IMG/VR virus record: IMGVR_UViG_3300042923_000379
Location: 1 to 53,273 of that record
DNA: 53,273 bases
Reading direction: 5' to 3' (one strand)
From: a virus
Made by a program: the position numbers and the translations under genes
In this document: in pieces, positions 1 through 53,273 of the stretch
Layout of the letters: each line of letters opens with the position of its first letter
Numbering within the stretch: position 1 is the first letter of the stretch
The notes under the pieces: generated by a model
The model's database searches: none
The model's input: only the letters and a program-made list of their open reading frames with translations
What the model was told of the DNA's origin: nothing

Positions 1-75
1 GTTTGGTAAGAGAGCGAAATTCCTTCCAATAGGGGGGTACTTTACCCATCCAACTTAGTAATTTCCTACCTAAAC
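1..75. other. left window edge, no gene; possible packaging-end region
   Basis: No coding frame is visible. The stretch lies just downstream of the HNH gene and contains a G6 run near position 33. In cos-type HK97-like phages the HNH gene abuts the cohesive end site, so a genome end here is possible. That is inference from gene order only; no known cos sequence is recognised. Confidence 0.3.
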
Positions 76-774
76 CTACTCAGAATACCTTTCAAACCAC
101 TTATTAATGTACTTTATCCATTCATCTTTTCTATATTGTCTATCAACATCTATGCTTAATCTATCTATACACTCTTCCTTAGTAGCTTCACAATATATTA
201 ACTCTGCTCCCAGCTCCTCAGCTAATCTTTCTCTCTTATACTTATCTTCATATCCACCTATTATCCAAGCGTTGTTCCATTTACCATACCTTGTCTTTAT
301 GTTATCTATTAGAGTATTATGTATCTGCATTACATTACTTAATAGATTGTCTGGCTTATCATAATGAGGTAGATAACTTACTGCTTCATATAATCTATCT
401 ATATCTATTACTATATCTCCACGCTTCGCTTGATCTCTTACTAATGTTTTCTTTCCTGCAAGTGGTGGACCATATACTATATATACTTTCTTCTTAGGTT
501 TATATCCAAATCTATAATGTTCTTTATCGTGGCAATCCCTACATGTAAGCTTTATATTCTTAGGATTAAGAGATATATTCTTATCTTTAACATTCTCCGG
601 AGTTAATTCTATAGGATCATGATGTGCATGTATCTCTATTGACTTAGGCATATCTTTTCCACATATCTCACATCTACATACACCATTAACACTTCTCTCT
701 ACTATTAACCCTATTCTAAATGTTATCCACTCTTTAGATGCATAGAAGTTCTGTAATATAGCATACTTAGCCAT
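76..774 (-). CDS. HNH endonuclease fused to a P-loop kinase-like domain
   Basis: The N-terminal half is an HNH nuclease with zinc ligands C35/C38 and C78/C81 and catalytic HHD at 51-53. From about residue 96 a P-loop NTPase fold begins (GPPLAGKKT, 102-110). The residue after GK, normally S/T, is Lys, with Thr one place later, so nucleotide binding may be altered. Stand-alone HNH proteins beside terminases take part in cos cleavage and packaging in HK97-like phages. The position at the window edge, next to a small terminase, fits that role. The function of the P-loop half is unknown. Confidence 0.85.
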   Translation of the reverse strand: MAKYAILQNFYASKEWITFRIGLIVERSVNGVCRCEICGKDMPKSIEIHAHHDPIELTPENVKDKNISLNPKNIKLTCRDCHDKEHYRFGYKPKKKVYIVYGPPLAGKKTLVRDQAKRGDIVIDIDRLYEAVSYLPHYDKPDNLLSNVMQIHNTLIDNIKTRYGKWNNAWIIGGYEDKYKRERLAEELGAELIYCEATKEECIDRLSIDVDRQYRKDEWIKYINKWFERYSE

Positions 775-776
775 AA

Positions 777-971
777 CTACTTCCTCTCTATTGTATCTAC
801 ATAACTTAGATTGTTTTCTATTATAACAACCTTACAGCCAAACTTATTAGAATACTTTTCCTCTAATTCTTTTATCTTAGCTTCATCACTAGATCCATTT
901 AATAGTTTAAGAATTATAGTTTCTTTATTTACTATCTTAGTTTCTTTAACCTTCTTAACATCTTCAGTCAT
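777..971 (-). CDS. small hypothetical protein
   Basis: 64 residues, charged and helical, with no recognised family. It sits between the PBSX-type small terminase and the HNH gene with gaps of under 10 nt, so it is probably cotranscribed with them. Confidence 0.55.
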   Translation of the reverse strand: MTEDVKKVKETKIVNKETIILKLLNGSSDEAKIKELEEKYSNKFGCKVVIIENNLSYVDTIERK

Positions 972-979
972 TTATACAC

Positions 980-1822
980 CTACCAATTATTATTCTTATC
1001 TACTTCTTTAACATGCTCAAATCTTTCTCTTTCAATCTGTAGTTTCTTATAATCCATTTCTCTTTTATGTTTAAACTCAGGATTCATTTCAAAGAAATTA
1101 GACAACCATTCTAAAGCCTTCATCTTATCAAATAGTTTAATACTAGCACCTTGCCTACTTGATTTAATTTCACTTACAAGAGTACCATCCATATCATTCT
1201 TAAACCTCATAAAGTTATCTTCTCCCATGATTGGTAACCCTTCTTTGCTATATCCTATTATCTGTTCCTCATAACCATAATCTAAGAAATCATTCATATT
1301 AGCAAATGCAATATCAATATATTTTTGGAGTATATCTTCTTTGCCTAATAAAGCTCCAGCTAGTCTACTATCCTTTATCTTTTCTATCTCAGCCTTTATC
1401 TTAGGCTTGCTTAGTAGATTGCATCCATTAACCATTGCTGTCTCATAAGCACAATCATAGGCTTTCTGATAAGCTTTAGTTGCATTAAATGTCTTTGAAT
1501 AATATATACAAAAAAGCCTTTGTTTATCGTTCAAATCAGCTTTCTTAATATTCTCAATTATTTCTTCAACTTTATTTTTAGTTATACCAACTATGGTTCC
1601 ACTTCTCTTTTTGGCAACGTTACTTTTAATTCGTTCCGTATCCTTTTGTTTTGGTAACGCTCCTTTTAATTCATCTTCCCATTTATCTTGATTCTTCCAT
1701 TTCCTAACCTGAGTATCTAATACGCCTAATGTATCTGCTATATCTTTTAATTTAATATCTCCCTTAGCTTTAAGGTACATATCCTTTGCTATGTCTCTAT
1801 TGGGACTTCTACTTCTAGGCAT
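980..1822 (-). CDS. phage terminase small subunit, PBSX family
   Basis: 280 residues, full length for the PBSX/SPP1-type small terminase (Terminase_2). The N-terminal 50 residues begin MPRSRSPNRD and carry an HTH (about 22-43) of the kind that recognises pac DNA. The Terminase_2 core with its LNDKQRLF motif starts near residue 97, and the C-terminal tail is basic. In other phages this gene is followed by a PBSX-type large terminase. Here it is followed by a small gene and the HNH gene, and the large terminase at the other window edge belongs to a different system. It may be an orphan or a DNA-binding regulator. Confidence 0.85.
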   Translation of the reverse strand: MPRSRSPNRDIAKDMYLKAKGDIKLKDIADTLGVLDTQVRKWKNQDKWEDELKGALPKQKDTERIKSNVAKKRSGTIVGITKNKVEEIIENIKKADLNDKQRLFCIYYSKTFNATKAYQKAYDCAYETAMVNGCNLLSKPKIKAEIEKIKDSRLAGALLGKEDILQKYIDIAFANMNDFLDYGYEEQIIGYSKEGLPIMGEDNFMRFKNDMDGTLVSEIKSSRQGASIKLFDKMKALEWLSNFFEMNPEFKHKREMDYKKLQIERERFEHVKEVDKNNNW

Positions 1823-1859
1823 CTTATCACCCCTATCTTAAGTAAATAAAAAAAAGAAC

Positions 1860-2204
1860 TTATTCTTTCATAAGTTCATCTAATTTATTATTTATATTTT
1901 CTTTTAAATCTAAAGGTACTCTTTCATCCGTTACTATTCCCTTTATTATATCTATTAGTCCATTAAATTGTTTTGTATCTTTTAATGCTACATTTACAGT
2001 AATATCTTTTAATGTTTGTTTTGGTGGAACTTCTGGTGGTTCGTATTGCGCTGGATTAACTTTTATAACCGAACTATAATCTTGTTTTGGAGGTTTGTTT
2101 GGTGGTGTAATATTGCAAACTCTAACGCCTGGTTTATGACTTGCAACACCCACCCAAATTAGACATGCTATTATAGCACCTCCATATATAATTATTTCAT
2201 CCAT
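1860..2204 (-). CDS. membrane-anchored hypothetical protein
   Basis: 114 residues. One N-terminal transmembrane segment (about residues 4-21) is followed by a proline-rich linker (PPNKPPK, EPPEVPPK) and an acidic helical C-terminus. No family is recognised. Its stop overlaps the start region of the upstream gene. Confidence 0.6.
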   Translation of the reverse strand: MDEIIIYGGAIIACLIWVGVASHKPGVRVCNITPPNKPPKQDYSSVIKVNPAQYEPPEVPPKQTLKDITVNVALKDTKQFNGLIDIIKGIVTDERVPLDLKENINNKLDELMKE

Positions 2205-2443
2205 TACTTATCCTCCAGTGATTCATTTATAAAGTCAACACTATAAACATGGTTGGTATCTCTGCCTAATACAAAGTTATAACCTTTAGATATTTTATTC
2301 CATCTTTCTTCTATGTCATCTTTTGTCTTTCTATTTAACAAACAATTAAGAACATATTCGCCTTTAGTAATTACCCTTAATGGTAATTCTCCACACTTAA
2401 AATGATTAGCATCCAACATAAGCGTTCTTTCATTAAGATGCAT
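2204..2443 (-). CDS. small hypothetical protein
   Basis: 79 residues without recognised motifs. The first ATG lacks a clear ribosome binding site, so an internal ATG (MLDANHF) may be the true start. It overlaps the next gene by 1 nt, which suggests translational coupling. Confidence 0.5.
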   Translation of the reverse strand: MHLNERTLMLDANHFKCGELPLRVITKGEYVLNCLLNRKTKDDIEERWNKISKGYNFVLGRDTNHVYSVDFINESLEDK

Positions 2444-2505
2444 TCTACACCAGCTTTAAGTAATTCATCACCAATTTGAGATAGCTTTTCATTAATATCA
2501 CTCAT
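2377..2505 (-). CDS. candidate 42-residue micro-ORF
   Basis: Starts MSDINEKLSQ. Its ATG overlaps the stop of the upstream zinc protein gene (ATGAGTGA), a typical coupling arrangement in this genome. It overlaps the first 66 nt of the following gene in another frame, so it may be a coupling leader or the overlapping gene's real upstream partner. Confidence 0.3.
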   Translation of the reverse strand: MSDINEKLSQIGDELLKAGVECILMKERLCWMLIILSVENYH

Positions 2506-2776
2506 TCCCCTCAACCTTCCCTTTTAAATTATTCATTAATACTTTTATTTCACCTTGTAGCTTTTCAATCTCTTTTATTTTCTTTTGACTTCCCCATAGG
2601 TTTCTTATTCTAGTTTGTTTAACTCTTATTAAAGGATCAGTATAATATGATATATATTCTTCTCCACAAAGAGGACATTCAAAGTATACTGCTCTTATCA
2701 TATTAGGTAATTTCTTTTCTTTAAATCCAGGATGCTCAAAATCTTTATTACATCCCTTATTACATCTTACTACCAT
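2498..2776 (-). CDS. zinc-ribbon hypothetical protein
   Basis: 92 residues. C5 and C9, then a CPLC pair near residue 34, could bind one zinc ion. The C-terminal half is a predicted coiled coil (KKIKEIEKLQGEIK). It overlaps the upstream gene by 7 nt. Likely a small DNA- or RNA-binding protein, but the function is not recognised. Confidence 0.6.
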   Translation of the reverse strand: MVVRCNKGCNKDFEHPGFKEKKLPNMIRAVYFECPLCGEEYISYYTDPLIRVKQTRIRNLWGSQKKIKEIEKLQGEIKVLMNNLKGKVEGNE

Positions 2777-3003
2777 GATTTTAACTCTTTCAAAATTATT
2801 TCAGCTACTTCATCAGGAGTTAAGTAATTGCTTATAGGTACATTTATATTAGCATCTTTTATTTTTTTATAATCGAAATTCATATCTACAGTTTTTACTA
2901 CTGTTGTTTCTAATTCACTTCCTATGTAAAACTCATTATGATTATAAGTAATGCTATTAATCTTAATTCCTTCATATTCCTTATTTTTAAATAAATTAGA
3001 CAT
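2770..3003 (-). CDS. small hypothetical protein
   Basis: 77 residues, beta-rich first half and helical end. A strong ribosome binding site (AAGGAGG) precedes the ATG. No family is recognised. Confidence 0.6.
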   Translation of the reverse strand: MSNLFKNKEYEGIKINSITYNHNEFYIGSELETTVVKTVDMNFDYKKIKDANINVPISNYLTPDEVAEIILKELKSW

Positions 3004-3014
3004 GTTATTCCTCC

Positions 3015-3143
3015 TTAAATCATAAATAAAAACGAAGGAGAATTTGCAAGTTTTATTAATACTAGAAATTTAAAAAACTTTCCGTTTACATTAACTTTTC
3101 TCCATCTATTCCACTTTTTAAAATATTGAATCATTTTATTCAT
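3015..3143 (-). CDS. small basic protein
   Basis: 42 residues beginning MNKMIQYFKKWNRWRK, strongly basic and aromatic in the first half and hydrophobic in the second. Its ATG overlaps the stop region of the upstream membrane gene and it has an AGGAG site. Possibly membrane-associated. Confidence 0.5.
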   Translation of the reverse strand: MNKMIQYFKKWNRWRKVNVNGKFFKFLVLIKLANSPSFLFMI

Positions 3144-3297
3144 TTCTCCTATAAATCATATTACTTATTCTTAAATAAATAGCTATTAATATACAGAATA
3201 TAGCATTTAATATAAGCCCCTTAAATTGAAGGTATACTGCAATAATAAAAAATGCTAATGGCAATAATTCATCAAGTTCCTTTGATATCTTCCTCAT
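3136..3297 (-). CDS. small two-helix membrane protein
   Basis: 53 residues beginning MRKISKELDE, then about 28 hydrophobic residues that can form two membrane segments, and a basic tail (YRRNE). A perfect GGAGG site lies 7 nt before the ATG. No family is recognised. Confidence 0.6.
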   Translation of the reverse strand: MRKISKELDELLPLAFFIIAVYLQFKGLILNAIFCILIAIYLRISNMIYRRNE

Positions 3298-3338
3298 AAT
3301 AAACCTCCTAAATAAAAAAGATGTGATAATATCACATC

Positions 3339-3557
3339 TTAATCTCCTGTAAAGCTCCCAAGTATTACTGATTCTTCATTCAAATCTATCTTTTTTATTT
3401 CAACCTTATCTCTTTTAAATACACTATCGGCTCCTCCTGCATCCTTAGCTAAATTAAAAGCACTTTCTTCATCTTTTGCAACAACAACAAAATCTGCCCA
3501 TTCTCCATCTCCATAACGTACATCATCTGTTCTTGATACCAAATAAACATTCAGCAA
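3339..3557 (-). CDS. hypothetical protein, paralogue of the gene at 3598-3831
   Basis: About 72 residues. A TTG at 3557, spaced 8 nt from AAGGTGG, gives MLNVYLVSRTD, matching the start of the neighbour (MLNVYLVERTD), so I prefer it over the upstream GTG at 3569. The pair shares VVAxDEExAF, AKxAGG, FKRxxVxIxKIDLN and SxIL. This is a tandem duplication of a small beta-alpha protein of unknown function. Confidence 0.65.
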   Translation of the reverse strand: MLNVYLVSRTDDVRYGDGEWADFVVVAKDEESAFNLAKDAGGADSVFKRDKVEIKKIDLNEESVILGSFTGD

Positions 3558-3597
3558 AATTAAACCCACCTTTTAACTACTTATTATTTTTTTATTA

Positions 3598-3831
3598 TTA
3601 TAAATCTCTTTCTAATATTATAGATTTTTTATTTAAATCTATTTTTTCTATTCTAACTTGATTTCTTTTAAACATATACTCTTCAGCTCTATTGCCGAAT
3701 TTATCATAAGTCCCTCCAGCCTCTTTAGCTAATTCAAAAGCTTCTTCTTCATCTTCTGCAACTACTGCAAAGCTATCAGGTTCTGTATGATTTACATTGT
3801 CAGTTCTTTCTACTAAATATACATTTAACAT
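3598..3831 (-). CDS. hypothetical protein, paralogue of the gene at 3339-3557
   Basis: 77 residues. It differs from its paralogue mainly by a short insertion (about residues 44-54) before the FKRNQVRIEKIDLN segment. The acidic DEEEAFELAKEAGG stretch looks like a helix in a small alpha/beta domain. Confidence 0.65.
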   Translation of the reverse strand: MLNVYLVERTDNVNHTEPDSFAVVAEDEEEAFELAKEAGGTYDKFGNRAEEYMFKRNQVRIEKIDLNKKSIILERDL

Positions 3832-3859
3832 ATTTAATTGCTCCCCTTTATATTATAAC

Positions 3860-4552
3860 CTAACTAATTAACTTTCTTTCTGGTAAATACATTAATTCTA
3901 TCATTAAATTACATTTACCTTTGCATATTTGATATATATCTTTATAATAAGCGCCCTTTTCGACTTCCTGAGCTATTACATTCTCTATTAGGTTCTCTAG
4001 GTTGAATATTACATCTAAAGTTCTCTGAGTAGCTTTCTCGCGGCTTTTAGAGGGTATTCCAACGCAACCATTAACTAACTTGCTATAAGTCATATAAAGC
4101 TTACCTGCATTCTTACTTCCTTGGGACAGTGCTAAAGGAATCAGCTTATTCATAATTACATCTGTTTCATTTCTTCTAGCTAATTTCCCCTTAATTCTTG
4201 TTTCTTGCCACTCACTAGATATTCTTTCTCTTATAAATGATTCCATGGAGTTAAAAGCTTCTATATAGTCTAATTTCCACTTAAGAGCCTTTTTACCTGT
4301 AAACCCCATAGCTAATAAGCTAAATCCATCTCTAGTAAGAAAATATTCGGTCTGTTTCCTGTTTATAGTGTCTTTATAAGAAGTTTTGATGAAATAAGAT
4401 GCGCTCATTTTTGAGCCAATCTCTAAAGCTAGTTTGTCAATGTCTCTAAGTACATTCTTATGTTCTTTCTCGAATTTGTTAGCTATTATCCTACTGCTAA
4501 CTAATACTCTTTCTTCTTTTGTTGTTAATCCTAAATTAATAAGTTGATTCAT
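3860..4552 (-). CDS. Rha family regulatory protein (antirepressor-like)
   Basis: 230 residues. The N-terminal 110 residues match the phage Rha domain: SSRIIANKFEKEHKNVLRDI, then FLTRDGFSLLAMGFTGKKA. The C-terminal part resembles the ORF6C-like region that often accompanies it. Rha and related KilA-N/Bro proteins act as DNA-binding modulators of the lytic switch. A hairpin upstream includes the ribosome binding site, so translation may be controlled. Confidence 0.85.
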   Translation of the reverse strand: MNQLINLGLTTKEERVLVSSRIIANKFEKEHKNVLRDIDKLALEIGSKMSASYFIKTSYKDTINRKQTEYFLTRDGFSLLAMGFTGKKALKWKLDYIEAFNSMESFIRERISSEWQETRIKGKLARRNETDVIMNKLIPLALSQGSKNAGKLYMTYSKLVNGCVGIPSKSREKATQRTLDVIFNLENLIENVIAQEVEKGAYYKDIYQICKGKCNLMIELMYLPERKLIS

Positions 4553-4559
4553 TTTAACA

Positions 4560-4587
4560 CCTATCCTTTCTTTTATTTATGGATAGG
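4560..4587 (-). promoter_or_regulatory. hairpin sequestering the rha ribosome binding site
   Basis: On the minus-strand transcript CCTATCC (4587-4581) can pair with GGATAGG (4566-4560), a 7-bp stem with a 14-nt loop. The 3' arm is the only Shine-Dalgarno-like sequence before the Rha ATG at 4552. A role in controlling translation is inferred. Confidence 0.45.
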
Positions 4588-4623
4588 ACTTATTGCTGTC
4601 TCACGACATGAGCCTATTCCTCT

Positions 4624-4660
4624 ACAAATTAAAAACACCCCAGTACCTAAACCGAGGTGT
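4624..4660 (-). terminator. intrinsic terminator after the tRNA-like cluster
   Basis: On the minus strand ACACCTCGG pairs with CTGGGGTGT (9 bp with two G-U pairs, 8-nt loop) and is followed by TTTTTAATTT. It ends transcription leaving the tRNA-like region and separates it from rha. Confidence 0.75.
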
Positions 4661-4712
4661 CTTTATTTATAGGGAGGTTTAATCTTTTGTTTGGAGGATT
4701 CCATGTTAAGTA

Positions 4713-4755
4713 GGAGATTTAAGGATTTACACCTTACTAGACTAACTCAATCTCC
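4713..4755 (-). tRNA. mini tRNA-like element (acceptor stem plus T arm only)
   Basis: A perfect 7-bp acceptor-like stem (GGAGATT/AATCTCC) sits beside a canonical T arm with stem TAAGG/CCTTA and 7-nt loop TGTAAAT. Only 12 nt stand where the D and anticodon arms should be, so it cannot be an ordinary tRNA. It is either a deletion remnant or a minihelix RNA. Confidence 0.45.
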
Positions 4756-4824
4756 ATACACAACTTTGTTTAATGGCACAAAGCCGAAAGCCATTTATAT
4801 TAAATTAAAAGAGGGCTTATTTAA

Positions 4825-4962
4825 TAGAGTAGGTTAGGATTTGCACCTAACAGTTTTACCATGCCTTTACCTATCAAAGAAATTACTCAGGGAGGATTTG
4901 AACCTCCAATGCCTGGTACCTATCTTATTTCGGTTATGTCTACCTATTCCACCACTACTCTA
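4825..4962 (-). tRNA. degenerate tRNA-Leu-like element with duplicated 3' half
   Basis: The 5' end (TAGAGTAG followed by TGGTGGAATAGGTAGACA) looks like a leucine tRNA acceptor strand plus D arm. Two T arms follow: GGAGG-TTCAAAT-CCTCC at 4891-4907 and TTAGG-TGCAAAT-CCTAA at 4834-4850. The 5' strand pairs over 8 bp with CTACTCTA after the second T arm (4825-4832), not after the first. GATAGGTA..AGGCAT occurs before both T arms, pointing to a tandem duplication of the 3' half. The anticodon loop lacks the usual U33. Confidence 0.5.
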
Positions 4963-4965
4963 ATT

Positions 4966-5313
4966 TTAAACTACACACTTATTTTCATTCACTAGCCTTC
5001 TGGGAGTGTCCCAGGTAATTAAACCTGATACCTCTTTATTAATAACTATGTCACCACTTGGCAATGTCTTATAAGCTGTTCTATTCTTTAATATGAATGA
5101 TTTATCACTTATCCATCTGTTAGCTTCATAGTTAGTAGCCTTAACTTCTTCTTTCTTTTGAATTAATGAGATATCATGTTTCTTCTTTAAATGCGAAAAA
5201 TTTCTTTGAATGCACTTTCTTACTGCTTCTTTACTTTTCCCGAGTTTCTTAGCTATCCGCACAGCATCATAGCCTTTCAAGTAAAGTTCTTTTACTAATT
5301 CTTTATCAAGCAA
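4966..5313 (-). CDS. helix-turn-helix DNA-binding protein
   Basis: 115 residues. An HTH lies at about 5-32 (ELYLKGYDAVRIAKKLGKSK then EAVRKCIQRN), resembling sigma-region-4/resolvase-type helices. The C-terminal half (WITWDTPRRL-like segment near the end) has no assigned role. Such proteins in phage early or late control regions often regulate transcription. It has its own promoter with direct repeats at 5366-5401. Confidence 0.65.
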   Translation of the reverse strand: MLDKELVKELYLKGYDAVRIAKKLGKSKEAVRKCIQRNFSHLKKKHDISLIQKKEEVKATNYEANRWISDKSFILKNRTAYKTLPSGDIVINKEVSGLITWDTPRRLVNENKCVV

Positions 5314-5365
5314 CTAATCACCTCATTTTTGAGTATAGTTTACCCAAACCATTTGACTGGACATT

Positions 5366-5405
5366 TCTATACTTCTATTATAAGATGATTAGTCTATACT
5401 TAACA
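5366..5405 (-). promoter_or_regulatory. leftward promoter with direct-repeat operator candidates
   Basis: Minus-strand -35 TGTTAA (5405-5400), 17-bp spacer, -10 TATAAT (5382-5377). The 9-mer AAGTATAGA occurs twice, at 5401-5393 beside the -35 and at 5374-5366 near the start site. An inverted partial copy lies at 5331-5339. Likely drives the HTH gene at 4966-5313. Confidence 0.55.
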
Positions 5406-5423
5406 GGCTTTGAATCGGCTATT

Positions 5424-5642
5424 TCATAGGCTATTCTTATATTTTATTTCATTTTCCAATCTTCTTACGTGCCTTTCCCCTATGCCTATTAATTCTGCCG
5501 TTCTTTCTTGGGTATATCCCTTCACTATTCTTAAATAAGCCACTTTTTCTTTACTAGTATCTAATTTTCCTATATATTCTTTATCTACTTGCTCATTCTT
5601 TATAGATAATTCCAAATCTCTTAGTATCTTTTCTTTATCCAT
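5424..5642 (-). CDS. sigma-like HTH regulator
   Basis: 72 residues. The second half is an HTH with the pattern KVAYLRIVKGYTQERTAELIGIGERHVRRLEN, a two-helix turn followed by a recognition helix. It is small enough to be a phage transcription activator. The preceding gene ends 16 nt upstream. Confidence 0.65.
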   Translation of the reverse strand: MDKEKILRDLELSIKNEQVDKEYIGKLDTSKEKVAYLRIVKGYTQERTAELIGIGERHVRRLENEIKYKNSL

Positions 5643-5657
5643 TCTTTACCTCCTGCA

Positions 5658-5945
5658 TCACTCTTGATTTAAGTCAAAAAACCTTCTATTTGCATTAGCA
5701 CTAATACCGTTAAACCCTTTAAAGAAGTAATTATCTTTCTTCCAACTAATTTGAGATATATCAGACATACATACAACAAATTCTTCCTTAAAATCACCCT
5801 CAAATACCCTTGTCATATCTTTAGTCTTAAATATCAATGCAAAATCTCCATCACTTAAATCTATTAACATATTAATCATTTTCTTCATTCGTTCTTTCTT
5901 AAGCTTGTCTAAATGTTCTTTAGGAAATTCTATTATATTGTCCAT
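5658..5945 (-). CDS. hypothetical protein
   Basis: 95 residues starting MDNIIEFPKEHLDKL; mixed alpha/beta. No family is recognised. It starts immediately after the upstream gene's stop, so the two are probably coupled. Confidence 0.6.
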   Translation of the reverse strand: MDNIIEFPKEHLDKLKKERMKKMINMLIDLSDGDFALIFKTKDMTRVFEGDFKEEFVVCMSDISQISWKKDNYFFKGFNGISANANRRFFDLNQE

Positions 5946-6308
5946 TTATTCAACATCTATAGCTTCATATTCAGCTTGTAAATTATAAAATTCATCAAGC
6001 ATCGTTTCAGCATTATTGCCCATTCTTATTTCTTTTATTAATTCATCAGAAAATCCTGCTTTTTTTAGATTTAAAATCATTTCTTCTAAATCATCTTCAA
6101 TACTGGTTTCTAAGAAAGCTTTTTGCATATTACTAAATTCTATCTTGGTTCCAACAGGCATAAATGAACTCAATAGATTAATAAGTAGTGTTTTGCTTTC
6201 CTCGTCTATAACTGGTAATTCTTTGTCGGTAGCAAGATTTATAAGTTCTTCATCATGTAGTTTAAATTCTCCTCTTATATTTACATCCATTCCAAATTTA
6301 ATAATCAT
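5946..6308 (-). CDS. acidic hypothetical protein
   Basis: 120 residues, strongly acidic, mostly helical, with a C-terminus rich in Glu/Asp. No domain is recognised. Preceded by AGGAGG. Confidence 0.6.
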   Translation of the reverse strand: MIIKFGMDVNIRGEFKLHDEELINLATDKELPVIDEESKTLLINLLSSFMPVGTKIEFSNMQKAFLETSIEDDLEEMILNLKKAGFSDELIKEIRMGNNAETMLDEFYNLQAEYEAIDVE

Positions 6309-6319
6309 AATTAATCCTC

Positions 6320-6556
6320 CTAATCTCTATCTCTTAATTCCCAATGCTTACATACATAATTTCTATCCATTAGTAAATTACCCCTTGTAGGTAACCAATT
6401 AACCTCATTCTCGCACTCCATTTCATATTCTGGCATAACCATCTTTGAACCTGTCATATTAAAAGAGAATGAGCCATTTGAGATTGTATTTGATTCAATT
6501 GTTGGTTGATTTAATTCACCTACTGTCGAGTATCTGCAATTATCACAACATTTCAT
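6320..6556 (-). CDS. cysteine-rich hypothetical protein
   Basis: 78 residues beginning MKCCDNCRYS, with further Cys and His toward the end (ECENE, VCKHWE). CCxxC plus the distal C..CxH can form a zinc site. Small proteins of this layout recur in clostridial phages; the function is unknown. Confidence 0.6.
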   Translation of the reverse strand: MKCCDNCRYSTVGELNQPTIESNTISNGSFSFNMTGSKMVMPEYEMECENEVNWLPTRGNLLMDRNYVCKHWELRDRD

Positions 6557-6560
6557 ATTA

Positions 6561-6698
6561 TCACCCTATCCTATAAGCTACTAAAGTTAACATAGCCATT
6601 AATATGGTTGCTACTAAATACTTTATATCCCTACTCTTTGTATCAGCTAAAGATAGTAGAGCATAGAATATTGTTATTATTAAAAATACTACTTTCAA
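6561..6698 (-). CDS. small membrane protein (TTG start)
   Basis: 45 residues from TTG at 6698 with GAGG upstream. Two hydrophobic stretches (VVFLIITIFYALLSLA and YLVATILMAMLTLVAY) are separated by a short charged loop, giving a helical hairpin membrane topology. Confidence 0.5.
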   Translation of the reverse strand: MKVVFLIITIFYALLSLADTKSRDIKYLVATILMAMLTLVAYRIG

Positions 6699-6715
6699 TC
6701 TAATATCCTCACTTC

Positions 6716-6877
6716 CTATTCAAATTTAACTCCATAGATATCTAATCCTTCATGGTAAATAATATCTGTCAATTCATAAGTATTGTTTTCTTCATCAAGG
6801 GCAACAATATAATAGTCACCAGTTCCATGTTTTTCTTTTATTTCTTGAAGTTTTTTTATAAGTAAATCAACTTTCAT
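6716..6877 (-). CDS. small hypothetical protein
   Basis: 53 residues beginning MKVDLLIKKL, with an ideal GGAGG site 8 nt before the ATG. It is an alpha/beta miniprotein with no recognised family. Confidence 0.6.
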   Translation of the reverse strand: MKVDLLIKKLQEIKEKHGTGDYYIVALDEENNTYELTDIIYHEGLDIYGVKFE

Positions 6878-6895
6878 TATTAATTCCTCCTATAT

Positions 6896-6934
6896 ACCTA
6901 CAGGAGTTTTAATGTCCTGTAGGTTGATTTTTTT
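6896..6934 (+). terminator. plus-oriented intrinsic terminator in minus-strand gene territory
   Basis: Perfect 10-bp stem ACCTACAGGA/TCCTGTAGGT with a 9-nt loop. The U-tract (TGATTTTTTT) lies on the plus side only. No plus-strand gene precedes it, so it would stop antisense transcription, or it may serve as a 5' hairpin for the gene at 6716-6877. Confidence 0.6.
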
Positions 6935-6949
6935 GTATTGCTAACTTAA

Positions 6950-7114
6950 TTAAATATAAGTTGATATAAACTGCTCCAGTTTTATATCAAAAGATTTAAA
7001 CTGTCCTACCACCATATATTTAGTATTATTACGTACCAGTGTTATACTTTCAACACCTTCAAGCACTTTAATATTTCCATTTTCATCATAGTATTTAAGT
7101 TTCATATAAATCAT
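6950..7114 (-). CDS. small hypothetical protein
   Basis: About 54 residues from ATG 7114, chosen because AAAGGGGA lies 7-8 nt before it; the upstream ATG at 7135 has no ribosome binding site. Beta-rich (LVRNNTKYMVVGQF). No family is recognised. Confidence 0.5.
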   Translation of the reverse strand: MIYMKLKYYDENGNIKVLEGVESITLVRNNTKYMVVGQFKSFDIKLEQFISTYI

Positions 7115-7163
7115 ATAAACGTCCCCTTTATTCATAATAATTTCATTAGTTCAAGTTATCATA

Positions 7164-7403
7164 TTATTCTTTCATAATCTTTAAAGCTATTTCTAAACCA
7201 TCTAATACCCCTCGGTTATATGAGGTCTTTTGTATTCCTAACTCAAATTTTTTTTGCTCTATAAATCCTTCAAGCCTTACTAAATTATCAGTTTTTCTAT
7301 ATTCACATGTAACCAAATCTTTTAATCCTTGATTGGTTTTTCTAGCTTTACACCATCCGTTATTGTTATAAACGCATCCATTACATATTTTATCTTTACC
7401 CAT
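7164..7403 (-). CDS. cysteine-rich hypothetical protein
   Basis: 79 residues with CNGC..C..C in the first 33 residues, consistent with a small zinc knuckle, followed by helices. No family is recognised. Confidence 0.55.
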   Translation of the reverse strand: MGKDKICNGCVYNNNGWCKARKTNQGLKDLVTCEYRKTDNLVRLEGFIEQKKFELGIQKTSYNRGVLDGLEIALKIMKE

Positions 7404-7423
7404 ATAAACAAAACTCCTTTACA

Positions 7424-7609
7424 TCAATTTTCTTTTAAAAACATTTCTAAATCTCTACACATATTCCTAATTTCTTCTTTATTGCCCTCAATAGAAAAAT
7501 CCGTATCTCTTATTAACCCATCTAATTTCTTTGCTATTTCACTTCCAAAGTTTAATTTTTCTTTTATTCTTCTTGCTTCAAAAACTAATCTCATTTCTAC
7601 TAAATTCAT
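7424..7609 (-). CDS. small helical hypothetical protein
   Basis: 61 residues, all-helical and charged, located directly downstream of the SSB gene in the same operon. Function unknown. Confidence 0.5.
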   Translation of the reverse strand: MNLVEMRLVFEARRIKEKLNFGSEIAKKLDGLIRDTDFSIEGNKEEIRNMCRDLEMFLKEN

Positions 7610-7620
7610 GCTATTCCTCC

Positions 7621-8046
7621 TTAAAATGGAATTTCACCATCGTCCACTGGACACATATCTTCATCATCAAAATTCATTCTATCCCCAAATGTATCCTGTT
7701 GTGGTTGTGAGAATGAAGCATCAGCTTGTTTACCTTTGCTTAGAAAACTAACTTCATTGGCTACTACTTCAGTTACATATCTCTTAGTGCCGTCTTTAGC
7801 ATCATAAGTTCTTGTTTGTATTCTTCCACTGATAGCCATTAAACTACCTTTACTCATGTAATTAGCCGTAGATTCAGCTTGTTTACCCCAAATTGTTACT
7901 GATATAAAATCAGCTTCTCTTTGTTTGGTAACTGAATTATATTTATCTACTGCTAGAGTTATTGTTGTTACTGCTGTTCCATTACCTGGAGTAAGTTTAA
8001 GTTCTGGATCTTTTGTTAATCTTCCAATAAGTACCACTTTATTCAT
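7621..8046 (-). CDS. ssb: single-stranded DNA-binding protein
   Basis: 141 residues. The N-terminal OB fold (residues 1-105) begins MNKVVLIGRLTKDPEL with the usual FISVTIWGKQAE segment. A flexible Gln/Asp-rich tail ends in the acidic tip DDGEIPF that recruits partner proteins. It covers ssDNA in phage replication and recombination, together with the Rad52-like protein and RecU encoded upstream. Confidence 0.97.
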   Translation of the reverse strand: MNKVVLIGRLTKDPELKLTPGNGTAVTTITLAVDKYNSVTKQREADFISVTIWGKQAESTANYMSKGSLMAISGRIQTRTYDAKDGTKRYVTEVVANEVSFLSKGKQADASFSQPQQDTFGDRMNFDDEDMCPVDDGEIPF

Positions 8047-8066
8047 ATTTTTATCCTTCTTTCTTT

Positions 8067-8306
8067 TTATAATTTATTGAATATTAGTTTTGAATAAACA
8101 TTTGCTACGAATATTATTAGAGCATTAAGAGCTATGAATACTATCAAACCATTTTTATTTATTGATTGATTTATTGTAAAAATTAATGCATTTTCTCCAG
8201 TTGTTGTTTGTCCACCTATAAAGAAAATCATAATTACCATTCCTAACATAGAAGTTCCTGCTATATAGATTTCAAATACCTCTCTTAATACCTTTTTAAA
8301 CTTCAT
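8067..8306 (-). CDS. small membrane protein
   Basis: 79 residues with two predicted transmembrane segments (about 16-32 and 54-72). No family is recognised. Its start overlaps the stop of a 30-residue membrane peptide (ATGA). Confidence 0.55.
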   Translation of the reverse strand: MKFKKVLREVFEIYIAGTSMLGMVIMIFFIGGQTTTGENALIFTINQSINKNGLIVFIALNALIIFVANVYSKLIFNKL

Positions 8307-8395
8307 TTCTTTTCATCCCTCCCTGCTGCTATACATAAACACCAAAATGATAAAACTATTAGTATATAAACAATTCCACCTATTACCCATCCCAT
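8303..8395 (-). CDS. 30-residue membrane peptide
   Basis: Begins MGWVIGGIVYILIVLSFW: one transmembrane helix and a charged tail (GRDEKK). The ATG directly follows the methyltransferase stop, and its own stop overlaps the next ATG by 4 nt, so the chain looks translationally coupled. Confidence 0.5.
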   Translation of the reverse strand: MGWVIGGIVYILIVLSFWCLCIAAGRDEKK

Positions 8396-9118
8396 CTAAT
8401 CACTTCCCATTAAACCAATATAGTTTTCTATATAGCTTTCATTAATTTCCGTTGCCACCCAATCACGCTCATTTTTTATACAGTTCTTTATTTCACTTCC
8501 GGAACCTGCAAAAGGTATATATATCAAATCACCTTTGTTACTAGATACTTTAATTATCCTATCAGATAATTCCAAAGGCTTTTGCGTTGGATGTCCTGTA
8601 AATTCTTTCGCATTTCTTTGTACCCTGGACACCCTCCAAACTGTTCCACAAGTTTTCCCTAGCACATTATGTGTTCTCCCTCCACCGGGTCTTATGGCTT
8701 CATATGGAACCCTTATAAAGTCAGCGTTATATGTGTACTTATCTGATTTGGTTAAAAATAAAATGTTCTCGTGCTCAATTCTAAATTTTCTAGTACCGCC
8801 TTGTCCTGTTGCAAAGTGCCACACTATAGCATTTTGAAATCTAAACCCTATTTCTCTTGATATATCACATAGTTTGAATATATGAGGAGAGCCCCCATAG
8901 ATGTAGATACTTCCATTATCATCTAATATCCTATAACAACATTTAATCCATTCCTCAGACCATTTATAAAATTCTTTCTCTGTTTTCCATTGGTTGTCCC
9001 ATTCGTCTTTTACCATCTTATAATATGGAGGATCTGCTATTATTAATTTTGGTTTTATATCAGTTTGTTTCATAAACTCTATACAATCTTCATTTAATAT
9101 AATTCCCAAGAGCATCAC
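8396..9118 (-). CDS. site-specific DNA methyltransferase (beta class)
   Basis: 240 residues. The catalytic motif IV DPPY is at 29-32 and the AdoMet-binding motif (FAGSGS) is at about 203-208. Motif IV before motif I is the beta-class order of N6-adenine or N4-cytosine enzymes. GHPTQKPLEL just before motif I is typical. No restriction nuclease lies alongside, so it is an orphan enzyme, probably protecting phage DNA from host restriction. It overlaps the upstream gene by 4 nt. Confidence 0.92.
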   Translation of the reverse strand: MMLLGIILNEDCIEFMKQTDIKPKLIIADPPYYKMVKDEWDNQWKTEKEFYKWSEEWIKCCYRILDDNGSIYIYGGSPHIFKLCDISREIGFRFQNAIVWHFATGQGGTRKFRIEHENILFLTKSDKYTYNADFIRVPYEAIRPGGGRTHNVLGKTCGTVWRVSRVQRNAKEFTGHPTQKPLELSDRIIKVSSNKGDLIYIPFAGSGSEIKNCIKNERDWVATEINESYIENYIGLMGSD

Positions 9119-9714
9119 CCCTTAAAGAACTTATTTTTAGTCTTAAGGTTATTTAGTATCTCTTTGTGTCTTTTCTGCTGCTCTGGTGTAAATTCGCTTA
9201 AATCACATGCATATGGACAGTTAGGTTGTTCCCCTAGTCCTGGTAATAAAATATCCTCATATACTTTGTGTAAAGCACATTCTCGATAATCTTTAGTGCA
9301 TCCTACACAATTTACTTGTGCCATATCCTCGATAATGTTATTAAAGTTCTCTCTATCCATTACAGCATATTTAAAGTGATCTTTTATATCTCTATTTACC
9401 TTTTGCATTGTAAAATCATCTATAAGCCTGTAATCAAATTTTTCAAGCTTTTTATCTAATTTTTGAACTTCCTCTTTATCTAAACTTTGAAGCATTTCTT
9501 TTTTAAACTTTTCCATGTAAGTATGAGCTGTTTTAAGATATTTCTTAGCTTCTGGAGTTAACATTCCACGTTTAGACCAATCTTCCCACATAGGAACTTC
9601 TGAAGGTCTACCGCTTATGCTCCTTAATCCTTCTAATTGCTGCATAACTGCCATAATGCACATCATTGTATTTGCTTCGTCTCTATTCAGGTATCCCCTC
9701 TTTAATTTCTTCAT
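9115..9714 (-). CDS. phage protein with cysteine cluster (DUF5651-like)
   Basis: 199 residues, helical. The C-terminal third holds CVGC, C (RECAL), and CPYAC, which could coordinate a metal. Similar proteins are common in Bacillus and Clostridium phages, but the role is unknown. It overlaps both neighbours. Confidence 0.65.
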   Translation of the reverse strand: MKKLKRGYLNRDEANTMMCIMAVMQQLEGLRSISGRPSEVPMWEDWSKRGMLTPEAKKYLKTAHTYMEKFKKEMLQSLDKEEVQKLDKKLEKFDYRLIDDFTMQKVNRDIKDHFKYAVMDRENFNNIIEDMAQVNCVGCTKDYRECALHKVYEDILLPGLGEQPNCPYACDLSEFTPEQQKRHKEILNNLKTKNKFFKG

Positions 9715-9964
9715 GACTAAACCTCCTATCTACTTCAGTACATATTTCATTAACTATTTTCTTAACTCTTTGGTCTGATATTCTATTATTTTTAAGAACA
9801 TCTGTAATAACTTCCGACATTACTAAACTAAGCTTGTTAGTTTTTTCTTTAATTTGACTATTCAGAAACTCAACATTAGTTGCTTTTTGAAAATGTTCAT
9901 ATTGTGTTTTAGTTAATTTCTTTTTAACATTCTTTCTCGCTTTTCTAGTTTCAGCTCTTCCCAA
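9683..9964 (-). CDS. basic helical hypothetical protein
   Basis: 93 residues, very basic first 20 residues (RKARKNVKKK), helical. It overlaps the next gene by 32 nt. Nucleic acid binding is plausible from charge only. Confidence 0.6.
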   Translation of the reverse strand: MGRAETRKARKNVKKKLTKTQYEHFQKATNVEFLNSQIKEKTNKLSLVMSEVITDVLKNNRISDQRVKKIVNEICTEVDRRFSHEEIKEGIPE

Positions 9965-9968
9965 AATA

Positions 9969-10733
9969 TCACCCCTTTAAGGCTGCTTTAAGCCTATCTG
10001 ATATAGATAACTCTGTTTTATCCATTGTTTTAGCTATTGAAGCACATGAGTAGCCTTGATTATATAACTCAATCATTTTCTTCTTTTCTTCATCTGTCCA
10101 TTTAATATGATTGTCTCTAGGTACTGGTCTATATGGTGTTCCTAAATCCATTAATCTTCTTTTTATTGATGCTTCGGTTCTTTTAAAGGTTGCTGCTAGA
10201 TCTTTGTATGTGTATCTATTACTCTTAGTAAGTTCTATTAAAAGAAGTTCATCTTTCTTTGACCATGGTCTATTCCAGTTATTTTTACTTGGATGCATTT
10301 GGTCAGCTTTTCTTTTTATATCTACCCACTCGGGTTCTTTCCCTAATGAACCTTTTTCAAATCTAGCAAAATTAAGAAGCTGCTTGTTATTTTCTGCCCA
10401 TGCCCAAAACTTTTCTATGCTTATAACTCTAAATTTCTTTTGAATAACTTTCTTGTATCTCCATGGGAATCCATAATCTTTAAATTTCTTAATATACCAA
10501 GTCATGCTATTTGTTAATCCTATGGCTATAAATAATTGATTTAGCGTTATTTCTTCCCCACTATGCAAGTTATCTTCATAACCTAGTCTATTAGCTTTTA
10601 ATTTGATAGCATTAACACTTTTACCTAGTTTGTTAGCTATATATGTTGTTGCCACTACTCCCCATTTACTTTCTAAATAATCAATTTCTTCTTGTGTCCA
10701 TGGTTTACCCACCTTTATCCTCCTCCAGTTCAA
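9969..10733 (-). CDS. SANT/Myb-like DNA-binding protein
   Basis: 254 residues with three HTH/SANT-type modules: WTQEEIDYLESKWG near 12, WSKKDELLLIELTK near 158 and WTDEEKKKMIELYNQG near 211, each with the W..EE tryptophan pattern. The middle (65-130) may hold another DNA-binding unit. It is likely a multi-domain phage regulator or genome-binding protein. Confidence 0.7.
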   Translation of the reverse strand: MNWRRIKVGKPWTQEEIDYLESKWGVVATTYIANKLGKSVNAIKLKANRLGYEDNLHSGEEITLNQLFIAIGLTNSMTWYIKKFKDYGFPWRYKKVIQKKFRVISIEKFWAWAENNKQLLNFARFEKGSLGKEPEWVDIKRKADQMHPSKNNWNRPWSKKDELLLIELTKSNRYTYKDLAATFKRTEASIKRRLMDLGTPYRPVPRDNHIKWTDEEKKKMIELYNQGYSCASIAKTMDKTELSISDRLKAALKG

Positions 10734-10935
10734 ACTTTATTTGCCCTTTAATTAACTCAGCTTTACGTTTCTTTTCTTCAAGTTTTTGTTTTCTCTTTTT
10801 CTTTTCTTCTTTATCTAATTTCATTAATTTCTTTTTACATGTACTTCCTAAACCTAATTTTTTAGATTCTTCTGTTTTGAGCTTTCTTTTGCATAGTAAA
10901 CATCTTTCATGCAAGGTATCACCTTCTTTATACAC
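10705..10935 (-). CDS. small zinc-binding protein (DUF6011-like)
   Basis: 76 residues. CLLCKRKLKTEESKKLGLGSTC is the DUF6011-type zinc motif (CxxC plus GxGxxCxxK). A highly charged lysine-rich helix follows. It overlaps the next gene by 29 nt. Confidence 0.65.
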   Translation of the reverse strand: MYKEGDTLHERCLLCKRKLKTEESKKLGLGSTCKKKLMKLDKEEKKKRKQKLEEKKRKAELIKGQIKFELEEDKGG

Positions 10936-10941
10936 CTAAAG

Positions 10942-11145
10942 TTAACAACACATAATGGTTAACGTTATAATCTTTTTACTTCCTTTTTTACGATAATACT
11001 CATATTCATTTAGAAAGTCGCAATCTTGATTTATCTTCCTATATCCTTGTACTCGTAATTCGTGTACTTTTTTACGAAATTTCTTGCTAGAGCCTTTTTC
11101 CCAAGCTGCAAAAACAAAATCGCCTTTAACTATACTAATGTGCAT
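10942..11145 (-). CDS. small basic hypothetical protein
   Basis: 67 residues starting MHISIVKGDF, basic. No family is recognised. It ends 7 nt before the next gene. Confidence 0.5.
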   Translation of the reverse strand: MHISIVKGDFVFAAWEKGSSKKFRKKVHELRVQGYRKINQDCDFLNEYEYYRKKGSKKIITLTIMCC

Positions 11146-11159
11146 GTTTTCACCTCTAA

Positions 11160-11195
11160 TTCATATGAGAATATATTGTTATACCCTCATATGAA
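11160..11195. repeat. 10-bp inverted repeat between genes
   Basis: TTCATATGAG (11160-11169) and CTCATATGAA (11186-11195) with a 16-nt AT loop. T-rich sequence follows on the plus side only. It could be a weak terminator for antisense transcription or an operator. Confidence 0.5.
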
Positions 11196-11207
11196 GTTAT
11201 TTTTAAA

Positions 11208-11750
11208 TTATTTTACATAGTCAAAGAACTCTTGACCTCGTGTAGAAAATTCTTTAACCATAGAACGCACCAAGTTAAATGACATTTCAGAATGATTTTG
11301 ATTTTCTATTTCCTTTTTAGCTTCTTCGAGCGTTCCATCCTTAAGGATTTTTATAATATCTAAACAACACTTTAATTCCATTCCTTGATATAAGTCATTT
11401 AGTCTGATTGGAACTATTTTGTCCCAAAGTTCTAATTTATCTTTCTCTAAAATTTCTCTACCTTTTTGCATCCACATTTTTGTTTTTTCTGGTATTGAAT
11501 CTATATGTTCTTGTTTTTGTCTTTCATATTCCTCATTTTGTTTTCTAATATTTTCATCAAATTCTTTTTTAATACTTCCTGTTATTTCCTTATAAACACT
11601 ATCTATTGTTACACTATCCGAATATAGTTTGTGCCCATTAAAATTACCAAAAACTAACTCTCCTTTATTTTTATAAACTAATAATTCATTAACACATTCA
11701 TCTATGTTTCTACCAACACAAAATTCTATTTCTTTATATTGATTATCCAT
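11208..11750 (-). CDS. hypothetical protein with central coiled coil
   Basis: 180 residues. A beta-rich N-terminus (1-50) is followed by a charged helix (about 62-90, NIRKQNEEYERQKQEH) and a helical C-terminus. No family is recognised. Confidence 0.65.
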   Translation of the reverse strand: MDNQYKEIEFCVGRNIDECVNELLVYKNKGELVFGNFNGHKLYSDSVTIDSVYKEITGSIKKEFDENIRKQNEEYERQKQEHIDSIPEKTKMWMQKGREILEKDKLELWDKIVPIRLNDLYQGMELKCCLDIIKILKDGTLEEAKKEIENQNHSEMSFNLVRSMVKEFSTRGQEFFDYVK

Positions 11751-11794
11751 GTAAAACCCTCCCTATATTTATTAATTATCTTTCTCTAATTCAT

Positions 11795-11980
11795 CTACCA
11801 ACTTTTTGTTTTACTCCAGTTTTTAAAATCTAAACATTTTCCAAAAGTCCAATTTTCCCTATCACTTTTCCAAAACGAGTATGCAATTCTACCTCTTTTT
11901 TGAATATTTTGACTTTTGTAAAGTTCTTTTTTAGAATCATCTTTCGCCATTTGATAAGCGACTTTTTGAAACTTATTCAT
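11795..11980 (-). CDS. small basic hypothetical protein
   Basis: 61 residues, rich in Lys/Arg and aromatic residues. Its start overlaps the stop of the upstream gene by 1 nt. Confidence 0.5.
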   Translation of the reverse strand: MNKFQKVAYQMAKDDSKKELYKSQNIQKRGRIAYSFWKSDRENWTFGKCLDFKNWSKTKSW

Positions 11981-12186
11981 CAGCTTTCTCCATTCATTTT
12001 TTCTAAATCTTCTTGTGCATAGATAACATTCTTTCTACAGTTTGCACATGTTTTTATTAGCTCCTCTGTTCCGCAATCTATATATCCATGGCAGTAATAT
12101 ACGGGCTTGCCATTAGTGTCATGATATTCAATACTTGGTTTGCCTTTTTGTTTAACTTCTCCTTTTTTAACCGCCTGACAACTCAT
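11980..12186 (-). CDS. zinc-finger-like small protein
   Basis: 68 residues with C33, C38, CANC near 47-50 and paired histidines, suggesting one metal site. No family is recognised. Confidence 0.55.
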   Translation of the reverse strand: MSCQAVKKGEVKQKGKPSIEYHDTNGKPVYYCHGYIDCGTEELIKTCANCRKNVIYAQEDLEKMNGES

Positions 12187-12216
12187 TTATTAACCTCTCC
12201 CATATAATAAACTATT

Positions 12217-12510
12217 TTAAGCTTGTAAGTATTTTTCTTTAAATCTAGCATAAGCTTTGTCAAAATCTACATATTCATCAACATCTATAATAAGGTCTGC
12301 TATTTCTTTATCAGCATCAGCAACTTTAAAGAAATCTAAATCACAACATTCTCTTTGAATATCTCTATCAAAACCAATGATTAAATTTTCTTCTTCATCA
12401 CAATCTTTATACTCAATGCAAGTTAATTCACTAGAATATACTGCTCCAAAATCACTATCACCAACTTCTTCTTGCTGATAATGACAACAAAATCTACAGT
12501 TTCTATTCAT
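12217..12510 (-). CDS. acidic cysteine-rich hypothetical protein
   Basis: 97 residues beginning MNRNCRFCCHY, very acidic afterwards. Cys and His in the first 10 residues and C31/C55/C56 may bind metal. Unknown role. Confidence 0.55.
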   Translation of the reverse strand: MNRNCRFCCHYQQEEVGDSDFGAVYSSELTCIEYKDCDEEENLIIGFDRDIQRECCDLDFFKVADADKEIADLIIDVDEYVDFDKAYARFKEKYLQA

Positions 12511-12533
12511 TATTAATACACCTCTTTATCAAA

Positions 12534-12773
12534 TTACTCATTAGCTTCTTTTAAACACTTTAAACAAACATGTTTACCCTTGAAGTTAACTATTCTATCA
12601 ACTTCCCCGCAGAATACGCAACCTGGAGCATACTTCTTTAAGATTATTTGTTCACCTTCTGTATAAATCTCTAGTGGATCTCCAACTTCTATATTCATTG
12701 TTCTTCTTAATTCTTTTGGTATTACTATCCTTCCTAACTCGTCTACTCTTCTTACTATTCCTGTACTTTTCAT
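12534..12773 (-). CDS. AbrB-family transcriptional regulator
   Basis: 79 residues. The swapped-hairpin DNA-binding domain is clear (STGIVRRVDELGRIVIPKEL, residues 3-22, then MNIEVGDPLEIY). The C-terminal extension has C52/C55 and C70/C73, a zinc ribbon. AbrB proteins are transition-state regulators in spore-formers, so the phage copy may act on its own early genes or on host genes. Confidence 0.92.
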   Translation of the reverse strand: MKSTGIVRRVDELGRIVIPKELRRTMNIEVGDPLEIYTEGEQIILKKYAPGCVFCGEVDRIVNFKGKHVCLKCLKEANE

Positions 12774-13016
12774 TTAATTTTCCTCCTCAATATAAAAATC
12801 ACTTAAATCTGATTCTTGGATATTACCTCTTTGTGTTTGGTCTACCATGTGCCAATTTACTTCCGCTATCTCACATACCTGTTTACCTTCATCATCAACT
12901 AAATCCAAAGGTAAATTAGCATTAAACAATTTTTCTTTTGCTTCTTCTTCGTTTTCAGCTTCAATCCCATAACATATTCTTGCAACTATACTTGCCTCTC
13001 CATAAAAAGTTTTCAT
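12774..13016 (-). CDS. acidic hypothetical protein
   Basis: 80 residues, beta-alpha-beta with an acidic C-terminus. It starts MKTFYGEASIVARICY and has an EENEEEAKEKLF helix like those of the paralogue pair at 3.3-3.8 kb. Its stop directly adjoins the AbrB start. Confidence 0.55.
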   Translation of the reverse strand: MKTFYGEASIVARICYGIEAENEEEAKEKLFNANLPLDLVDDEGKQVCEIAEVNWHMVDQTQRGNIQESDLSDFYIEEEN

Positions 13017-13047
13017 TTAATTTTCCTCGCTTTCATTTTTTATTTTT

Positions 13048-13296
13048 TTAAGATTCTATCCAACCTAAAACTCTGCTTTTTCTATATTTTTTATTTTTAG
13101 CAATTTTGGCTTCATAAGTAATTCCAAAACTACTATCACCTAATTTGTCATTTTCATTTTTCTTTATTTCTTGCAATATTTCATGAACTGAATAACTATA
13201 ATAAGGAGCAATTAATTTTATAGCATGTTTTAAACTTTTAGCGATAATTACTCCATCTAAACAATCGTTTAATTCGAAATATTTAAGTGTTTTCAT
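13048..13296 (-). CDS. hypothetical protein
   Basis: 82 residues, alpha/beta. No recognised motif. The ATG overlaps the stop of the small membrane ORF upstream (ATGA). Confidence 0.55.
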   Translation of the reverse strand: MKTLKYFELNDCLDGVIIAKSLKHAIKLIAPYYSYSVHEILQEIKKNENDKLGDSSFGITYEAKIAKNKKYRKSRVLGWIES

Positions 13297-13394
13297 TCTT
13301 TTTTCTTCCTTTCTTTAATTTTGATTATTAAAACCTCGATTAATTTCATTGCAAAAAATCCACACACTACAATTCCAATAAACTTTAATTCCAA
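13293..13394 (-). CDS. 33-residue membrane peptide
   Basis: From TTG 13394 (AAGGTGAT about 7 nt upstream); a GTG at 13406 would add four residues. One transmembrane helix (FIGIVVCGFFAMKLIEVL) is followed by a lysine-rich tail. Confidence 0.45.
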   Translation of the reverse strand: MELKFIGIVVCGFFAMKLIEVLIIKIKERKKKE

Positions 13395-13398
13395 TTTT

Positions 13399-14013
13399 TC
13401 AATCACCTTCCTTTATTTTTATAGGATAAACTTTGTGAAGTTCGCTCATTTTCTTCATTCCTCGTAAACTCACTTCATCAAAATGTTTTGAACATAAACT
13501 TATCTTAAGTTCATCTTTTCCGACCTTGTACAATGTTCCTTGACTTCCACAGATACAACAAGCATGTCTCTTTATGCAGCTGTACAAATAGGCTGAGATA
13601 TCATCTGTATACTCTATAGGGTTATTAGCTAAAGCAATATCGTTATCTATACAAGTATCTATTAAGAACGTTATAAACTCCTTAGCTATTTCTAAATTGC
13701 AATTTGATAAAGAGAACATTTCTATATCATTTTTCATACAAAATTCTAGTGTTAGTATGTCTCTTAATTGCTCTGTAACATATCCTGTTACAAATGACAT
13801 TTCTTTAAATATTGCAAATATTTTCGCTCTTTGCTCTGCTGAAATTCTTCTTGGATCATCAAACTTTATTTCTCCAGATAATCCTTTTTCTGTTTTATAT
13901 CTTAATATTTCCTCTTTGCTTAAATCTGTTTCTAGTTGCAATATTGACTTTCCATTGACTTCTTTTATTCCTGTTACTTTGAATGAGTTCCATAATTGTT
14001 TTAATTTCCTCAC
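13399..14013 (-). CDS. putative HNHc nuclease (phage HNHc_6 type)
   Basis: 204 residues. The middle segment FDDPRRISAEQRAKIFAI and the C-terminal HACCICG...SLCSKHFDEV with histidines are the hallmark of the HNHc_6 family found beside recombination genes in Firmicute phages. CxxC plus CxKH form the zinc/His-metal site. It probably takes part in recombination intermediate processing with RecU and SSB. The GTG start lies inside the 3' end of the upstream gene. Confidence 0.75.
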   Translation of the reverse strand: MRKLKQLWNSFKVTGIKEVNGKSILQLETDLSKEEILRYKTEKGLSGEIKFDDPRRISAEQRAKIFAIFKEMSFVTGYVTEQLRDILTLEFCMKNDIEMFSLSNCNLEIAKEFITFLIDTCIDNDIALANNPIEYTDDISAYLYSCIKRHACCICGSQGTLYKVGKDELKISLCSKHFDEVSLRGMKKMSELHKVYPIKIKEGD

Positions 14014-14251
14014 CTTCTTTTATCCACTTGTAAAGTTTCCAGATTCCTATATTCCAAACCTTATTACACTTAATCTTTCTATCTTTTTTTGTATAGTGCT
14101 TATAATCACCTTTATAACCATGTGTTTTTAACATTATCCACTTTATAGCTTCTTCTATATATCCTGCCATTCCATACAAGAATAGAATTGTTATTAATAC
14201 ATAGAAGGTTTCTAGCCTAAATTCAATCGTTTGATATGACATAAACTCCAC
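13895..14251 (-). CDS. hypothetical membrane-anchored protein
   Basis: 118 residues. A transmembrane segment (about 14-32) is followed by a basic region (KGDYKHYTKKDRKIK). The last 40 residues overlap the next gene by 119 nt in another frame, so the natural C-terminus may have been lost to a frameshift. It is the first gene of the leftward operon from the switch promoter at 14.3 kb. Confidence 0.55.
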   Translation of the reverse strand: MEFMSYQTIEFRLETFYVLITILFLYGMAGYIEEAIKWIMLKTHGYKGDYKHYTKKDRKIKCNKVWNIGIWKLYKWIKEGEEIKTIMELIQSNRNKRSQWKVNIATRNRFKQRGNIKI

Positions 14252-14273
14252 CTCATTTACACCTTTTTACTTT

Positions 14274-14332
14274 ATACCATTATTATACCACTATGGTATC
14301 ACCTTTACAACACTTAATTAAAATGTTATTAT
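14274..14332. promoter_or_regulatory. divergent promoter pair with palindromic operator
   Basis: Leftward promoter: -35 TTGTAA (14310-14305), 17-bp spacer, -10 TATAAT (14287-14282). Rightward promoter: -35 TTTACA (14304-14309), 17-bp spacer, -10 TATTAT (14327-14332). The two -35 boxes occupy the same bases. The palindrome ATACCActaTGGTAT (14285-14299) overlaps the leftward -10 and spacer, and a further ATACCA half-site lies one turn away (14274-14279). This fits control by the adjacent ribbon-helix-helix protein. Confidence 0.7.
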
Positions 14333-14350
14333 ATTTTTGAGGTGATTTTA

Positions 14351-14503
14351 GTGTCTATAAGTGATAAAAACTTGAGAAGAAATATTACATTTCCAAAAGA
14401 ATTATTAGCTGAGCTTCAAAAAGCCGCTAAAATTGAAAATAGAAGTTTAAATAATTTAGTAATAACTGTTCTCATGGATTATTTAGCCAAGAAGGAAAAT
14501 TAA
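14351..14503 (+). CDS. Arc/CopG-type ribbon-helix-helix repressor
   Basis: 50 residues from GTG with GAGGTGAT upstream. It opens MSISDKNLRRNITFPKEL; the NITFP strand and following helices (ELQKAAKIENRSLNNLVITVL) are a ribbon-helix-helix fold. This is an isolated plus-strand gene within a long minus-strand region, and its stop overlaps the RecU stop. It probably represses the leftward promoter 50 bp upstream and perhaps itself. Confidence 0.85.
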   Translation: MSISDKNLRRNITFPKELLAELQKAAKIENRSLNNLVITVLMDYLAKKEN

Positions 14504-14982
14504 ATTCCTTCTTTTTCTTTGCCCATAAATTCAAGATCATATCTATATCTAACTTTCTTTTTATGCTGAGGAATAAGCGTTCCATGTTCTTTTAAAAAGT
14601 CTATTGGAATCGATTTTCTAGTAGATAATTCTATGAATTTATTTATCTTGGCCGCATCTATAAAATAAGTTTCTTCCACATCTCTAAAGTTAAATATATA
14701 TCCTGCATCTACTCCAAGTTTTGAAGCTGCTTCTAATCCTTTGATTTGATTTTCTCTTATGCAACTTAAAGGAATTGACTTACCTTTATGGCTTTTAAGT
14801 TCCAGTAACCATAGTTTATTGTTATAAACTATAAAGTCACATATATTGGTTTGTGTGAATCTTGCTTTTTCTCCGCCTTGCCAATTTCCTGCACTATCCC
14901 TTAGCTTATATTTAAACCAATTTACTGGTACTGAATCCATAAAGTCTCTTTCAAATTTCTTTCCATCATTCATTTGTTTCAC
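14500..14982 (-). CDS. recU: RecU-like Holliday junction resolvase
   Basis: 160 residues. The nuclease core is visible: GKKFERDF at 7-14, CDFIVYNNKLWLLELKSHKG (catalytic Asp, Glu and Lys) and IRENQIKGLEAASKLGVDAGYIFNFRD. It resolves branched DNA during phage recombination and packaging. The length is normal for phage RecU. Confidence 0.9.
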   Translation of the reverse strand: MKQMNDGKKFERDFMDSVPVNWFKYKLRDSAGNWQGGEKARFTQTNICDFIVYNNKLWLLELKSHKGKSIPLSCIRENQIKGLEAASKLGVDAGYIFNFRDVEETYFIDAAKINKFIELSTRKSIPIDFLKEHGTLIPQHKKKVRYRYDLEFMGKEKEGI

Positions 14983-15169
14983 CTTCTATTTCATCTTCTA
15001 ATATCATTTTCCCACCCATACAAGCCCTTATTATGTCTTTCCTTATATATTTACCCTTGTCCATAGTCATAAGCTTACAAAGGCTTCTAGTGGCATTAAA
15101 ACTTATTTGTAATACATCTTGAATTTCTTCTAGTTCATATTCATTTTTCAACAATCTCATTTCTACCAA
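14966..15169 (-). CDS. small HTH-like protein
   Basis: 67 residues with a helix pattern typical of excisionase-like HTH (YELEEIQDVLQISFNATRSL then GKYIRKDIIRAC). It overlaps RecU by 17 nt. Its role is not known. Confidence 0.5.
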   Translation of the reverse strand: MVEMRLLKNEYELEEIQDVLQISFNATRSLCKLMTMDKGKYIRKDIIRACMGGKMILEDEIEGETNE

Positions 15170-15372
15170 TTTTGAAATTTTAATCTGTATTTTTTATCCA
15201 ATTCACTATTAAAATGGATTCCATTGCTATGATCTCTATGATGAACATTACATAAGTCTACGTGATTTCCTGGACATTTATCTAAAGGCTTTACTTGTGA
15301 TTTGCGTATTATATGGTGATCTTCTATCCAATAACTTGTACCGCATTCTGCACAATATCTTATTTCTTTCAC
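15163..15372 (-). CDS. small HNH-type protein
   Basis: 69 residues: CAEC, DHHIIRKSQ, then CNVHHRDH, a compact HNH/zinc finger fold. A GTG start follows AGGTGATTA. It may be a nuclease or a structural zinc protein. As a free-standing HNH it is one candidate for a past mobiliser of the intron, but nothing links them directly. Confidence 0.65.
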   Translation of the reverse strand: MKEIRYCAECGTSYWIEDHHIIRKSQVKPLDKCPGNHVDLCNVHHRDHSNGIHFNSELDKKYRLKFQNW

Positions 15373-15376
15373 TTAA

Positions 15377-15547
15377 TCACCTCTCTCCTACTCTTCTTTT
15401 TCCTTTGCTGCTACTTTTAACAGATCTTGAAACACTTCTAAATACTACTGAGTTTATATCTCTTTCTAATTGTCTTTTCTTTTCTGCTTTCTTCTCTTGA
15501 TCTTTAAAATACTTTTCTTTAAATTGTTCTACTGTTAATTTTGGCAT
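15377..15547 (-). CDS. small very basic protein
   Basis: 56 residues starting MPKLTVEQFKEKYF. Lys/Arg-rich with a serine-rich tail (VSRSVKSSSKGKRR). It probably binds nucleic acid. No family is recognised. Confidence 0.5.
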   Translation of the reverse strand: MPKLTVEQFKEKYFKDQEKKAEKKRQLERDINSVVFRSVSRSVKSSSKGKRRVGER

Positions 15548-15585
15548 CTTCCTCACTTCCTATCATTTGATTTTCATTAGTACCT

Positions 15586-15629
15586 GAGAATAGAAAGATA
15601 TAACCTTTGCTGATTTACTCTCTATTCTC
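15586..15629 (-). repeat. inverted repeat, possible leader hairpin
   Basis: GAGAATAGA (15586-15594) and TCTATTCTC (15621-15629) form a 9-bp stem with a 26-nt loop in the leader between the genes at 15658 and 15547. No U-tract follows, so a terminator is unlikely. Confidence 0.4.
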
Positions 15630-15657
15630 TTGTTCAGATTATTTTTGTATTGCGAAA

Positions 15658-15966
15658 CTATTTGTTGTCTGAAATTCTAGTAATTGAGTACAAGACATCT
15701 TCTTCACAATTGAAATTCCAGTATAGTTCCCACAATGAAATAAAATTGTCATTATAGCATCCATGATAATGATTTCCACAGCACCAATCACTTTCATCCA
15801 TTTTAGACTGTATTTTTTCGTAGTCTATGCCTTCTAAAACAGCAATTCCATAAGCACCGCATTCAAATACAACTTCCCCAACATCTCCAGTTATAAGTGA
15901 AACCCTCTCTCCTAAACAGATTTCATTTCCATCTTCATAACATAAACCTATACCATGAGTTTTCAT
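15658..15966 (-). CDS. hypothetical protein, beta-rich
   Basis: 102 residues with a YopX/SH3-like beta barrel pattern (GERVSLITGDVGEVVFECGAYG) and a Cys/His-rich middle (CCGNHYHGC). Distant kinship to YopX-like proteins is only a guess. Confidence 0.5.
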   Translation of the reverse strand: MKTHGIGLCYEDGNEICLGERVSLITGDVGEVVFECGAYGIAVLEGIDYEKIQSKMDESDWCCGNHYHGCYNDNFISLWELYWNFNCEEDVLYSITRISDNK

Positions 15967-16011
15967 AAATTTCCTCCTTAAAACTTTCTTCGCATTAATT
16001 TCATTTTCCGA

Positions 16012-16197
16012 CTAAACTCGCCCCATTTTCTTTCTTCTCTCAAACAGAACTTGTCTATTCTTTATCCTTCTTAAACCTTTTTCTTTAGCTGCTTCTTTCT
16101 TTTTTATTAAATCTTCTTTAGCTTTCTTTTCAGAATCTTTTAATCTAGCTTGTTTCATAACTCTCGCCCACATCTCAGAAGTATAAAAACCTGTCAA
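16012..16197 (-). CDS. small basic hypothetical protein
   Basis: 61 residues, one long lysine/arginine-rich helix. No recognised family. Confidence 0.45.
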   Translation of the reverse strand: MTGFYTSEMWARVMKQARLKDSEKKAKEDLIKKKEAAKEKGLRRIKNRQVLFERRKKMGRV

Positions 16198-16210
16198 GAT
16201 TAATCACCCC

Positions 16211-16669
16211 TTACAATTCTTTGTAATATTTTTCAGTTATAGACCTATCAAGTAAATATTCAACGCCTTGTCTTGTGAGCCAAAAATATATATTTCCATC
16301 ATTATTTGGACTTTCCATACTTTTATCAGCTAAACCTTTTTTAACTAACTCATTCCAATCTTTATCCATAAAGTTAGTAAAGAAATAGTTTCTATAAGGC
16401 TTCTTTTTCTTCCAACTTATCCCTATGCAATGTTCCATTAATTCTTTCTGATATTTACTTACTTTTATCCATGAATTCTTATAGAGTCTTTTAAAATCTT
16501 CAGCTCTTTTTTCAGTATTTACTATTGGGAATCTATTGCTTATATATCCAAGGTCTGCATGGTCTATATCATTGCTTGGAGCAGAAAAGAAACTTCTATT
16601 CTCTCTTTTCCCTATCTTTGTACACACATAGAATCCACCTTGCCTATTAGGTTCTTTCCAAACTCTCAT
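16211..16669 (-). CDS. hypothetical protein
   Basis: 152 residues. The C-terminal half ends YFWLTRQGVEYLLDR, resembling a winged-helix wing followed by a helix. N-terminal motif VWKEPNRQGGFYVC. No family is recognised. Confidence 0.55.
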   Translation of the reverse strand: MRVWKEPNRQGGFYVCTKIGKRENRSFFSAPSNDIDHADLGYISNRFPIVNTEKRAEDFKRLYKNSWIKVSKYQKELMEHCIGISWKKKKPYRNYFFTNFMDKDWNELVKKGLADKSMESPNNDGNIYFWLTRQGVEYLLDRSITEKYYKEL

Positions 16670-16680
16670 TTAATCACCCC

Positions 16681-17295
16681 TTATAACCTATTTAGCACAT
16701 AACAAGTTTCTGCTGAACCATTATCGTGACCCTTAAATTCTAAAGCCACTTGTTTAACTTTATAATTTCTATCTACTAAAAGCTTTTTATTATGCTTTGC
16801 TAGAGCATCCCATAACTCACTTTCTGAAAAACCTAAAACTTCTACTCCAGTTGAAACAACTATTTGAATCATATCTAACCATTCTTCTTTTTGGTTATCT
16901 TCATCACCATTAATTAAAGAGTCTTCAAATTCATCAACTTCTTCACGTATTTTTTTTACATAATACGCCTTAGGATAGTTCCCTTTTTGTTCAAGGATAA
17001 ATATTACCTTAGAGGTGTCTAAAACCTCTCCTGTGACCTCCTGTTGCCCTTCTAGGTGATTTATAGCATTGTTTATTATCCTATTTATATATTCATCTGA
17101 TAAATAACTTCTTTTTTGGCTAAAATCTTTTAAACTTTCTAATCCTTCTAAAGTTTCTTCTTTAGTCATATAAGCATTAAACATTTCTACAGCTTTTTTC
17201 TTAGCTTCTTCTATGCTAGATGCCTTTCCATCTTTTATTAATCTAAAGGCTTCTTTTTCTATTTCTGTTTCATCATAATCTTTATACATAATCAC
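16681..17295 (-). CDS. MazG-like nucleotide pyrophosphohydrolase
   Basis: 204 residues. The C-terminal domain carries the MazG metal motif EExxE (118-122) and EExxD (137-141) in an all-alpha fold. The N-terminal 90 residues are helical and unassigned. Such enzymes hydrolyse NTPs or dNTPs and adjust nucleotide pools or alarmones during infection. Confidence 0.75.
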   Translation of the reverse strand: MIMYKDYDETEIEKEAFRLIKDGKASSIEEAKKKAVEMFNAYMTKEETLEGLESLKDFSQKRSYLSDEYINRIINNAINHLEGQQEVTGEVLDTSKVIFILEQKGNYPKAYYVKKIREEVDEFEDSLINGDEDNQKEEWLDMIQIVVSTGVEVLGFSESELWDALAKHNKKLLVDRNYKVKQVALEFKGHDNGSAETCYVLNRL

Positions 17296-17441
17296 ACCTC
17301 ACAATTTAATTCCTTTTTCATATCATTTAGTTTTCTGATAATTTGATGGTTTTCTAATTCTCCCTCATCAATGCTATCTTCAACTAATTCAATTAACCAA
17401 TCTATCTCAGCTTCATATAAAGGTTCTTTTTTATTCTTCAT
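17292..17441 (-). CDS. small acidic hypothetical protein
   Basis: 49 residues starting MKNKKEPLYE. Helical and acidic. It overlaps both neighbours by a few nt (shared ATGAAGAATAA with the upstream gene). Confidence 0.5.
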   Translation of the reverse strand: MKNKKEPLYEAEIDWLIELVEDSIDEGELENHQIIRKLNDMKKELNCEV

Positions 17442-17820
17442 TTTCTACCTCAACTTTCACCCCTAAATACTCTGGGTTTTCATAAATATTCCCTATAATT
17501 TCTCCTCTTTCCCATACCTCATGATGAACACAACTTTTATGATGATTTATAGCTTCAAGAGTAAATCCCTTAGTGTAACAACTCATTTCATACACAACTT
17601 GCCATAATAGACCATCACACTTTATAATGTGTCCTTCGCATATTTCTCTCCCATCAATGTCTTTTTCTCCAGTACATTGCATTAATGGAAATACTCTTAT
17701 ATCAAATATTTCTTTTTCTCCCAAGATGTTGTGATAAGTCGCACATTTACATTCAAAATCAACGCTTTCAGCCTCTATAATCCCTTCTAGTGTACATGCA
17801 AAAAACTTAATTTCTCTCAT
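17431..17820 (-). CDS. YopX family protein
   Basis: 129 residues. The YopX pattern is clear: MREIKFFAC at the start, then VFPLMQCTGEKDIDGREICEGHII (tGlkDknGkeiyEGDIv-like) and GEIIGNIYENPEYL at the end. Widespread in Firmicute phages; molecular role unknown. Confidence 0.85.
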   Translation of the reverse strand: MREIKFFACTLEGIIEAESVDFECKCATYHNILGEKEIFDIRVFPLMQCTGEKDIDGREICEGHIIKCDGLLWQVVYEMSCYTKGFTLEAINHHKSCVHHEVWERGEIIGNIYENPEYLGVKVEVENEE

Positions 17821-17822
17821 TT

Positions 17823-18197
17823 CTATCCTCCTATAACCTTAATTCCTTGCTTCTCAGCAATCTTTATTATTTCTCCAACGCTGAGCACATCTTCAATGTT
17901 TTCTAGTGCCCAATTTTTTAATTCTGTTTTAGTCATTTCATTTTTGCCAAGCTGAGTTAATTTAGTTACACATAATCTTTTTGCATATTTAGTTCTGTCT
18001 TTCTTGTAATCTAATTTAACTTTAGCTTTCTTCCAAAGAGGTTTATCTATAAACTCACATTGTTCTATATAGTTTCTAACAGTGTTGTAATTATAGTGAA
18101 CAGTTCTTGAATAAGCTGTTAAACTTAAATCTGTGTCGATAAAACCTTGTGTTATTTCTTTTATTGTTTCATTGCTTATTTTAGTTATATGAATCAC
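17823..18197 (-). CDS. HTH-containing hypothetical protein
   Basis: 124 residues. An HTH in the first half (LTAYSRTVHYNYNTVRNYIE) and a helical C-terminus. It lies between the helicase operon and YopX. Likely DNA-binding. Confidence 0.55.
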   Translation of the reverse strand: MIHITKISNETIKEITQGFIDTDLSLTAYSRTVHYNYNTVRNYIEQCEFIDKPLWKKAKVKLDYKKDRTKYAKRLCVTKLTQLGKNEMTKTELKNWALENIEDVLSVGEIIKIAEKQGIKVIGG

Positions 18198-18220
18198 CTC
18201 CTAATACCAATTTAAATTAA

Positions 18221-18412
18221 TCACTTTCTCATGCTTGGTACTATTGCCTGAAGGTAATTTATAACCGCTTCTTTAACATCATCAGATTTCATATTTTCTA
18301 TATCTTCAATGGTTATTAAACTATTTATCTTTTGGATATGACTTTCTATTGTTAGCGGAATATTATTATCTTGCCTTGTTAATTTTAAAGCTGCATAAAG
18401 CTTTTCCCACAT
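18221..18412 (-). CDS. small helical hypothetical protein
   Basis: 63 residues, immediately downstream of the helicase gene (1-nt gap). All helical. It may be a helicase-associated accessory protein, inferred from position only. Confidence 0.5.
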   Translation of the reverse strand: MWEKLYAALKLTRQDNNIPLTIESHIQKINSLITIEDIENMKSDDVKEAVINYLQAIVPSMRK

Positions 18413-18413
18413 A

Positions 18414-19745
18414 TCAAAACACCTCCGTTATTTTTTGAGTATCTGCATCCCATTTCATTGAATATCTTGCCGCATTAGCATATCTTGCTTTTAATAATAA
18501 AACTTCTATCCTATCAGGGTTTTCATCTGGATTTTTGGAACTGCAGTTTAACTTTCCACTTCTTGATAATTCATCTCTGACAAATTTATCTTCAAGCTTT
18601 CTGTTTCTATAAAGTCCTATTACTAAATCACTATCTTCAGCTATTGATCCAGATTCTTTTAAATCTGCTAATTCTGGTCTTTTATCTTGTCTTTGTTCTA
18701 CAGTTCTTATAATTTGAGCTGTAATGACTATAGGTATTTTTAATTCTAATGCCAGTAGTTTTAATCTCCTGGTTAAATAACCTATAAACTCTGATCTGTT
18801 ATTAGTTTTGTATTCTTTACTTGTAACCCTGTTTATAAGGTCAACGTATGCTATATCTATATTGGTTTTAAGCTTGTCTTTTCTTATTTGGCTACAAATA
18901 TACTCGATATTAGATTTCGCTTCGTATATGTCGAATTTCTTTGTGCTTAAGAAATTTAAAGCATTTATTATACGTTCTTTTTCAAGTTCAGAAAGATTTT
19001 TAGTTCTTATTGCTTTAAATTGCAATGAACACATATTCGCCATAAACTTATTTATTATCTCTTCCTTGGGAACTTCTAAAGTGAAAAACGAAACTTTATA
19101 TCCATTTCTGATTTGATTTAATGTTGTGTTCATAGCTAAAGTTGTTTTTCCTATTCCACTTGCAGCGGCTATAGTAATAAGTTCTCCTTTGTTAAATCCT
19201 CTCGTTTGTTCATCTAGCTTTTTATACCCTGTTAAAACTCCAACCTCAACATTAGGATCATAAATCTTTTGCAAATAATCCGCTAAATAATCTATCATAT
19301 CTTGTTCTACTTTTTCATCTTGATATATTTCATTTAACTTAGTTAGCATTTTATCTTTTATTTCATCAGCATTATTAGTAAAGTCTATTTCTTTATAAAT
19401 CAAATCTTTAAGTTGCCTTTTGTAATAATAATCCTGCAATAAATTTAGATGTGTTTTAAAATTTGAATTTGTGGTTATACTATTAGTTAAATCAGCTACA
19501 TAAGTTACAGTGAGGTTTTTAGGTTTATTTTTAGATATATAAGTGGCTAGTGAAACCATATCTATATTAGTTTGTTTATTCCTAAAATCTTTGAATATCT
19601 TAAATAGTTCTTGGTGTCTTGTTTCATAGAAAGTATCTAAGGGGAATTCTATAAATCCATCTAGTAAGTTATTATCATGCATAACTCCCCCTAGAATATT
19701 TCTTTCTAAATCTGAATTGAATAAAGTATCTGGAGTTACATTCAT
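18414..19745 (-). CDS. dnaB: replicative DNA helicase, DnaB type
   Basis: 443 residues. The N-terminal helical domain begins DLERNILGGVMHDNN. The RecA-like domain has Walker A (AAASGIGKTTLA), the Walker B strand (NIDIAYVDLINRV), ITAQIIRTVEQR and ESGSIAEDSD, all diagnostic of DnaB-like helicases. Length is normal. It unwinds the fork after loading by the replisome organizer encoded just upstream. Confidence 0.96.
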   Translation of the reverse strand: MNVTPDTLFNSDLERNILGGVMHDNNLLDGFIEFPLDTFYETRHQELFKIFKDFRNKQTNIDMVSLATYISKNKPKNLTVTYVADLTNSITTNSNFKTHLNLLQDYYYKRQLKDLIYKEIDFTNNADEIKDKMLTKLNEIYQDEKVEQDMIDYLADYLQKIYDPNVEVGVLTGYKKLDEQTRGFNKGELITIAAASGIGKTTLAMNTTLNQIRNGYKVSFFTLEVPKEEIINKFMANMCSLQFKAIRTKNLSELEKERIINALNFLSTKKFDIYEAKSNIEYICSQIRKDKLKTNIDIAYVDLINRVTSKEYKTNNRSEFIGYLTRRLKLLALELKIPIVITAQIIRTVEQRQDKRPELADLKESGSIAEDSDLVIGLYRNRKLEDKFVRDELSRSGKLNCSSKNPDENPDRIEVLLLKARYANAARYSMKWDADTQKITEVF

Positions 19746-19755
19746 TTAATCACCT

Positions 19756-20442
19756 CTAGTCATAGATATAATTATTGGTATTAGAGTTTAATCCTTCTTT
19801 CTTTACTCTTTCTACTACCCAATTTAATATTGTTCTATAGTCACTTTTATATTTCTTACCACTAGAACCTTTATAGTTATCTAATATTTCAATCATTCTT
19901 TTTGTCATAGGTTCTCCATATTGTTCTATTAACTTTTCATATTCTTTAGTAGTCATAGATACATAATCAGCATATTTATTCTTTTCAACTTCTTCTTTTT
20001 TCATCTTATTATTAACCTTATCTAATCTAATCTTATCTAATCTTATCTGTGCTTCCGAAATGGAATCATTTTGCGTACATTCTGTGTCCATTTTTTCGAC
20101 ATCTGATATTTCATAGGTTCCTTTATTCTCAATTAGTTGTTTTTTTTCATGCATATAAAGCGTTTCATTGTATCTATCTTTTTGAATGTAATTGTGAACT
20201 CTCCAATGTTTTATAACGCATACTCCATTTTCAAAAGGTATAATAAATTGTTTGGCTATCAATAACTTCATATCATCATCAGAACAACCTATCATCCTTT
20301 GTATTTTCTTGGGAGAGCCAACAAATCCATCATCATCAGCTCTCATATTTAGGTCATAATAAAGAAGTCTTGCAGTAATGGGCATATCTAAAAATAAATC
20401 TGTATCTACTATTTTCATTGAAAACATTCTTTTTTGAGCCAT
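19756..20442 (-). CDS. replisome organizer / replication initiator
   Basis: 228 residues. The N-terminal winged-helix segment (MFSMKIVDTDLFLDMPITAR, then LLYYDLNMRADDDGFV) is typical of phage replisome organizers. The C-terminal part (TILNWVVERVKKEG) resembles DnaD-like primosome proteins. Between them the codons for IRLDKIRLDK are an array of DNA repeats, probably the origin it binds. DnaB lies 10 nt downstream. Confidence 0.85.
   Translation of the reverse strand: MAQKRMFSMKIVDTDLFLDMPITARLLYYDLNMRADDDGFVGSPKKIQRMIGCSDDDMKLLIAKQFIIPFENGVCVIKHWRVHNYIQKDRYNETLYMHEKKQLIENKGTYEISDVEKMDTECTQNDSISEAQIRLDKIRLDKVNNKMKKEEVEKNKYADYVSMTTKEYEKLIEQYGEPMTKRMIEILDNYKGSSGKKYKSDYRTILNWVVERVKKEGLNSNTNNYIYD
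20017..20049. other. candidate replication origin iterons
   Basis: Tandem TAATCTTATC units with variants (TTATCTAATC) run across about 33 bp within the replisome organizer gene. Origins inside the initiator gene are common in phages. Position and repetition are the evidence; binding is not shown. Confidence 0.55.
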
Positions 20443-20446
20443 TCAA

Positions 20447-20764
20447 TCATCTCCTGTACTTTTCATCTAAAAATCTTTGATGCCAATCACTCTTCTCACT
20501 TCTTATTTCCTCGATTGTATCTAGTAGTTTAGAGTTTTCTTCTTTTAGTTTTTCATTCTCTATTTCAAGTTCTTTAGGGATAGGAAGATTTAATTTTCTG
20601 CATCTTTCATTAAATGTCTCTACATGCATTTCGTCAGTTATTTCATATTCAAGTGTATTATCATTTTGAGTATCTGAAATTCTTATAAGATTGAATGTGA
20701 AACCTCCTAATTGTCTTAAATTTACTTCTGTTTCATTAGCTCCATTTAGGTTTAAATATCCCAT
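20447..20764 (-). CDS. hypothetical protein with C-terminal coiled coil
   Basis: 105 residues. A beta-rich N-terminus and a leucine-heptad helix (about 68-95, ENEKLKEENSKLLDTIEEI). It sits between the annealing protein and the initiator. No family is recognised. Confidence 0.6.
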   Translation of the reverse strand: MGYLNLNGANETEVNLRQLGGFTFNLIRISDTQNDNTLEYEITDEMHVETFNERCRKLNLPIPKELEIENEKLKEENSKLLDTIEEIRSEKSDWHQRFLDEKYRR

Positions 20765-21415
20765 TTATTTACCTCCTTTTTGGCATTTAAAGCATAGAGG
20801 TTTTCCAAAGTTAGATTTTGAGTAGTTATATATTTTTTCTGTTATATCATCATCACATGCACTACATTTCATTATCTGATTGTTATTAGCCATTGTGCGA
20901 GGTTCTGTAGATGTATTTGGTGTATTTGCATTGCTTGTTGCCAATTGTCCTGTACGTGACTGAGAAGTGCTTTTATTTCCTGCTCTATCATATTTAGTAG
21001 AATCTTTGTCCCAATAAACATCTGCCCCAAATCCTAGAGCTTTACAACTAACTGATATAGCATCTGTAAGGGCCATCTTAAAACATTCATCACTTACATA
21101 TGGTCCGTTCTTTTCATTAGCTACAAAAGAACTTCCTCCTGTTCCTGGTATTGCTTCAGACCACGCTCCATCACTTTTAACAAAAAGGTCTATATTCACA
21201 AAAGCTGCTATTTCATCTTTTCCGCCATGTTCAATCCATTGCTTGGTTATTACATATTTCCAACCTATCCCGCATACTCCAAATATCTCAGTTAGTTTTT
21301 TTATTCTCCACATAGGGTTGATATCTGTTTTCCCTTTTAATCTCCCTGCTTGAATATCTTTTTTTGCTTCTTTTGGTACTTCTCTAACTTGATCATATAT
21401 CTTTAAATTTTCCAT
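20765..21415 (-). CDS. putative Rad52-like single-strand annealing protein
   Basis: 216 residues. The core (about 25-145: PMWRIKKLTEIFGVCGIGWKY, a Gly/Ala central strand, then ALTDAISVSCKALGFGADVYW) matches phage Rad52-type annealing proteins. A Ser/Thr/Asn-rich linker leads to a C-terminal zinc ribbon (CSACDD...CFKC). It would anneal ssDNA together with SSB and RecU. Assignment is from motif memory, so moderate. Confidence 0.6.
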   Translation of the reverse strand: MENLKIYDQVREVPKEAKKDIQAGRLKGKTDINPMWRIKKLTEIFGVCGIGWKYVITKQWIEHGGKDEIAAFVNIDLFVKSDGAWSEAIPGTGGSSFVANEKNGPYVSDECFKMALTDAISVSCKALGFGADVYWDKDSTKYDRAGNKSTSQSRTGQLATSNANTPNTSTEPRTMANNNQIMKCSACDDDITEKIYNYSKSNFGKPLCFKCQKGGK

Positions 21416-21424
21416 ATTTTCCTC

Positions 21425-22057
21425 CTAATCCATTCCATCATATAAACTTTTGCTTATGCTATCAGTTTCATTATCTGTTTTTCTTATACAATCAATTAAT
21501 CTAGCTTTACTTTCTCTGCATAGTGAATATCCATAACCCTTATATCTTAATGACCTCTCAAATGTGCTTATAGGGAATTTTAATTCATCCTCTATTACCA
21601 ATCTTTTAAAGAAAAGATGTTCAAAGAAATCTTTATGATGAATTACTTTTTCTTCTATGTGAGAATTTTCTCCAAATTCATCATCTTCGTCTTTAACTTC
21701 TTCCTTGTAATAAGCAAATTTAGTTATAGTAAAATCAAAACTATTTATTATTTTCTCTGGAGTTCCAAAGATTGTTCTTATCAGCTCAACACACACTCCA
21801 GTTTTAGTATTTTTATAAGACACAACCTTGGGATTTTCATAATGATCCATATAATCCTCATTGTCTCTAAAGCAATTCCTAGCTTCATTGAAATCAAGTT
21901 CAGAATTGAAAAATAAATCAACATCTTTTACTTTTTCATCACTGAATATATTCTTAAAACAACCTCCTGCTGCAAATCCTTTATGTCCTACTAAATACTT
22001 ATCTAAAATCCTAATTTTGCTTAAATTTTCAATATCTCTTATAATAAACTTATCCAT
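21425..22057 (-). CDS. nucleotidyltransferase-fold phage protein
   Basis: 210 residues. AAGGCFKNI at about 31 followed by KDVDLFF resembles the GG and DxD motifs of nucleotidyltransferases; FDFTITKFAYY may be the third strand. Similar proteins accompany phage recombination genes. Substrate unknown. Confidence 0.55.
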   Translation of the reverse strand: MDKFIIRDIENLSKIRILDKYLVGHKGFAAGGCFKNIFSDEKVKDVDLFFNSELDFNEARNCFRDNEDYMDHYENPKVVSYKNTKTGVCVELIRTIFGTPEKIINSFDFTITKFAYYKEEVKDEDDEFGENSHIEEKVIHHKDFFEHLFFKRLVIEDELKFPISTFERSLRYKGYGYSLCRESKARLIDCIRKTDNETDSISKSLYDGMD

Positions 22058-22058
22058 A

Positions 22059-22637
22059 TTATTCTCCCTTCTCTATAACTCTACTTGCCCACATATCAGC
22101 AAAATGGAGTAACATTTGAAGTGGTCTTTCTTTACCACTAAGTTGATATTTTAAATCCCCATATAATCCGTTATGATGAAGTATTGCAAAGTTTTCTTCC
22201 TCAGTAAGTTCAATAAATTGTGATGCTATCTGAATACTTCTAATCTCATGAGGTATTGGTAATAAGTCTTTATTAGTTTCATAAGGTTTCTTTTCAGACT
22301 GTATAAAGCCACCTTTTCTATCTGATATCATGTTAGGAACATAGTTAGGTTTTCCAAATTGTCCTATTTTCCCTAAGTCATGAAGGAGAGAAACTATTAT
22401 TATTGAATTTGAATCTATACCAGTATCTAAAGTATTGTTTAGCGTTAGGGCTGTACTACATACATTTAAACTGTGTTCTAATAGTCCCCCTTCTTTGCAT
22501 AAGTGATATTGCCCTGAGCATGGAGCTTCAAAGAAACCATGTTCTTCTATATAATCAATAAGATCATCTACGCTTTCTCTTTCAGTGCATTTTAATAAGC
22601 CTATAAAGTTATCTTTGTATTTTATTTCCATAATCAT
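22059..22637 (-). CDS. HD-domain phosphohydrolase
   Basis: 192 residues; the second ATG at 22631 is better spaced from GGAGGA. Metal ligands are visible as H55, H86-D87 (LLHDLGK) and later H and D residues (ILHHNG, LHFADMWAS). HD enzymes of this type hydrolyse nucleotides or cyclic nucleotides, so roles in dNTP metabolism or defence-signal removal are possible. Confidence 0.85.
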   Translation of the reverse strand: MIMEIKYKDNFIGLLKCTERESVDDLIDYIEEHGFFEAPCSGQYHLCKEGGLLEHSLNVCSTALTLNNTLDTGIDSNSIIIVSLLHDLGKIGQFGKPNYVPNMISDRKGGFIQSEKKPYETNKDLLPIPHEIRSIQIASQFIELTEEENFAILHHNGLYGDLKYQLSGKERPLQMLLHFADMWASRVIEKGE

Positions 22638-22801
22638 TCCTCCAATTTCTTTCTAATCTCTAATGGTTCTATCTCTATATTTAATCCATTATCTTCTCTG
22701 TATATCTGTCCATCTTGAATGTTGTATTTATAGTCTTTTTCTGTTATATTTAACTTGGATTTTAATTTTTGGCTGCTTAGGCAGTCTTTTTTATTGCTCA
22801 T
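22634..22801 (-). CDS. small charged hypothetical protein
   Basis: 55 residues starting MSNKKDCLSS. It overlaps both neighbours by 4 nt, so it is part of a coupled chain. No family is recognised. Confidence 0.55.
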   Translation of the reverse strand: MSNKKDCLSSQKLKSKLNITEKDYKYNIQDGQIYREDNGLNIEIEPLEIRKKLEE

Positions 22802-23064
22802 AACTTCCCACCTTGTATCCTGCTATGCATATTGTAAGTTGCAAGTCCTAACATCTTCTTTTTTCTAAGTTCAGAAACTTTTTGTTGTATTGCTTTGATT
22901 GTTCTTTCAAGTGCAAAACTCATTTCTTCTGGACCGATAATATCGTACCAATTTATAAGATAATCTATATCATCTTTTGACCATGTTTTCCCATCATTAG
23001 CGTGAAACTCTGGATTATATTTCATCCTCCCATAGCAATCGTATTCTATTTCCTGAGTTTCCAA
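22798..23064 (-). CDS. SANT-like DNA-binding protein
   Basis: 88 residues. GKTWSKDDIDYLINWYDIIG and FALERTIKAIQQKVSELRKK form a Myb/SANT-type HTH like those in the 254-residue protein at 10 kb. Confidence 0.65.
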   Translation of the reverse strand: METQEIEYDCYGRMKYNPEFHANDGKTWSKDDIDYLINWYDIIGPEEMSFALERTIKAIQQKVSELRKKKMLGLATYNMHSRIQGGKL

Positions 23065-23070
23065 TTTCCT

Positions 23071-23352
23071 TTAAGCCTCCTTCTTTTCTTCCTCATATTT
23101 ATTCCCGCAGAATGGACAATAAGTGTAATTCATATTTGACTTTTCTTTCTTGTGCTTAAGCTCACCTTTTTTATTTAAAGCATCATACTCTATAGTCATT
23201 GGTGAATAAAGTCTTTTTCCAGAACCATCAAAGAACCATGCTACATTTGAAAAGTCTACATCTGTTATATTTCTATCCTTCCATTCTTCATTTTTAGTAG
23301 ATAGATTGTTTTTCACATAATCTATGGTTTCATTTATACAGTTACAAGCCAT
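23071..23352 (-). CDS. zinc-ribbon hypothetical protein
   Basis: 93 residues with a C-terminal CPFCG ribbon half and Cys at 3 and 5. No recognised role. Confidence 0.55.
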   Translation of the reverse strand: MACNCINETIDYVKNNLSTKNEEWKDRNITDVDFSNVAWFFDGSGKRLYSPMTIEYDALNKKGELKHKKEKSNMNYTYCPFCGNKYEEEKKEA

Positions 23353-23365
23353 TAATTTACCTCCC

Positions 23366-23458
23366 TTAATTTACTGTTAATTGATACATAGCATAGAATA
23401 AAAGTAATATTGCTATAAGACTTATAAAGTAATCGAATTTAGTTATTTTATACTTCAT
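23366..23458 (-). CDS. 30-residue membrane peptide
   Basis: MKYKITKFDY then a hydrophobic helix (FISLIAILLLFYAMY). Preceded by GGAGTAG. It is one of several single-pass micro-proteins in this region. Confidence 0.45.
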   Translation of the reverse strand: MKYKITKFDYFISLIAILLLFYAMYQLTVN

Positions 23459-23460
23459 AA

Positions 23461-23631
23461 CTACTCCTCATTTGTAAACTTTTCAGATAGTTCGAAAAAC
23501 TCTTTCTTGCTGATTTCTCTAACTTCACATTTCATATAATTTGAAACATATTCATTGGTTGGGATAAATCCTTTTTTAAAATTCAATTGACACACCATTC
23601 TTTGTCCAATAAGTTCGTAATATCTAATCAT
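23461..23631 (-). CDS. small hypothetical protein
   Basis: 56 residues starting MIRYYELIGQ, with GGAGGAG upstream. It lies within the chain of closely packed small genes. No family is recognised. Confidence 0.55.
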   Translation of the reverse strand: MIRYYELIGQRMVCQLNFKKGFIPTNEYVSNYMKCEVREISKKEFFELSEKFTNEE

Positions 23632-23634
23632 TTT

Positions 23635-24072
23635 TTACTCCTCCAAATACCATTCTCCATATTTTAAGATTTCTGCAATCTGTTCTGAATTGAATAAGAC
23701 ACCAAATAACTCTAAAAGATTGCTTAAGAACACATAACCATCATTAAAAATACAGTTTCGTATAATTTCTATATGAACTGGTAAACGATTTTGAGTTAAG
23801 AATCTTTCACTTTTGAGATAGGGATGAATAACTTTTACAGGTTTTGTACATAGTTTTTCATCAGATATATCAAGGAAATTTTTGGATTGTTGTTGTAGTA
23901 TCCATTTGCTCTCTATAACTGAAAGTACCAATGGATAATCTATGCCTAACTTTTCATAAATTAATATTCCTTCTTTATCCACAAGAGCTATTCCACCAGT
24001 TTCGTCTTGAAATTCTAGTTTAGGATTATTTTGAAGCAATTTAACAACTTCTGAATCTGTGTATTCTCTCAA
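23635..24072 (-). CDS. hypothetical protein
   Basis: 145 residues, alpha/beta, without recognised motifs. It overlaps the upstream Spo0E-like gene by 4 nt. Confidence 0.6.
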   Translation of the reverse strand: MREYTDSEVVKLLQNNPKLEFQDETGGIALVDKEGILIYEKLGIDYPLVLSVIESKWILQQQSKNFLDISDEKLCTKPVKVIHPYLKSERFLTQNRLPVHIEIIRNCIFNDGYVFLSNLLELFGVLFNSEQIAEILKYGEWYLEE

Positions 24073-24272
24073 TTTAAAACCTCCTTAGTGATTAAACATT
24101 CACATTTCTTTTTATTAAGTCCACATCTTGGGCACTGTTCTTTCATAGCCTTATTAACTAGCCTGTCTAACTCTGAATTTATCTCAATAGTGTTTATATG
24201 CTGCCTACCATAATCGTCAATGCTTTTATAAAGTTTTTCTCTTGTTATCTCTATTTCAGTATTAATATCCAT
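24069..24272 (-). CDS. Spo0E-like aspartyl-phosphate phosphatase
   Basis: 67 residues from ATG 24272, chosen because AGGAG lies 7 nt upstream; an upstream start at 24302 would overlap the previous gene. The two-helix Spo0E pattern is visible: IEITREKLYKSIDDYG, then the signature S-E-L-D at 33-36 (NSELDRLVNKA). A Cys-rich tail (CPRC...CEC) is added. Spo0E proteins dephosphorylate Spo0A~P and delay sporulation. A phage copy could hold the host in vegetative growth. Confidence 0.65.
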   Translation of the reverse strand: MDINTEIEITREKLYKSIDDYGRQHINTIEINSELDRLVNKAMKEQCPRCGLNKKKCECLITKEVLN

Positions 24273-24282
24273 GATCTTCTCC

Positions 24283-24447
24283 TTAATCTTCAATGAAGCC
24301 ATTTTTCTTTAATTGCTGATTTTCACATTCTAAGTTTTTAATTTTATTCTCTAGACTTTGTATATAACAAATTAATCCTGCTACATAAGCCTTAACATCA
24401 TCTAAACTTTTGATATTTCTTTTTAAAACTTCTAATCTATCACTCAT
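24283..24447 (-). CDS. small coiled-coil protein
   Basis: 54 residues starting MSDRLEVLKR. The C-terminal half is a heptad helix (SLENKIKNLECENQQLK). GAGGTAG precedes the ATG. Ends just before the Spo0E-like start. Confidence 0.5.
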   Translation of the reverse strand: MSDRLEVLKRNIKSLDDVKAYVAGLICYIQSLENKIKNLECENQQLKKNGFIED

Positions 24448-24450
24448 AAT

Positions 24451-24585
24451 CTACCTCTTAATTTCTTCATGAAATTCTTTAACTGATTTTTTAGCACATT
24501 CTATTTCATTGCATCCTGGAACATAGTTTTTAATTGTTATTTGCATTAATCTATAAGCTTCTTGGTTTGTTAAATTTCCTATCAT
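24451..24585 (-). CDS. small hypothetical protein
   Basis: 44 residues starting MIGNLTNQEA, with AAGGAG upstream. Helical. It overlaps the upstream gene by 4 nt. Confidence 0.5.
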   Translation of the reverse strand: MIGNLTNQEAYRLMQITIKNYVPGCNEIECAKKSVKEFHEEIKR

Positions 24586-24740
24586 TGTTCTTCACTCCTT
24601 AAATATTCTTCTATTGCTTTTTTTAGAGAAAAATAGTCTTTATGAATTAACATCATTCCACAAATAATACTATCTGCATTATCGTGTCCTTCTTTCTTTG
24701 CTAACTTTTTTATTAATCCTACTAAATTTGCTTGTTTCAT
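24582..24740 (-). CDS. small basic hypothetical protein
   Basis: 52 residues starting MKQANLVGLI. Helical. It is followed by a 4-nt overlap with the next gene. No recognised family. Confidence 0.5.
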   Translation of the reverse strand: MKQANLVGLIKKLAKKEGHDNADSIICGMMLIHKDYFSLKKAIEEYLRSEEQ

Positions 24741-24741
24741 A

Positions 24742-25068
24742 TTAACACCTCATTACTCTTGTTTTTCTATCGCAACTTTGTATTACCTTAATCCCTATTC
24801 CTTTAACATCTTTCTTTGATTCAACATCATCTATTTTTATAGCTCCAATACCATCAAATTCTGTTACATCATCTTGGAATTGTTCAGCTATATATTTAGC
24901 TAGTTCTGGTAGATTTTCTTTACCTTCAATGTTTAAGTTAGCTTGTATTTTGTTAAGATTTTTTAATGTGGTTGGGTTTATATCGAATGTAATCTCGATA
25001 AGATCTTGCCTTGTTACTTTGCAGCTGAAAGTTACTTTTTCTTGTTTTAACTCAGTTATTTCACACAT
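24742..25068 (-). CDS. hypothetical protein
   Basis: 108 residues, beta-rich N-terminus (VTFSCKVTRQDLIEITFDI). No family is recognised. It overlaps the upstream 31-residue ORF. Confidence 0.55.
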   Translation of the reverse strand: MCEITELKQEKVTFSCKVTRQDLIEITFDINPTTLKNLNKIQANLNIEGKENLPELAKYIAEQFQDDVTEFDGIGAIKIDDVESKKDVKGIGIKVIQSCDRKTRVMRC

Positions 25069-25151
25069 TTATCCTCACCTTCTATAATTGATTCTAAATA
25101 AGCTTTTAACCCTTTAATTTTCCCTTTGTAGCTGTATACTCCTACTTTCAT
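25056..25151 (-). CDS. 31-residue micro-protein
   Basis: MKVGVYSYKGKIKGL with a perfect GGAGG site 8 nt upstream. It overlaps the following gene by 13 nt. Possibly a leader for it. Confidence 0.4.
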   Translation of the reverse strand: MKVGVYSYKGKIKGLKAYLESIIEGEDKCVK

Positions 25152-25163
25152 TGTTTAATCCTC

Positions 25164-25538
25164 CTAAATCTCTAATTTGTCTAGTAAATCAGTTTTTATA
25201 TATCTGCTGAAATTCTTATCTATATATGCCTCTAAGCACTTCTTAACTCTTAAAAATTGTTTTTTCTTCATTTTAGAAGCTGTAAAAATATACCCTTCAA
25301 GTCTATCTCTTTGACAAATTTCACTTTTGAAATGATAACAATTAGGTATTGACAGTGATGGATTAAGTTTGTAGGGATCTTTTTTTATACTAATTCTTGA
25401 AAAATCTTCATCATCTATACAAAAGACTTTTTCATTTAATCCTATTATTTTACTTGTCATGACTTTTTTAGTGGCTTCATTTTCAATAAAATCAAGTTTG
25501 ATTCTATATTCATAAATCTCTTGTCCTATTTCTAACAC
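25164..25538 (-). CDS. hypothetical protein
   Basis: 124 residues. A beta-barrel-like N-terminal half (EIGQEIYEYRIK, KVFCIDDEDFS) and a helical lysine-rich end. No family is recognised. Confidence 0.55.
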   Translation of the reverse strand: MLEIGQEIYEYRIKLDFIENEATKKVMTSKIIGLNEKVFCIDDEDFSRISIKKDPYKLNPSLSIPNCYHFKSEICQRDRLEGYIFTASKMKKKQFLRVKKCLEAYIDKNFSRYIKTDLLDKLEI

Positions 25539-25540
25539 GA

Positions 25541-25756
25541 TTAATCCTCCTTATCTTTCTTTGTATCTACTGATAGTTCTTTACTCCATAACTTTTTAGC
25601 ATCTTCTTCACCATTAAATATTGTTACTAAATCTTTAATCATATCTCTTTTACCAAGTTTATATTGTTCTTTTATAGAATCCTTAGCTGTAAATGCTTCA
25701 TTGTTATACTTCATATATAGGATACTGAAAAGTTCTATTTGCTTTGAATTAAACAT
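25541..25756 (-). CDS. small helical hypothetical protein
   Basis: 71 residues, charged, helical, tightly packed between neighbours (2-nt gaps). Function unknown. Confidence 0.55.
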   Translation of the reverse strand: MFNSKQIELFSILYMKYNNEAFTAKDSIKEQYKLGKRDMIKDLVTIFNGEEDAKKLWSKELSVDTKKDKED

Positions 25757-25758
25757 CT

Positions 25759-25971
25759 TTAATCCTCCCTACCCTCAAATATCTCGTCAAAGTCTCCATC
25801 TAAAACCTCTATAAGTTTCTTTGCTGCATCTGCTCCTATAATTCCTCGTGATAAGGATTTGTTTAAGTACGGTCTGCTCTTGCCAATTTTCTTAGATAAA
25901 GCACTATGGGTATATCCATTCATGATTACTAGTAATTCAAAAGCTTTTGGGTCTTTATAGTAAATCCTCAT
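25759..25971 (-). CDS. XRE-type HTH protein
   Basis: 70 residues with a lambda-repressor-like HTH: GYTHSALSKKIGKSRPYLNKSL then a helix GADAAKKLIEVL. It may be a small early regulator or Cro-like protein. Confidence 0.7.
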   Translation of the reverse strand: MRIYYKDPKAFELLVIMNGYTHSALSKKIGKSRPYLNKSLSRGIIGADAAKKLIEVLDGDFDEIFEGRED

Positions 25972-26101
25972 AATCTTCCTCCTTCAACTTTCTATATATT
26001 TCTAACTTTTCATTTAATATTTCTTCTCTACGTTCATCTTTACTTGATACAAGTTCTATACTTAGTTTTTCATTTATTTTCATAAGTTCTTCTTTAGTCA
26101 T
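25955..26101 (-). CDS. small charged hypothetical protein
   Basis: 48 residues starting MTKEELMKIN, helical. It overlaps the start of the XRE-type gene by 17 nt. GGAGC upstream. Confidence 0.45.
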   Translation of the reverse strand: MTKEELMKINEKLSIELVSSKDERREEILNEKLEIYRKLKEEDYEDLL

Positions 26102-26116
26102 TGTTTTCTCAGCTCC

Positions 26117-26353
26117 TTATTTAAAATACTTAAATAAATCGAAAACGCCTTTTAAATCCACCTTAAACCCTCTAAGACCAAATGTAATTAGTAGCAATAG
26201 GATTAATCCTTTCTTTAATACATCTGCTAAATTCAAAGGCTTAGGCTCTTTTCCTTCTGAATTAATTCTTCTTATAGCTCGTCTTGTTGCACCTTGTATT
26301 TCATCTAAAGCAATGTTTGTAGTTCTTTCTATTTCATCATTCATTAGATTCAC
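26117..26353 (-). CDS. membrane-anchored hypothetical protein
   Basis: 78 residues: a charged helical N-terminus, one transmembrane helix (about 47-63, GLILLLLITFGLRGF) and a short tail. Confidence 0.55.
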   Translation of the reverse strand: MNLMNDEIERTTNIALDEIQGATRRAIRRINSEGKEPKPLNLADVLKKGLILLLLITFGLRGFKVDLKGVFDLFKYFK

Positions 26354-26588
26354 TCTCTAAAATTGCTTCAAAACATGATTTAAAGGTTTCTTTTGTAACT
26401 TCAATCCACTGGAAAGTTTTCTCGTCAACTTCTCTTTCAAGTTTTATTTCTCCGCCAATCATTTTGTCTTCACCATCATCTAAATCCCATATAGTATCTT
26501 TTTCAACATCAAAATATTTATTTTCTATAGAAAAACCATTATCATCCACACAAAATACTGAAAAGCCTGATACGCACTTATATTTCAT
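26337..26588 (-). CDS. acidic hypothetical protein
   Basis: 83 residues, beta-rich, acidic. It overlaps the next gene by 17 nt. No family is recognised. Confidence 0.55.
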   Translation of the reverse strand: MKYKCVSGFSVFCVDDNGFSIENKYFDVEKDTIWDLDDGEDKMIGGEIKLEREVDEKTFQWIEVTKETFKSCFEAILESESNE

Positions 26589-26610
26589 CCTCTATCCCTC
26601 CATCACATTC

Positions 26611-27153
26611 TTATTTATTGTCTCCACATACGAATAATTTTGACTTGTCTATATCTGCAACTAAAGCTGTTTGTTCTTCTTTTTCTAGGTTTGATAAATC
26701 GAATCCTAAACCTTTTAAATACTCTGCTACTTTCTTTCCGTTTTCTAATCCTTCACAAACTACTCTGACTTTCTTGTAGTTATCTTTAACTTCTTTTATT
26801 TCCTTATCTCTTTCTGCATATATTAAACTTGTTGAGTTTTCAAAGTCGCAGTTACTTAGGATTAGTTCTACTGCTTTAACGCCTTCAAGTTTTCTTAACA
26901 TTCCTTCAACTGAGTTATTATATCCAACTGAATAACCTGTATTTTTATCTTCTTTCATTGGAATAACTAAATTTTGAACATCTGTAAATATTGAATTGAT
27001 TCGTTTTTGAATAGAATCTATTTTTGATTGATAAGGTTCAAGTGCTTTCTTTTCTGCTGCATCAATTAAAGGTTTGTATTTCAAAGTAACACTTCCAATC
27101 GCCTTATTTTCAACTAGTCCTAAAAACATTAATAAATCTTTTTTCTTAATCAT
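26611..27153 (-). CDS. hypothetical protein
   Basis: 180 residues, mostly helical with coiled-coil character (AEKKALEPYQSKIDSIQKRI). AGGA upstream. Conserved-looking but not identified. Confidence 0.6.
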   Translation of the reverse strand: MIKKKDLLMFLGLVENKAIGSVTLKYKPLIDAAEKKALEPYQSKIDSIQKRINSIFTDVQNLVIPMKEDKNTGYSVGYNNSVEGMLRKLEGVKAVELILSNCDFENSTSLIYAERDKEIKEVKDNYKKVRVVCEGLENGKKVAEYLKGLGFDLSNLEKEEQTALVADIDKSKLFVCGDNK

Positions 27154-27209
27154 TGTTTATATCCTCCAAACATAATTATTGTTAAGTAAAATTTCTTTAG
27201 TAGGCTATA

Positions 27210-27362
27210 CTAGCCTTTTAATTCCTCCAGTGCTTGTTTAACTGTCTCTTGTCCAAATTTTTTTATTAATATCTCTGCAAAAACTTCTGAAGCTTTTCTG
27301 TTAAATCTTTCTCTTCCTTCTTCGCTTAGTTCTTTGACATTAACTTTAATTTCTCTTTTCAT
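27210..27362 (-). CDS. small hypothetical protein
   Basis: 50 residues starting MKREIKVNVK, helical, charged, with GGGGGA 6 nt before the ATG. It resembles small early phage proteins that open replication operons; no family is recognised. Confidence 0.5.
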   Translation of the reverse strand: MKREIKVNVKELSEEGRERFNRKASEVFAEILIKKFGQETVKQALEELKG

Positions 27363-27434
27363 AATATCCCCCGAAAAAATGTTGTTGTATTATATGAAAT
27401 TGAGTTAGATTTGGTTCTATTAAGTTTTCAAGGA

Positions 27435-28208
27435 TCACGCTATATCGTATAAATTTCTTGCTAATTCTTTTACGTCATTCTCATAAAGCTTACAAGCTAT
27501 CTCATAAAGTTCTGATACTTTATCCATAACCTTATCTATATAGTCAATTTTGCTTTTCATTTTAGGTTTATTACTTAAGTTATAAGCTTCAAATCTTCTT
27601 GTTAGGTCTATGTGATACTTCATTTCAAATTGTCTATAAAGTTCTCTCCATCTTTCTTGGAAGTTTGCTCCTTTATATCTAACAACCCTATTTAAAATCT
27701 GTCTCTTTTCTGCTAAAGTAACTTTATCTACTAAAGCGATTATTACGCCCTCTTTATGTTCGATAGATTTCTGCTGCTCTATTATCAACTCATTTTGCTT
27801 TCTTACAGTTTCTAAAGTTTGTTTGAACATTAATTTGGTTCCATCATCTGCAAATTTCAAATAAGTATTAACAAATAGATCGTCATTATTTACATATCCG
27901 CCAGTTTTTCTTATAGTTGGTAATACTTCATCAAATATCCATGATTCAAATTTATCAGCACCAGGTAATTCAGATTTAGCAGCTAACCTATAAATATCGC
28001 CTTCGGCTATGCAATTCATTAGTTGTTCACCGCTATTGGTAGGGACTAGGCGTTTCACCGACCCCTTGCAATGTCTTTTAATTGCACTATTTGGATCTTT
28101 GTAACCTAATGATTTTGCTATATCAATTCCTACTGCATAAACTTTATTTTCAATTTCTAGCCATCTTACTTCTCCAAATTGTTCATTTTTAAATATTTGT
28201 AAGTTCAA
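27435..28208 (-). CDS. Bro-N domain antirepressor
   Basis: About 257 residues from TTG 28208, spaced 7 nt from AGGAGG (the ATG at 28214 is too close). The N-terminal Bro domain is clear: QIFKNEQFGEVRWLEIENKV, AVGIDIAKSLGYKDP and ESWIFDEVLPTIRKTGGYV. The C-terminal 130 residues are helical with a basic ORF6N/KilA-C-like region. Such proteins counteract the prophage repressor. It is the second gene leftward from the early promoter. Confidence 0.9.
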   Translation of the reverse strand: MNLQIFKNEQFGEVRWLEIENKVYAVGIDIAKSLGYKDPNSAIKRHCKGSVKRLVPTNSGEQLMNCIAEGDIYRLAAKSELPGADKFESWIFDEVLPTIRKTGGYVNNDDLFVNTYLKFADDGTKLMFKQTLETVRKQNELIIEQQKSIEHKEGVIIALVDKVTLAEKRQILNRVVRYKGANFQERWRELYRQFEMKYHIDLTRRFEAYNLSNKPKMKSKIDYIDKVMDKVSELYEIACKLYENDVKELARNLYDIA

Positions 28209-28219
28209 ACTCATTCCTC

Positions 28220-28414
28220 CTATCCTCTAATTGCTTTTATAACTTCATCTGTAGAAGCATTTATTGTTGTACTAATCTTTTCTAAAACGTCAGTACTTGG
28301 GTTCGAATAAAACCCAGTGTTAAGTCTTGATAAATATGGTATTGATATATTTGCTTCTTCTGATAGTTTTGTAAAAGTATATCCTCTGTCTTTACAAAGT
28401 TGTCTTAAACTCAC
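28220..28414 (-). CDS. Cro-like XRE regulator
   Basis: About 64 residues from GTG 28414 (8 nt after AGGAGG). HTH LCKDRGYTFTKLSEEANISIPYLSRL. It is among the first leftward genes opposite the CI-like repressor, the usual place for Cro. Confidence 0.8.
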   Translation of the reverse strand: MSLRQLCKDRGYTFTKLSEEANISIPYLSRLNTGFYSNPSTDVLEKISTTINASTDEVIKAIRG

Positions 28415-28435
28415 ATCCCACACCTCCTTTCAGCC

Positions 28436-28494
28436 AAAATAAAAAGAGCCATTCAGCTCTCATGCTCAATTTGCACGAGTAACTAAATGGCTCT
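28436..28494 (-). terminator. intrinsic terminator overlapping the Com-like gene end
   Basis: On the minus strand AGAGCCATT (28494-28486) pairs with AATGGCTCT (28453-28445), followed by TTTTTATTTT. The hairpin lies inside the last codons of the gene at 28466-28669 and before the Cro-like gene, so early transcripts must read through or be antiterminated. Confidence 0.7.
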
Positions 28495-28669
28495 GAGTTC
28501 TGACCTCTCTCAACATTGTTGAACTGGGTTCTGACTTCCGGCACTTTACGTTATTTATTTCTACTTCTCTTTTACAACCTGTACATTTAACATATACACC
28601 TTGTATTTCATGGTCATTGTCTATCATTGCTAGTTTCCTACCACATTCACATTTAAACCATTCTCTCAT
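28466..28669 (-). CDS. Com-like zinc-ribbon protein
   Basis: 67 residues beginning MREWFKCECGRKLAMID, then VKCTGCKREVEI: two CxC/CxxC pairs as in the Mu Com family of small RNA-binding translational regulators. The tail (RKSEPSSTMLREVRTQS) is encoded over the terminator. It is the first gene of the leftward early operon. Its target is unknown. Confidence 0.65.
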   Translation of the reverse strand: MREWFKCECGRKLAMIDNDHEIQGVYVKCTGCKREVEINNVKCRKSEPSSTMLREVRTQSHLVTRAN

Positions 28670-28860
28670 AATCTAATCACCTTTAACATATTAATCAATC
28701 CTCTCTTAAAATAATGTAATAGAATTTGTTTCTGTGTATTTGCACTAGTAATCCTCCCCAATCGTTAAATAAAAACCCTCATATGTTTCTGATAAGCTCA
28801 GCTGTCATTGTACATGTTCTTTACCTCATTTCATTTTGTTGTGTCCTTGTCCATGTCTAT

Positions 28861-28889
28861 ATATTAAAGCATACTTTAAATAAAGTAAA
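28861..28889 (-). promoter_or_regulatory. leftward early promoter overlapped by operator palindrome
   Basis: -35 TTTACT (28889-28884), 17-bp spacer, -10 TAATAT (28866-28861). The perfect palindrome TACTTTA-AA-TAAAGTA (28872-28887) covers the -35 and spacer, so repressor binding would block polymerase. Confidence 0.7.
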
Positions 28890-28893
28890 AGCC

Positions 28894-28916
28894 TATTTTA
28901 AAGTATATTTTAAAGT
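28894..28916. repeat. direct-repeat operator candidates
   Basis: TATTTTAAAGT occurs at 28894-28904 and again at 28906-28916, 12 bp apart, just upstream of the leftward promoter. They share the TAAAGT core with the palindromic operator. Confidence 0.5.
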
Positions 28917-28977
28917 TAATGCCAATTATCTTTTATTTACGCTTTAAACCTTTAATTTTCTTTAATTTAAAAACTTT

Positions 28978-29013
28978 TTGTGATATATTATTTTTAGCGT
29001 ATACTATAAAGTA
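28978..29013 (+). promoter_or_regulatory. repressor promoter with autoregulatory operator
   Basis: -35 TTGTGA (28978-28983), 16-bp spacer, -10 TATACT (29000-29005). TACTaTAAAGTA (29002-29013) overlaps the -10 and start, which suggests that the repressor controls its own gene. Confidence 0.6.
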
Positions 29014-29024
29014 GGAGGATCATT

Positions 29025-29456
29025 ATGTCTATAATAGGTGATAATTTAAGAAGAATAAGAAAAGAAAAGAATATTTCTCAGATGGATCTATATAGAATTA
29101 CTAAAGTGAGTAATGTATATATTAATAAAATCGAAAAAGGTGTTTACGATAACCCTTCGTTTGATGTAATTGAAAGACTTGCATTTGGATTAAATTGTAC
29201 TATAGATGATTTAACTAGAAATACAGAAGAAGATAATGAAAAAAATATATATGAAATGATAGAAGAAATACTAAAGAAAAATAATATGCATAACGAAGAA
29301 ACTCAAGTAGCAGCTCTTTTACTAGCGAAATTACGTTCAAATAATTTAATAAATGAAGATTTTGAAATGACACCTAGTCTCGTGAAGCTACTTGAAGAAG
29401 CTATTCGTTTAGATGCAAAAATAGAGAAAAATATCAAGAACGCAGAAGATGAATAA
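29025..29456 (+). CDS. CI-like repressor (XRE HTH)
   Basis: 143 residues, AGGAGG before the ATG. N-terminal XRE HTH (LRRIRKEKNISQMDLYRITKVSNVYINKIE, residues 8-37). The C-terminal half is helical and lacks a LexA-type self-cleavage domain, so induction probably depends on antirepressors (Bro, Rha) rather than RecA. Confidence 0.85.
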   Translation: MSIIGDNLRRIRKEKNISQMDLYRITKVSNVYINKIEKGVYDNPSFDVIERLAFGLNCTIDDLTRNTEEDNEKNIYEMIEEILKKNNMHNEETQVAALLLAKLRSNNLINEDFEMTPSLVKLLEEAIRLDAKIEKNIKNAEDE

Positions 29457-29547
29457 TTTTACTTATATCAATAGAATTAGTAGACAATAGAGAATTAATA
29501 AGAATAACAGCTTGGACTATATTTTTAGATTTATCAGTTTTTTTCAT
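29434..29547 (-). CDS. candidate 37-residue convergent ORF
   Basis: MKKTDKSKNIVQAVILINSLLS..., amphipathic, with AAGGGG 7-8 nt upstream and a TATAAT -10 near 29580 on the minus strand. Its 3' end overlaps the CI-like gene by 23 nt antisense. Coding status uncertain; it could be an antisense regulator or small membrane-active peptide. Confidence 0.3.
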   Translation of the reverse strand: MKKTDKSKNIVQAVILINSLLSTNSIDISKIIHLLRS

Positions 29548-29731
29548 AAAAACAACCCCTTTGTTATTTCATTAACATAATTATACTACGAATTTTTATG
29601 CATGCCGTGAATAATTCCGACAAATTAACACACGCTTAAAACTTCTTGTAATTATTTTCTAGTATTATTTATTTTAATAATAATGTATAATTCCTCTGAT
29701 TATTATTTTGTCGAAATACGGAGGAATAAAA

Positions 29732-30040
29732 TTGGAATACATAAGAAAAGGATTAAGATTAACGCAAGAAGAACTAGCAAAAAAAATGGGAGTAAGTCAA
29801 TCTAAAGTAAGTAGATGGGAAAGGGGGATTAATTTAGAACATATGTCCATAGGAGAAATGATAAAGATATCAGAATTAGTCGGCCAATGCCCTATATCTG
29901 TAATGTGCATGTTTGTAAATAGACTTAAATATTGTAACGCCATGATGGGACAAATAAACTTTAGTGAATGCTATCTTATGAAAAAGTATCATAAGGACTT
30001 TATGGAGGAAATAAATGAAAGTAGCGATATATTCTCGTAA
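29732..30040 (+). CDS. XRE HTH regulator upstream of integrase
   Basis: About 102 residues from TTG 29732, chosen for GGAGG 7 nt upstream. HTH KGLRLTQEELAKKMGVSQSKVSRWERG is textbook XRE. The last 26 nt overlap the integrase start, so the two are cotranslated. It may control integrase expression. Confidence 0.75.
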   Translation: MEYIRKGLRLTQEELAKKMGVSQSKVSRWERGINLEHMSIGEMIKISELVGQCPISVMCMFVNRLKYCNAMMGQINFSECYLMKKYHKDFMEEINESSDIFS

Positions 30041-31619
30041 AAGTAAATTTACTGGTAAAGGTGAATCTATAGATAATCAAATCCAAATTTGCAAGGATCA
30101 TATCAAATATAAATATCCTGGGGAAAATATTGAGTTTTTAGAATATGAAGATGAGGGGTTTTCTGGAAAGAATATAGATAGACCATCCTTTTCTAAAATG
30201 ATGAAAGATGCTAAAGAAAAGAAGTTTGAAGTATTAATATGTTATAGACTTGATAGAATAGCAAGAAATGTTGGTAGGTTCTCCGATACTGTAGAAGTAT
30301 TGATGGAAAAGAACATAACTTTTATATCTGTAACTGAAGATGTTAACACTAATACTATAATGGGTAGAGCTGTAATGAATATATCGGCTGTATTCGCCCA
30401 AATGGAGCGTGAGACTATTGCTGAACGTGTTAGAGATAATATGCTTGAACTTGCTAAAACAGGTCGTTGGCTAGGGGGACAAACTCCCCTTGGCTTTAAA
30501 AGTGAGCAAATAGTTTATCTTGATGAAAATTTTAAAGAAAGAACTATGTATAAATTATCTCCGCTAGAAGAAGAACTTAAGCTTGTTAAACTGATTTATG
30601 ATAAATACATTGAATTAAAATCCTTAAGACAAGTTACAACTTATCTTTTAATTAATAACTTTAAAACTAAGAATAATTCTAACTGGAATACAAAGGCTGT
30701 ATTAGGCGTTCTAACAAGTCCAACTTACGTAAAAGCCAATGATAAGGTTAAAGATTATTTAACCTCTCTTGGCGTTGTTTGTGTAGGTAAAATGGATAAT
30801 AAACACGCTATATTAACTTATAATAAGAAAAAAGGTACTGAGTTTAGAAATATGTCAGAATGGATTGCGGCCGTAGCTAAACATGAAGGGATAATTGATG
30901 CTGATATATGGTTATCTATTCAAGATACATTAAAGGATAATAAATCAAAAGCACCTAGACTTGGTAAAACTAATAAGGCGATATTAACAGGTTTATTAAG
31001 ATGCGGTGATTGTGGTTCTAGTATGGGCATTGTGCATGGTCCATTAAGAAAAGATGGTACTAAACTATATTATTATTCTTGTACCCTTAAAATGAACTCT
31101 AAAGGCATTAGATGTAGTTCTAAAAATGTTAATTCAAACCTTATAGAAAAAGCTGTTATAGATAAAATAAAAACATATGCAAAAGATGATTCCACGTTAT
31201 TAAAAGACTTGGATAAAAATTTAGTTAAAAATACTAATAATAAAGTTGAAATAAATAATCTCGAAAAATCTATAGATGATAAGAAAGCAGCTATTAAAAA
31301 TTTAGTTAATCAACTTTCTCAAAATAGTAATTCTATAGCATCTAAATATATCATAGAAGAAATCGAGAAGTTAGAAAAAGATATTATTGAAGCTACTAAA
31401 CAACTTGAAGAAATAAACTTTAAAAATAAAGAAATGGAAAACCATAAAGCAAATATAGATCTATTAAAAGAATATATAAAGAAATTCTATGAAGAAATAG
31501 ATAATTTAGATAATGAGGATAAAAAGAAAATACTAAATACCTTAATAGATAGGATTGATTGGTATTCTGAAGAAAATGAGATTAACATAACTTTGTTTGG
31601 AGACACTAAAAAAAACTAA
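30015..31619 (+). CDS. int: large serine recombinase (integrase)
   Basis: 534 residues. The catalytic domain opens MKVAIYSRKS with S10 as nucleophile; RLDRIARN and the QMERETIAERVRD helix follow. The recombinase domain, a zinc ribbon (LLRCGDCGSSMG ... YYYSC) and a coiled coil (about 405-470) are in normal order. It integrates phage DNA at attP x attB without a tRNA target. No attP could be identified; the usual place is next to the gene. Confidence 0.96.
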   Translation: MKVAIYSRKSKFTGKGESIDNQIQICKDHIKYKYPGENIEFLEYEDEGFSGKNIDRPSFSKMMKDAKEKKFEVLICYRLDRIARNVGRFSDTVEVLMEKNITFISVTEDVNTNTIMGRAVMNISAVFAQMERETIAERVRDNMLELAKTGRWLGGQTPLGFKSEQIVYLDENFKERTMYKLSPLEEELKLVKLIYDKYIELKSLRQVTTYLLINNFKTKNNSNWNTKAVLGVLTSPTYVKANDKVKDYLTSLGVVCVGKMDNKHAILTYNKKKGTEFRNMSEWIAAVAKHEGIIDADIWLSIQDTLKDNKSKAPRLGKTNKAILTGLLRCGDCGSSMGIVHGPLRKDGTKLYYYSCTLKMNSKGIRCSSKNVNSNLIEKAVIDKIKTYAKDDSTLLKDLDKNLVKNTNNKVEINNLEKSIDDKKAAIKNLVNQLSQNSNSIASKYIIEEIEKLEKDIIEATKQLEEINFKNKEMENHKANIDLLKEYIKKFYEEIDNLDNEDKKKILNTLIDRIDWYSEENEINITLFGDTKKN

Positions 31620-31627
31620 ATGATACA

Positions 31628-32080
31628 TTGCAGTTTGTTGATACAAGCATCTGCTCTAGTAGACAAAACACAATTATTAAAGTTGAAAAAGCAAATACAA
31701 TTAATAAAGAAACTTTTGGGGAATATCTTAGATATTATAGGATTGAAAAGAATTTATCTCAACAAGATTTATCCGAGCTTACTGGAATATCAAGGTCATT
31801 TATTGATAGCATAGAAAAAGACAATCACATACTTTCTAAAGATACTTTGTTAAAACTTAACAAGGTTTTTGATATATATAAATTCCCTTTAGATGATTAC
31901 TATAAATTTATATTACAAGATACTTCCGAATATTTTAAGAGTTGGAGAAGTAAAAATAAATTATCTTTAAGAGCTGCGGCCAACATATTAAATGTTCCTC
32001 ATTCTACTCTACGTTATTGGGAAAAAGGAAATATAATAAATAAAGAAACTTATTTAAATATAAAAAGCTTGTTAAAATAG
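31628..32080 (+). CDS. HTH protein downstream of integrase
   Basis: Up to 150 residues. An XRE HTH (YRIEKNLSQQDLSELTGISRSFIDSIE) at about 37-64 and a second HTH (KLSLRAAANILNVPHSTLRYWE) near 113-134. The first 28 residues have no SD and look unlike protein, so the true start is unclear and this junction might hold the attP. A recombination directionality or regulatory role is possible. Confidence 0.6.
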   Translation: MQFVDTSICSSRQNTIIKVEKANTINKETFGEYLRYYRIEKNLSQQDLSELTGISRSFIDSIEKDNHILSKDTLLKLNKVFDIYKFPLDDYYKFILQDTSEYFKSWRSKNKLSLRAAANILNVPHSTLRYWEKGNIINKETYLNIKSLLK

Positions 32081-32103
32081 AATACTCTACTAACAAGCTT
32101 TTT
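32063..32103. terminator. bidirectional terminator between convergent operons
   Basis: AAAAGCTTGTTA (32063-32074) pairs with TAACAAGCTTTT (32091-32102), 16-nt loop, with T-rich flanks on the plus side and A-rich on the minus side. It separates the lysogeny operon from the minus-strand gene at 32107-32580. Confidence 0.75.
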
Positions 32104-32106
32104 GCT

Positions 32107-32580
32107 TTAGAATCCTGTTACTTCTTTAATCTTATAAGACGTTGCGTTTTTATCAAATATCATTGCCTTAAAAGACCATACTCCATCTTTTTCAAGGTTG
32201 TTGATATTATCCATAGTACTGCCTGTTTGATTTCCATCTTTATCATACAAATTAATTTCAATCTGTAGATAAGACCTATCCTTGCCAGAATTATTTTTAA
32301 TTTTACCTACTACGTATCTAGTGTATTGATCTCCTTCTATTTTTTCTTCTAGGATTTCATATTTCTTTGTCTGTTCCTCAATTTGCTTTGCTGCTTTATC
32401 CTCTTTAGGTGTTTTATCGCCGAATATAGCACCTAGTATCACAAGGAATAATATTATACCTATTCCAATCCCTAGAACCTTTAAACACCCTCCTGCGTTT
32501 CTTTGTCCACATTTAGGACATACCTTTGCACTTTTAGAAATAGTTTCTCCGCATGCTTTACATTGTTTTAATTTTGCCAT
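32107..32580 (-). CDS. zinc-ribbon membrane protein with FxLYD-like domain
   Basis: 157 residues. An N-terminal zinc ribbon (CKACGETISKSAKVCPKCG), one transmembrane helix (about 32-52), and an exported beta domain (YTRYVVGKIKNNSGKDRSYLQIEINLYD) of the FxLYD type. It is a single gene between terminators beside the integrase operon, typical of a lysogenic conversion or superinfection exclusion gene. Function is inferred. Confidence 0.7.
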   Translation of the reverse strand: MAKLKQCKACGETISKSAKVCPKCGQRNAGGCLKVLGIGIGIILFLVILGAIFGDKTPKEDKAAKQIEEQTKKYEILEEKIEGDQYTRYVVGKIKNNSGKDRSYLQIEINLYDKDGNQTGSTMDNINNLEKDGVWSFKAMIFDKNATSYKIKEVTGF

Positions 32581-32669
32581 TAATTATCTCCCCTTATTAT
32601 CTTAAAGTTATTATTCAATTTTAAGTATATTATGAGAAAATAAGACAAGCAATATATTCGACAAATTAT

Positions 32670-32710
32670 CCTAAAATAAAACAAGCCTAGAGAAATTAAT
32701 CCCTAGGCTT
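32670..32710 (-). terminator. late (lysis) transcript terminator
   Basis: On the minus strand AAGCCTAG (32710-32703) pairs with CTAGGCTT (32690-32683), followed by GTTTTATTTT. It lies just downstream of the endolysin gene and probably ends the whole late operon. Confidence 0.75.
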
Positions 32711-32714
32711 ATAA

Positions 32715-33518
32715 TTATTTCTTAAATAGTTCTGAGAATGTATTAGTTCCCACTATTTTATCAGCTGTTAATCCTCTATCTTTTTGGAATTGTTCAACTG
32801 CTGCTTCAGTTAATTTACCAAAATCATTGTCTATAGCACCTTTATAATATCCTAAAGCTTTTAATCTTTCTTGTATTATTCCAGTTATATTACCATAGGC
32901 ACCTCTGCTTACAGTTATTCCATGGGTAGCTTTAATGGATAAATCTCCAAAGAAGCTATCTTCATCTAATCCTCTGTTAAATTGAATGTTAAGCTCATGT
33001 TGGAATCTTTTTATTATATCTCCATCGATATAGTATTCCCATGTAGCTTTTTGAGTTGGAACTTGAACTTCTTGTTTTACTGGAGTACCTGAACAAAGAG
33101 AACCTATATAGTTATAAAATGATCCTGGGCAGTCTGTAGACATAAAGTCTTTATGCCCATATTCTCTTATATCTCCATAAATGCTTCTTAAGTATGATCT
33201 TAATTCTTTAGCACTATTTAATTGAGCATCTGTAGGCTGTTCTACGGTGAATTTACCTTCAAAGCATATTCCAATACTATCTGAATTTTGACCTAGCGTA
33301 TGAGCTCCTATTGCTGTTAAAACTCTGCCTTGATATATTGAACCATCTTTTTTTACAAAGAAATGATAACCAATACCGCTCCATCCTCTATTAATATGTG
33401 ATCTATGAATATCTTCAACCGTACAATTATCCCAATCCGCATGATGGTATACAATCTTACTTGTCCATGTTCTATTGCTTAAATCTCCGAATTTTAAATT
33501 CTTATCTATTATATGCAT
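32715..33518 (-). CDS. endolysin: N-acetylmuramoyl-L-alanine amidase
   Basis: 267 residues. Amidase_2/PGRP fold (1-150) with zinc histidines H25/H26, GAHTLGQNSDSIGICFEG and the HKDFMSTDCPG ligand loop. A C-terminal peptidoglycan-binding domain (about 205-267, IQERLKALGYY ... AVEQFQKDRGL) follows a linker. No signal peptide, so it needs the holin. It cleaves the amide bond between MurNAc and L-Ala. Confidence 0.95.
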   Translation of the reverse strand: MHIIDKNLKFGDLSNRTWTSKIVYHHADWDNCTVEDIHRSHINRGWSGIGYHFFVKKDGSIYQGRVLTAIGAHTLGQNSDSIGICFEGKFTVEQPTDAQLNSAKELRSYLRSIYGDIREYGHKDFMSTDCPGSFYNYIGSLCSGTPVKQEVQVPTQKATWEYYIDGDIIKRFQHELNIQFNRGLDEDSFFGDLSIKATHGITVSRGAYGNITGIIQERLKALGYYKGAIDNDFGKLTEAAVEQFQKDRGLTADKIVGTNTFSELFKK

Positions 33519-33526
33519 ATTATCAC

Positions 33527-33778
33527 CTATTCATCTTTCTTAAGTTGTTTCATTAGTTGATTGCTATATACTGCTGCTCCTGTTACTAGTATCCCTTGAA
33601 TAGTTGCTTGTACAGTAAATCCACCCAATGCCACTGATCCTAAAATCCCAAGTGGAAGTAATATCAAAGGTATATTCTTATCTGCAATTCTCTCAGTTCC
33701 CTTTAAAATCATTCCCAATACATATAATGCAGGTATTAAAACTAATGCGTTTTCAGTGATGTATTTTACAAAATCCAT
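33527..33778 (-). CDS. holin (Hol44-like)
   Basis: 83 residues. Hydrophobic segments at 11-26, 36-50 and 56-72 with a charged C-terminus (KQLKKDE), like the Hol44 family. It lies 8 nt upstream of the endolysin. It forms the membrane lesion that releases the amidase. Confidence 0.88.
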   Translation of the reverse strand: MDFVKYITENALVLIPALYVLGMILKGTERIADKNIPLILLPLGILGSVALGGFTVQATIQGILVTGAAVYSNQLMKQLKKDE

Positions 33779-33793
33779 AATAATCTCCCCTTT

Positions 33794-34120
33794 TTATTTC
33801 ATTTTAAAATAAGTAAAAACAATGCCTGCAATACTAGTAATTATAACTCCTAGTATTTGCAACCTAATTTTATTTGCATTGTCTCTTTGCGTTTTATCAA
33901 AGTCTTTCCAATTATCATTCAGCACATTGACAGAACTTAATATAGCTTTTATATCTCCTTTAATCTCAGTCATTTCTATAGTTGTCTTAACCTGTTCTTT
34001 ATTAAAAGAAGTCATATCTCTTTTCATTTCTGAAATATCTTTTGTATTTTGCTCTGTATTAGATTCAATCTTGATAGTTCTTTCCTCTAATCGACTAATT
34101 CTTCCTTCATAATTTTCCAT
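33794..34120 (-). CDS. XhlA-like hemolysin/lysis protein
   Basis: 108 residues. A long heptad coiled coil (6-75) and a C-terminal transmembrane helix (about 88-105, ILGVIITSIAGIVFTYF), the XhlA arrangement. It assists holin action at the membrane. Confidence 0.8.
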   Translation of the reverse strand: MENYEGRISRLEERTIKIESNTEQNTKDISEMKRDMTSFNKEQVKTTIEMTEIKGDIKAILSSVNVLNDNWKDFDKTQRDNANKIRLQILGVIITSIAGIVFTYFKMK

Positions 34121-34121
34121 C

Positions 34122-34226
34122 TTATTTCTCCTTGTCTTTCTTAGATTTAAACAAGTTTGATAGTAATATTTTTATTCCACCTACTCCGCCACGAGGCAGT
34201 AATATCTTTTTAATCCACTCCAACAC
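34122..34226 (-). CDS. 34-residue basic amphipathic peptide
   Basis: GTG start with GGAGG upstream; MLEWIKKILLPRGG... and a lysine-rich tail. The start overlaps the upstream stop (TAGTG). A lysis-cassette micro-protein of unknown role. Confidence 0.45.
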   Translation of the reverse strand: MLEWIKKILLPRGGVGGIKILLSNLFKSKKDKEK

Positions 34227-34477
34227 TAATCCTCACCTCCTAAGTTTCCATTTACATTTTGCACATCTTGATAGACGTTACCTTCACCATTTTCAACGTA
34301 ATTTTTTGTAAGATAAGGCGTGTGAAAATACAAAAATAAATAAACTACCACTACAATGCACAAACATACTGTCCTAACAATAGATTTTATTGTCTGCATT
34401 CTCATAATCTTTTCAAGGCGTTTAAAATATTCTTCTTGGTTTTTCTCCAATAATTTGATTACTTCGTCGATGTTCAT
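34226..34477 (-). CDS. single-pass membrane protein of the lysis cassette
   Basis: 83 residues. An N-terminal coiled coil (EVIKLLEKNQEEYFKRLEKI), a transmembrane helix (about 35-51) and an Asn/Glu-rich exterior tail. It could be a lysis accessory; no family is recognised. Confidence 0.6.
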   Translation of the reverse strand: MNIDEVIKLLEKNQEEYFKRLEKIMRMQTIKSIVRTVCLCIVVVVYLFLYFHTPYLTKNYVENGEGNVYQDVQNVNGNLGGED

Positions 34478-34539
34478 TCATACACCATTTTGTAACCTTT
34501 CTGTAATTAAAATTTAATCTGTTTTTCTATATATCCGTG

Positions 34540-34617
34540 TATAATTAAGCTACATTCTTTACCGAATGTAACCTTTTGAAGGAACTACTCAGGCTTCACA
34601 CCAGTAGTTCCTTTTTT
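34540..34617 (+). ncRNA. candidate plus-strand small RNA with own promoter and terminator
   Basis: -10 TATAAT (34540-34545; the -35 is weak), predicted start about 34551. Hairpin 1 TACATTC-tttacc-GAATGTA (34551-34570), then terminator hairpin GGAACTACT/AGTAGTTCC (34581-34611) with TTTTTT to 34617. About 67 nt and no reading frame. It points away from all nearby genes on the minus strand. Confidence 0.5.
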
Positions 34618-34648
34618 GCATAATAAAAAGAGAGTATTTCTACTCTCT
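34618..34648 (-). terminator. strong minus-strand terminator
   Basis: AGAGAGTA-GAAA-TACTCTCT on the minus strand (34648-34629), followed by TTTTATTATG. Perfect 8-bp stem with a GNRA loop. It faces the plus-strand terminator a few bases away. Confidence 0.75.
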
Positions 34649-34773
34649 AAGTTCGTAATAATTTTCTCTGATTCCTTTTATCCACTTATAACCATTGGTA
34701 TGACTTACTTTACACTAATCTATATTAATAGCTACAAATACGAATCAATTATTATATATAAGTTTAAATTGAA

Positions 34774-34793
34774 AGACACCCTTTCGGATGTCT
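34774..34793 (-). terminator. terminator after the ribbon-helix-helix gene
   Basis: Minus-strand AGACATCC-GAAA-GGGTGTCT, followed by TTTCAATTT. It overlaps the stop of the gene at 34793. Confidence 0.65.
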
Positions 34794-34963
34794 CATTTCT
34801 TATTATTTTTTATTTCCTCCAGGAGCTTTTTTTCTTCAACAAACTCCTTCATCTTAATAGTTACCCAAGTTGATATCTTTATCCCTTCTCTTCCTGCGTA
34901 TTTACAAAACTCTTCAAACACTACTGGATCTATAGTAATGTTTTGTCTTTTTACTGCTGACAT
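34793..34963 (-). CDS. ribbon-helix-helix regulator
   Basis: 56 residues from ATG 34963, preceded by AGAGGTGATT (an upstream frame to 34996 has no SD). MSAVKRQNITIDPVVFEEF... is a CopG/Arc-like strand and helices. It has its own promoter (-10 TATAAT near 34988) and terminator, so it forms an independent unit between tail and lysis genes. Confidence 0.75.
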   Translation of the reverse strand: MSAVKRQNITIDPVVFEEFCKYAGREGIKISTWVTIKMKEFVEEKKLLEEIKNNKK

Positions 34964-35013
34964 ATAATCACCTCTTAAGATAATTATACCCAACATGTAA
35001 TTTCAAAATATAC

Positions 35014-35035
35014 TAGTGTGTATTAATACACACTA
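35014..35035. promoter_or_regulatory. perfect 22-bp palindrome, likely operator
   Basis: TAGTGTGTATT followed directly by its reverse complement, about 50 bp upstream of the ribbon-helix-helix start. A symmetrical site beside a dimeric regulator is most simply its operator, covering its promoter. Confidence 0.65.
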
Positions 35036-35095
35036 ATTCGCATTAATTTTCTCATTTATAATCGACTAATTTTCTTCGTATACAGATTCGATTTA

Positions 35096-37258
35096 TTAGG
35101 ACTGAATTACTCCAAAGCCTTTCCAAGTTCCTGGAGTTCCTGCTGTTGTACAAATCCAACCTTCGTATCCACTAGCACTTGGATTCATATTTTTAGCTCT
35201 ATCTGCCTTTAGCCATGTTCCTACTGTTGGAACTCCAGTCCCATAAGAAACTATATTCGTACCATGCATTTCAAAAGCATATGAAGCATTTAAAGTATCA
35301 ACAGTATTTGAAACATTTGTTTTCCATGCGAAACCATTGACATCTTCACCTGTATCAAATAAAGACCTAGACATTGGATATGGTATATCAACATATTTAT
35401 CATATACACCAGTAGAAGTTCCTCTATATATTCTAATCATAGGTAGGAATATAGCTGAACTTCCAAATACAAATTTTACATATGAATGAGAGTTTGTTAC
35501 TGATATGGATTTCTCACCAGAATTGTTTACAACTCCCATCATCCTTCCTTTATCTAATATAGATGCAATTCTATAATAATAAGTAGTTAAGGATGCTTTA
35601 AAATCTATATTTGCATTTTCATAAGTTCCTATATTACTTAAATAATAATATCCATCATCATTAGCTCCGTTTATAATTTTATCATTTTTTACAACTTTAT
35701 TTCTTATATTTAAATTATTAGAGTTGCTTAAAATATTTGTACCAGAACCAGTTTTAAGCGAAATCCCTGAATTATAGGCATATGCATATGGAGCACCATA
35801 ACTTTCACACTCTCTAAAGACATTATTTAAAATCAATTCTCCTGCATAGGATGATATATCTATTTCGTCATAGTCAGAACTATATGAATATACTTGATAT
35901 TTTAATTTAAATGTAACATTATTTAATGTAAAAGGTCTATTAATCTGACCGCTATATTGCAATTGACTGTCAACCAATGTAATGCATGATTCATTTGGTT
36001 TTTTCCAAAAATATGAATTATTAATTTCTCCACTACTATCTTGAAGCAATATATTTCCTTTTTCAAAATGACAATTATCAAAGCTAATACTTTCACAATT
36101 ATTTATCTTATAGTCTCCGTTCAAACACCCTTCAATTCTGCAACCTAAAGAACCACTTACTGAAACACCCTTCAAGTAAGCTTCTGATAAATAGTTTACA
36201 CAATGTACGCCTTTAAATGTTACGGAATCACCTTGCCCAACTTTTTCTATAGAATAGTTTGTTGGTGACATATGGTCTACAACCATAACAAAATTAACAT
36301 CAAATAAATCTATATATAGAGAACCTGTTTTGATTGTTTGATAATATCTTCTTGAATATACGTCAACTGTTCTTAATGGACATGCCGCAAATATAAGTTT
36401 AAGATTGTTTATTAAGTTTACATTATCACTCACTAAATGTCTAAATTCAACAAATTTATAAGGATATTGCTCATCCCATGTGCTTACATTAGAGCTATTG
36501 CAACTAAATACAAACCCATTCGTAAATGTTCCTCCACTTGCTGGAATTATAGGGCTATAATTAAGTTCTATAACAGTACCTACAGGTGCAAATATAGTAG
36601 AAGATACTTTATAGTTCTTACCTTTTTCAAATATAATCTTTTTACCTGTTCCTGCCGCAGTTATAGTATTTTGTATTGCTACAGTATCGTCGGTAGTTCC
36701 ATCACCAATAGCTCCAAAACTACTAACATAGTACGCTGTTTCTTCCAATTGCGACTTAACCGTAGTTAATTCAGTTGCATATTCTGCTTCTAACCCATTG
36801 TATTTTGTTTCAAATTGTTGATTCCAAGTTTCTACTAATGCCAAAGCCTCAGTTAATGCGCTAAATTCATCAGTAGACTCTATAGCATTATCATCTCTTA
36901 AAACTTCTAATACTTCAAAGGTAAATGATATAGTTGCTATAACTCCTCCTGTAGTATCATATAGGCTTAATTCACATTCCACATTGCCAGGGTAAGTTAA
37001 AGTTTGAGTTGTTAATATTAAACTTAATTTTCCTGCTGTAGCATTATCTATAGTACAAGGAGAATAAACTTTATGTCCATCAGCTTTATAAAAATAGGCA
37101 TTCGCAGTTAATCCTGTAAGGTCATATACTAAGGATTGATTTAATAATGTAAACTCGAATTTTCTTGAATTAGTATCATATTGTTTTAATCTATATTTAG
37201 GAATTGAGGTGTATTTATTGGAAAGATCTATTTTGTATGGATGTATAATTGGATTCAT
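35096..37258 (-). CDS. receptor-binding/tail fibre protein (BppU plus beta-helix)
   Basis: 720 residues. The N-terminal 115 residues resemble the BppU N-domain that attaches to the baseplate; a coiled coil follows (about 150-175), then the pectate-lyase-like signature FGAIGDGTTDDTVAIQNTI at about 182 and a right-handed beta-helix to about 520. It ends in a Trp-rich module (GYEGWICTTAGTPGTWKGFG). It probably binds or degrades surface polysaccharide and sets host range. Confidence 0.85.
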   Translation of the reverse strand: MNPIIHPYKIDLSNKYTSIPKYRLKQYDTNSRKFEFTLLNQSLVYDLTGLTANAYFYKADGHKVYSPCTIDNATAGKLSLILTTQTLTYPGNVECELSLYDTTGGVIATISFTFEVLEVLRDDNAIESTDEFSALTEALALVETWNQQFETKYNGLEAEYATELTTVKSQLEETAYYVSSFGAIGDGTTDDTVAIQNTITAAGTGKKIIFEKGKNYKVSSTIFAPVGTVIELNYSPIIPASGGTFTNGFVFSCNSSNVSTWDEQYPYKFVEFRHLVSDNVNLINNLKLIFAACPLRTVDVYSRRYYQTIKTGSLYIDLFDVNFVMVVDHMSPTNYSIEKVGQGDSVTFKGVHCVNYLSEAYLKGVSVSGSLGCRIEGCLNGDYKINNCESISFDNCHFEKGNILLQDSSGEINNSYFWKKPNESCITLVDSQLQYSGQINRPFTLNNVTFKLKYQVYSYSSDYDEIDISSYAGELILNNVFRECESYGAPYAYAYNSGISLKTGSGTNILSNSNNLNIRNKVVKNDKIINGANDDGYYYLSNIGTYENANIDFKASLTTYYYRIASILDKGRMMGVVNNSGEKSISVTNSHSYVKFVFGSSAIFLPMIRIYRGTSTGVYDKYVDIPYPMSRSLFDTGEDVNGFAWKTNVSNTVDTLNASYAFEMHGTNIVSYGTGVPTVGTWLKADRAKNMNPSASGYEGWICTTAGTPGTWKGFGVIQS

Positions 37259-37273
37259 AAAACCACTTCCTTT

Positions 37274-37579
37274 CTAAATATCTTCTGCATTAGCAAAGAA
37301 TTCATTATTTTCTTTAGTAAATTTATAGATCTGCTCTAATGGATTAGTTTCTTTATCCAGTGTTTCGGTTGAGAAATATGTATCATACTTATCCGCTAAA
37401 CATCTAACCTTTTTAGTTTCTACTGGACTATAACCTTTATCATGTTTATCTTTATCTAACCATCCACCCATGGTTATATCAACGCTTTTAAATTTCAATA
37501 GTGGATGATAGTCTGTGATTTTCCAGTAAGCTACAGGAACGCCACTTTCATTTATATAATTATTAAGTTGTAAAGCCAC
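37274..37579 (-). CDS. small tail/baseplate protein
   Basis: 101 residues between the tail endopeptidase and the receptor-binding protein, start overlapping the upstream stop. No family is recognised; a baseplate or attachment accessory is inferred from its place. Confidence 0.6.
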   Translation of the reverse strand: MALQLNNYINESGVPVAYWKITDYHPLLKFKSVDITMGGWLDKDKHDKGYSPVETKKVRCLADKYDTYFSTETLDKETNPLEQIYKFTKENNEFFANAEDI

Positions 37580-39903
37580 TAAACATCCCCTCCTAATCTT
37601 CTAACTTCATTTTCAAGTCTTTCAACCTTTTTCATCATTTCTTGCATTGCTCCCATAAGCATAGTGGTATAGGAATATAAATTTACACTCTTTTCGTTAT
37701 CGTGATTCAACATTTCAATAGGAACTTCATCAGCCATGACACCTGCAAAGAACTCTTTTTCATTTAATTCTTGCAATTCTGCTATTTTAGCTTTTTCTTC
37801 TTCTGTAGTATCTTCTGTAACTACTGGAGGTATATATTTATATAAATAAGCTTTTAAATTCTTTATAACATCATAGGAGTAGTCTGTTTCTAACTCGTTT
37901 ATGTTGTACTTTTTTGCTCTGTCTGAAGCTTGATTAAAAGCAAATGAATACATACCCTTCCAACACATTCCCCATTGGCCAACGTCATATACATCATCTA
38001 AAGAAGGTTGTATATCTCCATGCATAGTTAATTGTGTATAAATATCTGTAGCACCATCTATTCTCACAACATCATAAAACCTAGTACTTTTCTTTATATC
38101 TACTTTGCCAAGATTACCATATGCTCCAGTATCTATAAATATTGCATGTTGAAACCCGCCAGTATCTTCATATCCTAAGCTTATATATTTACCACTTCTA
38201 CCAACTATACTTAACCCACGTTTGTCTTCTTCGCCTATAAGCTTTCCGGAAAATATTCTTGCACATTCATTACTTGAATCCCAATCTTTAAAGGATTGTA
38301 TTCTTTTAGTAATTTCTATGGCTTTATTTCCTGTATCTGCATCATATGTTGTATAGTCGCCTGTTAAAGATAAGGTTGTTCCATCAAAAGTTAATCTATC
38401 AGCAAAATTGAAAGTTCCTTCATCTAAATTAAGAAGTAAATTCAAACCAGATATAGTGCCTTTATTAAACTCAATTTCCCCTGTATTTAAATCTATTTTT
38501 ATATTATTACCTAAAATAACCCCAGCTACTATTAAATCAGCTATAAAGCCTTTACCTGTGCCAAAAGTTCTAAATATCCAATCTGTACCTTCTGGATTTA
38601 ATGTATCTGATATCATAAAACCTTTTGTACCTATACACATGCAACCAAAAGTATCACTGTCTGGATCTCTATCTTCAAATAAAATAGCTCTTTCCTTATG
38701 TTTAACTGCTACATCTGCCATAGCATGCATAGAAACATTAACAAAGTCAATTATGCCTTGTAACATTCCAGTATTCACGGTTCCATTTTGATTTAATATA
38801 CCTTCAGCTTTATTTAAAATATCATTATTAGATTGTATATAATCTTTATTAAATGAACCTAGTTCTATGCTTGCATATCTTTCGGCAATAGAATCATAAA
38901 CCCATTTTACAACCCTAGCTTCTAAATCAATTCCTAAATTTTCGTGTTGAATCACTACAGTGTCACCCATAGAAACATCTTCAAAAACTGGAGTATCTTT
39001 ATATTCCTCCATTTGTGATAAAAGCACTATATCAGCTTTATAACTGTATTTTTGAGGTATATCTATACCGTCTTCAAAGAGTTGGTTACTTGCAGCAATT
39101 AGAGCTGCTTGCGCTAATGCTAAAGTTGCATAACCTTCCTCGTCTGGATCGCTAGGATTATTTTTAACTTTTATATTATCAAATTTAATTTCTCTTACAA
39201 TTATATGAGGATATGAATTTATTTTTGGACTATCTACATAAGGAGTTGTACCACTTAATGTAATTCCATCAAACCCAACTGGAATTATTCTAGTAACTAC
39301 AGAATCCATATCCATATCTTCTTCTAACGCTACTAGATTTTTACCATATGCAATTTTAACTCCATTATCGGAACCAACTCTATTGTTCATATAAAGATTA
39401 AAGTTATCTCTAAAGATTTCTCCACCCCATCTTTTTATAAAAGAATTTTCATCATCACCCAATAAAGCTTCTATAGGGTTTTTTCTTACATAATAAGCTG
39501 TATTTACAGTTGTTATATCGCTAGAAACAGTAAAATTATGAGGATTTAATGTTCGGTTAAATATATATGGTAATGCATTTTGACCAGTTAAATTAGTAGG
39601 TCTAACATCTAATAACATGTTATCTAGTAAATCATAAGAAATATGTCTCGCATAAACTGTTATTTCAGACATGGTTTTAACTTTTCTATATATTCTAAAT
39701 AACTGCAATCCATTAGGCGTTGGAGCTTTAATTATTCTTAATTCCTGTATATATTTCCATCTTCCTTCTTCATCTAAAGGATGGTCTAATTCTAGTTCAT
39801 AAAGACCATTTGCAACGCATGTTGGTTGTGCGAAAGTTGGTTGTAGAACTTGTAAGCCTAAATTATTAAAGTTAGTTTCATTTGATTCATATATAGTAAT
39901 CAA
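37579..39903 (-). CDS. tail endopeptidase / tail tip protein with S74 chaperone domain
   Basis: 774 residues. N-terminal ~350 residues match the prophage tail endopeptidase family (YARHISYDLLDNMLLDVRPTN, VTRIIPVGFDGITLSG). The C-terminal end carries an intramolecular chaperone of the S74 type: SDRAKKYNI with catalytic Ser, LKAYLYKYI, FAGVMADEVP and a final coiled coil, which trims itself after folding. It forms the tail tip hub and may open the cell wall. Confidence 0.88.
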   Translation of the reverse strand: MITIYESNETNFNNLGLQVLQPTFAQPTCVANGLYELELDHPLDEEGRWKYIQELRIIKAPTPNGLQLFRIYRKVKTMSEITVYARHISYDLLDNMLLDVRPTNLTGQNALPYIFNRTLNPHNFTVSSDITTVNTAYYVRKNPIEALLGDDENSFIKRWGGEIFRDNFNLYMNNRVGSDNGVKIAYGKNLVALEEDMDMDSVVTRIIPVGFDGITLSGTTPYVDSPKINSYPHIIVREIKFDNIKVKNNPSDPDEEGYATLALAQAALIAASNQLFEDGIDIPQKYSYKADIVLLSQMEEYKDTPVFEDVSMGDTVVIQHENLGIDLEARVVKWVYDSIAERYASIELGSFNKDYIQSNNDILNKAEGILNQNGTVNTGMLQGIIDFVNVSMHAMADVAVKHKERAILFEDRDPDSDTFGCMCIGTKGFMISDTLNPEGTDWIFRTFGTGKGFIADLIVAGVILGNNIKIDLNTGEIEFNKGTISGLNLLLNLDEGTFNFADRLTFDGTTLSLTGDYTTYDADTGNKAIEITKRIQSFKDWDSSNECARIFSGKLIGEEDKRGLSIVGRSGKYISLGYEDTGGFQHAIFIDTGAYGNLGKVDIKKSTRFYDVVRIDGATDIYTQLTMHGDIQPSLDDVYDVGQWGMCWKGMYSFAFNQASDRAKKYNINELETDYSYDVIKNLKAYLYKYIPPVVTEDTTEEEKAKIAELQELNEKEFFAGVMADEVPIEMLNHDNEKSVNLYSYTTMLMGAMQEMMKKVERLENEVRRLGGDV

Positions 39904-39907
39904 TTTA

Positions 39908-40594
39908 TCACCTCCAATTAGGTGTTAATTCAATTTTAGAAACAGTACCAGTAAAACTTATTTCATTTAATCCTTTATCTAAATAAGGATAATTATTAAG
40001 TTTATAGTTTTGATTTTGATTCGTGTCTCTAAAGGCCTTCTCTAAATCTGAATTAATATTAATATAATTTGCTACTGAAGTTATTATTGTAGTTCTTCCA
40101 TTTATAGTTAGATTTATAGTTCCTTCACCAGTTATTTTTATAAAAGGTTTTGAAATAAAATATCCTGGATTATATAAATTTATAGCTGAAGATATTTCAA
40201 TAATCTCTTTACCACTATCGAAATAGTTGTATGGATCAATTGTAAAATCTACTGTAAATTTTCCATGGTATCTTAAAGTTCTTTCTAAATTTCCTATATC
40301 AACTTTTTTAATTTTATAGAAAATATCAAAATCATCACTAAACTTTAATTCTTTACCTTCTAGCCATGATTGAATATTTCTAGCTTTTTCGTTCATATTG
40401 TTAAAGTCAATAGTTTGGAAATTAATAGAGACAGTTCTATCTTTCCTACGCTTTCTATCGTAAGTAAGCGAACCATCTCTAGCTTCAACTTCTTTTAATT
40501 CAACATCTTTTTGAGAGAAAGGAATTATAACCCTAGAGGGTATTGTAAGTCCAAATTCTCTACAGCTTATTCCATCTATTAAGTTATAATACAT
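39908..40594 (-). CDS. distal tail protein (Dit-like)
   Basis: 228 residues, siphovirus tail component family: CREFGLTIPSRVIIPFSQKDVELKEVEARDGSL near the start and IDPYNYFDSG in the middle. It makes the ring joining tail tube and baseplate. Directly downstream of the tape measure gene. Confidence 0.88.
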   Translation of the reverse strand: MYYNLIDGISCREFGLTIPSRVIIPFSQKDVELKEVEARDGSLTYDRKRRKDRTVSINFQTIDFNNMNEKARNIQSWLEGKELKFSDDFDIFYKIKKVDIGNLERTLRYHGKFTVDFTIDPYNYFDSGKEIIEISSAINLYNPGYFISKPFIKITGEGTINLTINGRTTIITSVANYININSDLEKAFRDTNQNQNYKLNNYPYLDKGLNEISFTGTVSKIELTPNWR

Positions 40595-43500
40595 TATTTC
40601 ACCCCTCTTGATGTATTATCAGATATTCTTTTTCTTTCTAGTTCTGCGGCTGTCATATCTACTGTAGCTCTAGCTATTTCTCTTCCGTTAATAGGGATTG
40701 ATATTTCAAATCTATATATAGCCCCTTGGTTAGTTGAGTTTGAAGTGTATGAATCAGTGTTATAACTTCCATATCCTCCAGTGGTTGCTAGGCTTGGTGT
40801 TGATATAGTTGGGTTTATTGAACTAGCTATAGCTCCTAATCCGTTTATAGCTTTTGACACCATATTCTTTTTGTCTGATATACCTATTGCATAACCTTCG
40901 GTTGTATATTCTCCCATTTCCATCATTACACGTGAAGGAGAACGGATTCCCATAGCATCTTTAAATCCACCGACGAATTTATCAGCAATTGTTTTAGCTA
41001 TATTCCCTATACTAGACAAAGAATTTTTTACGCCGTTAACTAATCCTCTTATAATATCAGAACCCATATCATATAATCTGCTTGGAATATTAGCAATTTC
41101 ATTTACAATAGATGAAACTATGTTCCTTCCAGCTTCTAAAGCTCTATTTCTTGCTTCAATAGCAAAAGAACTAAGGTTACTTAAAGCGTTACTAAAATAT
41201 TCGTATAGTCTAATAGGTATATTAGAAACATACCCAGTAACAGCACTTACCATATTAGAACCAGCTTCGGAAGCCTTATTCCTTGAATTTTCTGCCCATG
41301 TAATTAAATTATTTAAGGTATTACTTAAAAACGTCATTACATTACCAGGTAATTCACTGAAAAAAGTAATAACATTAGCTATTCCAGTTTGTACAGTTAT
41401 TATCATATTCCCTATTCCATAACCAACGTTATAGGGAATTTGAACAAAAAATAAATCATAGAGATATTGCCCTATGACTACTGGTAAATTAGCTACAAAT
41501 GCTATGAAATTATTAAATTGTGTAGGGATAGTTTGTGTAAAAAATATAGAAATGGATTCTCCAATGTTAGAAAAAAATGTTCCTATACTTTCCATTCCAT
41601 CTTGAAAGCCTTCTTTGATATTTGTCCATAATTCTGAAAAAAATGTACCTATTGTTTGTACTAAATTTGATGCCCCTTCTTTTATTTTATCCCAATTTGC
41701 TACTAAAGCTACTCCAATAGCTATCAATGCCGCGATTCCTGCTACAACTCCAGCTACTGCCCCAGCTATTGGTAACCCTACCGCCATTACTGCGCCTACC
41801 ATTGATATTAAACTTCCTAGTAGTACCAATACTGGACCTACCACTGCTGCAATTCCTGCAATAACTAAAATAGTTTTTTTAGCTGCTGGAGATAAATCAC
41901 TAAACCATTTTGCCACTTTACTTAAAGTTTCAGCAAAAGACATTAATATAGGAACTAGAATCTCACCTAATTGCAAACCTATATCGACAAATTGATTTTT
42001 TAATATTTTAAGCCTTGATTCTGTAGTTTGATATCTTTGATTAGCTTCATTCTGCAATGCTGTATTTTCTTGCCATGCTTTATTGCCTATTTCTATTGAC
42101 TGATTAAATAAGTCCCCAGCTCCTGCTGCTCTTAGTATAGAATCTCTAAGCCTTATTTCAGTTATTCCCATATCATCTAATACTTTAATTGCGCTTGTGC
42201 CTCTTTGTTCTGCTGTTCCTACACCGTTTATAAATGCAATTATCGCTGAAGCTGCATCTTCTTTAAAAGCTTGTTTAAATTGACTTGCGCTCATTCCGGC
42301 AACATTTGCAAACTCTGTTAATTTATCAGAACCTGTTTCGGTAGCAAGTTCTATTTCCACCATGAGCTTGGAAAAAGCACTTCCACCCGCCTCGGCCTCA
42401 ATACCAACAGAACTTAAAGCACCTGCAAAAGAAACTATTTGAGCATTTGTTAATCCTACTTGTTTTCCAGCTCCTGCAAGTCTTAAAGCCATGTCAGTAA
42501 TTTCAGATTCGGTTGTAGCCAGATTATTCAAATTGTTATTATCGCTAGGCTTTTTATCCTAACCTCTGGAGGTTTCCCTCATTTGCATCGAATAGTCTTT
42601 TCTATTCCAGTTTGGCATATATTTTCACCTTCAATTTAATTGTTAAGGTGTCGAGTACTCTTGGGAATATTATATTCTGCTTTTATATAAACAGGTTCAA
42701 TTCCTATGCTCTACGGTGAATACATATATTATTATGCATTTTACCTCGGTATTGACTTAGTTATTTCAATGCTTAATTTCAATAAAATAACGTTAATTAT
42801 CTACCGATTTTACTCGATTTTACGCTACTTGTTTCCAAGTAGTAGGGCAATAATGTTCACCCAAGGCTACAATTGTACTTCCTAATCTGTCAAACTCAGT
42901 TTGAGGTATTTGAGTAATATTAGCTAATCTTGCTAATGCTGTTGCGGCTTGGTCAGCACTTAAATTAGTAGAATCTCCTAACATAACCATTGTCTTTGTA
43001 AAACCTAAAATGTTTTCTGTCTTTATACCTAATTGTCCTGCTGCTTCTGCAACTCCTGCAATCTCACTTGCAGCCGGAGGCATTTCTTTAGCCATATCTC
43101 TAATACCTTGATTTAATTGTGAAAATTGTTCTTCTGTTGCATCTACTGTTTTTCTAACTCCTGCAAAAGCACTTTCAAAATCAATAGAACTTTTAACTGC
43201 TGCGGCACCTAATCCAACTATTGGTGCGGTAACTGCTACACTTAATGTTTTACCAACGCTTTGTAACTTACCGCCAAACTCTTGTAACTTAGGACCTAAT
43301 ACTTTTAAAGATTCATCTATTTTATAAAATTTACTACTCTGCTTATCCAGTGCATCATTAGTATCTTTAAGTTGTGATTCCATCTTGTTATACTCTGCAA
43401 CTGCTTTATTTAACTGTATAGCAAGTCCCTGAGTAGCTTTATCGTCTTCACCTTTAACTTTTACACTTTGGTCATAAGAACTCTTTAAATTGTCTATTTT

Positions 43501-43710
43501 AGCCTTTTGAACTTCTAATTGACGATTTAAAATATCACTTTTATTCTTTAAACTATCTGTTGAATTTCCGAAACTATCTGTACTAGACTTAGCTACATCC
43601 ATTTCAGACTTAAGAACTCTCATATTTCTATTTAAGCTTGTTATCCCATTCTGAAAGTTAACAGAATCCATCCCAAGCTTAACAACTAATTCACTTAAGG
43701 TTGTTGCCAT
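40594..43710 (-). CDS. tape measure protein, split by a group I intron (exons 43710-42859 and 42528-40594)
   Basis: Exon 1 encodes 284 residues ending TIVALG; exon 2 encodes 644 residues beginning NNLATTES. Joined they read ALG-NNLATTE, the continuous motif usual in this family, and give 928 residues. Without splicing, translation adds 12 intron-encoded residues and stops at TAA 42820. Exon 1 has coiled coils (about 45-125) and the start of the TMP core. Exon 2 has the rest of the core, hydrophobic segments (about 215-275) and a repetitive helical tail. It sets tail length and passes through during ejection. Confidence 0.93.
42529..42858 (-). ncRNA. group I intron (IA-like), ORF-less, in the tape measure gene
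   Basis: 330 nt from G42858 to the terminal G42529. P1: exon GGGU pairs with GCCC (intron nt 11-14) with U-G at the splice site. P10: exon 2 AAUAAU pairs with AUUAUU (nt 5-10). P2: CUACUUG-GAAA-CAAGUAG (17-34). P3: UCGAGUA/UACUCGA (42-48/202-208). P4: UCGGUA/UACCGA (52-57/108-113). P5: GUUAUUU/AAAUAAC (68-74/93-99). P6: GGU/ACC. P7: G-a-GCAUA/UAUGCC (148-154/240-245) with bulged A and the G-C guanosine site. P7.1: GGAAU/AUUCC. P8: CACCUU/AAGGUG. P9: GAAUAG/CUAUUC (252-257/264-269). No homing endonuclease frame. Confidence 0.94.
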
Positions 43711-43721
43711 TTGCTCACCTC

Positions 43722-44344
43722 CTAATCATCTTCTGGAAGCCCTTGGAGAGTTTCTTTATTTTCATTTTCATTATTGTTTCTGTCATGTTCTTCATCATAA
43801 AGCTTCATAAGTGTAAATAACTTTTTAGGTTGACTTATCCAAAATTCTTCATCTGAAATATTTAGTTTTTTTCTGCATTTATAATAAACCCACTGCCAAT
43901 CTATTTCACTATTGGAGTGGGTTCCTGGTTTCCCTCAGTATTTTCTTTTTCTTCTGTAGCCATGGACATACCATCAAACAATATTGTAAGTAAAGATTCT
44001 TGTATGTAAGAAAGATCTTTAGGGGTAATGTATTGAGCTAATTCTTTTGAAGTATAATCTTCGCCTTCTCCGGAGCTTATTACAGCTGCTAAAATAGTAT
44101 TTAGCATTCCCATCATTGGAGTTTTAGGAGTTTCTTCTTCTTTATTTTCTTTTTTATTAGATTTTTTATCTTCTTGTTTATCTTCAGCAGATAAATCTTT
44201 AACTATTTCCAAAAAACTTTTTCCAAGTTCATTTTCCATTTTCTCGATTGCATTCATGTCTAAAATTGCATTAAATTCTATATCTTGAATTTTAATTAAT
44301 CCAGTTTTCCTTTTAAGTAGTGCCAATTTACTTTTCTTTGACAT
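43722..44344 (-). CDS. tail assembly chaperone long form (gpGT-like, -1 frameshift)
   Basis: Ribosomes slip -1 on GGGAAAC at 43934-43928, placed in frame as G GGA AAC, and read on to TAG at 43724-43722. This adds 68 residues (IDWQWVYYKCRKKLNISDEEFW...) to the first 139, giving about 207. The T-like extension resembles the helical C-domains that bind the tail tube. The tape measure gene follows within 15 nt. Classic tail chaperone arrangement. Confidence 0.88.
43901..44344 (-). CDS. tail assembly chaperone short form (gpG-like)
   Basis: 147 residues without frameshifting, ending TPIVK. Residues 15-60 form the folded part; a Lys/Glu-rich linker (SAEDKQEDKKSNKKENKEEE) divides it from the helical end. 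The excess short form coats the tape measure protein during tail assembly. Confidence 0.88.
   Translation of the reverse strand: MSKKSKLALLKRKTGLIKIQDIEFNAILDMNAIEKMENELGKSFLEIVKDLSAEDKQEDKKSNKKENKEEETPKTPMMGMLNTILAAVISSGEGEDYTSKELAQYITPKDLSYIQESLLTILFDGMSMATEEKENTEGNQEPTPIVK
43928..43934 (-). promoter_or_regulatory. programmed -1 frameshift heptamer GGGAAAC
   Basis: Fits X XXY YYZ exactly in the zero frame of the short chaperone (GAG GGA AAC). Eight codons remain before the zero-frame stop. Only the slip frame stays open through to the tape measure ribosome binding site. Confidence 0.88.
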
Positions 44345-44397
44345 AATTCCTCCTATAATAAAAAGACTAGGTTTCCCTAGTCTTTAATAATTTTTAA

Positions 44398-44985
44398 TTA
44401 AGGTGTTACTGTTCCAAGTTCTTGTACTGCTGTAAACCATGCCGCTTCTTTAGTTTCATCTTTATCTTCTGCATTTCCGTATAGTTCAGCTTTAGGTCTA
44501 TTATCTTTTAATCTACAGTCAAATGTACCTGAGATTGTCTTTGATTTTACATCTGGAGCTTTCTTTTTAGTCCCGTTTTCATCTGTTGGTTGTCCAAATG
44601 TTCCAACATAAAAAACTCTTTTCTTATAATAATCAGTACCAGTAGTAAGATCCCTACATAATACTTCATCTAAATATGCAACTGTTTTAGGTTGTTGATT
44701 GTCTGAAGGTACATATATACCATCTATAATTTGACCACCATATAAAACTAATTGAACTTCTGGTGTTAAATCATCTACTTCCACTTCGATTCCGTAAGAA
44801 GCTGGTCCATATATTTTACCTTCAACTCCATCATCTGATTCTAATTCAACCATTTCTTGTGAAGGAGTAACAGTACAATTTATACCTCTTCCTAATTTTA
44901 CTGGTGTTCCAGCGGTGTAAGTTGTATCTGAATTAACAGTTACAGGAGCTACATAAGGTTTTCTAAATCCTATTTCTCTAGCCAT
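44398..44985 (-). CDS. major tail tube protein
   Basis: 195 residues, phi13-type major tail protein (REIGFRKPYVAPVTV; FYVGTFGQPTDENGTKKKAPD; FDCRLKDNRPK). Positioned between the tail terminator-like gene and the chaperone pair, as expected. A terminator-like region follows at about 44360. Confidence 0.88.
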   Translation of the reverse strand: MAREIGFRKPYVAPVTVNSDTTYTAGTPVKLGRGINCTVTPSQEMVELESDDGVEGKIYGPASYGIEVEVDDLTPEVQLVLYGGQIIDGIYVPSDNQQPKTVAYLDEVLCRDLTTGTDYYKKRVFYVGTFGQPTDENGTKKKAPDVKSKTISGTFDCRLKDNRPKAELYGNAEDKDETKEAAWFTAVQELGTVTP

Positions 44986-45325
44986 TTAAATTCCACTTCC
45001 TTTCTAAATTATAACGAATACTAACCCAATATTCTGGAATATCTGGGATATACTCAGGGCCATTTTCTAAGGCCCATTCAAAATTATTTGATTCCATATT
45101 TTGATTTACTTGATTTATAAAAGTATCTTCAATAGATGCTTTTGAGAAAATATCTACTTGCCATGTCTGTATTTCACTTTCTGGTTCATCATCAGAATAG
45201 TTTTGTCTATCCTTATCTATTCTTTTATAAACTATATAAGTTGTGGCAGAACCACTATAAGATAGGTGTTTAACTGGAATATTAAATGGAGTTAATATAT
45301 TGTAAATATCATCTTTTATACTCAT
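44978..45325 (-). CDS. tail terminator/completion-like protein
   Basis: 115 residues, alpha/beta (VVYKRIDKD, QTWQVDIFSKASIEDTF). Its place just before the tail tube gene matches the tail completion protein of HK97-like phages. Overlaps the tail tube start by 8 nt. Confidence 0.75.
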   Translation of the reverse strand: MSIKDDIYNILTPFNIPVKHLSYSGSATTYIVYKRIDKDRQNYSDDEPESEIQTWQVDIFSKASIEDTFINQVNQNMESNNFEWALENGPEYIPDIPEYWVSIRYNLERKWNLNG

Positions 45326-45780
45326 AATCCTAATTCATCCTTTAAAGTTTTTTTAATAATTTCTAAAGCATCACCTTGTTTAGCATTCATTGCTGGTTGC
45401 ATAAATGGTCTTGCAGGTATTTTAGTACCACCAGCCTTTAATGTATAAACTTTTCCTTTTACTGTTCGCTTAAATGGAATAGACCACCCAAACTCAGCAA
45501 ATTTTAAATAGAACGCTTCAGAATTATCAGCTCGGGTAATACCTATGCCAACCTTTTTAACTCCATCTTCAGTTTTGATATTTCCGATTTTTAAAAATTC
45601 CCTTGCATGTTTTTTACTTGCATTTGAAACAGGAGCATTTCTAATCATTTCTTGTAAAATTGGTTCAGCGCCTTTTTTTAATACTTTATTTTCAATTCCA
45701 GATATTTTATTTTTATCTCCAATATTTAATAAGGCTTTTTGAAGTTCTTCTAATCCATCTAATTCAAGATTGAATCCCAT
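45322..45780 (-). CDS. HK97 gp10-like neck protein
   Basis: 152 residues. LDGLEELQKALLNIGDKNK at the start and KIPARPFMQPAMNAKQGDALE near the end are the HK97 gp10 pattern. It connects head and tail. Confidence 0.9.
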   Translation of the reverse strand: MGFNLELDGLEELQKALLNIGDKNKISGIENKVLKKGAEPILQEMIRNAPVSNASKKHAREFLKIGNIKTEDGVKKVGIGITRADNSEAFYLKFAEFGWSIPFKRTVKGKVYTLKAGGTKIPARPFMQPAMNAKQGDALEIIKKTLKDELGL

Positions 45781-46105
45781 TTTGTGTTACCTCTTTGGCT
45801 CTTAAATAATAAAACTTATGTTCATAATTAATATCATCAACGCTTATAATATCAAAAACTCTTGCCAAATTATTTTTAAATTTTAATTGCATCGATGCAT
45901 CTATATTCACACTTGTATATTTAATTTTGAGCTTTATTACCTTCTCATTTTGATATGCTGAAGCTTCAAAAAATTCTTTATCTCTTAGATTTTGAATTTC
46001 TGCCCAACATTCTCTAATTACTTGAAATTCTTTTATATCATCTGGACCAGGAACTTCAACCATTTGTCCTATTAATATTTTGGATTGTCTCTTAGGACTA
46101 GCCAT
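45764..46105 (-). CDS. phage head-tail adaptor (stopper-like)
   Basis: 113 residues with the head-closure pattern IRECWAEIQNLRDKEFFEASAYQNEKVIKLKIKYT and INYEHKFYYLRAKE. Forms the ring below the connector. Confidence 0.88.
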   Translation of the reverse strand: MASPKRQSKILIGQMVEVPGPDDIKEFQVIRECWAEIQNLRDKEFFEASAYQNEKVIKLKIKYTSVNIDASMQLKFKNNLARVFDIISVDDINYEHKFYYLRAKEVTQNGIQS

Positions 46106-46376
46106 TACTAAATGCCTCTAGTTGTTTAGATAAAGATATTCTTAAAGGACTTATTTTTGCTGAACCACTCCTATTTTCATATAAATCATTTATGACTATT
46201 TTTAAGTAAGTATTATACATTGCAAGAGCTTTTTCATTATCTTCTACATCTTCAAAAGCTATTCCAGTTTCACTTTTAGTTATATATTCTGCTGTAGTAA
46301 TAAGAGAGGACAAAGTATCATCTTCATCCTCTCCATCAATTCTTAACCATTCTTTTACTTGATCTATGGTTAGCAT
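46098..46376 (-). CDS. head-tail connector (gp6-like)
   Basis: 92 residues: MLTIDQVKEWLRIDGEDEDDTLSSLITTAEYITKS is the standard start of gp6-like connector proteins. It docks on the portal. Confidence 0.92.
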   Translation of the reverse strand: MLTIDQVKEWLRIDGEDEDDTLSSLITTAEYITKSETGIAFEDVEDNEKALAMYNTYLKIVINDLYENRSGSAKISPLRISLSKQLEAFSNG

Positions 46377-46386
46377 ATAACCACCC

Positions 46387-46995
46387 CTAAACTACATAAT
46401 AGATATCTACTTTATTTCCATCTAAAGCACTGTTTAAATCTACTGTGTTGCTTTCTAAAGCTGAAGCTGAAACCGCAACTGTAGGAGCTGTTCCCTCTTT
46501 AACATTATTTAAAAATGCCATTAAAACAGTATTATGAGGTAATTTATTAGGTAATCCTAATTTATCCCCAAATCCTATTGCTGTTGTTGCTCCAGTACCA
46601 TCATGAGCAGGAATAGTTATTTTAGTTACTGTCTTGAAAGCCTTACTTCCTTGTACAGTTCCAGCAGTATCAACGGTAAAGACTGGTAAAGTTTCTGTTA
46701 TAACTTCATTGTTATAGTTGGTACCTTCAACTATTACTTGAATAGCTTTTATATCTCCCGCTGTTCCTCCTGCTGTAGCTGTAATGTTTCTTGGTACATC
46801 AGGATTAGTTATAGCAGTTGTAACTACTTGTGTACTTGCTGTACTTGTAACTGCTGCATGTACTCCATCAGTATCAGCTACTAATGGACTTTCTGAGTAG
46901 TGAGCAATAAACCCTCTATCTATTCCGACTCCATCAATATCGGTTCTTAATTTTTGGTTTTTATCATTATAAGGAAATAAACTCAATTTCATCAC
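46387..46995 (-). CDS. virion structural protein, possible head decoration
   Basis: 202 residues, rich in Thr/Ala/Val with beta-sandwich character (NITATAGGTAGDIKAIQVIVEG). It lies between major capsid and connectors. Possibly a head decoration or Ig-like protein; family not certain. Confidence 0.65.
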   Translation of the reverse strand: MMKLSLFPYNDKNQKLRTDIDGVGIDRGFIAHYSESPLVADTDGVHAAVTSTASTQVVTTAITNPDVPRNITATAGGTAGDIKAIQVIVEGTNYNNEVITETLPVFTVDTAGTVQGSKAFKTVTKITIPAHDGTGATTAIGFGDKLGLPNKLPHNTVLMAFLNNVKEGTAPTVAVSASALESNTVDLNSALDGNKVDIYYVV

Positions 46996-47033
46996 CCTTT
47001 CTATTATTTAATAGGTGAGGTTAAAACCCCACC

Positions 47034-48317
47034 CTATGCCTTTTTAACTCTTATAAAGCCTTTATACATAGCTGTGTTACCACCTGCCCATACTGAGCCT
47101 CTATAAGCAATTTGTCCTGTTCTGAATTTGAAATCTCTTGATTCTTCAACAGTTAAAGGAGAATATATTGGCATTTCATAAGCTGATAACATACCATAAG
47201 CCATTGTGAAATCTCCGCTTGAAGCTGTAGCAAAATCTTTACAAGCACTGTTAATTATAAATGGAACTTGGAATGAATCTGAACTAGATATAGTTCCTGT
47301 ATTTCCATTTAAAGTGATCTTATAAAGTTTTTCTCCTGTTGAAGTTCTTATAGCTGCAAACTTAGCTAAATCCTTTTTGTTAAGTATTAAATATCCAGTT
47401 CCTTCAACATCTTCATCCCCACCGTAACCTAATACGATTTTGTCTAAAGTATCTGCATCTATTTCTGATATTGCAATGTCATAATCTGTTGGGATAACTT
47501 TAGTAGGAGCGTTAAATATACCAACTATTGCATTTGCTCCACCAGCACCAGCAATTATTTGTTTAGTAAGTTTCTTTCTTATTGCTGTCACGATATTTCT
47601 TCTTACAACTTCTTGATAGTTGATATTAGGAAGTTTCATTGCTTCATCTGACATTTCAGTATAAGCTGTTATTTTAGCTTTATTGATTGAAATATAATCA
47701 AAAGTTGCATCAGTTTCATTGTAATTTCCAGTTTCATCTGTATAATCAGCCTCACCGTATCCAACTATAAAGCCTTTTTCATATGCATTACCACCATTTA
47801 AAGGAACAGCATTAACCATATCAACTAATCCTGATACTTGATTAAATGTATCATTTAAAGTATTTGAATATTTAGTTTGAACTACTAAATCTCCAGAACC
47901 TATAGTTGTTGCTCTTAATTCTGGCATTTCATCCATTTCATAAGTAACTGATCTTTTTTCTTTTAAGTCAGCTCCTCTTTTTTCATATGCTTTTTCTAAT
48001 GCTGCTCTTGCTTCTGAATCTTCTTTAGAATTTTGAACTCCAAATGATCCTAAAACAGCTTGTTTACCAACCGGTTGACTTCTTTGTTCACCTTTTGCTC
48101 CAAGTTCTTCTCCTTCATCTGCTTTTGCTCTTTTTTCTGCTTCTTCAATCTTTTCTAATTCGCTTCTTAATTCCTTTATTTCTGGAATTAAAGTTAAAAG
48201 TTCCTCATTTATACCTCTTAATTCTGTTGCATCATTTGATTCATTGTTTTTCTTTTCAAGTTCTGCTTGTCTAGCCTCTTTAGTTTTTAACATTTTTAAT
48301 ATAAATTCTTTTCCCAT
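47034..48317 (-). CDS. major capsid protein, HK97 fold
   Basis: 427 residues. The N-terminal ~105 residues form a charged coiled coil (delta scaffold domain) that the protease removes. The HK97 core follows (PLNGGNAYEKGFIVGYGEADYTDE; LTKQIIAGAGGANAIVGIFNAP; FRTGQIAYRGSVWAGG). Located directly downstream of the protease gene. Confidence 0.95.
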   Translation of the reverse strand: MGKEFILKMLKTKEARQAELEKKNNESNDATELRGINEELLTLIPEIKELRSELEKIEEAEKRAKADEGEELGAKGEQRSQPVGKQAVLGSFGVQNSKEDSEARAALEKAYEKRGADLKEKRSVTYEMDEMPELRATTIGSGDLVVQTKYSNTLNDTFNQVSGLVDMVNAVPLNGGNAYEKGFIVGYGEADYTDETGNYNETDATFDYISINKAKITAYTEMSDEAMKLPNINYQEVVRRNIVTAIRKKLTKQIIAGAGGANAIVGIFNAPTKVIPTDYDIAISEIDADTLDKIVLGYGGDEDVEGTGYLILNKKDLAKFAAIRTSTGEKLYKITLNGNTGTISSSDSFQVPFIINSACKDFATASSGDFTMAYGMLSAYEMPIYSPLTVEESRDFKFRTGQIAYRGSVWAGGNTAMYKGFIRVKKA

Positions 48318-48328
48318 TATTTTTCACC

Positions 48329-48988
48329 TTAACCTTTCATTAATAAAATATTTTGATTTTTTTGTCTTAAAATTTCCGCTTGATTCTTTTTAGTAAAGTT
48401 ATCCAACTCTTGTTTAGCGTTATCCAACGCCGCCCTGGCATTATCCAATGCACTTTTATCGCGGGCATTTATATCTGTATTGGAGTAAGCTGGCATATTA
48501 ACCGCACTTACTTCATAGACTTTTCTAATTTTTAAAATGTGTCTACATGGAGTATCTGTGTCTAAATCAGTCCACTTGGCTTCAGCAATAGTAAACATAA
48601 AAGACATTCCATCTATATCACCACGCTTAATTGAGCTGTATAAGCTCTTGGATTCAGTATTGTTTTCAATGTCTAAAGTAGATTTAATAAACAAACCTTT
48701 TTCATCTGTAGATAATTGCATAGTTGAATTGCCATTATTTCTTCTACTTCTAGCTAAAGGAATTTTTCTAGTATCATGATTTACAAAAAATAGGACATCA
48801 TCAAAATCGCAACCATCAAATGCGCCACGCTCTATAATTTCATCAAACCATCCACCGATACTAACTTTTTGGTCATAAACTGCGGCATGCCCTTCTACTG
48901 TAGAACCTTCCTCAGCTGCTCTAAAATCAGCAACGCCAAAACTTCTTACAGCCACTTCATCATTTTTAGGTAAATTCTTTTTATTCAT
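48329..48988 (-). CDS. prohead protease, HK97 family (U35)
   Basis: About 219 residues from ATG 48988 (GGAG 8 nt upstream). VEGHAAVYDQ, FVNHDTRKIPLARSRR with the catalytic His, and KRGDIDGMSFMF with the catalytic Ser. It matures the capsid. The C-terminal Ala/Asn repeat (ALDNARAALDNAKQEL) is a helical scaffold-like tail. Confidence 0.93.
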   Translation of the reverse strand: MNKKNLPKNDEVAVRSFGVADFRAAEEGSTVEGHAAVYDQKVSIGGWFDEIIERGAFDGCDFDDVLFFVNHDTRKIPLARSRRNNGNSTMQLSTDEKGLFIKSTLDIENNTESKSLYSSIKRGDIDGMSFMFTIAEAKWTDLDTDTPCRHILKIRKVYEVSAVNMPAYSNTDINARDKSALDNARAALDNAKQELDNFTKKNQAEILRQKNQNILLMKG

Positions 48989-49023
48989 TTCATATCTCCT
49001 TTCAAGCAAAATAAAAAAACACC

Positions 49024-50271
49024 CTAATTAGGCGTTTTCTCTTTTAAATTAGATTTTTGCATCTGATATGCATCCGCTAATTCAACATTTATATAATTTA
49101 AAGACATTGTTCTTCTATCCCCAGTACCATCAGGCAATGGAGGATATCCAAGTAATGCAAGTTTTTGATCGTCTTGTAATAATCCTTGTTCTCCAGCTGT
49201 TTTAATAAGTTCTAATTTAGTTTTTGTACTTAAATACATCATATCTCTTTGATAAAAGATAATTTCATTCCCAAAATTAAGCTCATTTTCTGTAAAAATT
49301 GTTTTTGAAAATGCTTGGCCTAAACTTATTATTAAAGGTTCAAGAGTTTTTTCATAAAAAGCTTGATATTGTTCATCATTAAAATCACCATTTAATATCG
49401 GTAATGAAACTCCAAAATATCTTAATATTTTATTGTCTATAAATTCTAATGTAGCTTTATCAATTAATTTAGGATCACTATTAACGGGAATATATTCGCC
49501 TTTTAAATCTAAAGGTAAAATTCCAGTTTTACCAGAGTTTAAAGCTTCTTCAAATTTCTTTTTTTCTTCCATCATTAATGGGCCATCCATCATTGTATTA
49601 AATTTCATTACACCTCTTACGGATAAACTTGTACCTATAGCCTTTTCAACGCCTTGTAAGAGAGTGTCGTTAATATTTAATACCTTTAATAATGCAGCGT
49701 TATCTGGTCTACCATCTAAACCTCCACCCATAATGTCATTTACTCCAAATTTCTTTCTTAAGTGAATTACATCAGAATAAGCTAAAGTAAAGCTCTGTCC
49801 ATTGCTGAAAAAGAATTTAACAAACAATTTGTCCGAAGCATCTTGAATAAAATCAACTTGAACTGGATTCAATGGATATAATCCTGTGTATTTTCTTATG
49901 TTATTATTATTTGAATCTTTAGTAATTTCATAAATAGGATAAATAAAACAATTTGAATTTAGATATAATAACCATATTGTCTTTTCTAAGAAATCCCTAG
50001 TTGTCATTAACTCATTAGGAGCAAATTTAAAGAGTCTATTTATACTGCTATTAATTTCAGATTGTTTTTTGCTATCCCCTCTTATGTGTCTAGGTCTTAA
50101 TTTACTGCATTCTGTTGCTATAACATCTATACACATTTGAACTACATCACTTGCAAATATATCATTTCCAAACTGACTAAATATAGGAACTGATCCATTT
50201 AAGAAATCTGCAAATTTCGCATTTTTAAAATTATTAGTAGATTGTTTATTGACTAAACTTGAAAGTAACAT
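49024..50271 (-). CDS. portal protein, HK97 family
   Basis: 415 residues, AGGAGG before the ATG. VVQMCIDVIATECSKLRPRHI near the start, ILRYFGVSLPILNGDFNDEQYQAFYEKTLEPLI in the second half and DGTGDRRTMSLNYINV at the end are standard. It forms the dodecameric DNA entry ring. Confidence 0.95.
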   Translation of the reverse strand: MLLSSLVNKQSTNNFKNAKFADFLNGSVPIFSQFGNDIFASDVVQMCIDVIATECSKLRPRHIRGDSKKQSEINSSINRLFKFAPNELMTTRDFLEKTIWLLYLNSNCFIYPIYEITKDSNNNNIRKYTGLYPLNPVQVDFIQDASDKLFVKFFFSNGQSFTLAYSDVIHLRKKFGVNDIMGGGLDGRPDNAALLKVLNINDTLLQGVEKAIGTSLSVRGVMKFNTMMDGPLMMEEKKKFEEALNSGKTGILPLDLKGEYIPVNSDPKLIDKATLEFIDNKILRYFGVSLPILNGDFNDEQYQAFYEKTLEPLIISLGQAFSKTIFTENELNFGNEIIFYQRDMMYLSTKTKLELIKTAGEQGLLQDDQKLALLGYPPLPDGTGDRRTMSLNYINVELADAYQMQKSNLKEKTPN

Positions 50272-50274
50272 CTG

Positions 50275-50448
50275 CTATCCTCCTTTCCTAGCTATTAAAA
50301 AGGCTAATGCTATAAGACATAATCCTAAAACTATGTATCCAGCAGGAATATAAATTAAAAAAACTCCTAATGCTAGAGAAGAAACTCCAACTATTACGAG
50401 AAAATCATCAATGTATTTTTTTATGAAGTTTTTGACTTTTTCAAACAA
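50275..50448 (-). CDS. small two-helix membrane protein
   Basis: 57 residues from TTG 50448 (GGTGAT upstream). Two transmembrane segments (FLVIVGVSSLALGVFLIYI and GYIVLGLCLIALAFLIA). A membrane protein between terminase and portal is found in some siphoviruses; role unknown. Confidence 0.55.
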   Translation of the reverse strand: MFEKVKNFIKKYIDDFLVIVGVSSLALGVFLIYIPAGYIVLGLCLIALAFLIARKGG

Positions 50449-50460
50449 TTTATCACCGCC

Positions 50461-52198
50461 TTAAGCTGTCCTTTTTATTAATTCTAAGAACGTAGGTCTA
50501 TTATCTATATAAATTCTATAAGCTATAATCATTGTTACAGCACCATCTATTTTCTTTTCTTCTTGCCCTTCAATTTTACATGGCATTATATCTTGTCTCT
50601 TATTTAAAACAAAAGCTGTATTTTCTAAACACCATTTATCAATAGGATTATTGTTATAAACTATTAATTTCTTTTTAAGGTCATTTTCAACTAACTTCAT
50701 AGCTTCAGACATAGTCCCAAAATCTTGATTTACTCTTGTACAATCAAAACCGTAGTTCTCCATATCTTTTACCCAATAAATAGCTGACCATTTATCATAA
50801 CCAGTATTGAAAACTCTAATATTATAGTCTTTATAAAGTCTATAATACCAAGCTGTTACTAAGCTAAAGTCATTTTCATTACCTGGAGAAACTGTTATGT
50901 AACCTTTTCTTATCCAGCCTTCATATTTAGCCTTAAGTTCTTTGTTTAAGATTTCTAATTTAGATTGTGGAATGAAATACTGCTGATAGAAATATTTCTT
51001 TTCATCACCTGGTTTCATAAGCATTATTCTTGCGCTTGTTAAGTCTCCAGTTTTCGATAAGTCGGATGCTCCAATAGCGAAACAATTTCTGAAATCTTCA
51101 ATTTTAAAAGTTTCCTCGTTAATTAAATCTTCTGGCATTAACCAAGCTGCTGAATTATTTTGTTTTATATTAAAATCTTTGCTTAGTACGAATACTCTAG
51201 TAGGTTTACTTGTTTTAGCTTCTTCTAACATTTGTCTTAAGAAACTACGCTTCTTTACTATTCCAAGGCTAGGATTGGATTTATACCAACTATCTTCATC
51301 TTGATATATCTCAGCCTCACTATCTTGTGTATAAAGCCATATAAGCCATCTAGGACGTTCTAATTCTCCATTTAATACTTGTCTAGCTTCTTTAAGTCTA
51401 TTATCTAAATAACCATCATTGACGATACCTTCTGTAGTTAATTCAAAATACAAAGGTTCTTCTTGTGTAGATAAAGCTTGTCTAATAGGCATTATAGAAC
51501 TATTGTCTTTAAGTTCATGTACTTCATCAGCTGCACCAACTCCGATATTTCTACCTTCTTTAGCACCTGTTTTAGCTGATATTCTTTTGATAGTACCTTT
51601 GTTTTGCCATGAGAACTTTCCTTTCTTTCGGGATTTTTTAATATCCCCAAAGAACATTCCTTTTATATTTTTACGAGTTACTTTTTCAAGTGAAGGACTA
51701 TCTTCTCTCATAGAATTTATAGCTTGAAACATTAAATCGGCTGATTCACTCATAGTCATTACTTGAACATAATATCTTTAAACCCATCGGCCCACAAAAC
51801 CATTCTGCCAAACATATGGCCGAAATAAGGGGCGTTTTTCCATTTTTTCTACCAACTAAAAATATAATATCTTGGTAAAGTCTAATTTGTCTCCCTATCT
51901 CTTCATCATAAATTTTAAATGAATAAATAGCCTCTATAAAAGCTTTTTGATAATGAAGTAATAAAAAGGGTTTACCGGCAAATGGTGCCTCGCTATGTTT
52001 ACATTTGCTTTCTATAAAGTTAATTCTTTTATGAGCTTCAGAAAATTCAACACTGATTTCTTCATCATCAAAATGATCTAACAATATATCTAATTGCTGC
52101 ATCAACTCTTTACCAATAATTATTTCTTTATCCTTACATTTTTTTATGTAAGATAGTAAAAAAGATTCTGGATATTTTTCTATCAATCTATCAAGCAT
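50461..52198 (-). CDS. terminase large subunit, split by a one-base frame change
   Basis: Frame 1 (52198-51746, 150 residues) has Walker A GRKNGKT at 116-122 and ends SSNDYE-stop (TGA). Frame 2 (to 50461) continues with SADLMFQAINSM, Walker B AADE (78-79 of that frame) and the nuclease start GASDLSKTGD. Reading GAG then skipping one T (51748) joins them into about 578 residues, normal for Terminase_1. ATGACTATG before the junction could allow restart but has no SD. This may be a mutation, assembly error or unusual +1 frameshift. Confidence 0.88.
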
Positions 52199-52240
52199 GA
52201 CTATGACATCACCTCCCTCTTGAAAGAGTAAAAACTCTAA

Positions 52241-52567
52241 TTATTCGTATTCCTCTAAATCATCATCATCTAAATCCTGCTTTACCACTAAAGCACTAGA
52301 TAAGCTTTTTATTACAGTTGCATAAGTATTTAAATTTTGTCTATATTCTTTAGCAGCTGGAATAGGTTTTTGCATTGTAGGATTATCAGGATTTATTTTA
52401 ATCATTCCTGTTTTATCAAGTAATTCTCTTAATACTTGATTTTCAGCAAATAAAAAAGCTGCTTCATGTATTAACCCACGATTCAGCTCTTTAACAGATT
52501 CATCTACACCCTCAAATATTTTATTTATTCTTTCTAGTTCTTGATTATAAATTTCGTTCTTAGTCAT
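52241..52567 (-). CDS. terminase small subunit, P27 family
   Basis: About 108 residues from ATG 52567 (GGAAG 8 nt upstream). HEAAFLFAENQVLRELLDKTG, then NPTMQKPIPAAKEYRQNLNTYATVIKSL, is the P27 small terminase pattern. Together with the large subunit it recognises DNA for packaging. It is unrelated to the PBSX-type small terminase at 980-1822. Confidence 0.85.
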   Translation of the reverse strand: MTKNEIYNQELERINKIFEGVDESVKELNRGLIHEAAFLFAENQVLRELLDKTGMIKINPDNPTMQKPIPAAKEYRQNLNTYATVIKSLSSALVVKQDLDDDDLEEYE

Positions 52568-52850
52568 ATTCATTTCTTCCAACTACTAAAGCTGTATGTA
52601 TTAAAATTCCACTTACTGTTATTGGCTTATACTGTACTTCAACTTCTTGATTGCTGTCTTGTAACTCTTTTATTTTTGATAACAATGTTAAATTGAATTG
52701 CTCATTGTCAATATGGACAACATTAAATATGCCTTTTATTTTTTTCACAATATCACCTCTCCTCTTGTTTTGAGAATTGTTTATTGAACCTGGTCTTTTA
52801 GGTCTTTCATATGTAGGACTAGGTCCATATTCAATTTCCCCATTTCTCAC
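52560..52850 (-). CDS. Cse60-like small protein with two possible starts
   Basis: From GTG 52748 (GGAGAGGTG upstream) it gives 62 residues similar in size and pattern to the sporulation-associated Cse60 protein (NVVHIDNEQFNLTLLSK, then VSGILIHTALVVG). A second GTG at 52850 with a strong GGAGG gives 96 residues with a basic Pro-rich leader (EIEYGPSPTYERPKRPG). Both starts have good sites. Confidence 0.55.
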   Translation of the reverse strand: MRNGEIEYGPSPTYERPKRPGSINNSQNKRRGDIVKKIKGIFNVVHIDNEQFNLTLLSKIKELQDSNQEVEVQYKPITVSGILIHTALVVGRNEYD

Positions 52851-52934
52851 CCAATAAACCTCCTAATTAACAATTTCATAACCACTTCGCCGATTGCATT
52901 TAAAATTTAATAATTTGAACCCATATATTTTGAA

Positions 52935-53156
52935 TTATTTGCAATTGTGCTTAAATATTTCTTGTTGCTTATCAATATATTCAGCAGATAGTCCATATTG
53001 GGAACTTACTTTAGCTACTTCAATGGCATTTTCAAAAAACTCTTCTGCGCTTATTTTCGTATCTATAACCAAACATGCAGCCATTCTTTTGTTTTTACAA
53101 TCTTCTTTATATGAACATTTTTCACATTTAGCATCTAACTTAGTTAAACTACTCAT
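52935..53156 (-). CDS. cysteine-rich hypothetical protein
   Basis: 73 residues with C11, C14, C20 and C28 (CEKCSYKEDCKNKRMAAC), likely a zinc site, then a helical end. GGAGG 5-6 nt upstream of the ATG. First gene seen upstream of the packaging operon. Confidence 0.6.
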   Translation of the reverse strand: MSSLTKLDAKCEKCSYKEDCKNKRMAACLVIDTKISAEEFFENAIEVAKVSSQYGLSAEYIDKQQEIFKHNCK

Positions 53157-53273
53157 ATTAAACCTCCATATTTTACAACATTTCTAAGTACTTCCCTAGA
53201 TTTCATTTTGTTTCAGCCTTTTTAAAAAACCTTCTGGAGATTTTTAAAAATTAAGGTCTGTGTGTAGATTGTG
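53157..53273. other. right window edge, no gene
   Basis: No coding frame. T-rich with a poly-T stretch at about 53217-53228. With 1-75 it would form the packaging-site region if the window is a complete genome; this cannot be proved here. Confidence 0.3.

What the first reader, a model, noticed from the sequence alone, without database searches (positions are those of the whole stretch)
42529..42858. ORF-less group I intron splits the tape measure gene
Exon-intron pairings can be drawn base by base. GCCC pairs with the 5' exon GGGU including the splice-site U-G wobble. The adjacent AUUAUU pairs with the first six bases of exon 2 (P10). P3-P8 are all perfect short helices in the right order, and P7 has the bulged A and G-C guanosine site. 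Splicing restores ALG-NNLATTE and a 928-residue protein. Tape measure genes are uncommon hosts for phage introns, and no homing endonuclease is encoded.
Basis: partly seen in the sequence, partly recalled or inferred. Interest (0 to 1): 0.9.

Follow-up and report, generated by a model that had tools for sequence, protein, structure and literature searches.

The report
ORF-less group I intron in tape-measure gene
A phage gene that sets tail length is interrupted by a 330-base self-splicing RNA of a family already common in phages, sitting at a spot where other phages carry the same kind of intron with or without its usual DNA-cutting passenger gene, so it is real but an ordinary new example.

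Summary
[quoted passage not shown] Removing it gives a 928-residue protein matching over 30 uninterrupted relatives across the junction (LG-NNLATTE). Every drawn helix is present. In 12 related introns P3 has both-sided changes at 6 of 7 pairs and 98.8% of cells pair (0/500 shuffles). A covariance model built without the window sequence finds it at 117 bits. Rfam RF00028 finds nothing, but it also misses the relatives, so that negative says little. Introns occupy the same TMP site in Staphylococcus phages 6ec/BE22 and PG-2021_4 (with endonuclease ORF), PT1-1 (305 nt, no ORF) and a metagenomic phage; SEP9 and others are empty. The six-base P10 pairing changes together with synonymous exon codons. 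It is a group IA intron without its homing-endonuclease ORF and very probably splices, though splicing was not tested. The remark that TMP genes are uncommon hosts is not supported: phage ICP1 has three spliced TMP introns, and streptococcal and clostridial phages show the same arrangement. New member of a known kind.

The parts
42859..43710 (-). TMP exon 1 (284 codons), ends ...VALG / UUGGGU
   Evidence: Pfam PF10145 PhageMin_Tail
42529..42858 (-). group I intron, 330 nt, no ORF; starts GAAC, ends UUUG (omega G)
40594..42528 (-). TMP exon 2, begins NNLATTE
42859..42862 (-). P1 exon strand GGGU (5' splice site after U42859)
42845..42848 (-). P1 internal guide GCCC
42849..42854 (-). P10 guide strand AUUAUU, pairs with exon 2 42528-42523 AAUAAU
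   Evidence: covaries with exon 2 in 6ec and PG-2021_4
42825..42842 (-). P2 hairpin CUACUUG-GAAA-CAAGUAG
42811..42817 (-). P3 5' strand UCGAGUA, pairs with 42657-42651
   Evidence: both-sided changes at 6 of 7 pairs
42802..42806 (-). P4 5' strand CGGUA, pairs with 42751-42747
42760..42791 (-). P5 hairpin; the place where relatives carry the endonuclease ORF
   Evidence: HNH ORF in 6ec
42715..42745 (-). P6/P6a
42705..42711 (-). P7 5' strand G-A(bulge)-GCAUA, pairs with 42619-42614
42664..42704 (-). P7.1 enclosing P7.1a (subgroup IA feature)
42651..42657 (-). P3 3' strand UACUCGA
42626..42650 (-). P8 hairpin
42614..42619 (-). P7 3' strand UAUGCC
42544..42607 (-). P9 (42607-42590), P9.1 (42580-42569), P9.2 (42563-42544) hairpins

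Best explanation
The 330-nt segment is a group I (subgroup IA) self-splicing intron without an endonuclease ORF. After transcription of the tail operon the RNA folds around P3-P7, P1 and P10 align the exon ends, exogenous guanosine bound in P7 attacks after U42859, and the freed exon 1 attacks after G42529, joining GGU to AAU so that a 928-residue tape-measure protein is made. Shown here: the fold, the covariation, the exon junction by homology, and intron-bearing and empty alleles at the same site. Inferred: that it splices in the cell; that it came by homing and lost, or never carried, the endonuclease ORF seen in relatives in the P5 loop; and that any present mobility would need an endonuclease supplied in trans.
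For: Uninterrupted homologues read LG-NN..ATTE across the junction and 279 phage records cover at least 80% of a 266-aa query spanning it. Fold z = -5.4. In 12 introns 98.8% of pair cells are standard against 82% shuffled, with 20 pairs changed on both sides, 0/500; slid controls give 29-44% paired. Leave-one-out CM 117 bits, E 2.9e-26. Same-site introns in 6ec, BE22, PG-2021_4, PT1-1 and L103 with P10 changing together with the exon: AUUAUU/AAUAAU, AUUGUU/AACAAU, GUUAUU/AAUAAC. Related introns lie in the AR9 gyrA CDS, which its record annotates as joined from three pieces.
Against: No RNA data. RF00028 gives no match, though it is blind to the relatives tested too. P1 has only four pairs. One nearly invariant base after P7 is A here instead of G. 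The same-site intron in PT1-1 has only 5 of 6 P10 pairs.
Confidence: 0.95

Rival explanations
1. A decayed group I intron that no longer splices, leaving a broken TMP gene in a defective prophage.
For: The neighbouring terL is also split into two overlapping frames at about 51746-51759, which could mean decay, or a sequencing error. P1 is short.
Against: All core helices are intact in the window copy; P10 matches its own exon perfectly; both TMP exons are open over 928 codons.
Confidence: 0.04
2. Not an intron: a translational bypass, or two separate tail proteins made from the two ORFs.
For: A 645-aa ORF with a TTG start exists downstream.
Against: The insertion carries a complete covarying group I core shared with introns in gyrA, terL and other genes, and homologues make one protein through this site.
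Confidence: 0.01
3. The intron is still mobile, homed in trans by a free-standing endonuclease (collaborative homing). This adds to the best explanation rather than replacing it.
For: ORF-less introns with trans endonucleases are known (PMC3984707, PMC10448857). One HNH protein is encoded at 76-774.
Against: That HNH gene lies by the terminase small subunit gene and also matches a terminase-small-subunit family, so it is more likely a packaging HNH than a homing enzyme. No other HNH (PF01844) and no GIY-YIG match in the record.
Confidence: 0.08

Closest known systems
Staphylococcus phage 6ec / BE22 / PG-2021_4 TMP intron (NC_024355.1, OQ355701.1, MZ417338.1)
   Same: Identical insertion site, same core family, same P1 and covarying P10
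   Different: They carry an endonuclease-type ORF in the P5 loop (introns of 1014-1056 nt; annotated HNH in 6ec); the window copy has none
Staphylococcus phage PT1-1 TMP intron (PP212900.1)
   Same: Same site, ORF-less, 305 nt
   Different: Sequence diverged; P10 5 of 6; overlaid by hypothetical CDSs in the public record instead of being annotated as an intron
Streptococcal phage TMP introns (phiJH1301-1, MissB1, Javan355) and C. difficile pCd11_2 / pCD1602_4
   Same: Same intron family in TMP genes, some without ORF
   Different: A different site (GNTEAI-EDLG in the streptococcal genes)
Vibrio phage ICP1 TMP introns
   Same: TMP gene split by introns with and without HEG; splicing shown by RT-PCR and RNA-seq (PMC10448857)
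   Different: Three introns; sequence relation not tested here
Mycobacteriophage BAKA minor tail gene intron
   Same: Short (265 bp) ORF-less group I intron in a tail gene, splicing confirmed (PMC3706429)
   Different: Different gene and host; not compared by sequence
Bacillus phage AR9 gyrA introns
   Same: 3' portion 79-84% identical over about 90 nt
   Different: Different host gene

Membership tests
Group I intron | P3-P7 pseudoknotted catalytic core with P4, P6 and P8 in order | tested here: met
Group I intron | P7 with bulged nucleotide and G-C guanosine site | tested here: met
   G42711-C42614, bulged A42710, G42709-C42615; bulge and closing pair change to C and A-U in L058
Group I intron | U.G wobble at the 5' splice site (P1) and terminal omega G | tested here: met
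Group I intron | P10 pairing of guide with exon 2 | tested here: met
   6 of 6, covarying with the exon in same-site relatives
Group I intron | Diagnostic, not defining: match to Rfam RF00028 | tested here: inconclusive
   No match, but the model also misses relatives found at up to 163 bits with a family-specific CM
Group I intron | Guanosine-dependent self-splicing | not testable with these tools
   needs RT-PCR or in vitro transcription
Subgroup IA | Extra P7.1 element between P7 5' strand and P3 3' strand | tested here: met
   P7.1 with covarying pairs at 3 of 5; nested P7.1a. IA1/IA2/IA3 not resolved: no subgroup models available
Mobile intron with homing endonuclease | Intron-encoded endonuclease ORF | tested here: not met
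   longest open frame 56 codons

The most novel reading that the evidence does not exclude
A conserved LG-NN site in tape-measure genes is a recurrent homing site shared by staphylococcal and other phages, where introns with endonuclease, introns without it and empty alleles coexist and the intron guide keeps pace with synonymous exon codons, i.e. a natural series for the homing life cycle in a structural gene.
Probability: 0.5. Interest if true: 0.4.

Novelty: new member of a known kind. Interest (0 to 1): 0.27.

Why it matters
It corrects the gene model: one 928-aa TMP instead of two fragments. It shows that a family of phage group IA introns is invisible to the standard Rfam model although easy to find with a family-specific one, and it gives one insertion site at which ORF-bearing, ORF-less and empty states can be compared.

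Tried and rejected
RF00028 and the whole of Rfam on the window and on relatives: negative, traced to limited reach of the model. Exact-pattern searches for the window's own P2, splice-site and P9.2 sequences in IMG/VR gave nothing, so no near-identical copy is held there. A relaxed same-site pattern gave one true intron (L103) and chance hits L104 and L105, judged by the absence of an intron core. Whole-window megablast (30000-53273) to phages: no close relative. A second intron of this family in the window: none. E. coli genomes: none. Relatives of a virus record cannot be drawn by the genome search.

Full report
Observation. On the minus strand, ORF 43710-42820 ends in EHYCPTTWKQVA* and ORF 42531-40594 begins LNNLATTE. 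Removing 42858-42529 (330 nt) joins GGU to AAU and gives 928 residues. More than 30 homologous TMP genes from viral contigs read straight through as LGNN(L/F/M)ATTE or close variants. In the phage collection 279 of 303 records cover at least 80% of a 266-aa query spanning the junction. A 45-kb C. difficile plasmid record, 67% identical over the start of exon 2, is also uninterrupted.

Structure. Relatives found by blastn lie in gyrA, terL, helicase and TMP genes of phages and plasmids. Aligning 12 introns (the window and 11 relatives) with any ORF in the P5 loop cut out, P3 pairs in every sequence with both-sided changes at 6 of 7 pairs. P7 covaries at 2 of 6 pairs and P7.1 at 3 of 5. Overall 98.8% of cells pair, against 82% in shuffles and 29-44% when partners are slid. 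Caveat: these sequences were picked by similarity to the window intron, so they are related; the strength lies in the both-sided changes, not in the shuffle count alone. A covariance model of P6-P8 built from the other 11 only finds 42753-42612 at 117 bits, and nothing else in the window at E below 1.

Why Rfam is silent. RF00028 gives nothing in the window. It also gives nothing for the related introns in L001, L051-L055, L057, L059, L060 and L100-L102, while it does report a different intron in L050 at 104 bits. My model scores relatives at 30-163 bits. So the negative reflects the reach of that model.

Same site elsewhere. tblastn showed phage 6ec TMP homology starting exactly at the junction (H170). 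In 6ec a 1014-nt intron with an HNH ORF follows UUGGGU and ends before AACAAU. BE22 is the same. PG-2021_4 has a 1056-nt version, PT1-1 a 305-nt ORF-less version and contig L103 an ORF-bearing version. SEP9 and many other Sextaecvirus records have the empty site. P10 is AUUAUU/AAUAAU here, AUUGUU/AACAAU in 6ec and GUUAUU/AAUAAC in PG-2021_4: the guide follows synonymous Asn codons. UUGGGU, which gives full P1, precedes the intron in 4 of 4 distinct occupied alleles but in 1 of 29 empty ones (Fisher P about 1e-4). The alleles are related, so this P is only indicative, and it could mean coconversion or selection.

Host gene and precedent. The claim that TMP genes are uncommon hosts is not supported. 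PMC10448857 reports TMP as a frequently interrupted gene, and ICP1's TMP with three introns spliced by RT-PCR and RNA-seq. Streptococcal and C. difficile phages carry this same intron family in TMP genes. An ORF-less spliced intron in a tail gene is published for BAKA (PMC3706429). The review PMC3984707 describes ORF-less introns homed in trans.

Mechanism. Most likely ordinary group I splicing with external guanosine. Shown: fold, covariation, junction, occupied and empty alleles. Inferred: splicing in vivo, loss of the ORF, present immobility. Subgroup IA is supported by P7.1/P7.1a; finer placement was not tested, and the subgroup definition used is from general knowledge of group I intron classes.

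Verdict. Correctly seen, ordinary in kind: a new member of a known family at a known kind of site, with some extra value as part of a same-site series.

Noticed in passing
window 51746-52198 and 50461-51759, minus strand: terL is split in two overlapping ORFs in different frames (SSNDYE* then MTMSESADLMF), which looks like a one-base frameshift or sequencing error rather than an intron.
   Followed up: partly
window 76-774, minus strand: HNH-domain protein next to the terminase small subunit gene (980-1822) at the far end of the record; probably a packaging-module HNH.
   Followed up: partly
L050 (C. difficile pCd11_2) 2433-2568, 3199-3450, 3655-3790: Up to three group I intron cores in one TMP region: two by my model, one by RF00028.
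   Followed up: no
L100 (PT1-1) 864-1168: ORF-less TMP intron overlaid by hypothetical CDSs in the public annotation.
   Followed up: partly
Streptococcal TMP loci L001, L052, L053, L069, L072, L077: One insertion site occupied by introns with and without an endonuclease ORF in the P5 loop.
   Followed up: partly
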